A stretch of 64,000 nucleotides of DNA. Source: a virus. Below are positions 1 to 64,000 of the stretch, piece after piece. A program made the translations under genes and the position numbers. The notes beneath the pieces were generated by a model, which saw nothing but the letters and a program-made list of their open reading frames with translations, was not told the origin of the DNA and did not search any database. Positions within the stretch are counted from its first letter, which is position 1. Every line of letters starts with the position of its first letter. The DNA lies in the IMG/VR virus record IMGVR_UViG_3300031344_000002, positions 62,001 through 126,000 of that record, one strand, 5' to 3'.

Positions 1-2
1 GT

Positions 3-830
3 GTTGGTGGATTGAATTCAAGTACAGCAATTGCTGGTTGTCAATTATCTTGTATTATTCAAATGATAGTTGCACCAGTAATTAGTCCTTCTTTAATACC
101 ACCAAGTAGTTCACTATCTCTATCACCAGCAACAACAACTTTTGAAATAGGTTGTAATATTGCATTTATTGGTATAATAAATTTTAATAGTGGTGTTGTA
201 TCTCCAGTATATTGTGGAGGTCCTTCAGTAAGAACTGGTGCAGCAACTGGTTATACTTTTACGAATATTGGTGGTAACCAATATTCTGGTATAAATAATA
301 CATGTATAATGCCAAGTATATCAATAACATCGGGTAATAATACTGCATCTGGTGTTGCTACATATGCTTCAGGTCAAACTCCTATAAATAGTGATGGTAG
401 TTTATTAATAGGTTGTACATGTCCTGCTGGAAGTATATCATCTAGTGTGGTGGTTTGTGGTATTTATCCATATTTTTATGGAAATAGTGTAAGTGCTCCT
501 ACTGCTGGTTCGGCATTACTTACAACAGGAAATAAATGTGTAACTGATAGTAGTAATAACGTTATTGTAAATTATAATGTTACAAGTAAATATATTTGGC
601 TTGCAGTTCCTACAATATCAACAATAAAGACCAAATGGGAAGGTTCAAATGCTCCAACAACAAATACAGAATCAATACCCGGTGGATTATTTAATGTACC
701 AACATCAGTATTAGTAAATTCTCCAAGTTCTTGTTGGACAGGAGTAAATTATAATTTTTACATTAGTAATTATCCTACAAGTACAATAGCTGGTATTACT
801 CCTTATAATATAACATTTAAAAATAGTTAA
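3..830 (+). CDS. Tail-fibre C-terminal fragment (5' end outside window)
   Basis: The reading frame is already open at base 3, so this is the end of a gene that begins before the window. The visible part has about 276 residues, is rich in Ser, Thr, Gly and Asn, and holds ten cysteines. Its segment from roughly residue 25 (PSLIPPSSSLSLSP, then FEIGCNI) matches the C-terminal domain of the next gene (PTLIAPSSTIALNP, then FEVGCNI), so the two share a distal fibre domain. It ends four bases before the next start, as expected for an operon. Role: probably a virion fibre or adhesin, inferred from composition and paralogy. Confidence 0.7.
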   Translation, partial: VGGLNSSTAIAGCQLSCIIQMIVAPVISPSLIPPSSSLSLSPATTTFEIGCNIAFIGIINFNSGVVSPVYCGGPSVRTGAATGYTFTNIGGNQYSGINNTCIMPSISITSGNNTASGVATYASGQTPINSDGSLLIGCTCPAGSISSSVVVCGIYPYFYGNSVSAPTAGSALLTTGNKCVTDSSNNVIVNYNVTSKYIWLAVPTISTIKTKWEGSNAPTTNTESIPGGLFNVPTSVLVNSPSSCWTGVNYNFYISNYPTSTIAGITPYNITFKNS

Positions 831-833
831 AAA

Positions 834-3674
834 ATGGCAACACAATTAAATACAAATATAAAAGTTTCTGCACCATTACCAATTGATAAACGATATTTAA
901 GCGAAAGAACTATTGGTGGTAGTCCATTACCATATTCAGCAACAACTGAAGTATTTTCAATAATTCCTTCAAGTGAAAGATATATTGGGTTAACTGTTAA
1001 TATTAATAATGTTGATTATTGGTTTAAAAATAATACAACGAATTTAATATTAAAAACGATTACTGGTTCAACATCAAATATTAATAATGTTACTGGCGGA
1101 ACAAATATTGGATATTTTAGTGGAAAAACTGGTATACAAATGCTTAATTTAAGTGGTGCTGGTTTTGGTATATATGAGGGTGATTATTATTCAGAATATA
1201 ATAATTATTATCGAGATAGTTCAGGATTTGTAAGACTTGGTACACCAACATATCATGGAGCACTTAGACGTGCATATATAAATTCTACAAGAACAGTTTC
1301 TTGGTTATTTGACCAAGGTTTAAATGCATGGCAATTAAGTAATTTTGATATTACTTTATATATTGGAAGTTATGTTCCCATTATTGGATATACAGGTAGT
1401 GGATATACAAATACTACATGGAATGGAAGTAATTATAATGGTTCTGTTTTAGTTACTGCGTATGGTAGTTTAAATACTGGTAATACAATTACAATAGGAA
1501 GTCCAGTTTTTTCAGATAAACAATTTAGTGAACTTAGATTTAAAACATTAAAATCGAAGACACCGAATTTCGTTAATATAAGTAATGATGATAGTTTTAT
1601 ATATTTTTCTGGTTCATCATCATTAATAAAAGGTAAAAATGTTGGTACTGGTATTGGTGTTTATTCTGGTGTAACTGGAAATACTTTACAATTTAAAAGT
1701 ATTCTTGGAACAGGTAGTACTACAGTAATAAATAATGGTGGTACTATTCTCATATCTTCAAGTAATGCAATAACTGGTGCAACCAATGGTTTAACAAAAG
1801 ATAATCTAAATATTAAATTAGGTGGAACATTAACTGGTAATACAGTAATAACTGATAATCGTGTAACGCCTGTTGGTATTCAATATGGCGGAAATTATGC
1901 GCCATATTTTACTTCTCGTTCACTTGTTGATAGGGGTTATGTTGAATCGGTTGCAACTGGACTTATTCCTAAATTAGCAGTAAAAGTTGCAACAATTTCG
2001 GCAATAACATTAAATGGATTAACATTAATTGATGGAATTCCTGTTACTGATGGTGATAGAGTTCTAGTAAAGAATCAATATGATGAAACTAAAAATGGAA
2101 TATATAGTGCAAGTACAAGTACTTGGATTCGTGCAACTGATTTTAATTTTGTACCTACTGGAGAAGTAGCACAAGGTGCAATAATTCCAGTTGTTACTGG
2201 TAATACACAAAAAAATACTCTATGGGTATTGGTCACACCAAATCCAATTATTAGTGGTGTTACATCCTTAACATTTGGATTATTTAATAATCCAATATTA
2301 AATCAAGGTACTGGTATTTTAATTATAGGTAATACTATTTCTGTTGATGGTTCAAGTCTTGCTGGAAATTCAATTAATTGGACTGGTAATACATTTAATG
2401 TTAATATTAATAGTGGAACATTACAAACAGCTTTAAATTCTAAATTAAACACAACAACATTTAATAATTATTCAGGAATTACCGTTCCAACAAATTATTA
2501 TAATAAAACACAAATTAATAATTATACTGGTAAAACCAACACTGTTATAATTAATGCAATTACTGGTGCAACTAATGGTTTGACAAAGCAAGGTAATCAT
2601 GATGTGGTATTGGGTGGTACAATAACGGGCGCAACGACAATTGCTATTAATAGTGGTGGTACTTTAACAATTGTTGATAATCGTACATCAAAAATTGGTA
2701 TACAATATGCTGCAAATTATAATTCTGGATTTACTGATAATTCTCTTATAACTAAAAAATATGTTGATGATAATATAATTAATACAACTGGTGCTACTAT
2801 ATATAATTTAGGTTCACCTGCTGCAATAACTTTAGGTGGAATTGTTTCAGGAACAACATTAACTGGAAAAACTACTAATCAAATACTTGAAGAATTATTA
2901 GTTCCAACATTAAATCCAACATTAATAGCACCTTCAAGTACAATTGCTTTAAATCCATCTGGAACATTTGAGGTTGGTTGTAATATATCAACATTATGTG
3001 TCACAACCGCATTTAATCAAGGTTGTATTTGTCCACAATATTCTGCTATTTGTGATAAAAGAAGTGGTGATGCTAATCATTATTGCTTTACTGGCGCACA
3101 AGTTGCAAATGATTATGCATGTACTTCAACAAGTTTAATAGAATATGCAACAAATTATATTATTTCTGCTGGTACTGCAACTTGGGGTTCATGTGTATTT
3201 TATGATGCAGGTGTTCAACCAAAAAATAGTAAAGGCGGTAATTATTCAACACCACTTTCTTCAAATAATACTGGTGCACAAACAGCTACTTTAACTGGTA
3301 TATATCCATATTTTTATGGCAAATGTACTTGTCCGGGTTCTGCTGGAGCAAATCGTCCCACAGCAACAAGTTCAATGGTTTCTAGTGGTACAAAAATTGT
3401 TGCAAGTTCATCAAGTTCTATTAGTATCAATTTTAATAGTGGTAGTGATGATTATTTGTGGTTTGCATATCCAGCATCAAATACAGATAAAACATGTTGG
3501 TGTATAACTGCACTTAATAATGGTTCTATTGGTGGCGGTATTAGTCCTGCATGTAATTTATTTCCATCATCTAATATAATTAGTGTTACAACAACTTGTT
3601 GGTCAGGACAAAGTTATAAAGTTTATATTAGTAATAAACAAACATGTGTAACTTCATCAATGTTAATAAGTTAA
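834..3674 (+). CDS. Tail fibre protein with cysteine-rich C-terminal domain
   Basis: This 946-residue protein has the composition and modular repeats of a phage tail fibre. Residues 1-65 (MATQLNTN, PIDKRYL, ERYIGLTVN) resemble the start of the next gene and probably form the virion-anchoring part. Residues about 380-465 look like the widespread fibre repeat containing TLIDGIPVTDGDRVLVKNQ and NGIY. The module ATNGLTK...GGT.TG occurs twice, and the segment near residue 540 (FNNYSG) recurs in the gene at 7465. Residues about 711-946 form a Cys-rich domain with 15 Cys, several as CxC, shared with the preceding gene. It starts right after the preceding stop. Which receptor it binds cannot be read from sequence. 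Confidence 0.8.
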   Translation: MATQLNTNIKVSAPLPIDKRYLSERTIGGSPLPYSATTEVFSIIPSSERYIGLTVNINNVDYWFKNNTTNLILKTITGSTSNINNVTGGTNIGYFSGKTGIQMLNLSGAGFGIYEGDYYSEYNNYYRDSSGFVRLGTPTYHGALRRAYINSTRTVSWLFDQGLNAWQLSNFDITLYIGSYVPIIGYTGSGYTNTTWNGSNYNGSVLVTAYGSLNTGNTITIGSPVFSDKQFSELRFKTLKSKTPNFVNISNDDSFIYFSGSSSLIKGKNVGTGIGVYSGVTGNTLQFKSILGTGSTTVINNGGTILISSSNAITGATNGLTKDNLNIKLGGTLTGNTVITDNRVTPVGIQYGGNYAPYFTSRSLVDRGYVESVATGLIPKLAVKVATISAITLNGLTLIDGIPVTDGDRVLVKNQYDETKNGIYSASTSTWIRATDFNFVPTGEVAQGAIIPVVTGNTQKNTLWVLVTPNPIISGVTSLTFGLFNNPILNQGTGILIIGNTISVDGSSLAGNSINWTGNTFNVNINSGTLQTALNSKLNTTTFNNYSGITVPTNYYNKTQINNYTGKTNTVIINAITGATNGLTKQGNHDVVLGGTITGATTIAINSGGTLTIVDNRTSKIGIQYAANYNSGFTDNSLITKKYVDDNIINTTGATIYNLGSPAAITLGGIVSGTTLTGKTTNQILEELLVPTLNPTLIAPSSTIALNPSGTFEVGCNISTLCVTTAFNQGCICPQYSAICDKRSGDANHYCFTGAQVANDYACTSTSLIEYATNYIISAGTATWGSCVFYDAGVQPKNSKGGNYSTPLSSNNTGAQTATLTGIYPYFYGKCTCPGSAGANRPTATSSMVSSGTKIVASSSSSISINFNSGSDDYLWFAYPASNTDKTCWCITALNNGSIGGGISPACNLFPSSNIISVTTTCWSGQSYKVYISNKQTCVTSSMLIS

Positions 3675-3694
3675 TAAATAAAAAATATAAAAAA

Positions 3695-6091
3695 ATGGCA
3701 ATACAATTAAATGATAATTTAAAGATTAATGTTGGAAATCCAATTGATTCAAGATATTTAAATTCTTGTAATTATCCATATGTGAGTGTTGCAGCAGTTA
3801 ATGCTGGCATTCCTCAATCACAAAGATATAGTGGTTTAACAGTAAATATACTTAATACTGAATATTGGTATCAAACAGGTACTAATGATGGTAATTTGGT
3901 AATTAAAAATGTTGGTAGTACTGGTGGTACAACTGTATGCGCAAATAATGGTTTAACAAAAAATGGTAATATAGTATCGCTAGGTGGAACATTAACAGGT
4001 AATACAACAATATCATTACCCCTCAATTCTCAAAGAAGTTTTACTGTTGGTAATGGCAATACTGCTCATTTTTATGGCGGTTATTTTTCTGTAAAAATAG
4101 ATTGTGTTTTTGCATGTAATAATGGAATATTTTTGGGTGCAAGAAATAGTTCTGGAAGTGGTACTGAAAGTGTAATACAATTAATTCCTTCTGGAATTAC
4201 AATTTGTGGTGTAAATAATAACAATTTTAGCGGTATTAATTATTATTGTGATTATAGCGTAAATTATACTAATCGTTCATTAGTTGACAAAGGTTATGTT
4301 CTTAGTGTAATTTCTGGTAGTACTGGTGGAACCAATATATGTAGTACAGATAAACAAATAATATTTAATAGTTCTAATATTCTTTGCGGTAGTAATAATT
4401 TTACATATAATTGCACAGGTGATTCATTAGCAGTAAATCAATACAGTGGTGCATTAGGCTGTAATTCAGTAGCAATGGCTGGTGGTTATACATATAGTGG
4501 TTATTCAGTAGCAATGGCTGGTAGTCAAACATTTGGTTTTTATTCAGTAGCAATGGCTAGTGGTGCAGCATGTGGTTATAATTCAGTAGCAATGGCACAA
4601 GGTACTGCTTGTGGTGGTGGTTCAGTAGCAATGGCTGGTGGTACTGCATATGCTGATTGTTCAGTAGCAATGGCTTTTGCTGCAGCATGTGGTTATAATT
4701 CAGTAGCAATGGCTGGTGGTACTACATGTGGTTGTATGTCAGTAGCAATGGCTAATGGCAATACAACTACTGGTGGAACAAATTCTGTAGCAATGGCTGG
4801 TGGTTATACTTGTGCTGATTATTCAATAGCAATGGCTAATGGTACTGCTTGTGGTATTAATTCAATAGCAATGGCTAATGGAATTGCATTTAATTGTTAT
4901 TCGGTAGCAATGACTGGTGGTCATACATGTGGTGATAATTCAGTAGCAATTGGTAATGGAAGTATTACATGTGGTTATAATTCAGTAGCAATAATTGGTG
5001 GTATTGCATGTGGCGATAGTTCAGTAGCAATGAATGGTGGTATTACAAATACTGGTGCAACATGTTCAATAGCAATGATTGGTGGCGATACATTTGGTTA
5101 TAATTCAGTAGCAATAATTGGTGGTATTACAAATACTGGTGCAACATGTTCAATAGCAATGATTGGTGGTAATACTTATAGTTGTGGTTCAATAGCAATG
5201 GTTAATGGTTCTACATTTGGTAATAATTCAGTAGCAATGGCTGGCGGTTATACTTGTGGTTGTTATTCAGTAGCAATGGCAGGTAGCTGTGCATATGCTG
5301 ATTTTTCAGTAACAATGGCTGGTGGTGCTGCAAATGGTTGTTGTTCAGTAGCAATGGCAAATGGCACTGCATGGGGATATCTGTCAGTAGCTATAAGTCC
5401 ATTTACATACGCTTATGGCTGTAATTCAGTAGCAATGGCTGGTGGTTATACATATAGTGGTGGAACAAATTCAGTAGCAATGGCTAGTGGTCAAGCATGT
5501 GGTTGTATGTCAGTGGCAATGGTTGGTGGTATTGCATGTGGTCAAAATTCAGTAGCAATGGCTGGTGGTACTACTTGTAGTGGTGGAACAAATTCAGTAG
5601 CGATTGCTGATGGTACTACTTGTGGTTGTAATTCAGTAGCAATGGCTAATGGTGTTACTTGTGGTGATTATTCGATAGCTATGGCACAAGGTACTACTTA
5701 TGGTTGTAATTCAGTAGCAATGGGTGGTGGTCAAGCAGGTGGTGATAATTCAGTAGCAATGGGCGGTTCTGTTGCTGGTGGTAATTATTCAGTAGCAATG
5801 GGTAATGGTGCTGCTAGTGGTATTGGTTCAGTAGGAATGGCTGGTGGTAATGCTTGTGGTTGTTATTCAGTGGCAATGGCTGGTGGTTGTGCAATTATTG
5901 ATTGTTCAATTTCTATGGGTAATTTATTTTGTGGTAATACTACTGGCAATACCGTTACAATAAATAATATATTAAAATTAGCACCAACAACAACACCAGC
6001 AAATCCAACTTTAGGTACAATATTTACTTGTACTGACAATCATTTATATTTTTATAATGGAAGTGCTTGGAAACAATTAGATAATCTATAA
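3695..6091 (+). CDS. Tail fibre with YadA-like beta-roll repeats
   Basis: The start is placed at the ATG at 3695 because it follows an A-rich leader and restores the N-terminal match to the previous gene (MAIQLNDN, PIDSRYL, RYSGLTVN); an upstream extension to 3644 would overlap that gene. The protein has 798 residues. Residues 257-742 contain 37 copies of a mostly 13-residue repeat built on NSVAMAGGTxCG, the pattern of the left-handed beta-roll head of YadA/Hia-type trimeric adhesins. The C-terminus (GTIFTCTDNHLYFYNGSAWKQL) is typical of phage fibre tips. Cysteine is frequent at fixed repeat positions. A strong hairpin terminator follows the stop. It is probably a trimeric fibre for host attachment. 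Confidence 0.82.
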   Translation: MAIQLNDNLKINVGNPIDSRYLNSCNYPYVSVAAVNAGIPQSQRYSGLTVNILNTEYWYQTGTNDGNLVIKNVGSTGGTTVCANNGLTKNGNIVSLGGTLTGNTTISLPLNSQRSFTVGNGNTAHFYGGYFSVKIDCVFACNNGIFLGARNSSGSGTESVIQLIPSGITICGVNNNNFSGINYYCDYSVNYTNRSLVDKGYVLSVISGSTGGTNICSTDKQIIFNSSNILCGSNNFTYNCTGDSLAVNQYSGALGCNSVAMAGGYTYSGYSVAMAGSQTFGFYSVAMASGAACGYNSVAMAQGTACGGGSVAMAGGTAYADCSVAMAFAAACGYNSVAMAGGTTCGCMSVAMANGNTTTGGTNSVAMAGGYTCADYSIAMANGTACGINSIAMANGIAFNCYSVAMTGGHTCGDNSVAIGNGSITCGYNSVAIIGGIACGDSSVAMNGGITNTGATCSIAMIGGDTFGYNSVAIIGGITNTGATCSIAMIGGNTYSCGSIAMVNGSTFGNNSVAMAGGYTCGCYSVAMAGSCAYADFSVTMAGGAANGCCSVAMANGTAWGYLSVAISPFTYAYGCNSVAMAGGYTYSGGTNSVAMASGQACGCMSVAMVGGIACGQNSVAMAGGTTCSGGTNSVAIADGTTCGCNSVAMANGVTCGDYSIAMAQGTTYGCNSVAMGGGQAGGDNSVAMGGSVAGGNYSVAMGNGAASGIGSVGMAGGNACGCYSVAMAGGCAIIDCSISMGNLFCGNTTGNTVTINNILKLAPTTTPANPTLGTIFTCTDNHLYFYNGSAWKQLDNL
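4463..5920 (+). repeat. 37-copy degenerate coding repeat (about 39 bp) of beta-roll
   Basis: A tandem array of about 39-bp units, some 42 or 45 bp, each starting near AATTCAGTAGCAATGGCT and encoding NSVAMA followed by a seven-residue variable part such as GGTTCGC. I counted 37 units by reading the translation. Units differ at many third positions, so the array is old and not a recent expansion. Spacing variants GGT or GAT add one or two residues in some units. Confidence 0.9.
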
Positions 6092-6101
6092 TAATTAAAT
6101 A

Positions 6102-6145
6102 ATAACAAAAAATAGTGAGAAGAAATTTTCATTATTTTTTGTTAT
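6102..6145 (+). terminator. Hairpin terminator after fibre operon
   Basis: ATAACAAAAAATA (6102-6114) pairs perfectly with TATTTTTTGTTAT (6133-6145) across an 18-base loop, eleven bases after the fibre stop codon. The stem is AT-only and 13 bp long. It separates the fibre operon from the glycosyltransferase unit, which has its own GTATTTATA promoter. Confidence 0.6.
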
Positions 6146-6196
6146 ATAAATATTTAAAATATTTTCTTAAAATTAATAACTTTTACATTTGTTTTA

Positions 6197-6205
6197 GTAT
6201 TTATA
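6197..6205 (+). promoter_or_regulatory. GTATTTATA phage promoter motif
   Basis: GTATTTATA followed by an A/T-only stretch, 24 bases before the ATG at 6229 and just after a terminator. It is one of about twenty copies placed at transcription-unit starts. Confidence 0.6.
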
Positions 6206-6228
6206 AAATATTATAAAAAATTATAAAT

Positions 6229-7134
6229 ATGATAATAGATAATAAAATAAAAGAAAATGATAGTTACGTTGTGCTTGAAATTTCTGGGGGGCATGGTAAG
6301 AATATTCAAGCAACAGCAGTAATTAGAGCAATAAAAAAACAATATCCTACTAGGAAAATTATTGTGGTGGGAAGCTGGGATGCCCCGTTTTTTAATAATC
6401 CCAATATATTTAGATTTTATTTACAGGGTCAAATGCAATATTTCAAGGATGACTATCTTAAAGATGATACGATTATAATGAAACATGACCCCTATAATGA
6501 AACTAATCATATTTTAAGAAAAGAACATTTAACTGAAACTTGGTGCAAAATGTTTGGTATTCCTTATGATGGTTATAAACCAGAACTTTATATAAATCCA
6601 AGAGAACTTGAAATAGCAAAAGATAAAATAAAACCAGATTCTCGTCCCATAATGCTTCTTCAAACGCATGGTGGCGGGGGTCAGACGTATTCAAAAAAGT
6701 CTTGGTATAGAGATATGCCAGTGGAGATAGCTCAAAAATTGGTAAATTATTTCAATAAATCATATAGAATTCTTCACATAAAAAATCCTGACCAACCAAA
6801 TTTACAAGGAGTAGAACCTCTTAATTTACCTTTAAGAGAATTATATGCTGTGTTTCCCTTAAGTACAAAAAGATTATTTATTGATAGTTTTGCAGCACAT
6901 GCTGCAGCAGCATTAGGTTTACAAAGTACTGTTTGTTGGATTGGTAACAGTCCTACTGTTTTCGGATATCCTGAAAATATTAATATATTACCAAATGCTA
7001 ATATTGTTAATCAATTTAATAAATATACGTACTTAATTGATGATATTAGTGGGTTTGTACAATCTTTTCCTTATGATACAGTTAATGTTTTTGATATAAA
7101 TCAAATAATTGAAGCAGTAAATAAACAAAAGTAA
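6229..7134 (+). CDS. GT9-like glycosyltransferase (heptosyltransferase fold)
   Basis: This 301-residue protein resembles family 9 glycosyltransferases, the ADP-heptose:LPS heptosyltransferase type with a GT-B fold. The N-terminal ISGGHGKNIQATAVIRAIKKQYP matches the first Rossmann element, where a Gly-rich loop precedes a helix. Near residue 217 the segment DSFAAHAAAALGLQSTVCWIG matches the family's D-x-x-x-H-x-A-A-A-L donor-site motif. It has its own GTATTTATA promoter and sits between fibre genes, suggesting it modifies phage DNA, virion protein or host surface sugar. The substrate is unknown. It is one of four glycosyltransferase-like genes in the window. Confidence 0.7.
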   Translation: MIIDNKIKENDSYVVLEISGGHGKNIQATAVIRAIKKQYPTRKIIVVGSWDAPFFNNPNIFRFYLQGQMQYFKDDYLKDDTIIMKHDPYNETNHILRKEHLTETWCKMFGIPYDGYKPELYINPRELEIAKDKIKPDSRPIMLLQTHGGGGQTYSKKSWYRDMPVEIAQKLVNYFNKSYRILHIKNPDQPNLQGVEPLNLPLRELYAVFPLSTKRLFIDSFAAHAAAALGLQSTVCWIGNSPTVFGYPENINILPNANIVNQFNKYTYLIDDISGFVQSFPYDTVNVFDINQIIEAVNKQK

Positions 7135-7164
7135 AATATTATAATCTTTATTGTAACAATACAA

Positions 7165-7173
7165 GTATTTATT
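7165..7173 (+). promoter_or_regulatory. GTATTTATT phage promoter motif
   Basis: GTATTTATTATAAAA, a one-base variant of the common motif, ends 17 bases before the ATG at 7190. Confidence 0.5.
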
Positions 7174-7189
7174 ATAAAAATAAAACATT

Positions 7190-7432
7190 ATGTTATCAGA
7201 AGATGTATATAATTTACTACAAATCAATCAATCAAAATTTATTGATGTAGTATCTCCAACAATGATTTTTATAGGTATTACAAATAATTTAAAAGATACT
7301 GCTGCTAAGAATTGGAGTATTCAAAAAATTTCACAAGTTGGTACAGTTTGGCGTTTTGAATATCCTTATGGTGACCAAAATTTTGCATATGTTTGGGATA
7401 ATAGAAACAATGGTACATATACTTATCAATAA
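7190..7432 (+). CDS. Small unknown protein (80 aa)
   Basis: An 80-residue ORF starting 25 bases after the start of a GTATTTATT motif. It has no signal peptide or membrane segment and no motif I recognise. The C-terminal half is rich in aromatic residues (VWRFEYPYGDQNFAYVWD). It lies between a glycosyltransferase and a short fibre-like gene in the same orientation, so a virion-associated role is possible but not shown. Confidence 0.6.
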   Translation: MLSEDVYNLLQINQSKFIDVVSPTMIFIGITNNLKDTAAKNWSIQKISQVGTVWRFEYPYGDQNFAYVWDNRNNGTYTYQ

Positions 7433-7464
7433 TATGTTAAATAAATTATAAAAAAGATTAATTA

Positions 7465-7827
7465 ATGGCAACATTTGCAATAGATTTATTATCAGGAACG
7501 GCATTATTACTTACAGGTAATTTTGGCAGTAGTGGAAGTACTTCTTCATCATGGGGTTCAATAATTGGTGTATTAAGTGGTCAAACTGATTTACAAAACA
7601 CATTAAATACTAAATTAAATATTTCTGCATTTAATAATTATACTGGTACTACAATTCCTAACACATTAAATACTAAATTAAATATTTCTGCATTTAATAA
7701 TTATACTGGTACTACAATTCCTAATACTTATCATAATAAAACAGAAATTGATAATTATACAGGTAGTTCGGTTGTTCTTTTAACACAAAGAATGGCAAAA
7801 TTATTTGCATATAATAATTTCGATTAA
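7465..7827 (+). CDS. Short fibre-like protein with exact internal duplication
   Basis: A 120-residue protein related to the tail fibre at 834-3674, sharing FNNYTG and YxNKTEIDNYTG-type segments. Residues 45-86 are two identical copies of a 21-residue unit starting NTLNTKLN. The N-terminus (MATFAIDLLSGTALLLTGNF) looks like a virion-attachment segment of fibres. The protein stops soon after the repeat, so it may be a short fibre, an adaptor, or the remnant of a longer fibre whose distal part was lost. It is probably co-transcribed with the 7190 gene and converges on the minus-strand pair. Confidence 0.6.
   Translation: MATFAIDLLSGTALLLTGNFGSSGSTSSSWGSIIGVLSGQTDLQNTLNTKLNISAFNNYTGTTIPNTLNTKLNISAFNNYTGTTIPNTYHNKTEIDNYTGSSVVLLTQRMAKLFAYNNFD
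7597..7722 (+). repeat. 63-bp perfect tandem duplication
   Basis: Two identical 63-base units at 7597-7659 and 7660-7722, in frame, encoding 21 residues each. I compared them base by base and found no difference until the base after position 7724. The lack of drift points to a recent duplication. Confidence 0.9.
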
Positions 7828-7893
7828 ATTTCGACACCTAATTGCTGTTAACTAATTTATTATCTGTTGAACCAAATAAGGTTTTTATTATAC

Positions 7894-8868
7894 TTATATT
7901 TGTATATTTGTAAAATCGTAAATTTCATTTGAAATTTGACATGTTATATTATATGTATTAGCACCATTAATATTATTTCCTAAGCCAGTCCAGTTTTTAC
8001 CGTCATAAGAATAAGCCAAATTATTAGTTCCAGTACCAGCAGCAACGAACATCTTACCATTATAAATAACACTTTGTCCACGTGTTGAAAATATTGTATT
8101 TCCTAAACCATGCCAAATAATTCCGTCTGTCGACCAAGCTATATAATTAGTACCTATTCCTACTGCTACAGATATGCCATTACCTCTAACGCCTCCAAAT
8201 CCCCTTGTTGTAAAAATGGTGTTATTAATACCAGTCCAATTAATACCATCATAGGAATAAGCTATTGAATATGTGCCAGCATCCCCAAAAGCAATAAATT
8301 TAGAACCGTCCCAAAAACCTCCCCTAGCAATCGTAAATATCGAATTACCACAGCCATTCCAAACTATACCGTCATCACTCCATGCAATAGAGTTAGTACC
8401 GCCACCAAATGCAACGAATCTATTACCATTATTACAAATATTTATGCCATAACTTGAAAAAATATTTGTACCTAATTGATGCCAATTAATTCCATTTTTT
8501 GAATACGCTAAAGTAGATAAAAGTTGACCCGTTGTATAACCGACTGCAACATATATGTTTTTTTTATATGATATGGCATAAATAATATTGTTAATGCTAC
8601 CATTTTGACTACCAAAGTTTAAGTTTATTTTATGCCATTTTTTTAAATCATAACTATATGACAAACAGGAATTTTGTACAGTACTAATAGTAGTATTACG
8701 ACCAGTTTGAAAAGCAATTTTATCAAATATATAAAAACCTAGTGAAATTTGTTCATATTTTAAAGGGTATTGATTATAATTAATACCATCATAACTAATA
8801 CTTGGGGGAATATTAGCAACGCTATTAGGAACAATTACAATATTTTTATTAATTGTTTTCACTTTCAA
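7894..8868 (-). CDS. Asp-box beta-propeller protein, probable receptor-binding or tail-associated
   Basis: A 324-residue minus-strand protein. It contains seven S-x-[DN]-G-x-x-[WY] or close variants: SYDGINY, SYDLKKW, SKNGINW, SDDGIVW, SYDGINW, STDGIIW and SYDGKNW. These are Asp-box motifs, which occupy turns between strands of beta-propeller blades in sialidase-like and other carbohydrate-binding proteins. Between them a repeated NG..FVA.G.GTN pattern supports blade repeats, so a seven-bladed propeller is plausible. It is the second gene of a two-gene minus-strand unit, 30 bases after the 8899 gene. No catalytic residues of sialidases can be identified, so binding is likelier than hydrolysis. 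Confidence 0.7.
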   Translation of the reverse strand: MKVKTINKNIVIVPNSVANIPPSISYDGINYNQYPLKYEQISLGFYIFDKIAFQTGRNTTISTVQNSCLSYSYDLKKWHKINLNFGSQNGSINNIIYAISYKKNIYVAVGYTTGQLLSTLAYSKNGINWHQLGTNIFSSYGINICNNGNRFVAFGGGTNSIAWSDDGIVWNGCGNSIFTIARGGFWDGSKFIAFGDAGTYSIAYSYDGINWTGINNTIFTTRGFGGVRGNGISVAVGIGTNYIAWSTDGIIWHGLGNTIFSTRGQSVIYNGKMFVAAGTGTNNLAYSYDGKNWTGLGNNINGANTYNITCQISNEIYDFTNIQI

Positions 8869-8898
8869 TAGTTACATTTTGTTGGTTATGTTTATTAT

Positions 8899-9315
8899 TT
8901 AATAGTTTGCACCTTCTACAATAACATCTTGTTGGTCTTGAACTCCAGCATAAACACTTTGAGCAACGCCTAATATTACACCACTTGGAAGAAATAAACC
9001 ACCAGTTATAATAATATTTTTAGCACCAATTGCTGTGGTACTACGAGTTGCCGTAGCTATAGCTATTTCATTATCTAATTTCCAAGTACTACCACCATCA
9101 CTAGATAAAAATATTTTACCTGTCATTGCAGAACTAGCTCCTGCACTTAATTGTGAATTTATATAAGTAATTTTATCTACTCTTGTACCATTTGTAGCAC
9201 CCGTTACAACTTTTGTAATAGAACCACTACCATTAGATGCAGTATTACCAGTTACTAAACGAGTCATACCTAAAATAAATGTGTTGGAAAAGATTGGGTT
9301 TAAATTTGCACTCAT
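8899..9315 (-). CDS. Small virion structural protein (138 aa), probable
   Basis: A 138-residue protein, first gene of the only minus-strand unit. It is rich in Gly, Ala, Thr and Ser, with TGATNGTRVDKITYINSQ followed by KIFLSSDGGSTW. This layout resembles small head-decoration or tail-tip structural proteins seen beside fibre genes, but I do not recognise a named family. Its ATG lies 35 bases downstream of a minus-strand GTATTTATT motif, so it is probably expressed late with the propeller gene that follows. Confidence 0.55.
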   Translation of the reverse strand: MSANLNPIFSNTFILGMTRLVTGNTASNGSGSITKVVTGATNGTRVDKITYINSQLSAGASSAMTGKIFLSSDGGSTWKLDNEIAIATATRSTTAIGAKNIIITGGLFLPSGVILGVAQSVYAGVQDQQDVIVEGANY

Positions 9316-9349
9316 TTTTATTTTAATTTATTAATTAATATTATTTTAT

Positions 9350-9358
9350 AATAAATAC
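9350..9358 (-). promoter_or_regulatory. GTATTTATT promoter motif for minus-strand unit
   Basis: Read on the minus strand the bases are GTATTTATTATAAAATAA, matching the plus-strand motif copies. It lies upstream of the two minus-strand genes and back to back with the plus-strand motif at 9403. The change of orientation with the genes is strong evidence that the motif is a promoter. Confidence 0.65.
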
Positions 9359-9402
9359 TTATAGTTTATCAAATAAATGATTTATTATTTTGATTCTTTT
9401 TA

Positions 9403-9411
9403 GTATTTATA
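9403..9411 (+). promoter_or_regulatory. GTATTTATA phage promoter motif
   Basis: GTATTTATAATAAAAA, ending 18 bases before the ATG at 9429, and divergent from the minus-strand copy at 9350-9358. Confidence 0.65.
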
Positions 9412-9428
9412 ATAAAAATAACAATAAA

Positions 9429-9719
9429 ATGGTAAGTAAAATTTTAGAAATATTTTCACACAATGGTGAATTAAGTTCAAAACGAATAGGTGGATTTATG
9501 TTAATAATATCAGGAATAGTTTTATGTTTTACATATTATGAAAAAACATTATGTCTGGGTGTTATATCAATTGGTGCAGGACTTTTGGGATTTACAAGTG
9601 TTGAAAAAATATTTGAAGATAAGGATAATTCAAATAATGTTTGCGCTAAAGAAAATACAGATAATAATTCAAATAATATTACCACTAAAGAAGATACTGG
9701 TAATGACGTTGCCAAATAA
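9429..9719 (+). CDS. Small two-segment membrane protein, holin-like
   Basis: A 96-residue protein; the ATG at 9429 is chosen over an in-frame start at 9390 because the latter would overlap the promoter. Two hydrophobic segments are visible, about residues 20-37 (GGFMLIISGIVLCFTYY) and 42-60 (LCLGVISIGAGLLGFTSV), followed by a hydrophilic Asn- and Asp-rich tail. Size and topology fit a class II holin or a similar phage membrane protein. No endolysin is adjacent; an amidase-like gene lies 50 kb away, so the holin role is only a suggestion. Confidence 0.5.
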   Translation: MVSKILEIFSHNGELSSKRIGGFMLIISGIVLCFTYYEKTLCLGVISIGAGLLGFTSVEKIFEDKDNSNNVCAKENTDNNSNNITTKEDTGNDVAK

Positions 9720-9724
9720 ATAAA

Positions 9725-10138
9725 ATGGATTACTCGACATTCAATATTAACAACTTTTTTATTAAAAAAGATAGCACATTTCCTGAATTAAAATATCCAT
9801 TGTTGCAACATACATTAGAACAATATGGTATAACTTCAGATATGCTCGAAAATGTTGCAGTTACAGTATCTATGATTGATGAAAATGGATTGTATCGTAT
9901 TGCAAATGTTCCAGCAAATCTTGTTATTAATGATAATAGACTAGATTTTCCTGCTGAAGAAAAATATACATTAACATATAAATTTAAGCTAAGAGATACA
10001 AGAAAAACAGGTAATTACAAATTGGAACTTACTGTAGATTTTTTAGGAAATGAATTTTGTGGAAAGATAAAATTTCCAGTTAATGGTTATATAAATGTTA
10101 TAATATCTGATTCAATTACTAAGACCACAGTTGTTTAA
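9725..10138 (+). CDS. Conserved-looking phage protein (137 aa), unknown
   Basis: A 137-residue protein starting six bases after the preceding stop, hence in one operon with the membrane protein. It has a regular beta-rich pattern (VAVTVSMIDENGLYRIANVPANLVI, LTYKFKLRDTRKTGNYKLELTVDF, NVIISDSI), suggesting an immunoglobulin-like or baseplate-upper-domain-like sandwich. I do not recognise the family with certainty. A minor tail or baseplate component is the likeliest role. Confidence 0.55.
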   Translation: MDYSTFNINNFFIKKDSTFPELKYPLLQHTLEQYGITSDMLENVAVTVSMIDENGLYRIANVPANLVINDNRLDFPAEEKYTLTYKFKLRDTRKTGNYKLELTVDFLGNEFCGKIKFPVNGYINVIISDSITKTTVV

Positions 10139-10202
10139 TATTAAATTTATTATAGTTATGATATGAACTTCCATTAATAAGAACTCTTTTTAAAAAAAAT
10201 AA

Positions 10203-10232
10203 TTGACATTTTTGTTTTTTTGATTATCTTTG
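10203..10232 (+). promoter_or_regulatory. Host-type (Bacteroidetes) promoter of replication operon
   Basis: TTG at 10203-10205 (within TTGACA) and TATCTTTG at 10225-10232, separated by 19 bases, match the Bacteroidetes primary sigma consensus TTG-N19-TAnnTTTG. It precedes the helicase, small gene and DNA polymerase. There is no GTATTTATA motif here. Confidence 0.7.
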
Positions 10233-10253
10233 CATGTAAAGTCAAAAAGTTAT

Positions 10254-12050
10254 ATGCAATCATTACCTTTATTTATTATTTCTTGTGAAAGAATTTCTAA
10301 AAGACAAGCATATTATCTTAGGTTTCAATATAATGAAGGATTAATAAATAATCTTAAATCATTACCTGAAGATACTCGTAAATGGAATGCTGGAATGATG
10401 GTATGGGAAATAACCACATTATCATTATTCTCTTTAATTAAAAAATATAAGGGTTCTAATAAAATTCATTTTGATTTTGGTAATGATGATAGTCGGAATA
10501 TTTTTATTCAACAAATTAAAAAACTTGAAATTGCTGAAGTTGAGAAACGTAAATTTATTGCTGAATTAAATATTAAGAAAGAACATTGGGTTAAATATAA
10601 GCAGGAATTAGAAGAAACATATGAAAAATATATAGATGTTGTTCAAAAAAATTTAAAACCAAATATAACATTATTTAAACATCAAGTTGTAGGAATAATG
10701 TTTTTAAATGTAGTAAGAAATGCATTATTAGCTTTAGGGATGGGTTCAGGAAAAACTTTAATTTCAATAGGTTATGTAGAAATGAATGGTTTTAAAAAAG
10801 TAATTGTTATAACACCCAACTCATTGAAATACAATTACTTAAATGAAGTAAAAAAATTTTCAAACAATTCACAAGTTTTTATTGTTGGTAAAAAAAATAC
10901 GTGTAATATTGAAAATAGTAAATACATTATCTTCAATTATGATTATTTTAATTCATCTGATTTTAATAAGGTGAAAGATAAGTTTGATAAATTAAATATA
11001 GGTAAAATAGATTGTTTAATTGCAGATGAGTGTCATCGTATTTCTTCAACTTCAACAAATACGTATAAAGCGTTTAAAAGATTATTTAAAGACGATATTT
11101 TTAATGATGGAAAAATATCAAAAATTTTTATGTCCGGGACTCCAGCAAAATCGCACGCATATCAGTTATATAGCGTGTTACATCAAATTTCACCATTAGA
11201 ATTTCCAACAAAAGATAAATTTTATAAAATTTATTGTGGAATGTCGTATAATATCGATGGCTTTGGTTGGGAAACAGATATTAGTTTAACAAAATTCGAA
11301 GAATTATTTAATAAAATAAGCCCATTTACATACAGAAAAAAACTTGAAGAAATGCTTCTCGATTTGCCAGAGAAAACAGTACAAAAAATAGTTCTTGAAA
11401 TGACACCTAAAGAATATGAAATATATTATGAATTAGAAGATGGAACAATTAATGAGTTTAATGATAAAAAAATCATACATCCATTAGCAATATTAAGTAA
11501 GTTACGAGAATATACTAGTCATTTGAAAACAAATAGTGTGAGAGAATTAATAGATTCAATTTTAGAATGTGGCGATAAATTAGTAATTGTAGATTTTTTC
11601 AAAAAAAGTTTACATGAATTACATGATAAATATCCTGAAATATCAAAACTTCATATTGGAGATGTTTCTGATACTGAAAGAGCCGAAATTGTTAGAGATT
11701 TTCAAGATGAAAATGGAAAAACCAAATTATTATTGGGTTCTCAAAGTACAATTTCTGAAGGACTTACATTAACAGCAGCAAATAAGATTGGTATTATTAC
11801 TGTACCGTGGACACCTTCTGATATGGACCAGATAGTTTTTCGAATTTATCGCATAAATCAGCGCAATGCAGTTAATGCATATTTTTTTGTATATAAAGAT
11901 ACTATAGATGAATACGTTTTCGATTTATGTGAAAAGAAACATCAAGAACTTTCAATGGTAATTGATGGGAAAAAATCCGAATCAGACATTAATCAAAGTA
12001 TTATTAATGACTTAATTAATATAATAAAAAATAAGCATAAAAAAATCTAA
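10254..12050 (+). CDS. SNF2/UvsW-type DNA helicase
   Basis: The ATG at 10254 is preferred: the frame also has a TTG at 10230, but that lies inside the promoter's -7 box. The 598-residue protein begins with a HARP-like segment (YYLRFQYNEGLINNLKSLP, WNAGMMVWEI), as in SMARCAL1-type annealing helicases. Walker A is GMGSGKT near residue 162, and motif II is DECH (LIADECHRIS) near 258. Motif III-like SGTPAKS and C-terminal motifs SEGLTLTAANK and DQIVFRIYRINQ follow, typical of the SNF2 branch of superfamily 2. In T4 the analogous UvsW acts in recombination-dependent replication and fork remodelling. It heads the polymerase operon. Confidence 0.85.
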   Translation: MQSLPLFIISCERISKRQAYYLRFQYNEGLINNLKSLPEDTRKWNAGMMVWEITTLSLFSLIKKYKGSNKIHFDFGNDDSRNIFIQQIKKLEIAEVEKRKFIAELNIKKEHWVKYKQELEETYEKYIDVVQKNLKPNITLFKHQVVGIMFLNVVRNALLALGMGSGKTLISIGYVEMNGFKKVIVITPNSLKYNYLNEVKKFSNNSQVFIVGKKNTCNIENSKYIIFNYDYFNSSDFNKVKDKFDKLNIGKIDCLIADECHRISSTSTNTYKAFKRLFKDDIFNDGKISKIFMSGTPAKSHAYQLYSVLHQISPLEFPTKDKFYKIYCGMSYNIDGFGWETDISLTKFEELFNKISPFTYRKKLEEMLLDLPEKTVQKIVLEMTPKEYEIYYELEDGTINEFNDKKIIHPLAILSKLREYTSHLKTNSVRELIDSILECGDKLVIVDFFKKSLHELHDKYPEISKLHIGDVSDTERAEIVRDFQDENGKTKLLLGSQSTISEGLTLTAANKIGIITVPWTPSDMDQIVFRIYRINQRNAVNAYFFVYKDTIDEYVFDLCEKKHQELSMVIDGKKSESDINQSIINDLINIIKNKHKKI

Positions 12051-12063
12051 TAATTGAGAAAAC

Positions 12064-12459
12064 ATGGCAACCGATTATACATGGAATACCAATCCAATTC
12101 GAGACATATTAATGAATATGTTATTATCTAATTTTAATATTACAAATGGTGGTGCAAAACAAGAACTTCATAATATTTTTACACAAGTTATTGAACCATA
12201 TTTAAATAATAGAGGTGATTTAATTTATTTAGATTTTAATGTAAAAAAGAATAAAAATTATTATAAAGTTATTGGAAATAACCTTATAACAAGTCTTTGG
12301 CTTTCTGGAATTTTACCTGAAAATCCAAATGAAGTGATGAGAAATAATCAATATAAATTTGGTGATATAACATATCATTATGATATTAAAACGCATAAAT
12401 TAGAATATAGTATTAAAAAACAAAAAATAACAAATAAAAACAATAGGAAAAATGGATAA
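12064..12459 (+). CDS. Small protein between helicase and polymerase, unknown
   Basis: A 131-residue protein between the helicase and polymerase genes, 13 bases after the former and overlapping the latter by eight. The N-terminal half is amphipathic helical (IRDILMNMLLSNFNI, QELHNIFTQVIEPYL) and the C-terminal half is beta-rich and very Lys- and Asn-rich. I recognise no family. Its position and translational overlap suggest a role in replication or coupled expression with the polymerase. Confidence 0.6.
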   Translation: MATDYTWNTNPIRDILMNMLLSNFNITNGGAKQELHNIFTQVIEPYLNNRGDLIYLDFNVKKNKNYYKVIGNNLITSLWLSGILPENPNEVMRNNQYKFGDITYHYDIKTHKLEYSIKKQKITNKNNRKNG

Positions 12460-15400
12460 ACAAAACGTATTAAAAGAAATTAAATATTTTCTTGAAGGTT
12501 ATAATAATGATTTAAAATACATTGTAAATGTTGAAACTGACCCAAGAACAAATATTGCTAATTGTATAATACATGAACCAAATAAAGAACCGAGAATAGA
12601 AAATATTACATATGTTCCATTTCTTTATATGAAAGATTTATCAAGATTAAAATTTAAATTATATGAAAATCAATCAGAACAATATATTGAAAGTAAAAAA
12701 GTAAAATATGGAATAACTATTACTCCATTAAAAACCGGTAATCAAAAAAGATTAGTAGAAGGTTATTGCTTTAAAATAACTAGTAGTAGGTCACATAATG
12801 ATATTATGAATTACTTAAAAGATGGTGGAATTGACCCATATGAAAAATTAACTGAAGATGATGGTAAGACGATAATTAAAGATAAAAAAGGTGAACCAAT
12901 TTATTTATATCGTGATTGTTTTTATTCGCCAAGAATTACAGAACAATTTTTTATTTCAACACAAACGAGATTATATAAAGGATATGAAGAATATAAAAAT
13001 GTTCATAAATTAACATTTGATATTGAAACTACTGGTTTACGTTATCAAATTGCCAGAGTATTTGCTATTGGAGTTAAAGATAATCGTGGTTTTGAAACAA
13101 TATTGGAAGCAGCAAAAATTAATGATGATGAATCTGAAATTCGATTAATTCAAGATTTTTTTAATTTAGTTCATCATATAAAACCTGCAATTATTTCAGG
13201 ATATTTTAGTGAAACATTTGATTTTGATTTTATTTTAGGTAGAGCAAAAATACTTAAAATGAATTTAACAGAATTGCCACAAGGACTTAAAGAAGGAATA
13301 CAATTAAAAAGAAGGGGTAATGTTTCTGTTAAGTATGGTAATACTGCTGATAAATATACTGCTACAGAAATGTGGGGACTTTCCATAATTGATATAATAC
13401 ACGCAACAAAACGAACTGCAGCAGTAAATTCTGATTTAAAAGAAACTGGATTAAAATATGTTGCAAAGTTTGAAAAAATTGCTAAACCAAACAGAACATA
13501 TATTAAAGGAGAAGATAATTCAATTGGTAAATATTATCATGAAAATAAAATATTTCTCATTGATGAAAAAAATAATTATATTCAAGTACCTGATGAATAT
13601 CAAGAAGTTGCCAAAAATCTTTACAAACTTCAAATCAATAAAACTAATTTTAGTGATGAACAATATAAAGAATTAAGAAAAACATATCTTGATGAAAATA
13701 AAGAATTTATTGAATGGTTTAGAAAGGAAGCATTTCCAAAAAATTTAATTACATTTATTGGTGGTAAAAAATTGATAAAACAATATCTTCTTGATGACTT
13801 ATGGGAAACAGAACAAGTAGATGAATTATATAATCAATCATCATTTATGTTGGCAAAAATAGTTCCCACTACATATCAACGTATTTGTACAATGGGTACT
13901 GCTGCGATTTGGAATTTACTTTTAACTGCATGGAGTTATGAAAATGATTTAGCAATACCTCAATCAGATAAATATGAAAAATTTAGTGGTGGTTTAGCTA
14001 GATGTTATAAAACAGGATATTCAGAACGTATAATTAAGATTGATTATGCTTCACTTTATCCTATGATTCAATTAACAGAAGGGGTATTTCCTATCTTTGA
14101 TATAACTGGTGTTATGGAAAAGTTATTACTTTATCTTACAACTACTCGTAATATTTATAAAAAATTGGCAAATATTACTAAATTAGATAAGGAAGAAGTT
14201 GAATTGTCGAGACAAATTGACCCAGAAATACATATAAAATATATTAATAATGAACTTACTGCAGCAGATGTTGCAATGTCTAAAGTTAAACAACTACCTA
14301 TTAAGATTTTAAATAATTCATTATTTGGTGCATTGGGTTCGAATATTTCATTTAATTGGTCAGATAATGTTTGTGCAGCAAGAATTACTTGTGTGGGTAG
14401 AATTCATTTAAGACATGCAATTAATTGGTTTAGTAAATATGGTTGTGTTGCATTACTTGCAGTTACCGATGGTATTAATTTTCAATATCCTGAAAGAACA
14501 ACAATTAAAATAACTGATGAAGAAATGTTTGAAAATCAGCTAGAAGGTACAATTGAAGAAATGTGGAAGTATGATGATAAAGTGGGCATTGCAGCACTTA
14601 TTGAAAAATATAATAAGGAAGAAATGAAACCACCTTATATGAGTATAGACGATGATGGCAAAAGTATTTCATGTTTAAATCTTTCACGTATTAATTATGG
14701 TACACTTTCAATGGCTAAAGATAAGAAGACTGGTGAAATGAAAGAAAAGGTTAAATTAACAGGTAATACAATAAAGTCTAAAGTAATGCCAGAATATATT
14801 GAAGAATTTATTGATAAAGGATTAAATATGATACTTCATGGTCAAGGAAAGGAATTTGTGAAGTATTATTATGATTATGTTGATGATATTCGTTATATGA
14901 GAATTCCTTTGAAAAAAATTGCAAGTAAAAGTAAAATCATAAAGACTTTGAGTGCATATAAGAAAAGAGGTAGTGATAAAAATGGTAGGGAAAAGGGTAT
15001 GCAAGCACATATGGAATTATTGATTGAAAAACGTGAAAAAATAGCTGCAGAACTTTTTGAAAAACATAAAGATAATCTTAATCTTGAAAAAATTAAAAAA
15101 GAACTTACAATTGATGATAAAATAAGATTAATAGCTAATTATATGCCACAAGAACCTGAATTGGATAGTGTAGTATATTATGTAAATAGTGGATATAAAA
15201 AATCTTATGGCGATTCTCGTAAAATTACAGACAAAATTACTAATGAGGAAAGGTACTGTGCTACATTGATTAATAATGAAGACCTTCAACAAAATCCAAA
15301 TATGACTGGAGTATATAATTATGCGAAATATCTTGATGCTTTTAATAAAAGAGTTGAAACACTTTTGGTTGGATTTGCACCTGATGTTCAGAAAAAAATA

Positions 15401-16111
15401 TTGGTTGAAATGGATAAAGAAGATAATTTAATAAAAGCAGATTTTAGTCCATTACTTGATGAATTAGCATTAAGAAATTTTGATTCTGACAATTTTGATG
15501 AATCAATGTATTTAGAAGACCTCGAAGTTGATTTTTGGAATAAGACTGGATATGACCCTAGAAAGATTTGGAATGGTTTTAAAATGCATAAAGAATATTG
15601 TGTTCATTATGAAATATATGATAGTGCGTTAAATTTTCTTAATGAAAAAATGATTGCAAGTAATAAATCAAAAATTAAATCAATAAATGATGAATATAAA
15701 GAAGGAGATTTAGTACTTGTAAAAGATGGTAGTAATTATCATGTCGGTTTATATAATGGTGTCTATATTCAAATAATTAAAAGTAATGTTGATATTCCTA
15801 AAAGTCAAATTGAACTTGACCTTGATAAAGAAAGAGAAGAACGTCAAAAGAAAATTCAAGAATTGGGAATTACTGAATTGGCAACTAAAACTGATAGAGA
15901 ATTATTTTTAGAAAAGGAAAGAAAATTTAGAATGACAGCGTTTGCAGAATTCAAACAAAAATATGGAATTCCATTAGATAAAACTATGGAATGGGTATTT
16001 GCAGAAATGGAACATTCTGATGAAGCATTTGAGGATTTTGTTATTGAAAAACATGAATGTATGGAAGGTGATGTCGATGAATATGTTGATGATAATGATA
16101 TAAAAACTTAG
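12452..16111 (+). CDS. DNA polymerase, family B
   Basis: At 1219 residues it is longer than T4 gp43 (898). Exonuclease motifs are FDIETTGL (D190, E192), GYFSETFDFD, and YLLDD for Exo III. Polymerase motif A is IDYASLYP (D531) and motif B is KILNNSLFGALG (K618). Motif C reads AVTDGINF (D673): the essential second aspartate of the usual DTDS is present, but the first is replaced by Val and Ser by Gly. Extra length is spread between Exo II and Exo III and after motif C. It should replicate the phage genome with proofreading. It is third in the host-type promoter operon. Confidence 0.92.
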   Translation: MDKQNVLKEIKYFLEGYNNDLKYIVNVETDPRTNIANCIIHEPNKEPRIENITYVPFLYMKDLSRLKFKLYENQSEQYIESKKVKYGITITPLKTGNQKRLVEGYCFKITSSRSHNDIMNYLKDGGIDPYEKLTEDDGKTIIKDKKGEPIYLYRDCFYSPRITEQFFISTQTRLYKGYEEYKNVHKLTFDIETTGLRYQIARVFAIGVKDNRGFETILEAAKINDDESEIRLIQDFFNLVHHIKPAIISGYFSETFDFDFILGRAKILKMNLTELPQGLKEGIQLKRRGNVSVKYGNTADKYTATEMWGLSIIDIIHATKRTAAVNSDLKETGLKYVAKFEKIAKPNRTYIKGEDNSIGKYYHENKIFLIDEKNNYIQVPDEYQEVAKNLYKLQINKTNFSDEQYKELRKTYLDENKEFIEWFRKEAFPKNLITFIGGKKLIKQYLLDDLWETEQVDELYNQSSFMLAKIVPTTYQRICTMGTAAIWNLLLTAWSYENDLAIPQSDKYEKFSGGLARCYKTGYSERIIKIDYASLYPMIQLTEGVFPIFDITGVMEKLLLYLTTTRNIYKKLANITKLDKEEVELSRQIDPEIHIKYINNELTAADVAMSKVKQLPIKILNNSLFGALGSNISFNWSDNVCAARITCVGRIHLRHAINWFSKYGCVALLAVTDGINFQYPERTTIKITDEEMFENQLEGTIEEMWKYDDKVGIAALIEKYNKEEMKPPYMSIDDDGKSISCLNLSRINYGTLSMAKDKKTGEMKEKVKLTGNTIKSKVMPEYIEEFIDKGLNMILHGQGKEFVKYYYDYVDDIRYMRIPLKKIASKSKIIKTLSAYKKRGSDKNGREKGMQAHMELLIEKREKIAAELFEKHKDNLNLEKIKKELTIDDKIRLIANYMPQEPELDSVVYYVNSGYKKSYGDSRKITDKITNEERYCATLINNEDLQQNPNMTGVYNYAKYLDAFNKRVETLLVGFAPDVQKKILVEMDKEDNLIKADFSPLLDELALRNFDSDNFDESMYLEDLEVDFWNKTGYDPRKIWNGFKMHKEYCVHYEIYDSALNFLNEKMIASNKSKIKSINDEYKEGDLVLVKDGSNYHVGLYNGVYIQIIKSNVDIPKSQIELDLDKEREERQKKIQELGITELATKTDRELFLEKERKFRMTAFAEFKQKYGIPLDKTMEWVFAEMEHSDEAFEDFVIEKHECMEGDVDEYVDDNDIKT

Positions 16112-16130
16112 CAATATTAACAATTGATTA

Positions 16131-16139
16131 GTATTTATA
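16131..16139 (+). promoter_or_regulatory. GTATTTATA phage promoter motif
   Basis: GTATTTATATTAAAA, ending 15 bases before the ATG at 16154. It starts a new unit after the polymerase operon. Confidence 0.6.
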
Positions 16140-16153
16140 TTAAAATTAATTAA

Positions 16154-16792
16154 ATGATATTAAAAAAGATAGATTTACTCGAAATAATCGATTCGAATGG
16201 TGAGTTAATTGGTAAAAATGATACGCCTACAAATGGCAGTGATTTAGAAAGTCAAGCTAATAATACTACCGATTATAATGCCAAAATTGGCACACAACCC
16301 TTTAGATATGATATGTTGGGTCGTTTTGGATTTTCCAATTTAAGTTTTACTGAGGGAAAAGAAAATCAAGAACAGAAAGAATTATTAAAAGATTTGGCAG
16401 TACTTGTTCATGAAAAATATATGAAGGATTTACAATATTTTTATAAAAACCCCAATAAATTAAAAAGTGATTATAGAAAAGTTGTTGGTGATAAATTTCA
16501 TTCAGAGGAATGTCAAAAAGCAGATATGGAATGGGCAAAAAAAATAATTAAAATAATGGAACTATATTTCGAAAATGTATTTAAAGAACCAATTGACGAA
16601 ATTAATTCAATTACGGAAAGTAAGGTAGAGGAAGATAAACTCGTCAATAAAAAATCTGAAGATGAAATATCAAAAAAATCTGAAAACCAAGAAATTAAAA
16701 ACAAAAAACTCCAAAAAGTTGCTGGTTTAATCAATAAACTCGATAAAAAAGATATTGATAAACTAATAAATTTATTGGAAAGAAGTAGATAA
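16154..16792 (+). CDS. Unknown protein (212 aa), Lys/Glu-rich C-terminus
   Basis: A 212-residue protein with an N-terminal part of no recognised family and a strongly charged helical C-terminus (residues about 150-212) that is probably coiled coil. SKKSENQEIKNKKLQ and KKDIDKLINLLE show heptad-like spacing. Its stop codon overlaps the next ATG (TAATGA), indicating coupled translation with the Nudix gene. Several neighbouring genes look like virion or head-associated proteins, so a scaffold or internal protein role is possible. Confidence 0.55.
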   Translation: MILKKIDLLEIIDSNGELIGKNDTPTNGSDLESQANNTTDYNAKIGTQPFRYDMLGRFGFSNLSFTEGKENQEQKELLKDLAVLVHEKYMKDLQYFYKNPNKLKSDYRKVVGDKFHSEECQKADMEWAKKIIKIMELYFENVFKEPIDEINSITESKVEEDKLVNKKSEDEISKKSENQEIKNKKLQKVAGLINKLDKKDIDKLINLLERSR

Positions 16793-17583
16793 TGAATAAT
16801 ATGGCGAATAAAGAATTATATGATAAAACCTATCCTGTGCCTCAAAACATACTTAAAAGTATTGAGGTGGCGAAAGCATCTACTTCAGATAGTAATGGTC
16901 TAAAAAGGGCAAATTTTATACTTAAAAACGGTGTTTTAACATATCAGGCATTAAAAAGATTAAAGAATTTTTTTGATTATTTTAATCCACAAACTCAAAA
17001 TAAAACACAATATGCACTTGCTGGTGGTGATTTAATGAAACGATTTATTGAAACATCGTTAGCGCAAGATAGGGCAGGTGTTGTACGTAGTAAGAAAATT
17101 AAACAGGATATAACCACCAATCCTAATTCGGAATTAAAACCTTATCAAAGACCAAGGTTAAACGAAGAAAGGAAAGAATTAAAAAAAAACGCTGTTGCAG
17201 TAATTGTCAATAATGATAATAAAATTTTATTACTTAAAAGAGCAGATGATAGTAAAATTTGGATGCCAAATAAATGGTCATTGGTTGGTGGTGAAATGAA
17301 AAAAGATGAAACACCACAACAAGCCATTGAGAGAGAAATACTTGAAGAAACTAAATTAGAAATTAAAAAATTTATAAAATCACTTAGTATTCAAAGAAAA
17401 ACTGATAGTATTGAACACGTATTTGCTTGTAGATATACTGGTGAAGAAACAGATGTTAAATTAAATGATGAAAATACAAAGTATGGCTGGTATGATGTTT
17501 CTGAAATGAAATATTTAGATACTGTACCACATTTAATAGAATATATTACACTTGTATTTAAATCATATGAAGATGAAAAATAA
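16792..17583 (+). CDS. Nudix hydrolase with unknown N-terminal domain
   Basis: The 263-residue protein overlaps the preceding stop by one base. Residues about 125-263 form a Nudix domain: AVAVIVNNDNKILLLKR, then the Nudix box GEMKKDETPQQAIEREILEE. The box keeps the catalytic REIxEE but has Lys where the consensus Gly follows. Nudix enzymes hydrolyse nucleoside diphosphates linked to other groups (modified dNTPs, NAD, dinucleotide polyphosphates, RNA caps). Residues 1-120 are a separate helical domain, not recognised, beginning YPVPQNILKS. The fusion and the location among probable virion genes are unusual for a housekeeping enzyme. The substrate is not predictable. Confidence 0.75.
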   Translation: MNNMANKELYDKTYPVPQNILKSIEVAKASTSDSNGLKRANFILKNGVLTYQALKRLKNFFDYFNPQTQNKTQYALAGGDLMKRFIETSLAQDRAGVVRSKKIKQDITTNPNSELKPYQRPRLNEERKELKKNAVAVIVNNDNKILLLKRADDSKIWMPNKWSLVGGEMKKDETPQQAIEREILEETKLEIKKFIKSLSIQRKTDSIEHVFACRYTGEETDVKLNDENTKYGWYDVSEMKYLDTVPHLIEYITLVFKSYEDEK

Positions 17584-17595
17584 TTTGGTTTAGAA

Positions 17596-17604
17596 CTATT
17601 TATA
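17596..17604 (+). promoter_or_regulatory. CTATTTATA promoter variant with extended upstream match
   Basis: CTATTTATAATAAATA, 35 bases before the ATG at 17639. The upstream bases ATTTGGTTTAGAA closely match ATTTGGTTCGGAA ahead of the copy at 40039, so these two C-variants share an extended element. Confidence 0.5.
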
Positions 17605-17638
17605 ATAAATAATAGTAAAAAAATTAAAATATAAAAAA

Positions 17639-17926
17639 ATGGCAGAAATTATATGTGATAATAGTAGTAGATTATTAGTAAATAGTGCAAGTTTTAGAGA
17701 TGAAAATCTTGTTAGAAATAAAATTTGTCATGGCTATACCTTTAATAATGAATATTGTACAGGAAATGCTGATACAATTTCTGATGGTGATTGTCGAGGT
17801 AGAGACCCACAAACACCGGGTGCATCAATTGGTACTAATGAAGATATTGCAGATAGAACTTGTTCAATCGCAAAAAATAGTAATCGTTATACTCCCGGTC
17901 ATGAATATTGCGCAGCAACTGCATAA
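17639..17926 (+). CDS. Small cysteine-containing protein (95 aa), unknown
   Basis: A 95-residue protein with six cysteines. Two segments look alike: ICHGYTFNNEYCTGNA and SNRYTPGHEYCAATA, sharing the pattern Y-x4-EYC-x3-A, so it may carry an internal duplication. There is no signal peptide or membrane segment. The start at 17639 follows an A-rich leader and promoter. I do not recognise a family; its Cys content is like that of the fibre and tail proteins elsewhere in the window, so it may be virion-associated. Confidence 0.55.
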   Translation: MAEIICDNSSRLLVNSASFRDENLVRNKICHGYTFNNEYCTGNADTISDGDCRGRDPQTPGASIGTNEDIADRTCSIAKNSNRYTPGHEYCAATA

Positions 17927-17931
17927 TAGTG

Positions 17932-18882
17932 ATGATGATAACAGAAATTAAAATATTTTTTAACAATATCAAAAATCTTCGCCATCTATTAAAAGAAGGT
18001 GTTGGTGAGAATGATATTGTCAATGCAATTCAAAAACATGAATATATTTATATTTATTATGCAGGAGATAATACAATTGAAAGAGGATATAGAACAATTC
18101 GACCTTTTGTATTAGGTACAAGCACTGCAGGTAATAAAGTTTTAAGAGCATGGCAAGATAAGGGTAAAAGTGATAGTCTTAGAGTAGATAGTCCAAGAAA
18201 ACGACCTAATCATGAATATCATAGAGATAATGATGGTAAAGAAAAAGCTGGTTGGAGATTATTTCTTGTAGATAAAATAAGTTCGGCATATCCAACAGGA
18301 AAACGTTTTGTTGATGAAGATGGTAATGTAATGATTCCACCTTTATATAATCAAAACGATAAGCAAATGACGAATATTATTGCTTCTGTTTCACCAAAAG
18401 AACCTAAATCAGTGCAAACAAAAGGTTTAGGTAAAGTTGCAGCACCTTCAGTTGTTGCATCAAAAGTAGATAAATCGCAATTTAATACTCAAACAAATAA
18501 ATTTAAAAAATTTTATAATGCTGGTAAGCAAAAAAGAGATGCAACTGCAAAAGATATTCAAAATTTATATGATGTTGCTAAAAGAGTTATGAAAAAATCA
18601 CCAGATAGATATTTAGTTGCTATTGATAAAAAGGGTGATTTTAATCTTGTTGATATTGCTCAAAAAGATAAACTTCCACCAGAAGCAATTGTTGGAAAAT
18701 TAACAAATCTTTACGATAAATTAGTTAGAACAACAAAAACAACAGTACCTGCAGAACAAAGTTTCATTAAACAACAAAAAGATTCTGTTATGAAAAAACA
18801 ATCAAATATAAATAAAACACCAACGATGGTTAAAGAAAATGAAAAAAATCTTATTCAAGGAAAAACTTTTTTCAAACAATAA
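17932..18882 (+). CDS. WYL-like domain protein
   Basis: The start is placed at the ATG at 17932, six bases after the previous stop; an in-frame start at 17908 would overlap that gene. The protein has about 316 residues. Residues about 25-120 (IYIYYAG, RGYRTIRPFVLG, KVLRAWQDKG, GWRLFLVDKIS) follow the spacing of a WYL domain, an Sm-like ligand-sensing fold common in bacterial defence regulators. No DNA-binding domain accompanies it. The remainder is Lys-rich and probably extended or helical. In phages such domains have been seen in proteins of unknown function. The assignment rests on pattern reading and should be treated as moderate. Confidence 0.55.
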   Translation: MMITEIKIFFNNIKNLRHLLKEGVGENDIVNAIQKHEYIYIYYAGDNTIERGYRTIRPFVLGTSTAGNKVLRAWQDKGKSDSLRVDSPRKRPNHEYHRDNDGKEKAGWRLFLVDKISSAYPTGKRFVDEDGNVMIPPLYNQNDKQMTNIIASVSPKEPKSVQTKGLGKVAAPSVVASKVDKSQFNTQTNKFKKFYNAGKQKRDATAKDIQNLYDVAKRVMKKSPDRYLVAIDKKGDFNLVDIAQKDKLPPEAIVGKLTNLYDKLVRTTKTTVPAEQSFIKQQKDSVMKKQSNINKTPTMVKENEKNLIQGKTFFKQ

Positions 18883-18883
18883 A

Positions 18884-18892
18884 GTATTTATA
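18884..18892 (+). promoter_or_regulatory. GTATTTATA phage promoter motif
   Basis: GTATTTATA starts two bases after the stop codon of the preceding gene and ends 23 bases before the ATG at 18915. Confidence 0.65.
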
Positions 18893-18914
18893 AAAAAATA
18901 TAAAATTTTATAAA

Positions 18915-19598
18915 ATGGCAACAAAACCTGATTTAAATAAACTTAAAACTGAAATAGCAAGTCGTAAGCGAGAAAAAAGTATTGCACCTGTTGGTATGGG
19001 AGCACAGAATCAATTAGGTGCATCACCAAGAGATACGTTTTTAAATGGATTGTTGGAATCTTTGAAAACTGGTAGAGATACAGCATCAAGTAATTTAGTT
19101 AAAATTGTTGATAATCAAGTGGCTGCAAAGCATAAAGAAACTGCAAGACTTCCAATTAATGAAACGGTAGCACCTGTTCAACGTTCAACTATTCAACAAT
19201 CATCTATACATGAAACGGTTGATATGTCACCAGAAAGAGATGAATTATTATATCGAGACCTTGATAAACAGAGAAAACAAACAATTGCCGATGCAATGGC
19301 TGCTGGAATAGCACCCAATAAAAGTATGAATACTGGAATGCCATCTTACAATCCAAATACTGGACAACCAATGCAAATTAATGAAGGATATTTGGTTGAG
19401 AATGTAAAGAAAATTGTTGATAATTATTTAATTGATAATTTTGGTCCTGTTGTAGAAGAAGCAATTAAAGGTACAATTATTGAAATGTATGCTGTTGAAA
19501 GAATTAAAGAAGTCTTACAAGAAAATCGTGAAATGATAAAAACACTTGTATACGAAACTATTCGAGAAATACAAGCAAAGAGTAAAGCAAAGGCATAA
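18915..19598 (+). CDS. Unknown protein (227 aa), possible head-associated
   Basis: A 227-residue, Lys- and Glu-rich protein with its own promoter motif, directly upstream of the giant ORF. Residues about 155-227 are predicted helical (VENVKKIVDNYLI, VVEEAIKGTIIEMYAVERIKEVLQE). It contains PINETVAP and QINEGYL, [I]NE sites like those between domains of the next gene and like the (L/I)xE cleavage sites of T4 prohead protease. This suggests a scaffold or internal head protein that is processed, but no family was recognised. Confidence 0.5.
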   Translation: MATKPDLNKLKTEIASRKREKSIAPVGMGAQNQLGASPRDTFLNGLLESLKTGRDTASSNLVKIVDNQVAAKHKETARLPINETVAPVQRSTIQQSSIHETVDMSPERDELLYRDLDKQRKQTIADAMAAGIAPNKSMNTGMPSYNPNTGQPMQINEGYLVENVKKIVDNYLIDNFGPVVEEAIKGTIIEMYAVERIKEVLQENREMIKTLVYETIREIQAKSKAKA

Positions 19599-19628
19599 TA
19601 ATTATTATACTTTTTTATTATTGAGTTT

Positions 19629-19637
19629 GTATTTATA
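19629..19637 (+). promoter_or_regulatory. GTATTTATA promoter motif of giant ORF
   Basis: GTATTTATAATCATA, ending 20 bases before the ATG at 19657. The giant polyprotein-like gene is thus its own transcription unit. Confidence 0.65.
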
Positions 19638-19656
19638 ATCATACTCATATTCAAAA

Positions 19657-22600
19657 ATGACATACGAAGAATTTAAACAAAATTTTTTAGCGGATTTTCT
19701 TAATATAAAATCATTTGCAGGTAGAATACAATATGCTAATGAACATCTATCAAGAATTGGTAGTGGTAGTGGTAGGATTGTGTATGATATTGATGGTCAA
19801 AAAGTATTAAAATTAGCAAAAAATGCTAAAGGTATTGCACAAAATAAAGCAGAAGCTGGTATTGGATATTATGGGGATACGCAACATATTGTTACAATTA
19901 TTTATGATAATGCAGATGATGATAGTTGGTTAATTGCAGAAAAAGCAAAAAAAGTAAACGAAAAAAGAATTAAAGAATTAACGAGTATTCCAAGTCTTAA
20001 TGATTTGTATTATTATTTAAGAAATAATGAATCTGAAAATAAAGGTGGAAGTGGAATTTTTGGACAAAACGAAAATATTAAAAATCAATTAGATAATAAT
20101 GAATTTATCATTGATTTAATAGATTTTGTTGCAAATTATTCAATAAGTGTTGGTGATTTGGGTAGACCAAGTTCTTATGGTGAAGTACTCCGTGATGGTC
20201 AACCAACAATTGTATTAACAGATTATGGATTAAATGATGAAGTATATGATACACATTATAATCCACAAAAAAAGCAAAAATATCGTATGTATGAATTATA
20301 CAATTTTGCTGATGGTAATGATGATATTCTTTCTGATATAGGTAATGTTGGACAAGACCAAAGACATGGAATGTGGGCATTAATGCCATATGGTGTAGGT
20401 GATGGCGATGGTGTAATAAATGAAGAATTTAAAGAATTTATTATAAGAAGAAGCATATATCCAAATAAACCAATAAAGAATATGCCAGAACTTGTAGATA
20501 ATTTTCATGAATGTGTAAATAATCTTAAAGAAACATTAAATCATGTAGATGATAAGAAAAAATTCTATAATAATTTATTGGAACTTCAAAAATATCTTAT
20601 TTCTCAAAATTATTATGATAGAGAACCACTTAGTAGTGAAGAATATGTTATAAATGAAGATATTGAACAACAATCGCCACAAGTTCAAAAATTTACATTA
20701 ACTGATGTAAATTATGCAACTGAAATTGCTAAGACTAGTGCTGAAAAATTAGGGTTTAAAATATTAAAAACAATTGGCGGTGGTTCAAATGGTTTTGCAT
20801 TTGATATTGGCGATACAAAAATTTTTAAACTTTCTGCTGATATTAGTGAAGCAGATGCAGCAACAAAATTAATAAGAGTAAAACCAACACATCTTGCAAT
20901 TGTTTATAATTTATATAAAATAGTGGATACTGAAAAAAATCAGGCATTCTTTGGAATAATCGAACGTCATATAACAGATAAACCACTTCAACAATTTAAT
21001 CGAAACATAGATATTATTAATAGTATTATGCCAAATAATATGTCGATAGTTGATTTTTATATAATGATGAAAAAGAATTTTGATTATAATAATTTAATTA
21101 ATTTAGCAAAAAATATACTTACAGAAAAACCTGAAGTAAATATTTCAAATATAGAAAGACAACAAGCATATGATTGGATGATAGGATTGTTCGAAATTAA
21201 AAAAGAATTATTGAGTTATAATATTAAATCAGATGATTATGGTAATCCAGAAAATCTTGGATATGAGGGGGGTATTTTAAAATTCTTTGATTTTGGTGGT
21301 TATCGAGGTGTTAATGAACCTGATTTGGGAGATGCAAATATTATATTTTTACCTGAAAACGAAGAAATATTAGATGAAAAATATAATAGAAATATTGCAG
21401 ATAATATAGCCAATCAAATTGCAAAAACAAAAGGATATAATGAACCAAAATATGTAGATGCTGGTGAATATGGTGTTGCTTATGATATTGGTGATGATAA
21501 AATTTTAAAAATAACTGCAGATAATAGTGAAGCAGCAGAAAATTTAAAACTTATAAATAAACCATTAAAATATATAGCACAACCATATAATGTATTTACA
21601 ATCGATTCAAAAAATACATATATTTCTAAAACATATGCAATTGTTTTGGAAAAATTAAAAACAGACCCACAAAAATTTAAAAGACTTAAAGAAAGAATTG
21701 ATTTTATTTTTGGAAAAATATTTAATCTCAGACTTTATGATATTATTGATTATTATATAAATGGATATGGGGACATAGATACAAAAAAAATTGATGGATA
21801 TATGTCAAAAAATCCAGAAGATGCTGAATTTTTTTATTCTATATTAAGAATTGCTGAAGAAGCAAAACAATATGGAGTTGAAAGTTTGGATTATTTTAAT
21901 TATACTAATTTAGGATATAAAAAAAATGGAGTAATTGCATTTTTTGATGTGGGATTTAGTAATGGTTACTTACAACCGAATGGTGCAGAAAATATAAAAA
22001 TAACTGAAGATGGAACTTCAAAATTCTCAACACCAAATAGTATTGGACAAGATAATTTTCCACCATATGAAAATAATGATACATCTCCAGTTACAGATAA
22101 TAACGTACCAACAACTCCAGAAAGTGTAAAAGAAGATTTAGAATATCATCATGTTGTAGGTGATGCAACACAAGATAAATTTGCTCTTGATGAAATTGGA
22201 AAAAAATCATTTATGAAGGGAGCACAAGCTGTTACAGTAAAAAAGAAATGTAGATTAGGTGGTTTGGGAAATACAAGTGTAGCTTGTAATCAAGGTGATA
22301 TTAATAATCTTGATATTAAAACAATTAATGAAAATAATAATATTGATTTATTAAAATTGCAATTAGCACAAGCAGCACAAAAAGTTTATAATGAATGGGA
22401 ACAAGATGAAAATGGTATGGATTGTACATTAGGTTCTGGTGGTATATGTCAAGATATTGCTGGTGCAATGTGTGATATATTAATAAATAATAATATTGAA
22501 TGTACAACAGTATCTCAGCAAATTGGTGACCAACATGTTTATGTTGTCGCTCAAACAGACGATGGTATATATGATATAGATATTTCACCATATTTATATG

Positions 22601-25600
22601 AAGAAGGTAGTGGTTATTGTTGGAAAAAAATACCTGATGTTGAATTTAATGAAAGATATATTAATATAAATAAAATAAGTTCAGACCCTAATGATTATGA
22701 AAAATATATAATTAATGAAAATTATAATAAAAAAATTAATGAACAATCAATTAATGAAACAAATTTACCGCATAATAAAACTTTTTGGGCATGGGTGTCA
22801 CCAGATAATAAATTCACTGAAGTATCTAAACTTCAACATGCAGGATTTATTGAAGGAAAATATCCTGAACTATCATATGATTTAGATGCGTTATTTTATC
22901 AAGCATTTAGAGAAGGTTGGGTACGAGTAATTTATGAATATAACTCAGACAGATTTATGGGTACTTTATCTATGAATGGATTTGATAAAGAAAGAGTTAA
23001 ATCAGTATTTAAGGACATGTTTTTTGATTTAATTAAATATGGAAATAATATAATTTATTTAGATTATGAAGTTGGTGGTAATGCTGATATAATAAGAACA
23101 GGTAATGCGGAAGGAAAAGCAAAATTGGTGAATTATGTAAATGAACAATCAATTAAAGATTTTGAAAAACAAATTGAAAAAGATAATAAAGATGATAAAT
23201 TAGATAAACTTCTTTTATTTGAAGAAGATGACTATAAAGTATATGCAGTTAATGGTAAATATGTAAGAAGTAAAAATCCGGGACTGAATTTTGATGAATG
23301 GGTTGATGGCGGTCATCATTATGTTGATTTAGACCTACCAAAAAAAGAACAAAAATACGCTAAACATATTCCAGAAGATGAAATTTGGGTTGATGATGTA
23401 TTCATTATAAAACCTGATGATTTAGGCGCAATATTATTACATGAAACACTTGAAAGACATTTAATGAAATACTATGGTTTGAAATATAGTAATGATGGCG
23501 AAGGTAAAGATGGTGCTCATGAAATTGCAAATAAAGCAGAAGTAGAATTTAGAGAAAGAGTAAAAAATGGTTTTGGTCGTGATGTTAGTGAAGAAATTTA
23601 TACTAAATTTGTAAAAAATTATACAAAGAAACATCCAAAAAAGAAATTAAAAATTAATGAAGAAAATTATGTTGGAAAAGCATATAGAGTGAATTCTAAT
23701 TTCATTCAATCTAAAGGAACTACTGCAGGTGATGTTGTTAGATTTGAAATGAAAGAATTAGGTAATGTTGATGATTTTAATATAACTCCTGAAAAATTAA
23801 AAGAACTTGATAAATATCCAGCTAAAGATATTGTCTGGATTACAAAAACATTTGAGGATGCAAAAAGATATTCTAATGAAGATGACTTTTCAGATATCGA
23901 TGAATTTGATATTAATAATGGCGAAATTATTGGTGAAGATGGTGATGGTGGATATCTTATTTTAATTAAAAAACATAATTTAAATGAATCAATAATGATT
24001 GAAGATGATTCTCAATCAAATAATAAAATTACTGGTTTTGTAAATAATTTAAAACAAAAACCATTTATTCAATCACTTATAAATGGTTTAAAATCAGATG
24101 TTTATGTTGTTGGAGGGGCTGTTCGTGACCTTATTCTTAATAAACCAAACAAAGATATTGATTTGGTTGTAGGAAAAGTACCTATAGATACATTAATTTC
24201 ACAATTACAAAAATTTGGTAAAGTTGATGTTGTTGGTAAATCATTTGGTGTTATTAAATTTATTGATAAAGATGGTACTGACTATGATATAGCATTACCA
24301 AGGGTTGATAGAAAAAATGACGAAGGTGGTTATCGTGGCTTTGATGTTCAAAGTGATGAAAATCTCCCAATTGAAGATGAACTTATTAGAAGAGATGCAC
24401 GTTTCAATGCTATGGCAATTAATATCAATACTGGTAAATTTATTGACCCTTTAGGTGGATTAGATGATATTAAAAAGAAACAAATATCTGCAGCAAATCC
24501 TGATGCGTTTTCAGACGACCCATTAAGAGCATTAAGATTTTGTTCGTTTGCTAGTCGTTTTGGTTTCACAATTGAACCACAAACGATGCAAATGATTAAA
24601 GATAATGCGAGTAGAATTAAAGAAATTCCGCCAGAAAGAATATTAATTGAATTTGATAAAATTTTAAAAAAAGGCGACAAACGTATTGGTATACAACTGC
24701 TTAAAGACACTGGTTTATTTCAACAAATTTTTAATTTTGATTTAAAACAATCAACAATTGATAGAAGTCCATTTGAAGAAGTTAAAACAATGGGTGAGTT
24801 TATTTATTTATTAACACGATTATTACCAAATCCTGCAGAATTTTATAAAAATAATTTAAAAGGTGATATTGATACTTATAAGGAAATTAAAGCACTTGAA
24901 ATGGCATTTGATAGTGGTGAAGCAACTAATTTAATTGAAGCACGAACAGTTGCGCATAATATGTATGTAACATCACCACAATCACTTCAAAGCCAAATAA
25001 TACCTAGTGTAATTGAAACCGCAGCACAAGAATTATTACAAGGCAAATATCCAAAAGCAGTTGGTGAACTAGCAATTAATGGCAATGATTTAATTCAATT
25101 TGGATTAAAAGGTAAAGAGATTGGTGATATGTTAAAATCATTATTGTTAAAGGTATATTCAAATAATGTTAGGAATAATCGAGATGATTTATTAAATTTG
25201 ACAAGTCAAAAAAATAAATCAATAAAACAAGAAGGTGTTGCAGATAAATATGCAGAAAAAACTTTTAATGTTCCTGACTCAAATACTGCAATGGATGTTA
25301 AAGCAATGGGTGGTATAGAAAAAAATAAAGAAAAACCATATGCAATTAGTGAAGAGGGTGATTTATTTTTTAAGAACCCAAAATCATTAACAAATTTTGA
25401 TAAAAATGTTAGGGCAATTGCTGATAGTGATGGAAACTTATTTGTTGCACAAGTAAATGGTAATTTTCTTCATGGAGATATTGCAAGAACATTAGGAATT
25501 GTTGGATGGATATATGAAAATAATGATTATGTGTTGTTACATAGAGCAGGAAACACAAATAATTTTGGATTGAGTGATAGTAATTATAATGATATTAGAA

Positions 25601-26610
25601 ATTTTAAAGATATACGTGAAAGTGCAATACAAATATTAAATAAAACAAAAAAAAGAAATCCACAATATAATTTTTACCTTAAATATTTTAACAATATAGA
25701 TGATGATAGTATGCCTATTGATAATATAGGTCTTAATGAAAATATTGATGGTCAACATAAAACAATTACTGAAGAATATCATGAAGTTGGTGATGGTAAA
25801 TATGTAGTAAATAATAAAATTGTTGATATTAATTTCTTTGTTAATGAATATAATAAATGGAATACTGAAAGTGGAAGAGGAAGAGCAGAATATTCAGACC
25901 CAAATGAAGCATCAGTATTAGAATTTTTACAAAATAATTATGAAGATTTTAGCCATAATGAAAAATTAAAACATAAATTATTATGGAAACTTACAGATAA
26001 TGACGTTTTAAATGAAACACCAATTGATTCAATAACTTCAGATAATATAATAACACCGCAATATATAAAAGATGTAGAACGTAGTGATAATTATGAAAGA
26101 TATATTGAATATTATAAATATGAAAATAATTTGGAGGATGAAGATAAGGAAGTTATTGAACAAAATGAAGATTTTAAAAAATGGTTTATATGGGAATTAA
26201 AAAATAAATATGATGATGTAATAGATAAAATAAAAGAGAAAATAAAACCAAATGATACTATTGATATTTGGAGAGAAATGACAGTTGATGATAATTGGAT
26301 TTATCATATTGGTACACAAGGAAAACATTTAGGTATTTATTGGTCTTGGGAAGAAAATGCTGCTGAAGCACATTGGGGAGATAGTAAAAAATATAATAAA
26401 GCAATAATAAAAACATCTGTGAAAGAAGACAATATTGATTGGACTAATACAATATATGCTAATATGGATTTGGCTCTTGGCGAAGATGAAAAAGAAATAA
26501 CATTATTTAAAAATACATCATTAAAAATTGAAGAATTATATATAAATGGTGAAGATATTATGGATTCTCCGCAAGCAATACCAATTAAAAATAAAATATT
26601 TTATGCTTAA
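19657..26610 (+). CDS. Giant multidomain polyprotein-like protein: kinase-like x3, peptidase-like, ART-like, tRNA nucleotidyltransferase
   Basis: A 2317-residue single ORF. Domains in order: three protein-kinase-like folds (glycine loops near residues 34-45, 373-384 and 601-612; DFG-like DYG at 189, DFG at 545, DVG at 764); a VKKKCRLGGLGNTSVACNQGD segment (about 855-885); a Cys/His/Asp peptidase-like domain (C931, H960, D975); a HETLER domain (H1262) with a later AHEIANKAE; an ADP-ribosyltransferase-like domain (about 1336-1440); a class II tRNA nucleotidyltransferase/poly(A) polymerase domain (GGAVRD at 1486-1491, catalytic D1500/D1502, RRD at 1578-1580, DPLRALRF from 1621); an unrecognised domain (about 1860-2025); and a C-terminal ART-like domain (R2206, EDEKE at 2276-2280). 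[IL]NE tripeptides lie between many domains (332, 890, 1019, 1027, 1032, 1333, 1442, 2026, 2118), with one inside the first kinase-like region (254). These resemble prohead-protease sites, so I infer a capsid-packaged precursor cut into injected effectors. Confidence 0.75.
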   Translation: MTYEEFKQNFLADFLNIKSFAGRIQYANEHLSRIGSGSGRIVYDIDGQKVLKLAKNAKGIAQNKAEAGIGYYGDTQHIVTIIYDNADDDSWLIAEKAKKVNEKRIKELTSIPSLNDLYYYLRNNESENKGGSGIFGQNENIKNQLDNNEFIIDLIDFVANYSISVGDLGRPSSYGEVLRDGQPTIVLTDYGLNDEVYDTHYNPQKKQKYRMYELYNFADGNDDILSDIGNVGQDQRHGMWALMPYGVGDGDGVINEEFKEFIIRRSIYPNKPIKNMPELVDNFHECVNNLKETLNHVDDKKKFYNNLLELQKYLISQNYYDREPLSSEEYVINEDIEQQSPQVQKFTLTDVNYATEIAKTSAEKLGFKILKTIGGGSNGFAFDIGDTKIFKLSADISEADAATKLIRVKPTHLAIVYNLYKIVDTEKNQAFFGIIERHITDKPLQQFNRNIDIINSIMPNNMSIVDFYIMMKKNFDYNNLINLAKNILTEKPEVNISNIERQQAYDWMIGLFEIKKELLSYNIKSDDYGNPENLGYEGGILKFFDFGGYRGVNEPDLGDANIIFLPENEEILDEKYNRNIADNIANQIAKTKGYNEPKYVDAGEYGVAYDIGDDKILKITADNSEAAENLKLINKPLKYIAQPYNVFTIDSKNTYISKTYAIVLEKLKTDPQKFKRLKERIDFIFGKIFNLRLYDIIDYYINGYGDIDTKKIDGYMSKNPEDAEFFYSILRIAEEAKQYGVESLDYFNYTNLGYKKNGVIAFFDVGFSNGYLQPNGAENIKITEDGTSKFSTPNSIGQDNFPPYENNDTSPVTDNNVPTTPESVKEDLEYHHVVGDATQDKFALDEIGKKSFMKGAQAVTVKKKCRLGGLGNTSVACNQGDINNLDIKTINENNNIDLLKLQLAQAAQKVYNEWEQDENGMDCTLGSGGICQDIAGAMCDILINNNIECTTVSQQIGDQHVYVVAQTDDGIYDIDISPYLYEEGSGYCWKKIPDVEFNERYININKISSDPNDYEKYIINENYNKKINEQSINETNLPHNKTFWAWVSPDNKFTEVSKLQHAGFIEGKYPELSYDLDALFYQAFREGWVRVIYEYNSDRFMGTLSMNGFDKERVKSVFKDMFFDLIKYGNNIIYLDYEVGGNADIIRTGNAEGKAKLVNYVNEQSIKDFEKQIEKDNKDDKLDKLLLFEEDDYKVYAVNGKYVRSKNPGLNFDEWVDGGHHYVDLDLPKKEQKYAKHIPEDEIWVDDVFIIKPDDLGAILLHETLERHLMKYYGLKYSNDGEGKDGAHEIANKAEVEFRERVKNGFGRDVSEEIYTKFVKNYTKKHPKKKLKINEENYVGKAYRVNSNFIQSKGTTAGDVVRFEMKELGNVDDFNITPEKLKELDKYPAKDIVWITKTFEDAKRYSNEDDFSDIDEFDINNGEIIGEDGDGGYLILIKKHNLNESIMIEDDSQSNNKITGFVNNLKQKPFIQSLINGLKSDVYVVGGAVRDLILNKPNKDIDLVVGKVPIDTLISQLQKFGKVDVVGKSFGVIKFIDKDGTDYDIALPRVDRKNDEGGYRGFDVQSDENLPIEDELIRRDARFNAMAININTGKFIDPLGGLDDIKKKQISAANPDAFSDDPLRALRFCSFASRFGFTIEPQTMQMIKDNASRIKEIPPERILIEFDKILKKGDKRIGIQLLKDTGLFQQIFNFDLKQSTIDRSPFEEVKTMGEFIYLLTRLLPNPAEFYKNNLKGDIDTYKEIKALEMAFDSGEATNLIEARTVAHNMYVTSPQSLQSQIIPSVIETAAQELLQGKYPKAVGELAINGNDLIQFGLKGKEIGDMLKSLLLKVYSNNVRNNRDDLLNLTSQKNKSIKQEGVADKYAEKTFNVPDSNTAMDVKAMGGIEKNKEKPYAISEEGDLFFKNPKSLTNFDKNVRAIADSDGNLFVAQVNGNFLHGDIARTLGIVGWIYENNDYVLLHRAGNTNNFGLSDSNYNDIRNFKDIRESAIQILNKTKKRNPQYNFYLKYFNNIDDDSMPIDNIGLNENIDGQHKTITEEYHEVGDGKYVVNNKIVDINFFVNEYNKWNTESGRGRAEYSDPNEASVLEFLQNNYEDFSHNEKLKHKLLWKLTDNDVLNETPIDSITSDNIITPQYIKDVERSDNYERYIEYYKYENNLEDEDKEVIEQNEDFKKWFIWELKNKYDDVIDKIKEKIKPNDTIDIWREMTVDDNWIYHIGTQGKHLGIYWSWEENAAEAHWGDSKKYNKAIIKTSVKEDNIDWTNTIYANMDLALGEDEKEITLFKNTSLKIEELYINGEDIMDSPQAIPIKNKIFYA

Positions 26611-26667
26611 AAATTACTAAATAAAACATACAATATCTAAAAAATGAAAATTCTTCTATATTTTATA

Positions 26668-26676
26668 GTATTTATA
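26668..26676 (+). promoter_or_regulatory. GTATTTATA phage promoter motif
   Basis: GTATTTATAGAAAAA, ending 13 bases before the GTG at 26689. It could drive the whole cluster to 29050. Confidence 0.6.
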
Positions 26677-26688
26677 GAAAAATGAATT

Positions 26689-27558
26689 GTGTTAGATATT
26701 AATGTAATTAAAAATAAAAGAATTTTTAAATTAACAAAAGATGAATTAAATTATTTGTATCGTGATTTAAATATGTCACAAACTGATATTGGAAAATTAC
26801 TTAATACTGATTCAAGTAATGTTTCAAGAAAATTTAAAAAAGAAAGCATAATTGCAGATAAAGGAAATGAATATATTTCAAAAAAACAATTACAAACACA
26901 AATTGAATTAACTAAAGAAATTTTAGTAATTGAATATCCAAACAATTCAATTACTAAAATAGCAAAAAAATTTGGTGTTAGCTATTCTTTTATTTATAAA
27001 AAATTAAATGAATTTGATATTCCAATACAAAAAAATGGTTATTTTCAAACAAAATATATTGATAATATAACATATGATACATTATTTGATTTATATTGGA
27101 ATAAAAAATTAAGTTTGTTTGAAATAGGTACAATATTTTGTGCTGATAAAAATTTAATTAAAAGAAGATTAAAAGAATTTAAAATAAAAATTAGAACAAA
27201 AAAAGAGGCATTTAATTTAGTTGAATATAAAAAGAAGAAAAGTGAAATTATAAAATCTATAATTGGAAATGAGTTCAAACCAGTTTATAATAAAGAATCA
27301 ATTCCAATAATTGAAGAATTTGGTAAAAAAATGGGATATAATTTTATTCATGCCGAAAATGGTGGTGAACATTTAATAGATGAATTATTTTATTGGGTGG
27401 ATGGATATGATTATGATAAAAATGTTGTTGTTGAATATTACGAAAAGGCACATAAATATAAAAAAGAATATGATAGAAATAGAATTTCAAGAATTAAACA
27501 ATTTTTAGAATGTAAAATTTTTATAATTTATGAAAATGGAATAATAGAAGAAAAATAA
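26689..27558 (+). CDS. HTH plus PD-(D/E)xK endonuclease, homing-endonuclease-like
   Basis: A 289-residue protein starting at GTG 26689; the ATG at 26682 is out of frame and hits a stop after six codons. Residues about 18-50 (MSQTDIGKLLNTDSSNVSRKF), 88-112 and 140-168 form three helix-turn-helix-like units. Residues about 220-275 contain WVDGYDYDKNVVVEYYEKAH (D241, E249), the PD-(D/E)xK-like core seen in phage free-standing endonucleases. The combination suggests site-specific DNA cutting, possibly a selfish homing nuclease. It opens a unit containing RNA-repair-like genes. Its AT-rich codon use does not differ visibly from its neighbours. Confidence 0.65.
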   Translation: MLDINVIKNKRIFKLTKDELNYLYRDLNMSQTDIGKLLNTDSSNVSRKFKKESIIADKGNEYISKKQLQTQIELTKEILVIEYPNNSITKIAKKFGVSYSFIYKKLNEFDIPIQKNGYFQTKYIDNITYDTLFDLYWNKKLSLFEIGTIFCADKNLIKRRLKEFKIKIRTKKEAFNLVEYKKKKSEIIKSIIGNEFKPVYNKESIPIIEEFGKKMGYNFIHAENGGEHLIDELFYWVDGYDYDKNVVVEYYEKAHKYKKEYDRNRISRIKQFLECKIFIIYENGIIEEK

Positions 27559-27569
27559 AATAATAAAAA

Positions 27570-27953
27570 ATGAATAATATATCTTATAGTGCAGTCGTTC
27601 TTGATGATAGGTCAAAACAAAGACTTATTGAACGATTTAAAACAATTATTCCAGAAGGATTCGAAATTGTTGCGCATCACATGACTATTAACATGGGTGA
27701 AATCGACCCAAAACTTGAAAAATATCTAGGATTGCCAGTACGATTAAGTGTTAATGAATTTGCTATAGATGATAAAGTAATGGCTGTGGGGGTTAGCGGT
27801 TTTGAAACACACAACGCTAAAGCACATATTACATTAGCTGTAAATCGAGCAAATGGTGGTAAACCAATGATGTCAAATAAATTAACTAATTGGCAACCAT
27901 TAAAAAGACCATTATATATAACAGGTAAAGTAATAGAAGTGGAATTTAAGTAA
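27570..27953 (+). CDS. 2H phosphoesterase family protein
   Basis: A 127-residue protein with two H-x-T motifs: HMT (H37, T39) and HIT (H86, T88), separated by 49 residues, the hallmark of the 2H phosphoesterase fold (LigT, CPDase, AKAP7-like). Members act on 2',3'-cyclic RNA ends, and phage members such as Acb1 cut the cyclic nucleotides of CBASS defence. Here it lies one base before a PD-(D/E)xK gene and close to a HAD phosphatase of the RNA-repair type. RNA-end healing or counter-defence are both possible; sequence alone does not decide. The Thr of each motif is intact. Confidence 0.7.
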   Translation: MNNISYSAVVLDDRSKQRLIERFKTIIPEGFEIVAHHMTINMGEIDPKLEKYLGLPVRLSVNEFAIDDKVMAVGVSGFETHNAKAHITLAVNRANGGKPMMSNKLTNWQPLKRPLYITGKVIEVEFK

Positions 27954-27954
27954 C

Positions 27955-28458
27955 ATGGCTGATTGGAAAGAATCATCAAGAATGGGTTTTGAATTTGAAG
28001 ATTTTTGTTTAAAAGATTTAAATGAAAAATTATTTCCTCTTGCATATAAAAATATGAAAAAAGAAGAGTATAGTTATTATGATATTATACTTTTTAATGG
28101 TAAATTTGCAGAAAAACAAAAAACAATTGAATGTAAGTTTGATAAAATGGGTAGTGTTAGTGGTAACATTTGTATTGAAACTGGATGTTGGGGGAGGCAA
28201 TCAGGATTATTAATTACAAAAGCTGATTATTGGATTATTGGTGATGGTATTATAACATATATTGCTAAAACAAAAAGAATACATGATTGTATTGTTGAAA
28301 ATATAAATCAAATCGAGTATAAGAAAAAAACAAAAATTGAACAAAAGAAAGGTATTTTTAAAGAAATGGATATGTATATTATTCCAAAAAGATTCTTTGA
28401 ACCTTATTGTGAAGAAATTAATAATATTAATGAAATGAAATATAATTGTTTATTATGA
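27955..28458 (+). CDS. PD-(D/E)xK nuclease-like protein
   Basis: A 167-residue protein with a compact nuclease core: an N-terminal helix containing FEFEDFCLKDLN, then YYDIILFNG (D43) and TIECKFDK (E59, K61), giving D-x15-ExK on consecutive strands. SGNICIETGCWGRQSG, with conserved-looking aromatic and Gly residues, follows. This is the layout of restriction-endonuclease-fold proteins such as phage resolvases and DNA-end nucleases. It begins one base after the 2H gene's stop codon. The substrate is not evident. Confidence 0.65.
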   Translation: MADWKESSRMGFEFEDFCLKDLNEKLFPLAYKNMKKEEYSYYDIILFNGKFAEKQKTIECKFDKMGSVSGNICIETGCWGRQSGLLITKADYWIIGDGIITYIAKTKRIHDCIVENINQIEYKKKTKIEQKKGIFKEMDMYIIPKRFFEPYCEEINNINEMKYNCLL

Positions 28459-28462
28459 TTAA

Positions 28463-29050
28463 ATGTATTTAGAAATGGAAAATAATATTAAAAGATTAAT
28501 TATCAGTGACTTAGATGGAACTTTGATTAATTCACCAATGCCAGAAACAGGTAAAGTTCAATGGTCTGAGAAAATGAAAACGCCATATAAATATCAAGGT
28601 TGGTGGGGTCGTCCAGAAAGTTTGGATTTAAACGTTTTTGATATTAAACCATTTTCAAGTGTATTGAATCAATTAAAAGAAGAACAGGCAAAGCCAAATA
28701 CTTATGTAATAATACTTACATCAAGAATGGAAAAACTACGTCCACAAGTTCAAGCAATACTTGATGCAAATCATATTGTTGTTGATAAACTTGATATGAA
28801 ACGTGCAGAAGGAGATAAAGGAAAGAAAGTTTTGAGATATGTGGAGCAATTTCCAGAATTGGAAGAAATAAATGTTTACGATGATAGAGATACAGACATT
28901 CAATCTTATGTAGCAATTAAAAATCAAATTCCAAAAAGTATTAGATTTAATATATATTTAGCAAAAGAAGGTAAATTATCTTTATTAGAAAATAGATTTA
29001 CATTATTAAATATTATTCGTGAAGAAATTCAAAATATTTTAAAAAATTAA
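28463..29050 (+). CDS. HAD-family hydrolase, RNA-repair (Swiss-army-knife) type
   Basis: A 195-residue HAD protein. Motif I is ISDLDGTL (D16, D18), motif II is LTSRMEKL near residue 88, and motif IV is YDDRDTD near residue 138. The segment YKYQGWWGRPESLD between motifs I and II resembles the insert of the Swiss-army-knife RNA repair-like HAD group. An ATG at 28475 is an alternative start. It is the last of four closely spaced genes with nucleases and a 2H phosphoesterase. It probably removes phosphate from nucleic-acid ends, but this is inferred. Confidence 0.7.
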   Translation: MYLEMENNIKRLIISDLDGTLINSPMPETGKVQWSEKMKTPYKYQGWWGRPESLDLNVFDIKPFSSVLNQLKEEQAKPNTYVIILTSRMEKLRPQVQAILDANHIVVDKLDMKRAEGDKGKKVLRYVEQFPELEEINVYDDRDTDIQSYVAIKNQIPKSIRFNIYLAKEGKLSLLENRFTLLNIIREEIQNILKN

Positions 29051-29057
29051 AACAACT

Positions 29058-29066
29058 GTATTTATA
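29058..29066 (+). promoter_or_regulatory. GTATTTATA phage promoter motif
   Basis: GTATTTATAATAAAAA, ending 20 bases before the ATG at 29086. Confidence 0.65.
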
Positions 29067-29085
29067 ATAAAAATTAATAAACATT

Positions 29086-29940
29086 ATGTTAAAAAATGGA
29101 AGACCATATCATTTACCACAAATAAGTATGCCATATGACATTGTTTTAAATAAACTTGATGAAGAAGGAATTAAATATGAATTAGTTTCATTGAATCCAA
29201 GTGAAGACGATGGAATAAAAACATCTCAAAATGTGGTGTATTCAGATGAAATGGAAAAATGTAATGTTGATGATACAAATCCAATATGGCTTTCAAATGA
29301 TGGTGAAAATATTAATATTTGCGATGGGCATCACAGGTATGTTAAATCATTGATTGACAATAAGTTACTTAAAGCAGTTAAACTCGATTTAAATGAAAAA
29401 GATGCTAGTAGAGTGTTAAATAAAATTCAAGATATTTACGAATATGAACAAGCACGTAATATGGAAGAAGTGGAAGACCAAGATGCAATTAATTATTATG
29501 ATAATAATGCAGAAAGCGGTAAAGAAAATACTAATACAGAATTTTTAGATTCATTAGAAGAAGATAATTTAGCACTACAAGCAGAAGCACCAAGTAAAAA
29601 TGAAAAAACAATTGTTGCATATAGAAAAGAACCAATTAAAGAAAATTCAATTATTGGAAATTTTTTTATATTAAAACCAATTGATGGGTATGATAAATAT
29701 GAAATTAATTTCGAAAATTTATTAGACGTAAATGCATTAGGTATTGTTTATAAAGATGGACAAGAACCAGTTGATATATTAGCGAAAAACTGGTTTCCAC
29801 ATATAAATTTTGAAAAATTAAGCGAGCAATATAATGTTCCAGCATTAAATCTAAAAAATAAAGCAATTGCAGAAAAAGCAATGAAAAATGGTTATGATGG
29901 AATTAAATATAATGATACATTAATACAAGGATTAAAATAA
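29086..29940 (+). CDS. ParB-like domain fused to ADP-ribosyltransferase-like domain
   Basis: A 284-residue protein. Residues about 60-100 hold WLSNDGENINICDGHHRYVKSL; the DGHHR sequence near residue 82-87 is the ParB/sulfiredoxin-like nucleotide-binding motif. After an acidic linker (about 120-180), the C-terminal part begins VAYRKEPI and ends NGYDGIKYNDT, a pattern found at the start and end of ADP-ribosyltransferase-like domains in phage effectors. ParB-like proteins can use CTP or ATP, while ART domains use NAD. The family match is by eye and moderate. It has its own promoter motif and is followed by a small gene. Confidence 0.55.
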   Translation: MLKNGRPYHLPQISMPYDIVLNKLDEEGIKYELVSLNPSEDDGIKTSQNVVYSDEMEKCNVDDTNPIWLSNDGENINICDGHHRYVKSLIDNKLLKAVKLDLNEKDASRVLNKIQDIYEYEQARNMEEVEDQDAINYYDNNAESGKENTNTEFLDSLEEDNLALQAEAPSKNEKTIVAYRKEPIKENSIIGNFFILKPIDGYDKYEINFENLLDVNALGIVYKDGQEPVDILAKNWFPHINFEKLSEQYNVPALNLKNKAIAEKAMKNGYDGIKYNDTLIQGLK

Positions 29941-29948
29941 TTAAAAAC

Positions 29949-30320
29949 ATGAGTACATTTAAAATTATAAACATAACAAATCTCGCTTCAAAGCGAGATT
30001 TTAAATACAATTCAATACTTGATATTGATTATGTAGATAAAATGACAAAAAAAATTATTAGTATAAAACCCGGTGATACTGCTTATTTAACAATACCGTC
30101 ATTACCTTTGTCAGTACATAGGTTAAGAGTTAAAAATTTAATAACTGTAGATGAAATTGATAGTATAGAGTTTGCCAAATCAATGAAGAATATAAAAACT
30201 AAAACAGTTATTAAAGAAGTTGTTGATGAAGAAGAAAAAAAATCTATTCAGAAAAGTAAAAAAAAATATTCTAAAAAAGAAGAAGAAGCAGATACTGAAG
30301 TAGATATGAAGCACATATAA
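29949..30320 (+). CDS. Unknown protein (123 aa) with charged tail
   Basis: A 123-residue protein, eight bases after the preceding stop and 25 before a hairpin terminator. Residues 1-75 look like a small beta-rich domain (ITNLASKRDFKYNSILDIDYVD, SIKPGDTAYLTIPSLPLSVHRLRVKNLI) and the last 40 are Lys/Glu-rich. Gene size and pattern fit small phage structural or baseplate-associated proteins, but no family is recognised. Confidence 0.55.
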   Translation: MSTFKIINITNLASKRDFKYNSILDIDYVDKMTKKIISIKPGDTAYLTIPSLPLSVHRLRVKNLITVDEIDSIEFAKSMKNIKTKTVIKEVVDEEEKKSIQKSKKKYSKKEEEADTEVDMKHI

Positions 30321-30344
30321 ACATATTTATGCATCAAATAATAT

Positions 30345-30375
30345 AAAGCCAACATTTTGTTGGCTTTTATTTTTA
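30345..30375 (+). terminator. Intrinsic terminator
   Basis: AAAGCCAAC (30345-30353) pairs with GTTGGCTTT (30359-30367) around a five-base loop, followed by a T-rich run. It ends the 29086-30320 unit. Confidence 0.8.
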
Positions 30376-30414
30376 AATAACCTTTCATATTTGATAATTT
30401 TATATTATTTTTAC

Positions 30415-30423
30415 GTATTTAAT
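30415..30423 (+). promoter_or_regulatory. GTATTTAAT, weak variant of promoter motif
   Basis: GTATTTAATAATAAATTA lies 35 bases before the ATG at 30458, after a terminator, where a new promoter is needed. One base of the core differs. Confidence 0.35.
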
Positions 30424-30457
30424 AATAAATTACATTATTTTATAATAAATTATAAAT

Positions 30458-31846
30458 ATGGACGGCAAAATAAGAGTTTTATTTTATAACCTTGATGGTG
30501 CAGGAGTAAATTTTTTTCGAACACTTTCCCCAGCAATGGAACTTGAAAGGAATCATTCAGAAGATTTTTATGTTGAAATTAATCCACAAATTGATTTTAA
30601 CGACCCAAAATTCGTTGATTATCTTAAAACATTTCATATCATACATTACCATCGTCAATTTCTTGGTGAAACACAAAAAATGATTCAATTAGCTAATGAA
30701 TTAAGAAAATCAGGAACAATTTTAATTGTTGATATCGATGACTATTGGAAATTACATAAACAACATCCTTTTTATATGATGAGTCAAGAAAAGAAATTGT
30801 ATGTTCCAATTATTGAAAATCTTAAAATTGCCGATTATGTTACAACTACAACTGATTTATTTGCTTCAGAAATTCGTACCATAACTGGTAAAGATAATGT
30901 TGAAGTATTCTATAATTCAGTTGACCCGATTTGGATGAAACAATTTCAAAATAATTGGAAACCTGACCCTGATGGTTTGGTAAGAATAACTTATGCTGGA
31001 GGTTCAAGTCATTTGGGTGATATAGAACAACTTGAAGGAGTTATGAATGTACTTTCCAACGACCCACAAGTTAAAGATAAATTTAAGATTATACTAGCGG
31101 GTTTTGATTGTGAAGGTAATACAACAGATATTACATTTAATCAAGAATTTGGTGATGAATTGCAAAAAAGAGGATTATGGAAACCAGAAATAGTAAAAGC
31201 AATTAATAATTCAAAAGGTAATGTCGATGCAATTCCTAAACTACCAATAGATTTAAAAGAAAAATATAGAGATAAAATATTTAATCAGAATCAAAGAGAT
31301 ATTACATCTAAAGAAAGTGTATATTTGAATTATGAAAATATTTTAACTGATAATCATCATATGATTAAAAATCTTGATTATTTACAATGGCTTATGAATT
31401 TAGAAAGAAACGTAAAGTATGAAAATGAAGGTAATTTTGGTAGACGTTGGACACAAAAAGCAAATACATATGCACAAGTACTTGATGAAACTGATATAGT
31501 AATTGCTCCACTTGCCAATAATCCATTTAATAAAATGAAGTCGAATCTTAAACAAGTTGAATGTTGGACAAGAAAACTTCCTATAGTATGTTCAGATATT
31601 CCACCATATAATGTACATGGTAAGCACATGGAAAATTGTGTATTAATTCCGATGGAATTACCAAAAAATGCAAGAAAATATTGGGTTAAGTATTTAAAGA
31701 GACTTATATTGGATGCAGATTTAAGAAAAAAACTTGGTGAACAATTATATGAAGACTTTAAGGTTGAATATTCATTAAAAAATGTAACCCAGAAACGTGC
31801 AGAATTTTATAAGGCAGTAGTTGCTAAAACATTAGTAGTAGTTTAA
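30458..31846 (+). CDS. Glycosyltransferase, GT-B fold (GT4-like)
   Basis: A 462-residue protein with the two-domain layout of GT-B enzymes. The N-terminal domain starts KIRVLFYNLDGAGVNFFR and contains IIHYHRQF and LIVDIDDYW. The C-terminal domain starts RITYAGGSSHLGD and includes KIILAGFDCEG, VIAPLANNPFNKMKSNLKQVECW and PIVCSDIPPY, the usual donor-nucleotide-binding region of GT4. Substrate unknown. It opens a unit of unknown genes ending at the terminator near 34402. Phage enzymes of this type modify DNA, virion proteins or host envelope. Confidence 0.75.
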   Translation: MDGKIRVLFYNLDGAGVNFFRTLSPAMELERNHSEDFYVEINPQIDFNDPKFVDYLKTFHIIHYHRQFLGETQKMIQLANELRKSGTILIVDIDDYWKLHKQHPFYMMSQEKKLYVPIIENLKIADYVTTTTDLFASEIRTITGKDNVEVFYNSVDPIWMKQFQNNWKPDPDGLVRITYAGGSSHLGDIEQLEGVMNVLSNDPQVKDKFKIILAGFDCEGNTTDITFNQEFGDELQKRGLWKPEIVKAINNSKGNVDAIPKLPIDLKEKYRDKIFNQNQRDITSKESVYLNYENILTDNHHMIKNLDYLQWLMNLERNVKYENEGNFGRRWTQKANTYAQVLDETDIVIAPLANNPFNKMKSNLKQVECWTRKLPIVCSDIPPYNVHGKHMENCVLIPMELPKNARKYWVKYLKRLILDADLRKKLGEQLYEDFKVEYSLKNVTQKRAEFYKAVVAKTLVVV

Positions 31847-31857
31847 AAAACAAAAAC

Positions 31858-32451
31858 ATGAAAAAAAGTAAAATTAAAAAATTAATAAGAAAAGAAATTA
31901 ACAAAATACTTCCTTTCTTAATAGAAGAATTATTAAATGCAGTAAAATATCAGAACATTTATAACAAATCTGATGATATTGGCAAAGTAGAAAATGTTGA
32001 CAATAAATCAAATACTACATTCGATGAGGATGTGAGATTTGATAATATTAAGAAAGAATATCCAGAAATCGATGAAATTAAAAATAAAGTTCAACAAACT
32101 TTTTTTCCTTCTGGTGTTGAAACTAGGTTTGTTAACTATTTAGCAGAAGCTGTTTTATTAAATAAAAGAATTATTAAACGAGATGGAAATTGGAAAGGTG
32201 AATATTATAAGAATCTTTTTAATGAATTTAAAAAAATTGTTGACGACTATAATGATGTGTATTATAATAAGGCAAAAAAAGAATTATCATTAAATAATGA
32301 ATTAAATAATATTTCCACTACTTTGAATGATTTAAAAAAGGAATCAATTATTAATAATAATAATAAATTAGTAATTGATTTGGATGAATTGAAAAAAGAA
32401 AATTTTGAACAAAAAATTAATAATATGACTAATGAAGCAAATAATAGTTAA
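31858..32451 (+). CDS. Unknown Asn/Lys-rich protein (197 aa)
   Basis: A 197-residue hydrophilic protein, 11 bases after the glycosyltransferase. The N-terminus is basic (MKKSKIKKLIRKEINK). The middle (QQTFFPSGVETRFVNYLAEAVLLNKR) may be a small globular helical domain, and the C-terminal part has coiled-coil-like helices. I recognise no family. Confidence 0.55.
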   Translation: MKKSKIKKLIRKEINKILPFLIEELLNAVKYQNIYNKSDDIGKVENVDNKSNTTFDEDVRFDNIKKEYPEIDEIKNKVQQTFFPSGVETRFVNYLAEAVLLNKRIIKRDGNWKGEYYKNLFNEFKKIVDDYNDVYYNKAKKELSLNNELNNISTTLNDLKKESIINNNNKLVIDLDELKKENFEQKINNMTNEANNS

Positions 32452-32464
32452 TTAATAAATTTAG

Positions 32465-33376
32465 ATGAAACATTTATTTCAAAAAATAATTCTTTGGACA
32501 TATATAAAAATTCATACAATTATTATATATGTTTCTTTGGCATTATATAGGACTGAAGAAGACATATTAAAATCATCTGCTATTGATATTCAGGATAAAG
32601 ATAAAAAAACAACAAGAAAACTTCATAAAAATCCTTTGCTTGAAAAATTTTATGCTGGTCAACGTGATGAACGCTATGTTAAAGATTATTATGAACTTCT
32701 TAAGAAAGCAGATAAATTTATGTGCAAATCAACACCACATCAAATGGCTGTTGCTGCAGATAAACATGGCATGAGTTATGGAATGAAAGACCAATATGGT
32801 CGTAGATATGAACATTATGGATTTTTCGATGATAAGCATAAACATGCTGGTAAGACATTGGGTGAGGTTTTGACTTTAGAATTTGAAGAAAGGCGTACTA
32901 AAGATGACAATTATAAAATAATGTACATTTTTAATAATAAACCAATTGAAGTGGGTTTTGCAAAAGTATTGGATGTTGTAGAAAAAACCCAAAAAGAAAA
33001 TGCGGATTTTGAATATGAGGTACAAGATATGTTCAAGAAATCCAAATCTTTTGAATTTCCAATTAAAGCAACACATATTAATGAAAATATTATAAATAAA
33101 ATTGAGGAATTAACAGAATATTTACACATAAAAAGAATCGGTTTTGAATATAGGATATTAGAATTTTTCATACCATTGAAGTTTAAAACTTCAGAATTAG
33201 ATGATGATTCAAATGCGTTTAAGGAAATTCAAGATATTAAAGAAATTTATGTGAGAGATGAATATGGCGAATTGAAAGCATTTAGAATTATTAAATTCGT
33301 GAAAAGATTAATACATAATGACATATATGAAGTCCTGAAATTTGAAGGAATTGAAATGGAAACAATAAAATTATAA
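32465..33376 (+). CDS. Unknown protein with one N-terminal hydrophobic segment (303 aa)
   Basis: A 303-residue protein. Residues about 7-27 (KIILWTYIKIHTIIIYVSLAL) could be a membrane anchor or a signal-like helix; the rest is hydrophilic. A conserved-looking block includes CKSTPHQMAVAADKHGMSYG and YGRRYEHYGFFDDKHKH with several His residues. No known family is recognised. It is third in the 30458 unit. Confidence 0.55.
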   Translation: MKHLFQKIILWTYIKIHTIIIYVSLALYRTEEDILKSSAIDIQDKDKKTTRKLHKNPLLEKFYAGQRDERYVKDYYELLKKADKFMCKSTPHQMAVAADKHGMSYGMKDQYGRRYEHYGFFDDKHKHAGKTLGEVLTLEFEERRTKDDNYKIMYIFNNKPIEVGFAKVLDVVEKTQKENADFEYEVQDMFKKSKSFEFPIKATHINENIINKIEELTEYLHIKRIGFEYRILEFFIPLKFKTSELDDDSNAFKEIQDIKEIYVRDEYGELKAFRIIKFVKRLIHNDIYEVLKFEGIEMETIKL

Positions 33377-33396
33377 TAAAACTAAAACGAAATATT

Positions 33397-33906
33397 ATGG
33401 CAGATTCAAGTTTTTTAGAAAAACTCAAAAAAGCAGTTGATACTGGTGAGTTTAATTCAGAAGCAGCAAAAAAAATAATTGAAATTGATAAATTAGCAGA
33501 TGAAAAATTATCAACAATGACAAAACCTAATATATCTATTGAGGATAGTGATTTATCGAAATCAATTAATGACCGTGTAAAAAAAGCGGGTATTAAAACT
33601 GTAAGTGAAGAAGAAGTACTTATACTTAATTCAGAATATGAAAAAAAAATGCAAGAAATGAAAGAAAGTGATGAAGAAAATAAACGAATTGCTGGATTAA
33701 CAAATTTGGCTGATAAACAACTTGAAACACTTATCGAAATTGAAGATATGTTGAAAGCAAGCATTCAAGATTTGTTATCTTTTACCAAAGAACTTGAAGA
33801 AAAATTTGGTAAAGAATTTGAAGCAAAGAATCCAATATTTACAAACTTACTTGAAAAAATTAATCAAATAAATATGAAATATAAGAATTCTATTATTAAC
33901 AATTAA
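33397..33906 (+). CDS. Coiled-coil protein (169 aa), unknown
   Basis: A 169-residue acidic and helical protein with long heptad-like stretches (LNSEYEKKMQEMKESDEEN, LADKQLETLIEIEDMLK). It resembles small scaffold or chaperone proteins but matches no family I know. It starts 20 bases after the preceding stop. Confidence 0.55.
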   Translation: MADSSFLEKLKKAVDTGEFNSEAAKKIIEIDKLADEKLSTMTKPNISIEDSDLSKSINDRVKKAGIKTVSEEEVLILNSEYEKKMQEMKESDEENKRIAGLTNLADKQLETLIEIEDMLKASIQDLLSFTKELEEKFGKEFEAKNPIFTNLLEKINQINMKYKNSIINN

Positions 33907-33917
33907 AAATAATTATT

Positions 33918-34382
33918 ATGGCAAAAATTGAAAAAGCATCAGAAGAAATGATTAATCTTTTCGGTGAAATTAAAAGTAAAACAACAATCAAAAATTGGCT
34001 TGAATTTGAAGTTCTTTGTAACAATAAACAAAAGGAACTTTATAAAATCGTTAAAACAAATGACCTTGTAGAGGTATTAACAAATGGTATTAATTTTGCG
34101 GTCATTTTTAACGAAGAAATTTTCGACCAATTACCCCCAGACTTACAAGAAATTGCAATTGTTGAATGTCTTGCAGGTGTAAGTGTCAATGAAACAGACA
34201 CAGTTTCATTAGAGAAACCTAATTTCAATACACATACTGGTGTATTAGAAAAATATGGACATGCTCCAATTATTACATTACATGAATCAATTAAAAGCCT
34301 TTATGATGTAAAAAAACAAAAAGAGGATGAGGCAAAAGCATTAACAAAAGGTAAACGAGGTAGAAAACCAAAGCAAATGTAA
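33918..34382 (+). CDS. Unknown protein (154 aa) with AT-hook-like C-terminus
   Basis: A 154-residue protein with a globular part (IFNEEIFDQLPPDLQEIAIVE, then SLEKPNFNTHTGVLEKYGHAPI) and the tail KGKRGRKPKQM, which fits the AT-hook minor-groove-binding pattern (RGRKP). It may bind AT-rich DNA such as this genome. The globular domain is not assigned. It is followed by a strong terminator. Confidence 0.6.
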   Translation: MAKIEKASEEMINLFGEIKSKTTIKNWLEFEVLCNNKQKELYKIVKTNDLVEVLTNGINFAVIFNEEIFDQLPPDLQEIAIVECLAGVSVNETDTVSLEKPNFNTHTGVLEKYGHAPIITLHESIKSLYDVKKQKEDEAKALTKGKRGRKPKQM

Positions 34383-34401
34383 ATAAATTATTAATAATAT
34401 T

Positions 34402-34430
34402 AAATCCCGGCAAGTTTGTCGGGATTTTTT
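34402..34430 (+). terminator. Intrinsic terminator before baseplate operon
   Basis: AAATCCCGGCAA pairs with TTGTCGGGATTT around a two-base loop (one mismatch), followed by six T. A promoter motif at 34440 restarts transcription ten bases later. Confidence 0.85.
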
Positions 34431-34439
34431 ATTTATTAA

Positions 34440-34448
34440 GTATTTATA
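34440..34448 (+). promoter_or_regulatory. GTATTTATA promoter of baseplate operon
   Basis: GTATTTATATAAAAAA, ending 16 bases before the ATG at 34464. Confidence 0.65.
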
Positions 34449-34463
34449 TAAAAAATAATTACA

Positions 34464-34862
34464 ATGAATTCATATAATATTACTTATCCATTTCGAGATG
34501 ACCAAGCGACCAATTCATTTCTTTTAATGAATCAAGTAAGTAAAGATTCATATAGTTCTAATTTGCTTTTACTTTTATTAACGCAAAAGAATGAAAGATA
34601 TTATGAACCAGATTATGGTACAAATTTATTAAAATATATATTTGAACCAAATGATAATTTAACTTCAAATCAAATAGAAGAAGAAATTAAAAATACTGTT
34701 TCATTATATATTCCAGAAATTAAAATAACTTCAGTAACATTTAATACAGTGGTTGATGATAATGGACAACCAATGTCCGATAATCAAATAAATGTTAATA
34801 TTAAATTTGTGTATACTGAAGGTGTACTTAATGAAGAAGGTAATATTGATTTAAATTTTTAA
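34464..34862 (+). CDS. Baseplate wedge protein, GPW/gp25-like
   Basis: A 132-residue protein of the size of T4 gp25. It has the family pattern: YPFRDD near the start, NLLLLLLTQKNERYYEPDYGTNLLKYIFEP in the middle, and a C-terminal EIKITSV strand. gp25-like proteins form the core of the baseplate wedge and contact the sheath initiator. It heads an operon with the gp6-like gene, as expected for a contractile tail. Confidence 0.85.
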   Translation: MNSYNITYPFRDDQATNSFLLMNQVSKDSYSSNLLLLLLTQKNERYYEPDYGTNLLKYIFEPNDNLTSNQIEEEIKNTVSLYIPEIKITSVTFNTVVDDNGQPMSDNQINVNIKFVYTEGVLNEEGNIDLNF

Positions 34863-34864
34863 AT

Positions 34865-35611
34865 ATGACAATATCTTTGTGTATTACATGTATGAATAGA
34901 ATAGAGTTTTTAAATTTAACTATATTTAAAAATATTGAATTAATTAAAGAATTTAATGATTTTAATAATAATAAATTTGAAATATCATTATGTAATTATG
35001 ATTCTAAAGATGATTTAGATAAATTCGTTTCTAATAATCTTCAAGAATATATAAATTCTGGATTATTAAAATATATTAAAGTTAATAATAAGAAATATTT
35101 TAATATGCCACATTCAAAAAATATAGCACATAGATATTCAACTGGTGATGTATTAATTAATTTTGATTGTGATAATACATTAAATAAATATGTTGTAAAT
35201 TTCATTCATCAAACATTTACAATAAATGATATTAATAAAATATATTTAAGTGATTCAGAATGCTGTGGATTTTTGGGTTTAAGTAGATTTAATTTTTTTA
35301 AATTAGGTGGTTATAATGAAAATTTATTTTCATATGGTTTTGATGATATTGATTTAAAAAGAAGACTTGAAAAACATCTTAATTGTTCAAACATATCGTT
35401 ACCAAAATGTTTTCAATATAATACAAATTGCGTGATTCATCAAAATAGTGAATTTAAAATTCTTAATTTTAATAAAGAATTGGATGGTGTTATTTATAAT
35501 AATATAAGTCAAACAACAGAATATAATGCAAAGATTTCAAATTTTTATGATAAAAATAATGTTATGAACCCAAACGAATTCGAAGGAATTGATTTTGGAA
35601 ATTTAAAATAA
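34865..35611 (+). CDS. Glycosyltransferase, GT-A fold, within baseplate operon
   Basis: A 248-residue protein starting two bases after the gp25-like stop. The start (MTISLCITCMNRIEFL) is the nucleotide-sugar-binding strand of GT2-like enzymes. NFDCDN gives a DxD-type metal site, and LGGYNENLFSYGFDDIDLKRRL is the acceptor-side motif of GT2/GT7-type galactosyl- or N-acetylgalactosaminyl-transferases. A sugar-adding enzyme sitting between two baseplate genes suggests virion protein glycosylation, but DNA or envelope modification are alternatives. Confidence 0.75.
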   Translation: MTISLCITCMNRIEFLNLTIFKNIELIKEFNDFNNNKFEISLCNYDSKDDLDKFVSNNLQEYINSGLLKYIKVNNKKYFNMPHSKNIAHRYSTGDVLINFDCDNTLNKYVVNFIHQTFTINDINKIYLSDSECCGFLGLSRFNFFKLGGYNENLFSYGFDDIDLKRRLEKHLNCSNISLPKCFQYNTNCVIHQNSEFKILNFNKELDGVIYNNISQTTEYNAKISNFYDKNNVMNPNEFEGIDFGNLK

Positions 35612-35619
35612 AAAATAAA

Positions 35620-37470
35620 ATGGCAAATAATACAACAACAAACATAATTCAATATAATTCTCGAACATTTAGTGATATTCGTACCGACCTCATTAGTTAT
35701 ATTAGAAGCACATATCCTGAGATTTTTCAAGACTTTTCAGATAGTTCGATTGGAAGCCTACTTATTGATTTAAACGCAGGTGTTGCCAACAACTTGAGTA
35801 TTAACACTGATAGGACATTTCAAGAAACACAGTTGCAATTCGCACAACAAAGGTCATCAATTCTTAATATTGCAAAAAATATGGGATTTAATATTCCTGC
35901 GAGAAAACCAAGTGTTACTGTTATAGATTTTACTACAACGATTCCTGTTTTAGGTAATGCTCCAGACCCCTCATATTATCCTGTTTTAGATGCTGGAGCA
36001 CAAGTAATTGGTGGTGGTAAAATTTTTGAAACTCAAGCAACCATAGATTGGAATTCACCATATAGTAGTTTGGGTGACTCAAATCGTAGAATTATACCGA
36101 ATTTAGACTCAAATGGTATTACTGTAAGTTATTTAGTTACAAAAAGAGAAGTTGTTATAAATGGTGGAACAAACATATATAAAAGAATTATTAATACAGC
36201 AGATGTAATACCATTTTTTAGTATAGTATTACCTGACCCAGATGTAATTGAAATTGAAAATGTAATACTTTTAGAAGGGACAAATTATACCACAAATCCA
36301 GATATTAGTGAATTTTATAATCCAAATAATATGTATTATGAAGTAGATTATTTGGCACAACAACGAGTATTTGTTGTGGATAATACAAGTTCGAGTGCAA
36401 ATACAAATACTAATGGATTAAAATCAGCTACTTGGATTGATGTAACGAGAAAATTTATTAAAGAATATACCCCACAAGGTTATTGTAAATTAACATTTGG
36501 TTCTGGCGATGCAGATGTTAATGCATTTAAAGAAGGTTTTTTAAAAGAAGGTGTTAGCAATGTTTATTTTCTTGAAAATTTCTTAAATAACACTGCTTTG
36601 GGTGAAAAACTTAAATCAAATTATACATTATTCATACGATATAAAACAGGCGGTGGCGTTAGTTCAAATATTGGTGCTAATGTGCTCACACAACTTGGTT
36701 CATATAATCTTAGGCTTGTGGGTTCTCGTCAAGATTATAATCAAACAGTACAAAGGAGTTTAAAAGTAACAAATCCAATTCCAGCAATTGGTGGAAATGA
36801 TGGTTTGAGTATTGAACAAATCAGACAATTAATCAAATATAATTTTTCAAGTCAAGAAAGAAGTGTAACCTTAACTGATTATTTATTACAAATATATAAA
36901 ATGCCGGGTCAATTTGGTTCTCCATTTCGTGCCAATGCATATAAAGAAAATAATAAGGTAGTAATTCCAATACTTGGTATTGGTTCAGATGGTACATTAT
37001 CTAATACAAGCAATTCTTTATTGAAAGAAAATATTGCAAAATATTTATCACAATATCGAATGATTAATGATTATATTGAAATTAGAGATGGTCAAATATT
37101 TAATTTAGCATTTGATATTGATGTATATGTTGAAAATATATCTGATAATCAAGTTGCAAATAGTATTATAACATTAGTTATTGCTTTTCTTAATATTAAT
37201 AATCATGAAATGAATCAGGATATATTTCTTGGTCAACTTCAAACTGAAATTTTAAATGCAAATGGTGTTATAAATGTTATTGGAATAACTGTTTATAATA
37301 AAGTTGGTGGACAATATTCAAATAATGTAATTGCACAATCAATAATTGATACAACAACTGGTGAAATTGAAGTGGTTAATAATACAATACATTCAATGCA
37401 AAATTCAATGTTTGAAATAAAATTTCCTTCAAAAGATATTACTATCTTCCTGCGTAAAAGTATTAGTTAA
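35620..37470 (+). CDS. Baseplate wedge protein, gp6/baseplate-J-like
   Basis: A 616-residue protein. The N-terminus (NSRTFSDIRTDLISYIRSTYPEIFQDFSDSSIGSLLIDL) is typical of gp6/baseplate-J-like proteins. The Q-rich segment RTFQETQLQFAQQRSSILNIAKNMGF follows, and a conserved C-terminal part contains TNPIPAIGGNDGLSIEQIRQLI and SQERSVTLTDY. Its length is near T4 gp6 (660). It should form the wedge ring with gp25 and gp7 analogues. Confidence 0.85.
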   Translation: MANNTTTNIIQYNSRTFSDIRTDLISYIRSTYPEIFQDFSDSSIGSLLIDLNAGVANNLSINTDRTFQETQLQFAQQRSSILNIAKNMGFNIPARKPSVTVIDFTTTIPVLGNAPDPSYYPVLDAGAQVIGGGKIFETQATIDWNSPYSSLGDSNRRIIPNLDSNGITVSYLVTKREVVINGGTNIYKRIINTADVIPFFSIVLPDPDVIEIENVILLEGTNYTTNPDISEFYNPNNMYYEVDYLAQQRVFVVDNTSSSANTNTNGLKSATWIDVTRKFIKEYTPQGYCKLTFGSGDADVNAFKEGFLKEGVSNVYFLENFLNNTALGEKLKSNYTLFIRYKTGGGVSSNIGANVLTQLGSYNLRLVGSRQDYNQTVQRSLKVTNPIPAIGGNDGLSIEQIRQLIKYNFSSQERSVTLTDYLLQIYKMPGQFGSPFRANAYKENNKVVIPILGIGSDGTLSNTSNSLLKENIAKYLSQYRMINDYIEIRDGQIFNLAFDIDVYVENISDNQVANSIITLVIAFLNINNHEMNQDIFLGQLQTEILNANGVINVIGITVYNKVGGQYSNNVIAQSIIDTTTGEIEVVNNTIHSMQNSMFEIKFPSKDITIFLRKSIS

Positions 37471-37487
37471 AATTAATAAATTTATTA

Positions 37488-38159
37488 ATGGAAACAATAA
37501 AAAAAACAATACTTCAGGCATTAACTACAGGAACAACGTCTGGGTGTAAAGATAATTGTAGAATTATTATTCCAGATTTAGCTGCAGTTTATTATATTAA
37601 AATTAGTCTTACTCAAGAGGCACACGATTTTGGATTTTTTGATGCAGATATTATCGATAGTTTTCCTTATAGTAATCAAGAACCAATTGGACTTGGTAAT
37701 TTAACCAATAATATAATAATTACTGGTGTAACAGCAAATAGTAGATTAATAGAATTAAAAAAATATACTAAAGGTGTTCCATTTTCTCAACAATATTTTG
37801 GCAATGGGTCTATATCTGTTGATGGTGTTGATTATAATAATTCAACAGAAAACATGATTGTTATTTATTATATTGGTGGGATTAAATTTATTGATACTTA
37901 TACTGGAAGTGCAACAACTACAACATTTAGTTTTATTGGACAAGGATATAATAGTCTTGATTTTATTAATGTACCATATTATAAAGATTTTAATAAAGAA
38001 AATATTATTAGTAATCCAGAAATTAATAATGATATATTTATAATAAGACAGGAATTATCAGCATTTGATTCAAATTATAGATTAGAATATATAACAGATT
38101 TAATTGATTTGACAACATATGCTGGTGGTAGATTTTTTAATATAGTAAATGATGCGTAA
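37488..38159 (+). CDS. Probable tail or baseplate structural protein (223 aa)
   Basis: A 223-residue, beta-rich, Asn-, Thr- and Ile-rich protein starting 17 bases after the gp6-like gene. No family is recognised. Position between gp6-like and further structural genes and composition (Gly/Thr-rich loops, few charges) support a virion role. Confidence 0.55.
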   Translation: METIKKTILQALTTGTTSGCKDNCRIIIPDLAAVYYIKISLTQEAHDFGFFDADIIDSFPYSNQEPIGLGNLTNNIIITGVTANSRLIELKKYTKGVPFSQQYFGNGSISVDGVDYNNSTENMIVIYYIGGIKFIDTYTGSATTTTFSFIGQGYNSLDFINVPYYKDFNKENIISNPEINNDIFIIRQELSAFDSNYRLEYITDLIDLTTYAGGRFFNIVNDA

Positions 38160-38161
38160 AT

Positions 38162-39007
38162 ATGAAAATAATTCAATCTTTTGCACAATTTAAAGAAGGT
38201 AGTCCATATAAAATGAATAAAAATATTTATTTAAATTTTTATTCATTTTATTTAAGTTATTTAACATTAAATAAATATTATGGTAATGTAACAATGATTT
38301 GCAATGAAGAAGCATTTAATTCATTTATTAAATATATTCCATATGATGAAATAATTTTCATGAAAAATAATAATAGTTTTGATTTTTGGAGCGTATATAA
38401 AATAGATGCAATGAAATTAATTTCTGATGATTTAATTCATGTTGATTCCGATGTTTTTATTTTTGATGATTTATTTCGTGATTTTATTGATGGGGATTAT
38501 GATATATTGGCTCAAGATGTTCAAAAATGGAATAATAATGATACTATGAAAAATTATGTAAATAATAATGCGAAATTTTTATTAGATAATAATATTATTG
38601 ATGCAAAAATTTTTGATAATAAAATTGCAAGTGGTGGTGTACTTGGACTTAAAAATAATGTAAAGGAAAAATATTTTGATGCTGTTGATAAAACATATGA
38701 CGCAATGAAAAATAATAAAATTGCTGATACTAATTTAAAACCTGTAATTTTAGAAGAATTAACATTATATCTTGTTGCAATTTCTAATAAATATAAAATT
38801 TATATCATTTTACCAAACGATTTAATTTCTAAATATGGTCTTACTGATGCGGGTAATAAGAAAAAATATGTGCACATGTGGTTTGATAGTAGATTTGATG
38901 ATAGAAACATAACATTAATAAAAAATAAGATTAGATATGAATTTCCTCATAATTATTCTTTGGTTGATAAATATGAAATGAATGTATTAAAGGAAATTAA
39001 AATTTAA
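38162..39007 (+). CDS. Glycosyltransferase-like protein, GT-A type
   Basis: A 281-residue protein starting two bases after the preceding stop. LIHVDSDVFIFDD contains a DxD metal-binding motif as in GT8-like and related enzymes. The upstream part (YLNFYSFYLSYLTLNKYYGNVTMICNEEAF) fits the first Rossmann half, SGGVLGLKNN is a typical acceptor loop, and EELTLYLVAI a conserved helix. It ends the baseplate operon. It is the fourth glycosyltransferase-like gene; the substrate is unknown. Confidence 0.65.
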   Translation: MKIIQSFAQFKEGSPYKMNKNIYLNFYSFYLSYLTLNKYYGNVTMICNEEAFNSFIKYIPYDEIIFMKNNNSFDFWSVYKIDAMKLISDDLIHVDSDVFIFDDLFRDFIDGDYDILAQDVQKWNNNDTMKNYVNNNAKFLLDNNIIDAKIFDNKIASGGVLGLKNNVKEKYFDAVDKTYDAMKNNKIADTNLKPVILEELTLYLVAISNKYKIYIILPNDLISKYGLTDAGNKKKYVHMWFDSRFDDRNITLIKNKIRYEFPHNYSLVDKYEMNVLKEIKI

Positions 39008-39014
39008 TTCGAAT

Positions 39015-39023
39015 GTATTTATA
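39015..39023 (+). promoter_or_regulatory. GTATTTATA phage promoter motif
   Basis: GTATTTATAATTAATAA, 43 bases before the GTG at 39066. A second ATATTTATA at 39054 is too close to the start to be the likely promoter. Confidence 0.5.
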
Positions 39024-39065
39024 ATTAATAAAACATAATTAGTAACAAATTAAATATTTATAAGA

Positions 39066-39977
39066 GTGGGCGTAGGTACGTTTGGTATAACAAGAGCTTC
39101 TGATGTAAGTATCGATGATATTGATATTTATTATAATTATACACCTGATAGAGAAACATTAAATAATGACATATTTAAATTAAATGCATCAGAATTATTA
39201 ACATATAATTATTTACCGAGTGATGGTAGCGACCCGAATTATATCAATGGTGATGAAAATTTATTGGAAGGATTATATAATTTAAGATTACCTGCATCAG
39301 TATTTACTAGTTTAGGAATATATACATTATATATAAGACCAAAAAATGCAATAACAACAATTATCGATTGTAGTGTATTATCTTCATTACCAAGTGTAAG
39401 AGGAATTGTGCTTGATGGTAATCAATTACCTTCAAGTATGATAGCAAATAATGCATTACAAGGATATCGAATTGAATATATCGATGCAACAACCAATAAT
39501 AAAATAAGAAATGTTGTTCGTTATGTAGTAACTTCAAATAAAGTAGTTCCTGTTAGTGAAAATATTGGAAATACTAGTCAAAAAGCTATTAGATATCGTT
39601 TTGATGATAGCGGTACTTTATTATTTTTACAATTAACTCCAAGTAGTTCTTCAGATGTTAAACCAAATATTTCGCCATTTATTGGTAATCCAAATCAAAC
39701 AATTATTATTTCAAATACATTTTTTTCACCACTTGTAATTGAAGTTGATTTAGTCGCTAATACAATTGATACTCTTTCTGATATTGTTGCTGGTGAACAA
39801 ATTAAAGATGTTCAAAACGGAATATTAACATATTATGATTCAAATAGAGTAATTACAAAACAATTTGATGTTTACGAAATAAAAAATGATGTTGGTAATA
39901 CTCCTCTATTTGAAGTAAAAGAAAAACGTGTAAACCTAGACACATCCGAAGATTTCGATACAATTACAAATTTTTAA
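39066..39977 (+). CDS. Probable virion structural protein (303 aa), GTG start
   Basis: A 303-residue protein with GTG start at 39066; no in-frame ATG lies upstream of the conserved-looking MGVGTFGITRASDVSIDDID. It is beta-rich with short Gly/Pro turns and few charged clusters, typical of tail or baseplate proteins. It is flanked by baseplate genes and has its own promoter motif. No named family is recognised. Confidence 0.6.
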   Translation: MGVGTFGITRASDVSIDDIDIYYNYTPDRETLNNDIFKLNASELLTYNYLPSDGSDPNYINGDENLLEGLYNLRLPASVFTSLGIYTLYIRPKNAITTIIDCSVLSSLPSVRGIVLDGNQLPSSMIANNALQGYRIEYIDATTNNKIRNVVRYVVTSNKVVPVSENIGNTSQKAIRYRFDDSGTLLFLQLTPSSSSDVKPNISPFIGNPNQTIIISNTFFSPLVIEVDLVANTIDTLSDIVAGEQIKDVQNGILTYYDSNRVITKQFDVYEIKNDVGNTPLFEVKEKRVNLDTSEDFDTITNF

Positions 39978-40038
39978 TTATTTTCGTGTATTTATTTCAA
40001 AAATCCCAATCTAAAATAAAAACTTATTTGGTTCGGAA

Positions 40039-40047
40039 CTATTTATA
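40039..40047 (+). promoter_or_regulatory. CTATTTATA promoter variant
   Basis: CTATTTATATTAAATTA, ending 17 bases before the GTG at 40064. It shares the upstream ATTTGGTT..GAA element with the copy at 17596. A further GTATTTATT at 39988 is weaker. Confidence 0.5.
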
Positions 40048-40063
40048 TTAAATTATAAAGTCT

Positions 40064-43000
40064 GTGGCAAAAATAAAAGTAATAAACACAAATCTCGACC
40101 AAAATTTAAATGGAACTTTTTTTAATGATGCTCCTTCAAAAACAATATTTACGTTTGGGAGTTTTAATGTTACATCTAATTTTGATGGTAAATTAACCAT
40201 AGACTATACCAATACTCTTAGTTCATTTGTTCGTCCTGTTACATTAGAAACAATGGGAATTTCAGATGTTCAGTCTCAAATATTACAAACAAATACAATA
40301 AATGCAGTATTAAATTTAGATAAGTCTGATTTAAATACATTTGTTAGATTTGGTTCTGCTTATGAATTTCTAAGAGTATCAATACAAAATATTATTCTTG
40401 CATATCCGGGAAGTCTTTTTGCGGATTCTCAAAAAGTTCGTGGTGGTAATATAACATTTTCGGGTTATTCATATAATGTAACAGCAAATACTGCAACATT
40501 TTATATACCAACAGCATTTACAACAAATATTTTTGGATTGATTTTTAATTCTGGAAATACAAATGTGTCAAATGATAATCAAATAACAAATTTAAATATT
40601 TCATACAATAATTATGTTGTATGGTTATCAATTGCTCCTGAATCCTTTTACCCAATAGTTGGGTTTACTGGAAATACTGTAGATAGTATTTATACTCTTT
40701 CAAAATATTATTTAAAAGTACAGGTCACTGGTGACCCATTTTCTTTATATACTGATGGTACTAGTCATACAGGTAATATTGATTTTCACGTAAAACCAAA
40801 TAATATAATTTTTGAAGAATATCGAGCATTACTTAGTGATTATGAAAAATATATTGTATCTGAAAGAAGTGGTACAAATGGATTTCAATTTGCATTAAAA
40901 GACCCAACATTACTTGATAATGGGTCTATTATATATTCGGATGCAATAATGCTTTGGACAACATCTGATAAATATAATATTGATATAAACACCTCCAATT
41001 ATCAAAAATTTTTAGAAATTGTATTAACAATTGGTGCAAAATATGATGCAATTAAAACTGATTTAATTGCAAGATTTTTAACACCTGCTTCATTAAAAAC
41101 ATATGACCAAACAGAAAATGGTAAAGTAACCAAACTATTAAGAATCTATGGTAGAGAATTTGACCAATTAAGGCAATTTATTGATTCTTTGGTTTATATT
41201 AATAAAGTTACTTATGATAAATTAAATAATATTCCAGACCAATTAGTAAGTAATATGGCAAGGACATTTGGATGGAATTATTTTTCATTGGTTAATGAAA
41301 GTGAATTAGTTCAAAGTATTTTAACTATTAATGATATAGAAAGAAATTTAAATGAAGATTTATTACCAGCAGAAATTGATATAGAATTGTGGAGAAGAAT
41401 ATTAAATAATACAAATTATTTTTGGAAATCAAAAGGAACTCGTGAAGCAATAAAATCAATATTTTTATTAATTGGTATACCTGAACCATTTATTAATATT
41501 ACAGAATATGTCTATACTGTCGATGGTAAAATTAATCCAAATAGCGTTCAAATAGCTCAACAAGATTTTCCTTCAAATTCATTACCTTATGATACAAATG
41601 GTTATCCAGTTGCACCATTAGAAACAAATGATTTTTATTTTCAAGTTTCAGGTGATACAGATGGTGGTCAGGCTTATCTTAATGTATTTCGAACAGCAGG
41701 ATTTAATCTTTCGGCAACGGTTGATAATAGAAAATCATGGATACAAACAGGTGCAACAACAAGAATTGATAATACAACGCCACAATATTATCAAGAAGAT
41801 AGTAAACTTGTGATTAATACAAAAGAAGTAGATATTGCGCTTGATACAGCACGTGGTATTGAATATGATGTTTATGATTATATTAAAAATGTAGATTTTC
41901 CGGCAAATAATAGTGGATATACATTACCATATTCATATGTTAACATATCGTTAGATTATACGGGAACTCAAAATACATTTCAACTTCCAACACCATATGA
42001 TAAAACTCAAGGTGATTTAGAAGTTCGTTTTAATGGTATTTTATTAAATGCGCCAAAAACTGGTAGTACTAGTAATATTGTAACTCGTGCGGATTATAGT
42101 GTTTCTGGAAATAGTTTTACTATTTTAAATGGTAATTATGCAACTAATTCAAATAATCGTAGAGATGTTATTGAGGCAACATTTATTTACAGTGGTGGAA
42201 CACGACCTGTTACTGGAATTACAATTCAATATATTGTAACACGTATTAGACCACAATTTCCATATACATATATTCCATTACCAAGTCTTCCACGTGGTGA
42301 TGTTCAAGTAACAATAAATGGTATTGCACTAACAAAAGGTACATCACAATTTACTGCAGATTATATCGTTGACCCAAACAATACAACAGGTCATAGTCAA
42401 ATTATTTTACAAAATACAGATGTAATATCATTTTTGGCAATTAATCCAGAAGTACAAGTAGCATATGTCGAAGTTTATGGTAGTAATGATATTAATGCAA
42501 GAAGTGAAGTTGTAAGAATTGATAGTTTTAATAATAGTAAAATATATTTTAATTCTAGTGCAAATAAATATGTTTATAAATTAAATTATAAGGCAAATAA
42601 AGCATCAGATATTAAATTTTTGGTTGATGGTATTGCATTAGAGCCATATAGAGATTATGATATTAATATAATGAATCCATATGAAATATTTTTACCAAAT
42701 GGTCTTAAATATGGAAATGTTCTTAGTGTTTATTATCTTGTTGGTGGAAACGCTGTATTTACACCAGTTGTTTCAGATAGTTTTGGAATTGGTGATATAA
42801 GTAAATTATCATTTTTGGAATTTATTGTATTAATTCAAAAAAAGATGATTAATGCAAGAAATAGAAAAACAATATCGGATTTTAATGGTGGCTGGTATCC
42901 TACATTATTAAGAATTTATGAAATGTATATGCAAAGAAGTACATTATCAACTGGCAATACTTTACATTCAAATGGATATACATTTGAAAATTTATATCCA

Positions 43001-43738
43001 TTTTTAAATAAATATAATGCATTTTTTCAAAGATTTGTAGACCAATTATTATCAGCCACAATTATATTAAAAAATGGTGGTTTATTAATTCGTAATACTG
43101 TATTCACAAAACAAAAATTTACATATAAGAGAGGTGTAAATGTCTCTCCATCTGGAACTACATATCATTATAGTCCAGAACCACCACATAATTATGGGGA
43201 AATTCCACCTATTGGTATTGGTAATTTAACAAGTAGAGGAACATTACAATATTTGGGTGATGATGGTGCAATGTTTGTTATAAAACAAACTCCAGAACCA
43301 TCAGCAAGTGATTTATATATAGAAACTAATGCAGGTACTGCTGGAATTGGTTCTATGGTAAATATTGGTGGTAAAAATATTAATGGATTAGATATTATAA
43401 CTGAATATGGTGTGTCGTATAAAAAATCAACAGTTCCAACATGGTCAAAATGTAATATATTAGGTACACCTTCAGATACATCATTTAGTATTACATTAAA
43501 TAATTTAGCTGAAGGTACTATATATAATTATAATGCGTATGTTCATTCACATAGTCTTGGAAATACTGGTAATACATTATCATTAAAAACATTAACGACA
43601 CCAGCACCAGTACCACCATCAGGTAGAACAAGACAAAATACATCAAGTTCTTCAACAGTAATTTGTGGTACTGGTGGATATGCTATTCAATGTTATCCTA
43701 ATATTCAATGGTATGGAATGCAATATAGACCGAAATAA
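40064..43738 (+). CDS. Large baseplate/tail protein (1224 aa), GTG start
   Basis: A 1224-residue protein. The middle (LWTTSDKYNIDIN, FDQLRQFIDSLVYINKVTYD, LWRRILNNTNYFWKSKGTREAIKSIFLLIGIPEPFI) resembles phage tail protein I-like or baseplate wedge organisation; T4 gp7 is similar in size (1032). The C-terminal part (about 1110-1185) contains a fibronectin III-like domain (DIITEYGVSYKKSTVP, LNNLAEGTIYNYNAYV). It follows the gp6-like operon, so a gp7-like wedge or peripheral tail protein is likely. Which of these is not decided by sequence. Confidence 0.65.
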   Translation: MAKIKVINTNLDQNLNGTFFNDAPSKTIFTFGSFNVTSNFDGKLTIDYTNTLSSFVRPVTLETMGISDVQSQILQTNTINAVLNLDKSDLNTFVRFGSAYEFLRVSIQNIILAYPGSLFADSQKVRGGNITFSGYSYNVTANTATFYIPTAFTTNIFGLIFNSGNTNVSNDNQITNLNISYNNYVVWLSIAPESFYPIVGFTGNTVDSIYTLSKYYLKVQVTGDPFSLYTDGTSHTGNIDFHVKPNNIIFEEYRALLSDYEKYIVSERSGTNGFQFALKDPTLLDNGSIIYSDAIMLWTTSDKYNIDINTSNYQKFLEIVLTIGAKYDAIKTDLIARFLTPASLKTYDQTENGKVTKLLRIYGREFDQLRQFIDSLVYINKVTYDKLNNIPDQLVSNMARTFGWNYFSLVNESELVQSILTINDIERNLNEDLLPAEIDIELWRRILNNTNYFWKSKGTREAIKSIFLLIGIPEPFINITEYVYTVDGKINPNSVQIAQQDFPSNSLPYDTNGYPVAPLETNDFYFQVSGDTDGGQAYLNVFRTAGFNLSATVDNRKSWIQTGATTRIDNTTPQYYQEDSKLVINTKEVDIALDTARGIEYDVYDYIKNVDFPANNSGYTLPYSYVNISLDYTGTQNTFQLPTPYDKTQGDLEVRFNGILLNAPKTGSTSNIVTRADYSVSGNSFTILNGNYATNSNNRRDVIEATFIYSGGTRPVTGITIQYIVTRIRPQFPYTYIPLPSLPRGDVQVTINGIALTKGTSQFTADYIVDPNNTTGHSQIILQNTDVISFLAINPEVQVAYVEVYGSNDINARSEVVRIDSFNNSKIYFNSSANKYVYKLNYKANKASDIKFLVDGIALEPYRDYDINIMNPYEIFLPNGLKYGNVLSVYYLVGGNAVFTPVVSDSFGIGDISKLSFLEFIVLIQKKMINARNRKTISDFNGGWYPTLLRIYEMYMQRSTLSTGNTLHSNGYTFENLYPFLNKYNAFFQRFVDQLLSATIILKNGGLLIRNTVFTKQKFTYKRGVNVSPSGTTYHYSPEPPHNYGEIPPIGIGNLTSRGTLQYLGDDGAMFVIKQTPEPSASDLYIETNAGTAGIGSMVNIGGKNINGLDIITEYGVSYKKSTVPTWSKCNILGTPSDTSFSITLNNLAEGTIYNYNAYVHSHSLGNTGNTLSLKTLTTPAPVPPSGRTRQNTSSSSTVICGTGGYAIQCYPNIQWYGMQYRPK

Positions 43739-43751
43739 ATTATGAAAATAA

Positions 43752-43760
43752 GTATTTATA
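43752..43760 (+). promoter_or_regulatory. GTATTTATA phage promoter motif
   Basis: GTATTTATAAAAAATAA, ending 15 bases before the ATG at 43775. Confidence 0.65.
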
Positions 43761-43774
43761 AAAAATAATATAAA

Positions 43775-44731
43775 ATGCCAACACCTACTTGGACAACAAC
43801 GACATTGACGGCAGGACCTCTTGCAAGTAATTCATATACAATGGCAATTCCAAATTTGTCTGCTAATACTAAATATGAATATAGGGCATATTTTATTGTT
43901 AATGGTATTGCATATTATGGAAATACACTTACTGGTAGTACATTACCAGTACCACCTGTTTCACCAACAGTATGTACTGGTGTTGTTGGCACAGTATTGT
44001 CAACAAAATTTCCAATAAACAATAATAAAGTATGTACCATAGGTAGTTCACCAATTAATGAATACGGAATATTATATACACAACTTAGTTCTTGGGGAAC
44101 GAATTGTAATTTAATTTATTCTAATTCCAGTTGTTCCGCACTTGTAAAAATAAATTCAACATGTTCTACAATTGGAGCAGGAAGTTGTTTTTGTAATTGT
44201 GCTTGTCATCTTTCTCCAAATACTATGACATATTATCGAGCATTTGTAAAAAATAGCGCAGGTCTTGGATATGGTGTTATTAAATGTCAACAAACAGCAC
44301 CGCCATCACAAATTAATTTATGTATGTTTGCTTCAAATGGTGGTGATGGTACAACAATTAGTTCTAAATGTGCTTGTTTTTATTCAACACCAGTAATGAC
44401 AGCAGGTGAATGTTATTGTGTTACATTAAATATTGATTTACATAATAGTTATACTTCTGCTGGTTCATATTCGTCAATTTCTGTCGTTAGATATCCAATT
44501 GGTACTTGTTTAAGTTGTTGTATATCAGGAGGACAAGATTGTTATACTGGTTCATTAAGTTTTCCATTTTGTGCTGGTGATTTATATTGTATAACAGCAA
44601 CTGCAGCAATTCCAACAACAGCATGTGCGAATATAAACACATCATCGATTTTTATTGGCGGAATTACTAATATAGTTGGTGGATATGCAAAAGGTACAAC
44701 ATGTACATGTATTTGTGCTGTAACTGGTTAA
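43775..44731 (+). CDS. Cysteine-rich virion/fibre protein (25 Cys in 318 aa)
   Basis: A 318-residue protein. Residues 1-55 are fibronectin III-like (LTAGPLASNSYTMAIPNLSANTKYEYRAYFIV), continuing the C-terminal theme of the previous gene. The remaining 260 residues carry 25 cysteines, many as CxC (GSCFCNCACHL, TTCTCICAV, SKCACFY, GECYCVT) or CC. This is extreme for a bacteriophage protein. Disulfides would require an oxidising environment or self-assembly, while metal binding is an alternative. Location between tail genes and Gly/Ser/Thr richness support a surface fibre or tip role. Confidence 0.7.
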   Translation: MPTPTWTTTTLTAGPLASNSYTMAIPNLSANTKYEYRAYFIVNGIAYYGNTLTGSTLPVPPVSPTVCTGVVGTVLSTKFPINNNKVCTIGSSPINEYGILYTQLSSWGTNCNLIYSNSSCSALVKINSTCSTIGAGSCFCNCACHLSPNTMTYYRAFVKNSAGLGYGVIKCQQTAPPSQINLCMFASNGGDGTTISSKCACFYSTPVMTAGECYCVTLNIDLHNSYTSAGSYSSISVVRYPIGTCLSCCISGGQDCYTGSLSFPFCAGDLYCITATAAIPTTACANINTSSIFIGGITNIVGGYAKGTTCTCICAVTG

Positions 44732-44758
44732 TAAAAGAAATTAAAATAATTTATTATA

Positions 44759-44767
44759 GTATTTATA
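44759..44767 (+). promoter_or_regulatory. GTATTTATA phage promoter motif
   Basis: GTATTTATAAAATATAT, ending 20 bases before the ATG at 44787. Confidence 0.65.
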
Positions 44768-44786
44768 AAATATATATTAAAATTAA

Positions 44787-46115
44787 ATGGCATTTATTGA
44801 AAAAAAAGACCCTGTTGTTATAAACATAAAATTAACATCAAAAGGTAGAGAATTATTATCTCAAGGTAATTTAAATTTTAAATATTATACAATTGGCGAT
44901 AGTGAAATAGATTATGCATATACAGATGCAGTTAATACTATTTCCACCAACTATACTGAATTTAATACGAATATATTAAAACCAGTAGATAAGAATCCAA
45001 ATCCATTAAGTTTTATTCCAAGAAATTTAAGCGGTGACCCATATAATGTAATATCAACCATACCTGTTACATCATATAGTGTTGAAAATCATATTGATTC
45101 TATAGGATTTTTTACAAATAGTGGCAATACTTTTATTGTTGATAGTAATCATGTGAAACAACCAGATGCAATGATTCAAGTAAATACTATTACTGGTGGT
45201 ACAAAACTTACATTATTAAAAGCACCAACATATGGTACAAGCGGAAATGAACCTCAATCTGGTGATTCATTATTTATAAGGTGGACACATAGTAATAGTA
45301 CCACAGGAAATAGTTATAATGTTAATAAAAATTATCCAACTCCTAATTTATGGTATAAAATTACCAATAAATTTTCAGGTTCTTTAGCAAGCGGTAATGT
45401 TTCAATTGGTGTTGATAGGGAATTACCAAATTTTAGTACATTAGGACTTTCTTCAACAGTTAAAGCAAGTGCAATGATTTATTATAATACTATTAATTAT
45501 AGTGGTAATACTATGGCAAATATGTCACCAACAGAATATCTTGATGAAAGTGTTTTATCTTTTTTACAGAATAGTCAATGTCCAACAATAATATTTCCTT
45601 TTTGGAATATGTCAATTATATTTACAGAAGAAATTGCGGGAGTACAAGCAGCAAACTTAAAATATACCCAATTTAAAAATAAAGCGTTTGGTAGTTTTGT
45701 ATCATATATTCAAAATCAATCACCCATTTATAAAAAATTGGGCGTTATTCATTATACAAATTCATCACCAGCAAATGTTTATGGGGAAGGATTTTTATTA
45801 AAATCAACTATATTAGAAATTCCCACAATAATGTGGCATAAATCAACAGGAACTAAAATGGGACTTACATTAATACCATATTCAATTGATGGTAGTCCAA
45901 TGTATCTGACAGGTTCATCAAATGTTAATTATGGATTAGGAACTCCATATTATTATCTTATTGATGTTAATGATACAACATTAACACCATATTCTGTTGG
46001 TAAAGTGTTTCCTGAATTAAAAATATTCGTTATAGAAGACCAAGAATTATTATTTGCAATGTCATATAAATCAAATAGGTCTTGGACTCTTCCTAATTAT
46101 ACAATTAATACTTAA
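44787..46115 (+). CDS. Probable baseplate/tail protein (442 aa)
   Basis: A 442-residue protein. It begins MAFIEKKDPVVINIKLTSKG followed by RELLSQGNLNFKYYTIGDSEIDY, a pattern I associate with T4-like baseplate wedge or peripheral tail proteins (compare gp8 type), but the match is not secure. The C-terminus (YKSNRSWTLPNYTINT) resembles baseplate proteins that bind the fibre. It shares its transcription unit with the next gene. Confidence 0.6.
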   Translation: MAFIEKKDPVVINIKLTSKGRELLSQGNLNFKYYTIGDSEIDYAYTDAVNTISTNYTEFNTNILKPVDKNPNPLSFIPRNLSGDPYNVISTIPVTSYSVENHIDSIGFFTNSGNTFIVDSNHVKQPDAMIQVNTITGGTKLTLLKAPTYGTSGNEPQSGDSLFIRWTHSNSTTGNSYNVNKNYPTPNLWYKITNKFSGSLASGNVSIGVDRELPNFSTLGLSSTVKASAMIYYNTINYSGNTMANMSPTEYLDESVLSFLQNSQCPTIIFPFWNMSIIFTEEIAGVQAANLKYTQFKNKAFGSFVSYIQNQSPIYKKLGVIHYTNSSPANVYGEGFLLKSTILEIPTIMWHKSTGTKMGLTLIPYSIDGSPMYLTGSSNVNYGLGTPYYYLIDVNDTTLTPYSVGKVFPELKIFVIEDQELLFAMSYKSNRSWTLPNYTINT

Positions 46116-46121
46116 AATAAT

Positions 46122-46847
46122 ATGGCATCAACTTATACAATTTACGCAACATATGCATTAGTTCCAACCGGAAATACATCAGCATATAAACAAGCAATTC
46201 ATTGTAATTATATTAATAATATACAACTTGTTACCACCAATATTAATATCGAAGAACTTCGTATTAATTTTGTAAATAGTGGTGATTTTAAATTCTTAAG
46301 TAGTGCAACAACAAGTGGAATTGGATATACCGTACATAGAATATATGTAATATTTCAAAGAATTTTAAATCAACCCGGACAACCAATACCTCAACCAGTA
46401 TCAACAAAATGGAAATATTTAGATGTCACAGACCAAATAATTGGACATCACATTCCATTAACAGCAAACGATTTAACAAGTATTGTTTTTAAAATACCTT
46501 TCATAAATTATACACTATATCCAACATATAATTTAAATTATCTTAATTATCCTTCAGTAAGTCAAACAAGTCAATTATGTTTTGGTGATGAAGAATATTT
46601 TTTTGGAAATGTAACTACTGACATTAAAGCAGATGTTTATACTACAGATATGTCAATTAATGTGGATTTAAATGAATTTAATTCAAGTACTAATTTATCT
46701 TGGGAAGGTGGTTTTTCAAAAGTTTATATTAGTGAAGTTGCGTTATATGATAGTAATAAAAATTTAGTTGCTATTGGTAAATTGAATAACCCTGTGCCAA
46801 AAGATGAAACAATTTCCAGAACACTTCTTTTTGCATATGATTTTTAA
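46122..46847 (+). CDS. Probable tail structural protein (241 aa)
   Basis: A 241-residue beta-rich protein six bases after the previous stop. Features such as LSWEGGFSKVYISEVALYDSNKNLVAIGKLNNPVPKDE resemble phage tail-fibre adaptor or collar-type proteins, where an exposed domain ends with a conserved AIGKL..P.PK block. Function beyond virion structure is not established. Confidence 0.6.
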   Translation: MASTYTIYATYALVPTGNTSAYKQAIHCNYINNIQLVTTNINIEELRINFVNSGDFKFLSSATTSGIGYTVHRIYVIFQRILNQPGQPIPQPVSTKWKYLDVTDQIIGHHIPLTANDLTSIVFKIPFINYTLYPTYNLNYLNYPSVSQTSQLCFGDEEYFFGNVTTDIKADVYTTDMSINVDLNEFNSSTNLSWEGGFSKVYISEVALYDSNKNLVAIGKLNNPVPKDETISRTLLFAYDF

Positions 46848-46885
46848 AATAATCATAAAATTTTATATTTTTTTATAGTTTCTTA

Positions 46886-46894
46886 GTATTTATT
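46886..46894 (+). promoter_or_regulatory. GTATTTATT phage promoter motif
   Basis: GTATTTATTATAAATTA, only eight bases before the ATG at 46902, closer than elsewhere. This raises the possibility that translation starts at the in-frame ATG at 46926. Confidence 0.5.
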
Positions 46895-46901
46895 ATAAAT
46901 T

Positions 46902-47135
46902 ATGGATAAAATTTATAATAAAAACATGAAAGATTTACTTACACTTAATGATTCAAAACCAAAATCTATTATAATCGAAGGTGATTTACATAATAGATTT
47001 AAGTTATTATGTAAAGGAAAAAGTTTAAAAATTGGTGGTGTTATTGAAGACTTAATACAACTATATTTAGATAATCCTAAAGCAATTCAAAAAATGATTG
47101 ATGAATTTAAAGAAAAACAATTAAAATACGTATAA
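46902..47135 (+). CDS. Ribbon-helix-helix-like DNA-binding protein
   Basis: A 77-residue protein; the in-frame ATG at 46926 is an alternative start given the close promoter motif. SIIIEGDLHNRFKLLCKGKSLKIGGVIEDLIQLYLDNP has the strand-helix-turn-helix pattern of Arc/MetJ-type ribbon-helix-helix proteins, which bind DNA as dimers and often repress transcription. It precedes a resolvase and a GIY-YIG nuclease in one unit, so it may regulate this unit or phage genes. The DNA target is unknown. Confidence 0.6.
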   Translation: MDKIYNKNMKDLLTLNDSKPKSIIIEGDLHNRFKLLCKGKSLKIGGVIEDLIQLYLDNPKAIQKMIDEFKEKQLKYV

Positions 47136-47152
47136 TATATAAAGACACTATT

Positions 47153-47764
47153 ATGGAAAAATACATTTGGTCGTTAGATATTTCTACAACTAACATAGGT
47201 AGTGCTCTTTGGAGTGATAAAGGAAAACTTATTGAGCTTAAACATCTTGAATTAAAAACCGATAAAAATATTCCTATTGAAATTAGAGATATTCATAAAG
47301 CAGAAATTTTTAGAAAATATGTAAATGAATATAAAGAACGTATATTACATGAACTTAATGGTGAAATAATACATATTATTGTAGAAGAACCACTTGGTGG
47401 AAGTAATAATGCAAATACTGTATCATTACTATATGGATTCAATGGCATTTGTAGATATATTTTATTTATTGTATTTGGTTTATATCCTAAAAAAATAAGT
47501 GTATATGATTCACGTAAAATATTTTGTTCAGAATTTGTACATACTAAGAAAAGAAAAGGCGAAATTGTTGAAGAACTTTCATTTCCACTTGAATATCGTG
47601 ATAAAAAAAAGTTGTATATCTGGGAAAAAGTTTCTAAATTAGAACCCCAAATTGAATGGTTTTACAAAAAAGATAGTAAAGAACCAAAAGATATGTGTTT
47701 TGACTTAAGTGATTCATATGCGGTAGGTTACGCTGGTTTAAAAAAATTGGGTATTATTAAATGA
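47153..47764 (+). CDS. RuvC-like Holliday-junction resolvase
   Basis: A 203-residue protein with the RNase H-like core of RuvC: SLDISTTNIG (D9), IIVEEPLGGSNN (catalytic Glu near 79), and the C-terminal DLSDSYAVGYAG (two Asp). This fits phage junction-resolving enzymes that clear branched DNA before packaging, a job done in T4 by endonuclease VII. Its stop overlaps the next ATG by four bases, so translation is coupled. Confidence 0.75.
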   Translation: MEKYIWSLDISTTNIGSALWSDKGKLIELKHLELKTDKNIPIEIRDIHKAEIFRKYVNEYKERILHELNGEIIHIIVEEPLGGSNNANTVSLLYGFNGICRYILFIVFGLYPKKISVYDSRKIFCSEFVHTKKRKGEIVEELSFPLEYRDKKKLYIWEKVSKLEPQIEWFYKKDSKEPKDMCFDLSDSYAVGYAGLKKLGIIK

Positions 47765-48069
47765 AATATATATATTTAATACAATCATTAGAAAATAGTC
47801 ATTATAAAATTGGAGTATCTAAGCATCCTAATAAACGTCTAAAAGAATTGCAAACGGGAAACTCTTCTGAATTAAAATTAATTAATACATATAAATCAGA
47901 ATTTGCACATCAAATTGAAAGAACATTACAACGAAGATATTCACATTTAAAAAAAGAAGGTGAATGGTTCGATATGTCAATAATTAATGAAGTTATATTC
48001 AATAATGAATGTAGGAAAATTGAAGAAAATTTAATTTTTTTGAAAAAAAGTGGGAATGTATTTATATAA
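47761..48069 (+). CDS. GIY-YIG-like nuclease (T5orf172/MUG113 type)
   Basis: A 102-residue protein. YIYLIQSLENSHYKIGVSKHPNKRLKELQTG and GEWFDM match the T5orf172/MUG113 subgroup of GIY-YIG nucleases: the YIY and KIG replace GIY and YIG, the Arg of KRLKELQTG is present, and Glu is in the IERTL helix. It may be a small nuclease acting with the overlapping RuvC-like gene or a selfish endonuclease. The gene contains a GTATTTATA motif at its very end. Confidence 0.7.
   Translation: MKYIYLIQSLENSHYKIGVSKHPNKRLKELQTGNSSELKLINTYKSEFAHQIERTLQRRYSHLKKEGEWFDMSIINEVIFNNECRKIEENLIFLKKSGNVFI
48058..48066 (+). promoter_or_regulatory. GTATTTATA motif overlapping end of GIY-YIG gene
   Basis: GTATTTATATAAAATTT begins within the last codons of the preceding gene and would give a leader of about 120 bases before the ATG at 48192. 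The intervening 122 bases hold no ORF or convincing hairpin. Confidence 0.4.
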
Positions 48070-48191
48070 AATTTAATACATAATATGCAAAAAAATTAAA
48101 AAATGAACTCGGATTATTATAAACTCTTGCATTATCTATAAATTTGTATTAAGTTTGACGAAAATATAATTTTTATCTAAAATATTATAAT

Positions 48192-49628
48192 ATGAAAAGA
48201 GAAAGAATAGAAAAAGCAATTGAAGTTATAAATTATGCAATCAAAAATCAAATATCAGTTAAAGAAGCCTCAGTTAAATGCGGATATTCTGATACTTATA
48301 TAAAAAATATTAAAGCAATTGTATATGATGATTATGAAAATGGAATTCTTGAAGATGAATTATTCACATTATTTAATGATGCATATGAAGAATATAAACC
48401 TACAAATAAAGAATTTTCTGAAACCAATAATGAAAAACCAATCGACCTTCCATCCACACTTGACGGGGAAAAAATAAAATTTACTGCTAGTGGAAATGAA
48501 GCTGAAGCAGAATGGTTAAGTGGTTCAAATTATCCAGCAGACCATGTGAAAACACTTGAACAATTACTTGAAATATGTGAAGTAGATTTAAAACTTTGGA
48601 AAGTAAAAGATTTTTTGGTTAATAAATGGGATGTTTCAATGAAGGTTATGGATATTCCACAAACAATTCAAAATTTTCAAGTAAAAGCACGTCTTGAAAA
48701 AGATATTCAATATAGTGATTCAAAAGATATTCAAGAAATTTTTGCTGATATGGCACGTACTTATCAACCTCCTGTTCTTGATTGGACACCAATAAAACCT
48801 TCAAAAGGTAAAGAAAATAATTTGCTTGAAATATCAATATTTGATTTACATATAGGTAAACTTGCATGGGGTGGAGAAACTGGTGAAAATTATGATACAA
48901 AAATAGCACGTGAGAGATTTTTAATTTCAATTGAAAAACTTTTACATAGAGCAAGTGGATTTGAATTTTCACGTATTTTATTTCCAGTTGGAAATGATTT
49001 TTTTAATAGTGATACAATATTTAATACAACTACAAAAGGAACACAACAAGATGAAGACCTTAGATGGCAAAAAACATTTAATGTTGGTGTAAAATTACTT
49101 ATTGATGGAATCCATATGTTAAAACAAACAGGTGTTCCTGTAGATGTGATTGTAATTCCCGGTAATCATGATTTTGAACGTAGTTTTTATATGGGAAAAT
49201 ATTTAGAAGCATGGTTTAATAATGACCCACAAGTAAGTATAAATTGTGGTGCATCACCAAGAAAATATTATCATTTTGGTAATTTATTGCTTGGATTAAC
49301 TCATGGTAGTGAAGAAAAAGAAAGTTCGCTACCAATGCTTATGGCTACTGATATTGAATCAAAGCCAATGTGGAGTGAAACTAAATTTCATGAATGGCAT
49401 TTAGCACATATACATCGAAAAAGAAATGTAAAATATGAAATAAATAAAAGTAGAGAATTAAATGAAGACCTTGGTGTAACCATAAGATATCTTTCAAGTC
49501 TCACAGGTACAGAAGAATGGCATCATAAAAAAGGTTTTGTAGGTAGCATAAAAGCAGCAGATGCATTTATTTGGAATGATATATTTGGATTGGTTGCTAT
49601 ATTAAATACAAATATTATTTTAGAATAA
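48192..49628 (+). CDS. Metallophosphoesterase with N-terminal HTH-like segment
   Basis: A 478-residue protein. The calcineurin-like phosphoesterase motifs are FDLHIGK (D-x-H) near residue 217, GNDFFN near 270, GNHD (IPGNHDF) near 324, LTHGSE, and HIHRK near 406, so all metal-binding blocks are present. The N-terminal 50 residues (YAIKNQISVKEASVKCGYSDTYIKNIKAI) look helix-turn-helix-like. Such proteins may act on DNA ends or nucleotides. It is separate from the Mre11-Rad50 fusion. It opens a unit that ends at the terminator near 50908. Confidence 0.75.
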   Translation: MKRERIEKAIEVINYAIKNQISVKEASVKCGYSDTYIKNIKAIVYDDYENGILEDELFTLFNDAYEEYKPTNKEFSETNNEKPIDLPSTLDGEKIKFTASGNEAEAEWLSGSNYPADHVKTLEQLLEICEVDLKLWKVKDFLVNKWDVSMKVMDIPQTIQNFQVKARLEKDIQYSDSKDIQEIFADMARTYQPPVLDWTPIKPSKGKENNLLEISIFDLHIGKLAWGGETGENYDTKIARERFLISIEKLLHRASGFEFSRILFPVGNDFFNSDTIFNTTTKGTQQDEDLRWQKTFNVGVKLLIDGIHMLKQTGVPVDVIVIPGNHDFERSFYMGKYLEAWFNNDPQVSINCGASPRKYYHFGNLLLGLTHGSEEKESSLPMLMATDIESKPMWSETKFHEWHLAHIHRKRNVKYEINKSRELNEDLGVTIRYLSSLTGTEEWHHKKGFVGSIKAADAFIWNDIFGLVAILNTNIILE

Positions 49629-49645
49629 ATTAATAATTAAATGAT

Positions 49646-50173
49646 ATGGTTAAAAAAAGCAATAATTTAATAAAATTGGCAAAAGATAAAAAACCAAAAG
49701 ATAGTAAAATATCTACGCCAGAAAAAGATGAAAAAATAATAATCAGTCCTGAAGAGGAACGTGATTTAAAGGCAAAAGCGAAAGTTGAAGAACTATTACA
49801 AGATGTACAATTAACATCAGAAAAAAAAGAAGAAGAATTACTTGAAGTTGATGAAGAACCAAAAGGAATTGAATGGCTTGAAGAACAAATTCAATTACTT
49901 TCAGATGCGAATGAAAATCTTAAAGCAGAATTAATACTTACAAAAGAAGATTATTCGAAAATTTTTGAAGAAAATCAACGACTTAAAGATGGTGTTGGTG
50001 ACGGTGCAATAAAATTAAAAGTAATTGAATTATTTAATGAAATACAAAATAATCATCTTCAATTAGGTAGTGACCCAATAACAAATATTGGTAATTTTAG
50101 AATTTATTGTCCGGGCTTCTTAAATCGTTTAATATTATTCTTCCCATTTTTGGAAAGTGTTAGAAAATATTAA
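49646..50173 (+). CDS. Coiled-coil protein (175 aa), unknown
   Basis: A 175-residue Lys/Glu-rich protein. The N-terminal half is disordered-looking and the middle (LEEQIQLLSDANENLKAELILTKEDYSKIFEENQRL) is a coiled coil. The C-terminal 60 residues (VIELFNEIQNNHLQLGSDPITNIGNFRIYCPGF) look globular. Function unknown; it is downstream of the metallophosphoesterase by 17 bases. Confidence 0.55.
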   Translation: MVKKSNNLIKLAKDKKPKDSKISTPEKDEKIIISPEEERDLKAKAKVEELLQDVQLTSEKKEEELLEVDEEPKGIEWLEEQIQLLSDANENLKAELILTKEDYSKIFEENQRLKDGVGDGAIKLKVIELFNEIQNNHLQLGSDPITNIGNFRIYCPGFLNRLILFFPFLESVRKY

Positions 50174-50213
50174 ATAGTTAATATAAATAACCGAATTTTT
50201 AAATATAATAATT

Positions 50214-50627
50214 ATGAAAACATTTAACAATGATTTTATCGAAACAATCGATAATAAATACAATAAAGGAAAAAAGTCTAAAGAAAATCCATTAAAAAGA
50301 TGGAAAAGAATTGGTTTATTGAAAGATTTACCTGAAAATAGAATGGAAATGATGGCAAATTCATTTGAATATCTTTTAAATTTATTGGAAGAAATTGAAG
50401 AGAAGAAACCTTCTAATGGAGATGCGAATTCTATAGCATTCCCAATAATAAGACGAATTGGTGGTGTTATTGATATTACTAATAATGATATAGTAAATAT
50501 TGTTAAAGAAATTAACGAGCAATATAAAGATTATAATACTTTTGATGAAAAATTATATGGGGATGATAAAGAACTTGCATTTTGTACAGAATATTCCGAA
50601 AAGAAAATAAAGGAATTAAAAAATTAA
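50214..50627 (+). CDS. Unknown protein (137 aa)
   Basis: A 137-residue protein, mainly helical, with ENRMEMMANSFEYLLNLLEEIEEKK and FPIIRRIGGVIDI. It shows no known motif. It precedes another small gene by two bases and shares the unit with the metallophosphoesterase. Confidence 0.55.
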   Translation: MKTFNNDFIETIDNKYNKGKKSKENPLKRWKRIGLLKDLPENRMEMMANSFEYLLNLLEEIEEKKPSNGDANSIAFPIIRRIGGVIDITNNDIVNIVKEINEQYKDYNTFDEKLYGDDKELAFCTEYSEKKIKELKN

Positions 50628-50629
50628 TT

Positions 50630-50842
50630 ATGTATATTGATAAAGAAAAATGGAATTATTTAATTGAAAAACATTATATTTCTATTTGTGATAGAAAACA
50701 CCCACCATTTAAACACACAATAGTAGAAATGGTTGAATGGTGGTATAAAATAATAAGAATACAAGGTGAAAAGGAAGCAGAATTAACAATTAAATCTATA
50801 ACTAATTGTAATGATAAAGGAATTTTTTATCATCCTGTTTAA
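50630..50842 (+). CDS. Small unknown protein (70 aa)
   Basis: The ATG at 50630 is two bases after the preceding stop; an upstream start at 50582 would lie inside that gene. The 70-residue product has aromatic, basic and acidic residues but no family match. Its position argues for translation together with 50214. Confidence 0.45.
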   Translation: MYIDKEKWNYLIEKHYISICDRKHPPFKHTIVEMVEWWYKIIRIQGEKEAELTIKSITNCNDKGIFYHPV

Positions 50843-50907
50843 ATAAAAAATATAATAATATGAGTAAAATAATATTTTAAAAACAAAAATAATTTCTTTA
50901 GTTTCTC

Positions 50908-50947
50908 AATTTGCCATAAATCCTTTGAATTATGGCAAATTTTTTTT
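50908..50947 (+). terminator. Intrinsic terminator abutting primase promoter
   Basis: AATTTGCCATAA (50908-50919) pairs perfectly with TTATGGCAAATT (50930-50941) around a ten-base loop, followed by a run of T. It ends the metallophosphoesterase unit and overlaps the primase promoter region. Confidence 0.85.
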
Positions 50948-50954
50948 ATATTTG
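50925..50954 (+). promoter_or_regulatory. Host-type promoter of primase/sigma unit
   Basis: TTG at 50925-50927 and TATATTTG at 50947-50954, spaced by 19 bases. The start codon at 50960 is only six bases after the TTTG, where transcription normally starts in Bacteroidetes, so the mRNA is likely leaderless. Confidence 0.7.
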
Positions 50955-50959
50955 CATCT

Positions 50960-52024
50960 ATGAATAATTATCGTGGTCAAGAATTTTATAGTATAATTCA
51001 AAATATATTCGGTGACGTTCATGGAACTGGACCACAATTTCAGGTAGAATGTCCTATCTGTCAAGATAATAAATTTAATCTTGAAATAAATACGGCAAAA
51101 GGTAAGGGCATATTTAAATGTTGGTCGTGCCAGTCACCACCCTTCAGTGGTTCACTTTCTAAACTAATTTATTTATACGGGTCCAAATCAGACTATGCAC
51201 TCTATAAGTCATATGCAAGTATTTATAGTAATTATTCATATGAAAATAATAATGATGAACAAGAATATGTACAGGTTAAACTTCCAAGTGAAATGATATT
51301 ATTTTCTAAAATTGAAGAAGGAAATCCTGAACATTTTGAAGCATATAATTATCTTATTAATGAAAGAAAAATAAGTCGAGAACTTTTTTTAAAATATCGG
51401 TTTGGTTTTTGTACCACTGGAAAATATGCCAAGAGAATAATAGTCCCGTCTTATGATATGACTGGTGATGTGAATTATTTTATTTCACGTAGTTATGATT
51501 CAAAAGAAAAAAGAAAATATTTAAATCCTGTTGCAGATAAAAATAAAATCATTTTTAATGAAGGTTTTATTAATTGGGACTCAACCGTTTTTTTATGTGA
51601 AGGTGTTTTTGATGCATTTTCATTACCCAATGCAATTCCATTATTAGGAAAAACATTATCAATAACACTTTTTAATAAACTAAATGAATTAAAACCAAAT
51701 ATAATTGTTTTATTAGACCCTGACGCAATAAAAAATGCAATAAATTTATATCAAACATTACATACTATTTATGTTGGTTGTGAAGATAGAATTAGAATTG
51801 TCGAATTACCAATAAAAGAAGATATCGATAGACTTAGAAAAGATTATGGAATTGAAAAAGTAATTGAAACGCTGTATACTGCAAGAAAACTAAATAATAA
51901 TGATTGTTTTATAAATAAATTAACTAAACCTTATGATAATAGCAGTAGAGCAGGAAAAGGAAGATATGATTCTTATTCAAAATACTTTGAATGGAAATCC
52001 ACAAGCGCAAGAAAAACTATATAA
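50960..52024 (+). CDS. DNA primase, DnaG/gp61-like
   Basis: A 354-residue protein. The zinc-binding domain is CPIC (C31, C34) and CWSC (C54, C57). The TOPRIM domain contains LCEGVFDAF near residue 213 and LLDPDA near 253. This is the DnaG-type layout, small like T4 gp61 (342). It should prime lagging-strand synthesis. It starts with a probably leaderless mRNA and overlaps the sigma-like gene at its 3' end. Confidence 0.85.
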   Translation: MNNYRGQEFYSIIQNIFGDVHGTGPQFQVECPICQDNKFNLEINTAKGKGIFKCWSCQSPPFSGSLSKLIYLYGSKSDYALYKSYASIYSNYSYENNNDEQEYVQVKLPSEMILFSKIEEGNPEHFEAYNYLINERKISRELFLKYRFGFCTTGKYAKRIIVPSYDMTGDVNYFISRSYDSKEKRKYLNPVADKNKIIFNEGFINWDSTVFLCEGVFDAFSLPNAIPLLGKTLSITLFNKLNELKPNIIVLLDPDAIKNAINLYQTLHTIYVGCEDRIRIVELPIKEDIDRLRKDYGIEKVIETLYTARKLNNNDCFINKLTKPYDNSSRAGKGRYDSYSKYFEWKSTSARKTI

Positions 52025-52544
52025 TAAATATAAAAAACTTATTATGAATTTCTTAAAAGCTAAATATTCACAAAGTGATATTGATGATGTATCAGAAATA
52101 ATGATTAAAATTTTTATAAATTTAAAATTGTTCGATAATACAAAATCAAAATTTAGCTCATGGGTATTTAGCATTGCTAAAAATTATATGATAGATAAAT
52201 GGCGTAGCAATGCCACATTTAGTGCTGAAAATATTAATTATATAACAACAAATGATTGTATATCTACATCAAATAATAGTAATTATATTACATCAACAAA
52301 TATAAATAATCTCGAATTTATTACAAATTATAACATGGAATTTGAGAATAATAACTCAATAAATTATATTTCAAAACAATTATCACCTGAAGAATTTACT
52401 TTACTTGATATGAAATATGTTCAGGGATATGATTATTGTGAAATTGGAAAAGAATTTAATGTTTCAAGTTCTACAATTAGCAATAGAGTCAATTATATTA
52501 AAACTAAACTCAAAAAAAACAATCCAGAGATAATTTATGATTAA
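51966..52544 (+). CDS. Sigma-70 family factor (ECF-like), phage-encoded
   Basis: Start placed at ATG 51966, where the conserved pattern begins (MILIQNTLNGNPQAQEKLYNKY); ATG 51933 is possible. The 192-residue protein has region 2 (FLKAKYSQSDIDDVSEIMIKIF, FSSWVFSIAKNYMIDKWR) and region 4 (LSPEEFTLLDMKYVQGYDYCEIGKEFNVSSSTISNRV), the two-domain layout of ECF sigma factors. The gene overlaps the primase by 59 bases. In T4 the late sigma gp55 is also a reduced sigma-70 relative and its gene lies near genes 46 and 47, as here. It could direct RNA polymerase to the GTATTTATA motif. Confidence 0.75.
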   Translation: MILIQNTLNGNPQAQEKLYNKYKKLIMNFLKAKYSQSDIDDVSEIMIKIFINLKLFDNTKSKFSSWVFSIAKNYMIDKWRSNATFSAENINYITTNDCISTSNNSNYITSTNINNLEFITNYNMEFENNNSINYISKQLSPEEFTLLDMKYVQGYDYCEIGKEFNVSSSTISNRVNYIKTKLKKNNPEIIYD

Positions 52545-52549
52545 ATCAA

Positions 52550-52558
52550 GTATTTATA
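52550..52558 (+). promoter_or_regulatory. GTATTTATA phage promoter motif
   Basis: GTATTTATAAAAAATAT, ending 17 bases before the ATG at 52575. Confidence 0.65.
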
Positions 52559-52574
52559 AAAAATATTTGATATC

Positions 52575-53939
52575 ATGAAAAGAGGTATTTTTGAGTATGT
52601 TAATTTACAAAAGCAAAATCTTACCAGTAAAGAAGGTAAACCATATGTGAGATATATTGTAGTTTCTGATATAAATCTTGAAACAAAAAAAGTAAAAGAA
52701 AAATTAGCATCACTTGGTTTTCGATGGAATGGCAAAGAATGGTGGATATTTGGAAGTAATTTAACGCAAGAAATTCTTAATGCTTTAAAATCAATCAATG
52801 CTGAATTAGAAACACAAGGTGGTCAAACAGGTAATCTTCAGGATTTTCTTACACAATTAGAAAATCTAAAATCGGAAGTACAAAAATCAAATATGCCATC
52901 TAAAACAAAATCTGAACTCGAAACAAAAATTGAACAATATGTTGAAGATATTGCAAATGCAACTGATGAAAAAGCTGCTTCTGCTGAATTTCAAAAATTT
53001 TTAGACTTTTCACATAAATTTCATAATTATAGTTTTAGCAATATTATGTTAATCTATTTACAGGATTCAAAAGCATCTAAAGTTGCTGGTGAAGGTACTT
53101 GGAATAGAAAATTTAAAAGGCAAGTTATTGATAAAACAAAAGCAATTACTATTTGGTGTGGTAATAAATTTTATAAAAAATCTGATGGTAAATTAGCACA
53201 ATATACATTAGACCAACAAAAAAAAGATAGTGAATACATTAAAAAAGTTGAAGCTGGCGAAGCACCAACGAATAAAAATGAATTAGATGCAATTAAATCA
53301 AGAAAACAAATAGTTCATATAAAATACGACCCATGTATTGTTTATGATATTACAAATACATCTGGTGAACCAGTTCCAGAAGAACTAAATTGGAAAGGTG
53401 CTTATGATGACCGTGCAGATGCAAAAGCATTATTTATAATTTCTAAAAAAAGTCTTGAAAATATGGGAATTAAAGTAACTCAAAATCCTTCAAGTGGTGG
53501 TGAGGGTGGTTGGAGTAGTAAAGGTCATATAAATGTTAGTCAAGATGCAACAGGTAGTGGTGCAGCATCAACTATTTTTCATGAATGGGCACATGATTTA
53601 TTACATCATGAAGGTGGAAAATTTTATGATAAAGCAATGGATTATTTTCAAAAGAAAGGTGATTTAAATTATTCTGAAGTAAAACAAATAAGAGAAATTC
53701 AAGCAGAAACAATATCTGCAGTTCTTTGTAGATATTATGGATTACCTTCAGAGCATCATCCCACATATATGGCATTATGGCAAGCACAAGGTAAATTAAG
53801 CAGTAAACAATTAATAAAAGAAAATATTTCAACTGTTACTGATGTAAGCAATTTTATTATACATCAAGTTGATATTAATAGGGATGAATTTGATAAAGCA
53901 AGAGTGGAAATGCAACAACAAGTGCAACCAGAACAATAA
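52575..53939 (+). CDS. ArdC-like antirestriction/metallopeptidase protein
   Basis: A 454-residue protein. Residues about 1-60 (VKEKLASLGFRWNGKEWWIFG) resemble the HARP-like segment at the start of the helicase. Residues about 95-210 look like the ArdC N-terminal ssDNA-binding domain (FLDFSHKFHNYSFSNIMLIYLQ, ITIWCGNKFYKK). The peptidase domain has HEWAH (H336, E337, H340) and a downstream Glu near 377 (EIQAETISAVLCRYYG), the metal ligands of M78/ArdC-type enzymes. ArdC proteins protect incoming DNA from restriction. The gene has its own GTATTTATA promoter, so it may be made late and packaged. Confidence 0.7.
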   Translation: MKRGIFEYVNLQKQNLTSKEGKPYVRYIVVSDINLETKKVKEKLASLGFRWNGKEWWIFGSNLTQEILNALKSINAELETQGGQTGNLQDFLTQLENLKSEVQKSNMPSKTKSELETKIEQYVEDIANATDEKAASAEFQKFLDFSHKFHNYSFSNIMLIYLQDSKASKVAGEGTWNRKFKRQVIDKTKAITIWCGNKFYKKSDGKLAQYTLDQQKKDSEYIKKVEAGEAPTNKNELDAIKSRKQIVHIKYDPCIVYDITNTSGEPVPEELNWKGAYDDRADAKALFIISKKSLENMGIKVTQNPSSGGEGGWSSKGHINVSQDATGSGAASTIFHEWAHDLLHHEGGKFYDKAMDYFQKKGDLNYSEVKQIREIQAETISAVLCRYYGLPSEHHPTYMALWQAQGKLSSKQLIKENISTVTDVSNFIIHQVDINRDEFDKARVEMQQQVQPEQ

Positions 53940-53993
53940 TATATTCATTAGTTAAATACCATAATATAAAATTTTAACAGTTTTAAAAAATCC

Positions 53994-54024
53994 TTGCATT
54001 ATACATAGGGTTTCAATATATTTG
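53994..54024 (+). promoter_or_regulatory. Host-type promoter of Mre11-Rad50 gene
   Basis: TTG at 53994-53996 and TATATTTG at 54017-54024, separated by 20 bases. The ATG follows at 54056. Confidence 0.6.
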
Positions 54025-54055
54025 TAAAAATAATTTTATGTAATTTAATTATGAA

Positions 54056-57000
54056 ATGATTCAAAAAATTGCTCATTTAAGCGACATTCATATCCGCAAA
54101 ACTCCTACAAGAAATGAAGAATATACAAAAGTCTTTGAAAATTTAATAAAATCACTAACTGAAAATAAACCTGATAGAATTGCCATTGTTGGTGACTTAG
54201 TGCATGATTATCTTGATTTACAAGGTGAACAACTAATTATGGCAAATAAATTTTTAAATGATTTGGCTGCAATAGCACCAGTAAGAATAACTAGAGGTAA
54301 TCACGATTGTCGTAAAAAGAATTTAAAACGTGTCGATAGTATCGAAGCCATAGTAAAAACATTAAATAATCCAAATGTTATTTATTATGATAAAACAGGT
54401 TTTTATGATGATGAAAATATAACGTGGGTAGTTTGGCATCATGGTGATAATAAAAATAATCCTTGGAAAATCAAGCAAGGTAAACAAATTGAAATTGATA
54501 GGAAAAGTAATAAGAGAATTTATATTGACCTTTTTCATGACCCAATAATTGGTTGTAAATCTACGACTGGTTTTGAAATGAAAAGTAAATCATATTATAA
54601 AATTACAGATTTTAAAGGCGATTTTTCGATGTTTGGTGATATTCATTGTATGCAATTTTTAGATAAAAATAAAACTAAAGTATATTCAGGAAGTCTTTTG
54701 GCACAAGATGTTACAGAGGGAGATTCTTCCTTTCATGGATATTTATTATGGGATGTTATAAATAAAACAGCACAAGAAATTTCAATACATAATGATTATT
54801 CGTTTAAAAATATAAAAATTACGCCATATACTGATTTTGATAATTTGGATTTCGAAATTGAAAATCCAACTAAATATATGAAAGTTAGATTTATTTGGGG
54901 TACTTTACCACAAACACGTACAAAAGAGAATGAAAGAAAGATAATTGAATATTTAAAATCTAAATATAAAAATATTATTATTTCACATAAAAATGAATTT
55001 CTTGAAAATGAAAAAATTGATGTAAATGAAAGCATTACTCTGCAGAATATAACGGATAAAGCAGTACAACAAGAAATATTTAAAGAATATTTAACAAAAA
55101 TTGGTGCTGATGAACAATTAATAACCGATGTGTTTGCACTAGATGAAGAAATCCTCAATGAAATAGAAATAAATATAGACCAAAGTATTGAATGGGATAT
55201 AATTAAATTTGGTGGTAAAAATTTTATGTCATATGAAACAATGGATATTGATTGGCGTAATATGGATGGTTTGTTTCAAATAACTGGAATAAATACCGCA
55301 GGTAAAACAACAATTATGAAAATTTTATCATATGTTTTATTTGGTAAAACTTTAGAAACAGAAACTCGCATGAAATATGGTGATATGCGTTTTGTTAATA
55401 ATAGGAATAATGCAAGTTTTTGTGAAGCCTATCTTGTAATTGAAGCTAATGGTGAATATTTTGGAATTAAAAAGAAAACGGAAATTATAAAAAATAAAAG
55501 TGGTGAAATTACTAGTACACCGACCACATTAAATTATTATATACTTGCAACTCCTGATGATGAAATGAATGATGAAACATCAATAGGAAAACTTGACGAA
55601 GACCGTAGAATAAAAACTCAAAAGAAATTTGAAGCAATTATTGGTACATATGATAATTTTATGCGTATTGTTATGACAACTAGTGATACACTTAATAGAA
55701 TATTATCAAATGATATGTCTACATTTATTGACAGTTTACTTTATGATAGCGGATTGGATATTTTTGACAAAAAACTTGAAGGTTTTAAAATATATCAAAA
55801 AAGAGTAAATGAAAAACCAAGAGTTACTTGTAATATTGAATTTACTAATGTGGAAAATGCAAGATTACAACAAGAAATTGTTGCACTTGAAGGAGAAATA
55901 ACTCAAATAGAAACAGTGAAACTTCCTGATATTCAAAATCGAATTGAAATTGGTAGAAAATATGTAGAAGACTTATCAAAGAAATTATATAAAATAGACT
56001 CAGAAATTTACAATCTGGACGTAGATAATGCACGTGAGGATATAAGTGCCAACAAAAAGAATATTGTTGAAATAAAGGCACAAGAAATGATTTTAAAACA
56101 AAGTATCATACCATTGAAAGAAACATATGATATTGAAAGACTAAAAATTCTTCTTGAAAAAAAAGAATTTCATAAAACTAATGAATATAATAAAAAATTA
56201 GACATTAAAAATCTTGAACGGCTAAAATCCGAAGAAGAACATAAAATTGAAATAATTAATGGCGATATTTTTAAATTAAAACAAGATGGTGTTAAATTAA
56301 AAAAAGAAATTACTGATTTAAAAAATAGTAAAATCTGTAGTCAATGTGGACAAGTTATTGAAAAACAAGAACATAAAGACCATATTGAAAAAACGGTTAA
56401 AGAAAAAGAAAAAGAAATGTATATTATTGCAGATAAAATTAATGTAAAACAAACTGTTGGTATACAAGAACATCAAATAATAATCAATGCAAAAGCTAAT
56501 GAAATTAAAAAAATAAATGAAAGTATTAGGCAATCTGCATTAGAAATGGAAGAAATTCTTAAAGAAATTGGAACACTTACTAATGAAAAAAATGATGTCG
56601 AAAAACGTAAGGAATTACAAATTGAATTAGACCAAATTCCAATAAAAATTCAAAATGAAGAACTAAAAATTAATATTCTTGAACAAAAGATAACAAGTCA
56701 TGAAAATAGTTTACTTCAAATTGAAGAAAATAAAAAGATTGAAAAAGGTATTGCTACAGCTAAATTAAAATTAGGTGAACTTGAAATTGAAAAAACCGAT
56801 GAGAATGAAAATGTATATATTAGAAAAACAAATATTGGTGAAAAACAACTAAAGACTAAAAATAATGAAATACTTATTACTGAATTCAAAACACAAGAAT
56901 ATCGTGATACTGTTATGAATCTTTATAAAAAATGTGTTCATCGTGATGGTATACCAAGGCAAATGTTAAGTAATTATATTATACCAAAAATTAATTTGGC

Positions 57001-57388
57001 TTTGGAAGAAGCATTATCTGTTGCACAATTCAAAGTATGGCTTGATACTGATGATTTAAGACCAAAATTGGTATATGATTGTAGACCAACAGCAATCATT
57101 GATTGTATTAGTGCAAGTGGTAAAGAAAGAACTTTTTCAAGTATTGTATTAAAATCTGCATTAAATCAAATTAATATAAAAGCTAAACCGACAATGTTTT
57201 TACTTGATGAAGTTATGGGTAAATTGGATGAAGAAGGTAGTGTTGAAGAATTTATTGAAATATTACAAATAATTAAAAAGAATATGAAAAAAATGTTAGT
57301 TATTGAACAAAGAATAGATATTAATCCAGATTATTTAATTAATGTACAATTAAATGAAGATGGAATTTCATCACTTACATTAGAATAA
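54056..57388 (+). CDS. Mre11-Rad50 (gp47-gp46) single-chain fusion
   Basis: A 1110-residue protein that joins two recombination proteins usually made separately. Residues 1-370 are a nuclease of the Mre11/SbcD/gp47 type (LSDIHIRK with D10 and H12, VGDLVHD, RGNHDCRKK, FGDIHCMQF). Residues 385-1110 are Rad50/SbcC/gp46-like: Walker A GINTAGKTT (411-419), long coiled coil, zinc hook CSQC (C761, C764), signature ASGKERT near 1020, and Walker B FLLDEVMG (D1051, E1052). In T4 the gp46/47 pair resects DNA ends for recombination-dependent replication and degrades host DNA. The start is the ATG at 54056; an ATG at 54052 is in another frame. Confidence 0.88.
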   Translation: MIQKIAHLSDIHIRKTPTRNEEYTKVFENLIKSLTENKPDRIAIVGDLVHDYLDLQGEQLIMANKFLNDLAAIAPVRITRGNHDCRKKNLKRVDSIEAIVKTLNNPNVIYYDKTGFYDDENITWVVWHHGDNKNNPWKIKQGKQIEIDRKSNKRIYIDLFHDPIIGCKSTTGFEMKSKSYYKITDFKGDFSMFGDIHCMQFLDKNKTKVYSGSLLAQDVTEGDSSFHGYLLWDVINKTAQEISIHNDYSFKNIKITPYTDFDNLDFEIENPTKYMKVRFIWGTLPQTRTKENERKIIEYLKSKYKNIIISHKNEFLENEKIDVNESITLQNITDKAVQQEIFKEYLTKIGADEQLITDVFALDEEILNEIEINIDQSIEWDIIKFGGKNFMSYETMDIDWRNMDGLFQITGINTAGKTTIMKILSYVLFGKTLETETRMKYGDMRFVNNRNNASFCEAYLVIEANGEYFGIKKKTEIIKNKSGEITSTPTTLNYYILATPDDEMNDETSIGKLDEDRRIKTQKKFEAIIGTYDNFMRIVMTTSDTLNRILSNDMSTFIDSLLYDSGLDIFDKKLEGFKIYQKRVNEKPRVTCNIEFTNVENARLQQEIVALEGEITQIETVKLPDIQNRIEIGRKYVEDLSKKLYKIDSEIYNLDVDNAREDISANKKNIVEIKAQEMILKQSIIPLKETYDIERLKILLEKKEFHKTNEYNKKLDIKNLERLKSEEEHKIEIINGDIFKLKQDGVKLKKEITDLKNSKICSQCGQVIEKQEHKDHIEKTVKEKEKEMYIIADKINVKQTVGIQEHQIIINAKANEIKKINESIRQSALEMEEILKEIGTLTNEKNDVEKRKELQIELDQIPIKIQNEELKINILEQKITSHENSLLQIEENKKIEKGIATAKLKLGELEIEKTDENENVYIRKTNIGEKQLKTKNNEILITEFKTQEYRDTVMNLYKKCVHRDGIPRQMLSNYIIPKINLALEEALSVAQFKVWLDTDDLRPKLVYDCRPTAIIDCISASGKERTFSSIVLKSALNQINIKAKPTMFLLDEVMGKLDEEGSVEEFIEILQIIKKNMKKMLVIEQRIDINPDYLINVQLNEDGISSLTLE

Positions 57389-57403
57389 AAATATATTATA
57401 AAA

Positions 57404-57412
57404 CTATTTATG
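57404..57412 (+). promoter_or_regulatory. CTATTTATG, weak promoter variant
   Basis: CTATTTATGGATAAAC ends 15 bases before the ATG at 57427. Two core bases differ from the consensus, but its position fits. Confidence 0.3.
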
Positions 57413-57426
57413 GATAAACTGTAGAT

Positions 57427-58578
57427 ATGGATTTAAAAAAATACGATGAATTAAGAAAAAAGATTAACACTAAAGACTTTGAAGGTAATAATAAAGGTCT
57501 TGATAAATGGTTATATTTATTTTCTTTTATTGGAAATGCTGGTTCAATATTCTTTTCATACTTTCTTGTATATCCGGGATTATTAAAAGCAATTACAATT
57601 AATTTAATTGGTGGTATATGGGCAAGTATTTTTGCATTTACTTTTACAATAATATTTCTTGTTATTTTCGAAGTAATTAAACGATATTTAATTAAAAGTT
57701 TTTCAACAGATTTTGTTTCAAATAAAAAGAAAATTAAAGCAAGTATTGTTGGTTGGTTAATAATATCAGTCTCAATTATTTTATTAAGTTTTTATTTATC
57801 AATAATTGGTTCAAAAAATTTAGCATCAACAAGTACATATAAAGATAATGTTATTGAAAATAAAACAACAAATATAACTGATAGTTTATCAATATTATAT
57901 GAAAAGAAAAAGAAAACATATGAGGATGACAATACAATTTTAAGAATGATTAATAATGATTTACGTCAAAAATTAACAGAAACTCCTGTTACATATATAT
58001 CAATTAGAAATCAATATCAGGCAAATATTGATAAAAATGTAAAAATTATTGAAAATAATCAAAAAGAGGTGGATAAAATTGAAGATAAATTATCTCAAAA
58101 TGTTGTTGAATTAAAATCAAATCTTAGTGAAGTAAAAAATGTTAATAAGACAGAAGATGTACAAAATATTATTTTATTTGTGATTATTGCGTGTTTCTGC
58201 GAAATCATCATATTTTCAGGAGTATATTTTAGAGAATGGTTTGAGTACAACCTCTTTATTATCAATCAACAAAAATTTGAAAAAATATATACGAAAAAAG
58301 ATAGATATCGTTCATTATTGGCATTTATTTATAATGATGGTAAATCAACAACAGGTGATAAAGTAATAAGTGGTTTGGAATTAAAAGAATTGGTTGCTGA
58401 GAAAACTAGCATCCAAAATTCAAATAAATTTTTGGATGAATTTTTACATGATATGGATAGACTTGGAGTGTTCAATACTGTTGGCAAAAGAAGATTTATT
58501 GCTGTAACATATTATGAAGCAATGAATGTAATTGAAAGTTTTGATGATACATTGAGAATATTAGAAAATATGAAATAA
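57427..58578 (+). CDS. Four-segment membrane protein with coiled coil and C-terminal globular domain
   Basis: A 383-residue protein. Hydrophobic segments at about residues 28-50, 58-82, 104-126 and 246-267 suggest four membrane passes. A 100-residue coiled-coil-like region lies between the third and fourth, probably extracytoplasmic. The C-terminal domain (about 285-383: RSLLAFIYNDGKSTTGDKVISGLELKELVAEKT) looks winged-helix-like. No known family. A membrane sensor or exclusion function is conceivable, but nothing in the sequence proves it. Confidence 0.55.
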   Translation: MDLKKYDELRKKINTKDFEGNNKGLDKWLYLFSFIGNAGSIFFSYFLVYPGLLKAITINLIGGIWASIFAFTFTIIFLVIFEVIKRYLIKSFSTDFVSNKKKIKASIVGWLIISVSIILLSFYLSIIGSKNLASTSTYKDNVIENKTTNITDSLSILYEKKKKTYEDDNTILRMINNDLRQKLTETPVTYISIRNQYQANIDKNVKIIENNQKEVDKIEDKLSQNVVELKSNLSEVKNVNKTEDVQNIILFVIIACFCEIIIFSGVYFREWFEYNLFIINQQKFEKIYTKKDRYRSLLAFIYNDGKSTTGDKVISGLELKELVAEKTSIQNSNKFLDEFLHDMDRLGVFNTVGKRRFIAVTYYEAMNVIESFDDTLRILENMK

Positions 58579-58580
58579 TT

Positions 58581-58775
58581 ATGAAAGATATTGAAGCATA
58601 CGAAAAGGGTAAATTAATTAAGGAGGCATTAATGATTGTCAATAAACTTGCTGAATCAAATTTGGCAGATATTGATGGTGATTTTACAATTAAAGATTTT
58701 GATTATGAGGAATTACAAACTCTTATAATTCAGGCAAGAAAAATAAAGTCGAATCGTTGGTGGAAATTATTTTAA
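58581..58775 (+). CDS. Small helical protein (64 aa), unknown
   Basis: A 64-residue protein starting two bases after the membrane-protein stop, with amphipathic helices (KLIKEALMIVNKLAESNLAD) and a basic C-terminus (KSNRWWKLF). Unknown function; likely cotranscribed. Confidence 0.5.
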   Translation: MKDIEAYEKGKLIKEALMIVNKLAESNLADIDGDFTIKDFDYEELQTLIIQARKIKSNRWWKLF

Positions 58776-58778
58776 AAT

Positions 58779-58958
58779 ATGATTAGTCAAAGTGAAAATA
58801 TAATTGAACGTTTAAGAAAAGAAGGTAAATTGACTGAAATAATTATGACTTCAGAATTAATATCTGAATGGATGGAACAAATGGCAAAAATTAAAGAAGA
58901 ATTTAGAATAAAACAAAATAATTCTTGGCAAGCAGCTAAAGAAGTATGGTTAGATTAA
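58779..58958 (+). CDS. Small unknown protein (59 aa)
   Basis: A 59-residue ORF from ATG 58779 to TAA 58956-58958, filling the space between two genes in the same direction with three-base and 12-base spacings. The product is Glu/Lys-rich and helical (SQSENIIERLRKEGKL, WMEQMAKIKEEF). It has no recognised motif. Confidence 0.5.
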   Translation: MISQSENIIERLRKEGKLTEIIMTSELISEWMEQMAKIKEEFRIKQNNSWQAAKEVWLD

Positions 58959-58970
58959 TATAAATAAATT

Positions 58971-59423
58971 ATGAGTATAGATAAATGGGACTTAAGGTTT
59001 AATGAACTCTCCAAATTAGTTGGGTCTTGGTCTAAAGATGAGTCAACTAAAGTTGGTTCAGTAATCGTAAATTCTATAGATAAAAATCCAATATCTATGG
59101 GCTTTAACGGGTTTCCCACAAAAGTTGTAGAAAATTTACCCGAAAGGAACAAGCGTCCTGTAAAGTACTTATACACAGTGCATTCTGAGGCAAATGCATT
59201 AATTAATTGTGCAAAAAATAATCAAAAAAGTAAGGGTTGTACCATGTATGTTACATATTATCCGTGTTCAAATTGTGCTGGTTTAATTGTTAATGCAGGT
59301 ATTATTAGAATTGTTTGTGAAAACAAACCAGATTTTAATCATGAAAGATGGGGAGAAAGCTGGAAAATAGCACAAATAATATTTGATGAAGCAGGTGTTG
59401 AAGTTGAATATATAAACCAATAA
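58971..59423 (+). CDS. dCMP/CMP deaminase family enzyme
   Basis: A 150-residue protein with the zinc-dependent deaminase motifs HSEANA (H71, E73) and PCSNCA (C99, C102). KDESTKVGSVIVN and the substrate-region GFNGFP are typical of dCMP deaminase. The enzyme converts dCMP to dUMP for thymidylate synthesis in the cytoplasm. In T-even phages it balances dNTP pools. Here it is in a row of small genes, two bases before the amidase-like gene. Confidence 0.85.
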   Translation: MSIDKWDLRFNELSKLVGSWSKDESTKVGSVIVNSIDKNPISMGFNGFPTKVVENLPERNKRPVKYLYTVHSEANALINCAKNNQKSKGCTMYVTYYPCSNCAGLIVNAGIIRIVCENKPDFNHERWGESWKIAQIIFDEAGVEVEYINQ

Positions 59424-59424
59424 A

Positions 59425-60036
59425 ATGAACATCGATAATGAAACATATAAAATAAAAGAAGAAAATCGTTATAAAACTCAAACAGTTAAAACACAAATTG
59501 TATTAGCAACTAGTTTGAGAAAAGATAGTTATCATATTACCAGACTATTACATAAAGATTTTGGTAAAACAAAAAAATGGAATACATATTCTATCAGTAG
59601 AGATGGAATTATATACCAACATTATGATAATAAATATCATTCAGATTTTCTTGGCATTAAAGAAGCAGATAAACAATCAGTTTCAATTATAATGGAAAAT
59701 ATGGGAAGTCTATTTCAAACAAATAGTGGAAAACATATTAATTGGATAAATGAGGTTTGCGATGAACAAAATGTAATTGAAAAACAATGGTATGGATATA
59801 ATTATTGGGAAAAATTTCCAGATATACAATTAGAAAATTTAGCATTACTTTGTGAAGAACTATGCGAACAATTTAATATTCCAAAAGTTTGTATTGAATT
59901 TCATAACTATCATAAAGATACTATTAGATTTAAAGGTATCGTATTTAGAAGTAACTATATTGAAGATAGTAGTGATATAAATCCATTATTCGATATCTCC
60001 AAATTTAATGAAATGTTACATAAAGAATTAGTATGA
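59425..60036 (+). CDS. N-acetylmuramoyl-L-alanine amidase-like protein, possible endolysin
   Basis: A 203-residue protein. YHITRLLHKDFGKTKKWNTYSISRDGIIYQHYD follows the amidase_2/PGRP pattern (HxTRLxH ... W-N-x-Y-x-I-x-R-DG-x-IY). DINPLFDISKF at the end is the usual closing helix of such domains, and a late His (FHNYH) may supply the second zinc ligand. If active it cuts the amide bond between muramic acid and peptide and would be the endolysin. No signal peptide is seen, so it would need a holin. The zinc ligands are not all certain. Confidence 0.55.
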   Translation: MNIDNETYKIKEENRYKTQTVKTQIVLATSLRKDSYHITRLLHKDFGKTKKWNTYSISRDGIIYQHYDNKYHSDFLGIKEADKQSVSIIMENMGSLFQTNSGKHINWINEVCDEQNVIEKQWYGYNYWEKFPDIQLENLALLCEELCEQFNIPKVCIEFHNYHKDTIRFKGIVFRSNYIEDSSDINPLFDISKFNEMLHKELV

Positions 60037-60161
60037 AAAAAATTATAAGAAAAATCGAAGATTGGTTGTGGTTAAATGTTGGTTTTCATCATTACATGCA
60101 TAAATTAGAGAAATATGTTAAAAAGAATTCAATTGTTTTAATATATACTGATGTTGATTAA
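60033..60161 (+). CDS. Small basic ORF (42 aa) overlapping amidase end
   Basis: A 42-residue frame from ATG 60033, overlapping the amidase-like stop by four bases (ATGA), ending at TAA 60159-60161. The product is basic and aromatic (KKIIRKIEDWLWLNVGFHHYMHKL). The overlap arrangement supports translation, but there is no further evidence. Its last base is adjacent to the next GTATTTATA motif. Confidence 0.35.
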   Translation: MKKIIRKIEDWLWLNVGFHHYMHKLEKYVKKNSIVLIYTDVD

Positions 60162-60170
60162 GTATTTATA
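60162..60170 (+). promoter_or_regulatory. GTATTTATA phage promoter motif
   Basis: GTATTTATAATAAAAA, ending 12 bases before the ATG at 60182. It directly follows the stop codon of the small ORF. Confidence 0.65.
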
Positions 60171-60181
60171 ATAAAAATTAT

Positions 60182-60685
60182 ATGGATAATAAAAATATAA
60201 ACAACCAAAGCACACCAAATCAAATACGTATTTTTATGAAAAGAATACGTGAAGGAAAATATGAAGCAAGTGAATCATCAGAAGAAATGAAGAAGGATTT
60301 ATCAATTCAGGATATGCTTAAAATTACTCGTAAAATTAATGAAGATGTTAATACTGGAGAAGATAAAACAGCACAGAATAAAAAAACTGTTTACGACCAA
60401 AGTCGTGAAGAAGAAAAATTTACTGATTTTTTTAGAGATATGAATGTCAGCATTAAATTTATTGATTTAGAAATTTATGATAATCTAGTTTTTTGGGGTG
60501 GTACTGTCGATGGTGTAATTCAATTTGTTTACAAAGTAACTCCTGATGAAAAAACATCTGGTGTTGAATTTAATTATTTGGAAGATTTTTCGCCTGATAA
60601 TCCAGAAAATGATGAAATTGTGGGAAGAATAGAATCTTACTACGATAATTTTTATAAGTATTGGAGAAATAATATGTTACAATAA
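60182..60685 (+). CDS. Unknown protein (167 aa) with possible processing site
   Basis: A 167-residue protein. Residues 1-70 are charged and disordered-looking and include KINEDVNTG, an INE site as in the giant ORF. The rest is globular (FTDFFRDMNVSIKFIDLEIYDNLVFWGGTVDGVIQFVYKV) with a beta-rich pattern. It may be a head-associated protein with a cleavable leader, but no family is recognised. A strong terminator follows. Confidence 0.5.
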   Translation: MDNKNINNQSTPNQIRIFMKRIREGKYEASESSEEMKKDLSIQDMLKITRKINEDVNTGEDKTAQNKKTVYDQSREEEKFTDFFRDMNVSIKFIDLEIYDNLVFWGGTVDGVIQFVYKVTPDEKTSGVEFNYLEDFSPDNPENDEIVGRIESYYDNFYKYWRNNMLQ

Positions 60686-60734
60686 TAATTAAAATTATTT
60701 TGAGTTCATCCTTCCATTCAGAGGAAAGAAATTG

Positions 60735-60766
60735 AAAAACGCAAGCCAAGATGCTCTGCGTTTTTT
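60735..60766 (+). terminator. Intrinsic terminator
   Basis: AAAAACGCA (60735-60743) pairs with TGCGTTTTT (60757-60765) around a 13-base loop and runs into a T tract. Confidence 0.75.
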
Positions 60767-60779
60767 GCTTTTATAAAAA

Positions 60780-60788
60780 GTATTTATT
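60780..60788 (+). promoter_or_regulatory. GTATTTATT phage promoter motif
   Basis: GTATTTATTATAAAATA, ending 17 bases before the ATG at 60805, and immediately downstream of the terminator. Confidence 0.6.
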
Positions 60789-60804
60789 ATAAAATATTAT
60801 AAAA

Positions 60805-61587
60805 ATGAAAAAAATTTTAGCTTTTTTAAAACAAAAGAATAATGCAATAATTACTGCGGTAATTATTATCATATTAATTCTTTCAGCAATTGTTTATTTT
60901 CAACATAAAAAAATTGCAAACCTTAATGATAAATATCAAAGTGAAGTTAAATTAAAAAATGCTTTAGTTGATACTGCCAAAGTTTATAAAAATAAAGAAA
61001 ATGAATGGGTTACAGAAAAACTAACATTACAAGGAAGTCTTAAACTTATTAATGATGTTAATAACCATCTCACTGCATCAGAACAAGAATTAACAAAAAG
61101 AGTTAAAGAATCGGAAAAAAATAATTCAGTTATTACTGCAGCACTTATTCAAACTAAAGTCGAATTGGATTCATTAAAAAGTGGAAAAGTTAGTATTAAT
61201 GATAAAGATAGTAGTATTGCATTTGCAGATTCAACAAAAAATATTAAATATAATATTGAAATTTTACATGTTAGACCAATAAGTTTAACAATATTACCAA
61301 TAATGAAATTCAATAAATTTGAATTACCCAATAAGCAATATATTCAATTTTTTTGGAGTGATAAGAAAAAAGATTATCCCATTTCATTTAGCGTAAGTAA
61401 TTCTAATGATTATTTTAAAACAGTAAATATTGATAGCTATGCTATTCCACAATTACAAAAAGATGTTATAAATCCAAGTGCTTGGCAAAAATTTACTACT
61501 TGGATAAAAAAAAGTGGTAGTTTTATAATAACTGTTGGAGTTTCTGGTGCTGCCGGAGCAGGATTATATGCTATTTTGCATAAATAA
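60805..61587 (+). CDS. Membrane-anchored coiled-coil protein, spanin-like
   Basis: A 260-residue protein. Residues about 13-33 form an N-terminal membrane segment (AIITAVIIIILILSAIVYF), followed by a coiled coil to about residue 130, a beta-rich stretch, and a second hydrophobic segment near the C-terminus (FIITVGVSGAAGAGLYAIL). This resembles Rz-like spanins or tail-associated membrane proteins of phages. An envelope role in lysis is plausible, but the second segment is atypical of Rz. It is a single-gene unit ended by a terminator. Confidence 0.5.
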   Translation: MKKILAFLKQKNNAIITAVIIIILILSAIVYFQHKKIANLNDKYQSEVKLKNALVDTAKVYKNKENEWVTEKLTLQGSLKLINDVNNHLTASEQELTKRVKESEKNNSVITAALIQTKVELDSLKSGKVSINDKDSSIAFADSTKNIKYNIEILHVRPISLTILPIMKFNKFELPNKQYIQFFWSDKKKDYPISFSVSNSNDYFKTVNIDSYAIPQLQKDVINPSAWQKFTTWIKKSGSFIITVGVSGAAGAGLYAILHK

Positions 61588-61607
61588 TATAATTTTTAAA
61601 TTAATGT

Positions 61608-61646
61608 AAAGAACGTGTGTTATTATAATATGCGTTCTTTTTATTT
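61608..61646 (+). terminator. Intrinsic terminator
   Basis: AAAGAACG (61608-61615) pairs with CGTTCTTT (61633-61640) around a 17-base AT-rich loop, then a T-rich run. Confidence 0.65.
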
Positions 61647-61660
61647 TTAAAATAGATTAA

Positions 61661-61669
61661 GTATTTATA
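61661..61669 (+). promoter_or_regulatory. GTATTTATA phage promoter motif
   Basis: GTATTTATAATAAAATT, ending 14 bases before the ATG at 61683. Confidence 0.65.
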
Positions 61670-61682
61670 ATAAAATTATTAT

Positions 61683-61889
61683 ATGGACAATAATGATGTT
61701 AAGACAATCGTCAAGGATGAAATTAATAAATTCGTCAATGATGCTTTAGATAGGGAAGTTAAGAAAATACTTAAAAAATCTGGAAGTCAAACAAGAAATG
61801 AAATGATTAATACTATTGGAGATGCCATAGAAATGGTTTATAAAGTATTATGGCAAAAGCGTGATTTCTGGCGTACAGGGATTAAATAA
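61683..61889 (+). CDS. Small helical protein (68 aa), unknown
   Basis: A 68-residue protein with its own promoter motif. It is helical and charged (DVKTIVKDEINKFVNDALDREVKKILKKSG) with a C-terminal EMVYKVLWQKRDFWRTGIK. No family recognised. A small virion or DNA-binding role cannot be excluded. Confidence 0.5.
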   Translation: MDNNDVKTIVKDEINKFVNDALDREVKKILKKSGSQTRNEMINTIGDAIEMVYKVLWQKRDFWRTGIK

Positions 61890-61917
61890 TTGATTATAAA
61901 CAATTGATAATATCTAA

Positions 61918-61926
61918 GTATTTATA
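61918..61926 (+). promoter_or_regulatory. GTATTTATA phage promoter motif
   Basis: GTATTTATACTAAAAAA, ending 18 bases before the ATG at 61944. Confidence 0.65.
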
Positions 61927-61943
61927 CTAAAAAAGAATAAATA

Positions 61944-64000
61944 ATGGCAACTTTAAAACCAACATTAGCGAAACCAATAAGTGTACAGTCAAAGAAATAT
62001 GAAAGTAATTTTAATAAGACCATGCATAATGTTGCACCTGATGTTAAATTAAGTGAAAGTATCGTAATGAATGAAATTGATTCATATTTAAATGAAGAAG
62101 ATTTTAAACTTAAGAAAAAAATATTTTCATTACCAAAAATGGAAGCATTAGTTTTTTCTGACCCAAAATTAAGTGCAGAATATAATAAAATGATGGGCGA
62201 TGGTAAAGATGATAATACTGGAACAAATCGTTATGGATACCACGCAAACGAAACCGTTCAAAATATATTGTTCAACGACTATGTATTAAACAGTCCAAAA
62301 TATTTACAAAAATATAAAATGGCAATACCTGTAAAAAAAGAACGCAGGGACCAAAGCGGAATCAATCAATTAAAACAAGCAGGAAAAGAAAAAATGAAAA
62401 AGACAGATAGTACGGGAACTAAAATAGTCAAACCAACTGTTGATGAAAATGATGTGACAAAAACAAAAGTATTATTTTTAGTTAATGAAAAAGACCCAAA
62501 AAATCCTGATTTATTTGCATATTTTCCTGAAGAAAATTATGATAATCGAGGAAATTTAAAAGTTGGATATTCTCATGTTGGTCAACATGGTGGGGTAGAC
62601 CCAAGATATGCAAAAGAAAGTAGATTAGCAACTCCTGAAGAATATCAAAATCTTAAAACCGAACTTGAAAGTATTGGTTATAATTTTGATGTATTAAATT
62701 CTACAAATGAAAGTACTGGTGCTGCAGGTGGTGCTGGTGCATTTAGTCCAGCATTAGGTTATGAAAAGAAAGTTAATGAAATGACTGGTACTGGTGGCGC
62801 AGGTGGTGCTGGTGATTCTGGAAGTAATTCAAGTGGTTCTGGTGCATATGTTGGACCATCAGTATGGGGTAGTGGTGATTTGATGAAAGTTAATGGTAAA
62901 TCAAAAGTAAAAACCAAACCAATGTTTCCCGGTGGTACAATAATTCAAGAAAATAAAAATTATCTTGTTGACCCAAGTGGTTTTGAAAATTTTGTTAAAG
63001 CATTAAATGAAGAAGACCTTTCATATCAAACAAAATTAGGTCAAGACTATAAACAATCACATACTGATAGTAATAAAGGATTGGGTGTTAGTGAAGTACC
63101 ACAATCAAAAGAACGTGAAAAGAGTAAAAAGGGAATTGATGATAACACATCATTATATATTGGTCAAGATGTTGATAAAATGCGAGATGATGATGTAAAA
63201 ATTCTCCATAATGATATGACACAGAAACATTCATATTTTCCACATCCAGATAATCCAAATTTAAAAAATGATGGAATTTCTGGAGTTAAAAATGAAAATA
63301 AAGAACATGAAGATAATGTAATAATTAATAAAACCAATGCTTTTAATAGTGATACTGTAAAAGATTGGGATAAAAATGATACCAATCTTGAAATGAAAAC
63401 ATTAAAAACAGGTAAAACCGATAATCCAAATCTAAATCAAATGGAAGAAAATAAAAAAATAGCAAAAGATGTTGAAGATTTTGCTTCAACAAAACATAAA
63501 AATTTGCCAGAAAAAGTAGATGAAGATTCTACAACAATGGCAAATGCATCAAAAATGCAACCTAAAGAAGATTCGATGTCTAATAAAATGGACAATACTA
63601 CAATGCCTATTGGTATACAACAACAAGGTGGTGGTATGAATGAAGAATTTAGTTTATTAGAAGAAATAAATAACGAATTGAATGCATATTCAATTCATCA
63701 TCAAAAATTAGTGAAAATGAGTGAAGATAGAAAACCATCTGCTTTGGTTCTTAGAGACCGTGTTGGCAGTGAAAATGAAAAAAACTTTAAGAAAGATTTA
63801 CAAAATAGTGATACCAAAGAAATTATTGACATCGAGAAGGAGTTGGAATGGAAAGACCAACAAAGTAATGTTGGCAAAGACCCACAAAAATTAGGGAAAG
63901 ATATCGAAGAAAAAGAAATTAAAACAACAGATGCTAAAGGTGATGAATCTTTAAAAGATGTTGGTGATAGTACAAACGATAATGGAGATGAAATTCCAAA
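61944..64000 (+). CDS. Large unknown protein (685+ aa, runs off window), possible head-associated precursor
   Basis: The frame from ATG 61944 stays open to the last base, so the gene continues beyond the window. The visible 685 residues are charged and mostly low-complexity. A globular-looking part contains NRYGYHANETVQNILFNDYV. Gly/Ala-rich linkers (GAAGGAGAF, GTGGAGGAGDSG) lead to AYVGPSVWGSGD, and YLNEEDFK, ALNEEDLS and MNEEFSLLEE carry the same [ILM]NE tripeptide as the giant ORF. I read it as a probable virion-internal or scaffold protein processed by a prohead protease. No family was recognised. Confidence 0.6.
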   Translation, partial: MATLKPTLAKPISVQSKKYESNFNKTMHNVAPDVKLSESIVMNEIDSYLNEEDFKLKKKIFSLPKMEALVFSDPKLSAEYNKMMGDGKDDNTGTNRYGYHANETVQNILFNDYVLNSPKYLQKYKMAIPVKKERRDQSGINQLKQAGKEKMKKTDSTGTKIVKPTVDENDVTKTKVLFLVNEKDPKNPDLFAYFPEENYDNRGNLKVGYSHVGQHGGVDPRYAKESRLATPEEYQNLKTELESIGYNFDVLNSTNESTGAAGGAGAFSPALGYEKKVNEMTGTGGAGGAGDSGSNSSGSGAYVGPSVWGSGDLMKVNGKSKVKTKPMFPGGTIIQENKNYLVDPSGFENFVKALNEEDLSYQTKLGQDYKQSHTDSNKGLGVSEVPQSKEREKSKKGIDDNTSLYIGQDVDKMRDDDVKILHNDMTQKHSYFPHPDNPNLKNDGISGVKNENKEHEDNVIINKTNAFNSDTVKDWDKNDTNLEMKTLKTGKTDNPNLNQMEENKKIAKDVEDFASTKHKNLPEKVDEDSTTMANASKMQPKEDSMSNKMDNTTMPIGIQQQGGGMNEEFSLLEEINNELNAYSIHHQKLVKMSEDRKPSALVLRDRVGSENEKNFKKDLQNSDTKEIIDIEKELEWKDQQSNVGKDPQKLGKDIEEKEIKTTDAKGDESLKDVGDSTNDNGDEIP

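Follow-up and report, generated by a model that had tools for sequence, protein, structure and literature searches.

To our knowledge, few phage sigma factors have mapped promoters. SaPh711_gp47 of phage 7-11, in which region 4 is present, reads the bipartite sequence GTAAtg-(16)-aCTA, and gp36 of phiEco32, which is devoid of region 4, recognizes a single element (PMC8948821). The late promoter of T4 is TATAAATA, located at -13 to -6 (PMC1524935). SigW promoters correspond to TGAAAC-N16,17-CGTA(T) (PMC2375139), and the -35 of ECF sigma factors harbours AAC or AACA (PMC8791391). In flavobacteria, the TAnnTTTG box is the sigma-A signal, and CGT-type ECF promoters also exist in these hosts (PMC9723704).

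We analysed a phage sigma factor, hereafter called S1, encoded in a 64,000-nucleotide stretch of DNA (the window) that corresponds to positions 62001-126000 of the 218,381-base IMG/VR virus record IMGVR_UViG_3300031344_000002. The hosts of this large phage are Bacteroidota-type bacteria. No near DNA relative was found among 50,697 phage records, and the named phages include no close relatives, by DNA or by S1 protein. A first scan yielded S1 relatives at 47-70% identity in 18 viral contigs, and a profile search raised their number to 53, on contigs of up to 372 kb. Because the largest S1-bearing relatives are ~300-370 kb long, the record, at 218 kb, may represent only part of a genome. The sigma domains and both promoter classes described below, with their positions, conservation and co-occurrence, were computed. 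The features of the S1 region are as follows:

50924..50954, plus strand: Bacteroidota host-type promoter of the primase-S1 operon, TTTG-N-TATATTTG (sequence TTTGAATTATGGCAAATTTTTTTTATATTTG)
50960..52024, plus strand: DnaG-like primase, opening the operon and overlapping S1 (phrog_47 DNA primase, 2.1e-35)
51933..52544, plus strand: S1, ECF-type sigma factor of 203 aa (Pfam, NCBIfam, profile and Foldseek matches)
51939..52205, plus strand: sigma region 2 of S1, residues 3-91 (AlphaFold2, pLDDT of the block mostly 75-92)
52212..52349, plus strand: Asn/Ser/Thr-rich, disordered linker of S1, residues 94-139 (pLDDT < 50 for residues 94-142)
52350..52520, plus strand: sigma region 4 of S1, residues 140-196 (alignment of relatives and AlphaFold2 model)
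52550..52558, plus strand: GTATTTATA element directly past S1, serving the next gene (52575), ~17 nt before its ATG
54056..57388, plus strand: Mre11-Rad50 fusion near S1, joining SbcD and SbcC in a single chain (Metallophos 6e-11, AAA_23 6.2e-8)
61918..61926, plus strand: example of a GTATTTATA late-type promoter

The initial annotation had described a two-region, ECF-like sigma factor at 51966-52544, which our analyses bear out. S1 matches Sigma70_r2 (4.5e-10) and Sigma70_r4 (6.8e-7), both exceeding the Pfam cut-offs, and the NCBIfam sigma70-ECF entry at 78.9 bits (cut-off 42.9). SigW (5wuq) is its best profile match among solved full-length ECF sigmas (2e-9) and the top Foldseek match for the S1 model. 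That the ORF codes for a sigma factor is beyond reasonable doubt. Its start is probably the ATG at 51933, with the ATG at 51966 being internal, since relatives align from residues located there and the first helix of the model begins at residue 3. The AlphaFold2 model consists of two helical domains joined by the linker, whose length is hypervariable among relatives; the recognition helix of region 4 is near-invariant across the clade. More distant S1 proteins, at 28-29% identity, are found in G038 and G039. S1 harbours sigma-70 regions 2 and 4 only, without regions 1.1 or 3, as defines the ECF sigmas (group 4). It does not match phrog_234, the T4 gp55 late sigma family, from which it also departs by having a region 4 above the Pfam cut-off. 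A cognate anti-sigma gene is usually, if not universally, found beside an ECF sigma gene. None was recognised adjoining S1, which is flanked by the genes for the primase and for an ArdC/M78-like protein; this does not bar S1 from the ECF group, as many ECF sigmas are controlled otherwise.

As previously reported for this locus, S1 overlaps the primase gene (by 92 nt), and the host-type promoter ascribed to the operon was confirmed, the same type of promoter being kept in 11 of 17 relatives, ~1030 nt before S1. The gene order had also been likened to that of T4, where gene 55 lies near genes 46 and 47. The Mre11-Rad50 gene does lie near S1, but the parallel is superficial because S1 is an ECF sigma and not a gp55 homologue. 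The fusion protein is 1110 residues long, and its closest relative in a named phage (37% identity over 86%) is found in LR756501, a 735-kb uncultured phage. The gene that follows S1 (52575-53939) shows weak likeness to an ArdC N-domain and to IrrE/M78-like metallopeptidases, below cut-off, and its product is a possible anti-restriction protein.

The motif GTATTTATA is present at 18 sites in the window, all on the plus strand, versus 3.4 expected, and its earlier description as a genuine phage promoter motif is upheld. The sites start at the following positions:

6197, 9403, 16131, 18884, 19629, 26668, 29058, 34440, 39015 (plus strand)
40686, 43752, 44759, 48058, 51219, 52550, 60162, 61661, 61918 (plus strand)

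Two of them (40686 and 51219) are intragenic. Relatives are likewise enriched for this motif. Alignment of the sites revealed a single block that runs into A-rich sequence; the ATG is mostly 11-24 nt past the motif (most commonly 18-20 nt). Neither a -35 box nor a second upstream block was found in 16 sites, or in 104 pooled sites. Given this one block, with no second block upstream of it, GTATTTATA is a single -10-type element, unlike ECF promoters. We also considered that it might be a -35 box, and rejected this on account of its distance to the ATG. Its 'late' label would follow from the structural genes that it serves.

Counting words in the regions before genes across this genome revealed a second class of promoters, with TTGTAACA and TTCGTATA emerging beside the late and host motifs. 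Eighteen TGTAAC..CGTA pairs are spaced by 16 nt, with at most one pair at any other spacing. The pattern TG[TC]AAC-N16-CGTA is found at 22 sites in the record, compared with 0.07 expected from simulated sequence, and A follows AAC in all 22 (TG[TC]AACA-N-CGTA). This class, hereafter class A, is described by:

Consensus: TTTG[TC]AACA[AT]TT-N-TTCGTATAAT, with 16 nt from TG[TC]AAC to CGTA
Core: TGTAAC-N16-CGTATAAT (equivalent to TGTAACA-N15-CGTATAAT)

All class A sites but one (21/22) are located 3-109 nt upstream of a gene. These genes are mostly small and of unassigned function; a Pfam search of eight of them returned just one weak HATPase match. The sites are mainly found at 151-178 kb (plus strand) and 193-217 kb (minus strand) of the record. 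The window contains none of them, so the initial annotation could not have seen them, and none precedes the operon of S1 itself. The class A pattern matches the SigW promoter and the -35 of ECF sigmas. TGTAAC-N16-CGTA is abundant in most S1-positive records, commonly with 7-58 sites, and eight named phages outside the clade have 0-2 sites. The exact pattern is missing from the S1-positive records G021, G025, G034, G036 and G039, and G035 has one site. The existence of a bipartite class whose -35 contains AAC and whose -10 contains CGT is highly significant, and we infer that S1 is its reader.

Large relatives of this phage code for a second ECF sigma, S4, which is SigW-like. S4 was not found in this record, where S1 is the only ECF-type sigma detected. 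Two groups make up the bipartite promoters of G001: class A (TTTTTGTAACA..TTCGTATAAT), with dispersed sites, and class B (TG[TC]AAC[CT]..CGTATACT..ATAAACCAA, with the core TGTAAC-N16-CGTATACT), whose sites crowd around the S4 gene at 290-299 kb. In that region, CGTATACT followed by ATAAACCAA forms a dense array, mostly just before open frames. A degenerate site resembling class B lies upstream of the S4 gene itself, and the array has the look of a local ECF regulon under autoregulation. No subclass B cluster was found in our record. Two ECF-type promoter classes are present in G038 and in G039, and two subclasses in G025. Variants of the -35 or of the spacing occur in G025, G035, G036 and G039, with both subclasses shifted to N17 in G035. 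The recognition helix of S4 varies in genomes with a changed -35 or spacing (G025, G035 and G036). G036 has one class only, TGCAATA-N, despite a near-unchanged S1 helix. The idea of S4 as owner of the entire bipartite class, prompted by the invariance of the S1 helix, was dropped once two subclasses had been resolved in G001, G025, G038 and G039. In G039, sites such as agaccgtaaccttaagccagtactggaCGTATCAATA contain a perfect palindrome, CCAGTACTGG, between the -35 and the -10 of one class. This word is also enriched in G038, and it probably serves as the operator of some phage regulator.

The absence of a T4-like factor from the window, noted in the initial annotation, holds true; two further sigma-2-like proteins are encoded elsewhere in the record:

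Record positions 149333-149650: S2, short gp55-like protein of 105 aa (PHROG late sigma match)
Record positions 24088-24969, minus strand: S3, sigma-2-like protein of 293 aa (weak profile similarity)

S2 matches the PHROG 'late sigma transcription factor' family (PHROG 234) at 2.3e-4 here and at up to 5.6e-9 in relatives. It is related to short proteins of PAU, MA9V-1 and pT24, none of which has the long C-terminal portion seen in T4 gp55. S3 proteins range from 240 to 293 residues across the lineage, with 73-91% identity in most relatives, and S3 relatives are encoded in 143 viral stretches. S3 is present in every motif-bearing large genome with enough sequence read for the search. Its profile similarity to sigma factors is weak, its fold model is poor, and a fold search gave no significant match. 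The S3 protein of this record has an insert of ~40 residues before the AFSY motif. No late-type promoter was found within 300 nt before S3 in 64 loci, and the front of the S3 operon in this record shows just a partial CGTATTAT box.

Flavobacterium phage immuto (NC_055915.1) possesses an S3 homologue, gp118 (1.4e-34), and no S1-like protein was found in its whole genome (best match 0.18). In this phage, [AC]TATTTATA precedes the terminase (terL), portal, tail sheath and tail tube genes, TATTTATA being the same 8-base late core as in the GTATTTATA lineage. As immuto uses [AC]TATTTATA without an S1-like protein, the late core is independent of S1, which is not present in every phage using the motif. 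In LR756508, which encodes an S3 homologue and lacks S1, the late motif is not visible. Immuto also harbours nine GTTGC-N17-CGTAT sites, which constitute a bipartite class, and no ECF sigma was found in its genome. This class may be read by a host ECF sigma or by an unrecognised phage protein, and host ECF sigmas could thus read CGTAT promoters.

We favour the reading that S1 recognizes the class A promoters, with a probability of about 0.7. It is the simplest match, because class A is the one bipartite class of the record and S1 the one ECF sigma found in it. The rule that relates region 4 to promoter architecture in phages 7-11 and phiEco32 (PMC8948821) likewise predicts that S1 reads class A, and that a protein without an ordinary region 4 reads GTATTTATA. 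Against it stand the S1-positive records without the exact pattern, among them G036 with its near-unchanged S1 helix, the shift of both G035 subclasses to N17, the CGTAT class of immuto and the lack of a class A site before the S1 operon; in addition, S4 might read class A as well in the genomes that have it. It is rather unlikely that class A is instead read by S4 or by a host ECF sigma, with S1 having another, unseen target. This would accord with the SigW-like nature of S4, whose helix changes along with the -35 in G025, G035 and G036, with the packing of subclass B (TG[TC]AAC[CT]...CGTATACT) around the G001 S4 gene and its degenerate copy upstream of that gene, with the possibility that our record is a fragment devoid of S4, with the CGTAT promoters of immuto, where no phage ECF was found, and with the CGT-type ECF promoters of flavobacterial hosts (PMC9723704). 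However, our record has class A but neither S4 nor the subclass B cluster, G038, in which exactly two ECF sigmas were found, has two distinct ECF-type classes, and no other conserved target of S1 was found.

The initial annotation had S1 reading GTATTTATA, which we consider very probably incorrect and have rejected as the best explanation. In such a scheme, S1 would be the late sigma, with region 2 reading the motif and region 4 engaged elsewhere, for instance with the polymerase flap. The conservation of S1, its region 4 helix and GTATTTATA across the clade, including G038 and G039, the seemingly early expression of S1 and the invisibility of the motif in LR756508, which has S3 but not S1, would all agree with it. 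It is nevertheless improbable: GTATTTATA comes without a -35 element, a matching, SigW-like bipartite class exists for S1, immuto, lacking any S1-like protein, uses TATTTATA, and region 2.4 of S1 differs in G038 and G039 (YMIDKWR versus TTINFKN), with an unchanged motif. That S2 reads GTATTTATA, as gp55 reads TATAAATA in T4, is quite improbable as well. In spite of its PHROG late sigma match, S2 escaped detection in G038, in G039 and in the portion of G035 that was sampled, all of which have the motif, and it occurs in PAU, MA9V-1, PTm1 and pT24 without GTATTTATA enrichment; its presence does not track the motif. The GTATTTATA promoters are more probably read by S3 than by S1, S3 being the better late-sigma candidate, with S2 less likely than S3.

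With S1 assigned to class A, we infer a temporal order and the use of the host core polymerase. A host sigma-A-type promoter would drive primase-S1 expression early, judging from the promoter type, and S1 would then recruit the host core RNA polymerase to the 22 class A sites outside the window. Host core use is suggested by the lack of a phage RNA polymerase beta subunit: PF00562 had no match in 18 records, with the control positive in 14/14 genomes, and we rejected a phage multisubunit RNA polymerase on these grounds. S3 (less likely S2 or S1) would transcribe the late genes at GTATTTATA. More broadly, and tentatively, at a little short of even odds, widespread uncultivated Bacteroidota jumbo phages might possess a three-sigma cascade with separate promoter codes, in which S1 would be an ECF sigma with a dispersed bipartite regulon, S4 a second ECF sigma with an autoregulated local regulon, whose -35 coevolves with the recognition helix, and S3 the founder of a new late-sigma family for TATTTATA, shared with immuto.

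This genome family represents a natural experiment, with several phage sigmas, several promoter classes and a -35 that changes alongside one recognition helix. Sigma-to-promoter matching in Bacteroidota jumbo phages becomes directly testable, with phage immuto and its Flavobacterium host as a cultivated entry point. These phages are also a source of candidate orthogonal promoters for use in bacteria with unusual signals of their own.

Among known systems, the sigma factor of Rhodothermus phage RM378 (NP_835731) is, like S1, a two-domain protein of ~200 residues and a weak match of the S1 profile (2.8e-6). It is too distant to be called an orthologue, and its phage shows neither GTATTTATA enrichment nor TGTAAC-N16-CGTA. 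The T4 gp55/gp33/gp45 system resembles ours in that GTATTTATA and TATAAATA are both short, single elements of the -10 type, with six of eight bases in common (PMC1524935), but S1 is not gp55-like and the likely reader of GTATTTATA is S3, less likely S2. S1 shares the two-domain, sigma-2/sigma-4 organization of the ECF family, SigW being the closest solved full-length member by profile and fold, and the TGTAAC-N16-CGTAT sequence assigned to S1 matches the SigW promoter (PMC2375139). Unlike SigW, S1 is phage-encoded, is part of a primase operon, has a long disordered Asn/Ser/Thr linker and depends on a host-type promoter instead of driving its own expression, with no anti-sigma gene recognised alongside. 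As for gp47 of phage 7-11, it is likewise a phage-encoded sigma with a region 4, the host core and a bipartite promoter with 16-nt spacing. However, the 7-11 sigma serves late genes and its -10 is different, whereas the bipartite class of the S1 lineage is located outside the structural region, which the single-element class serves.
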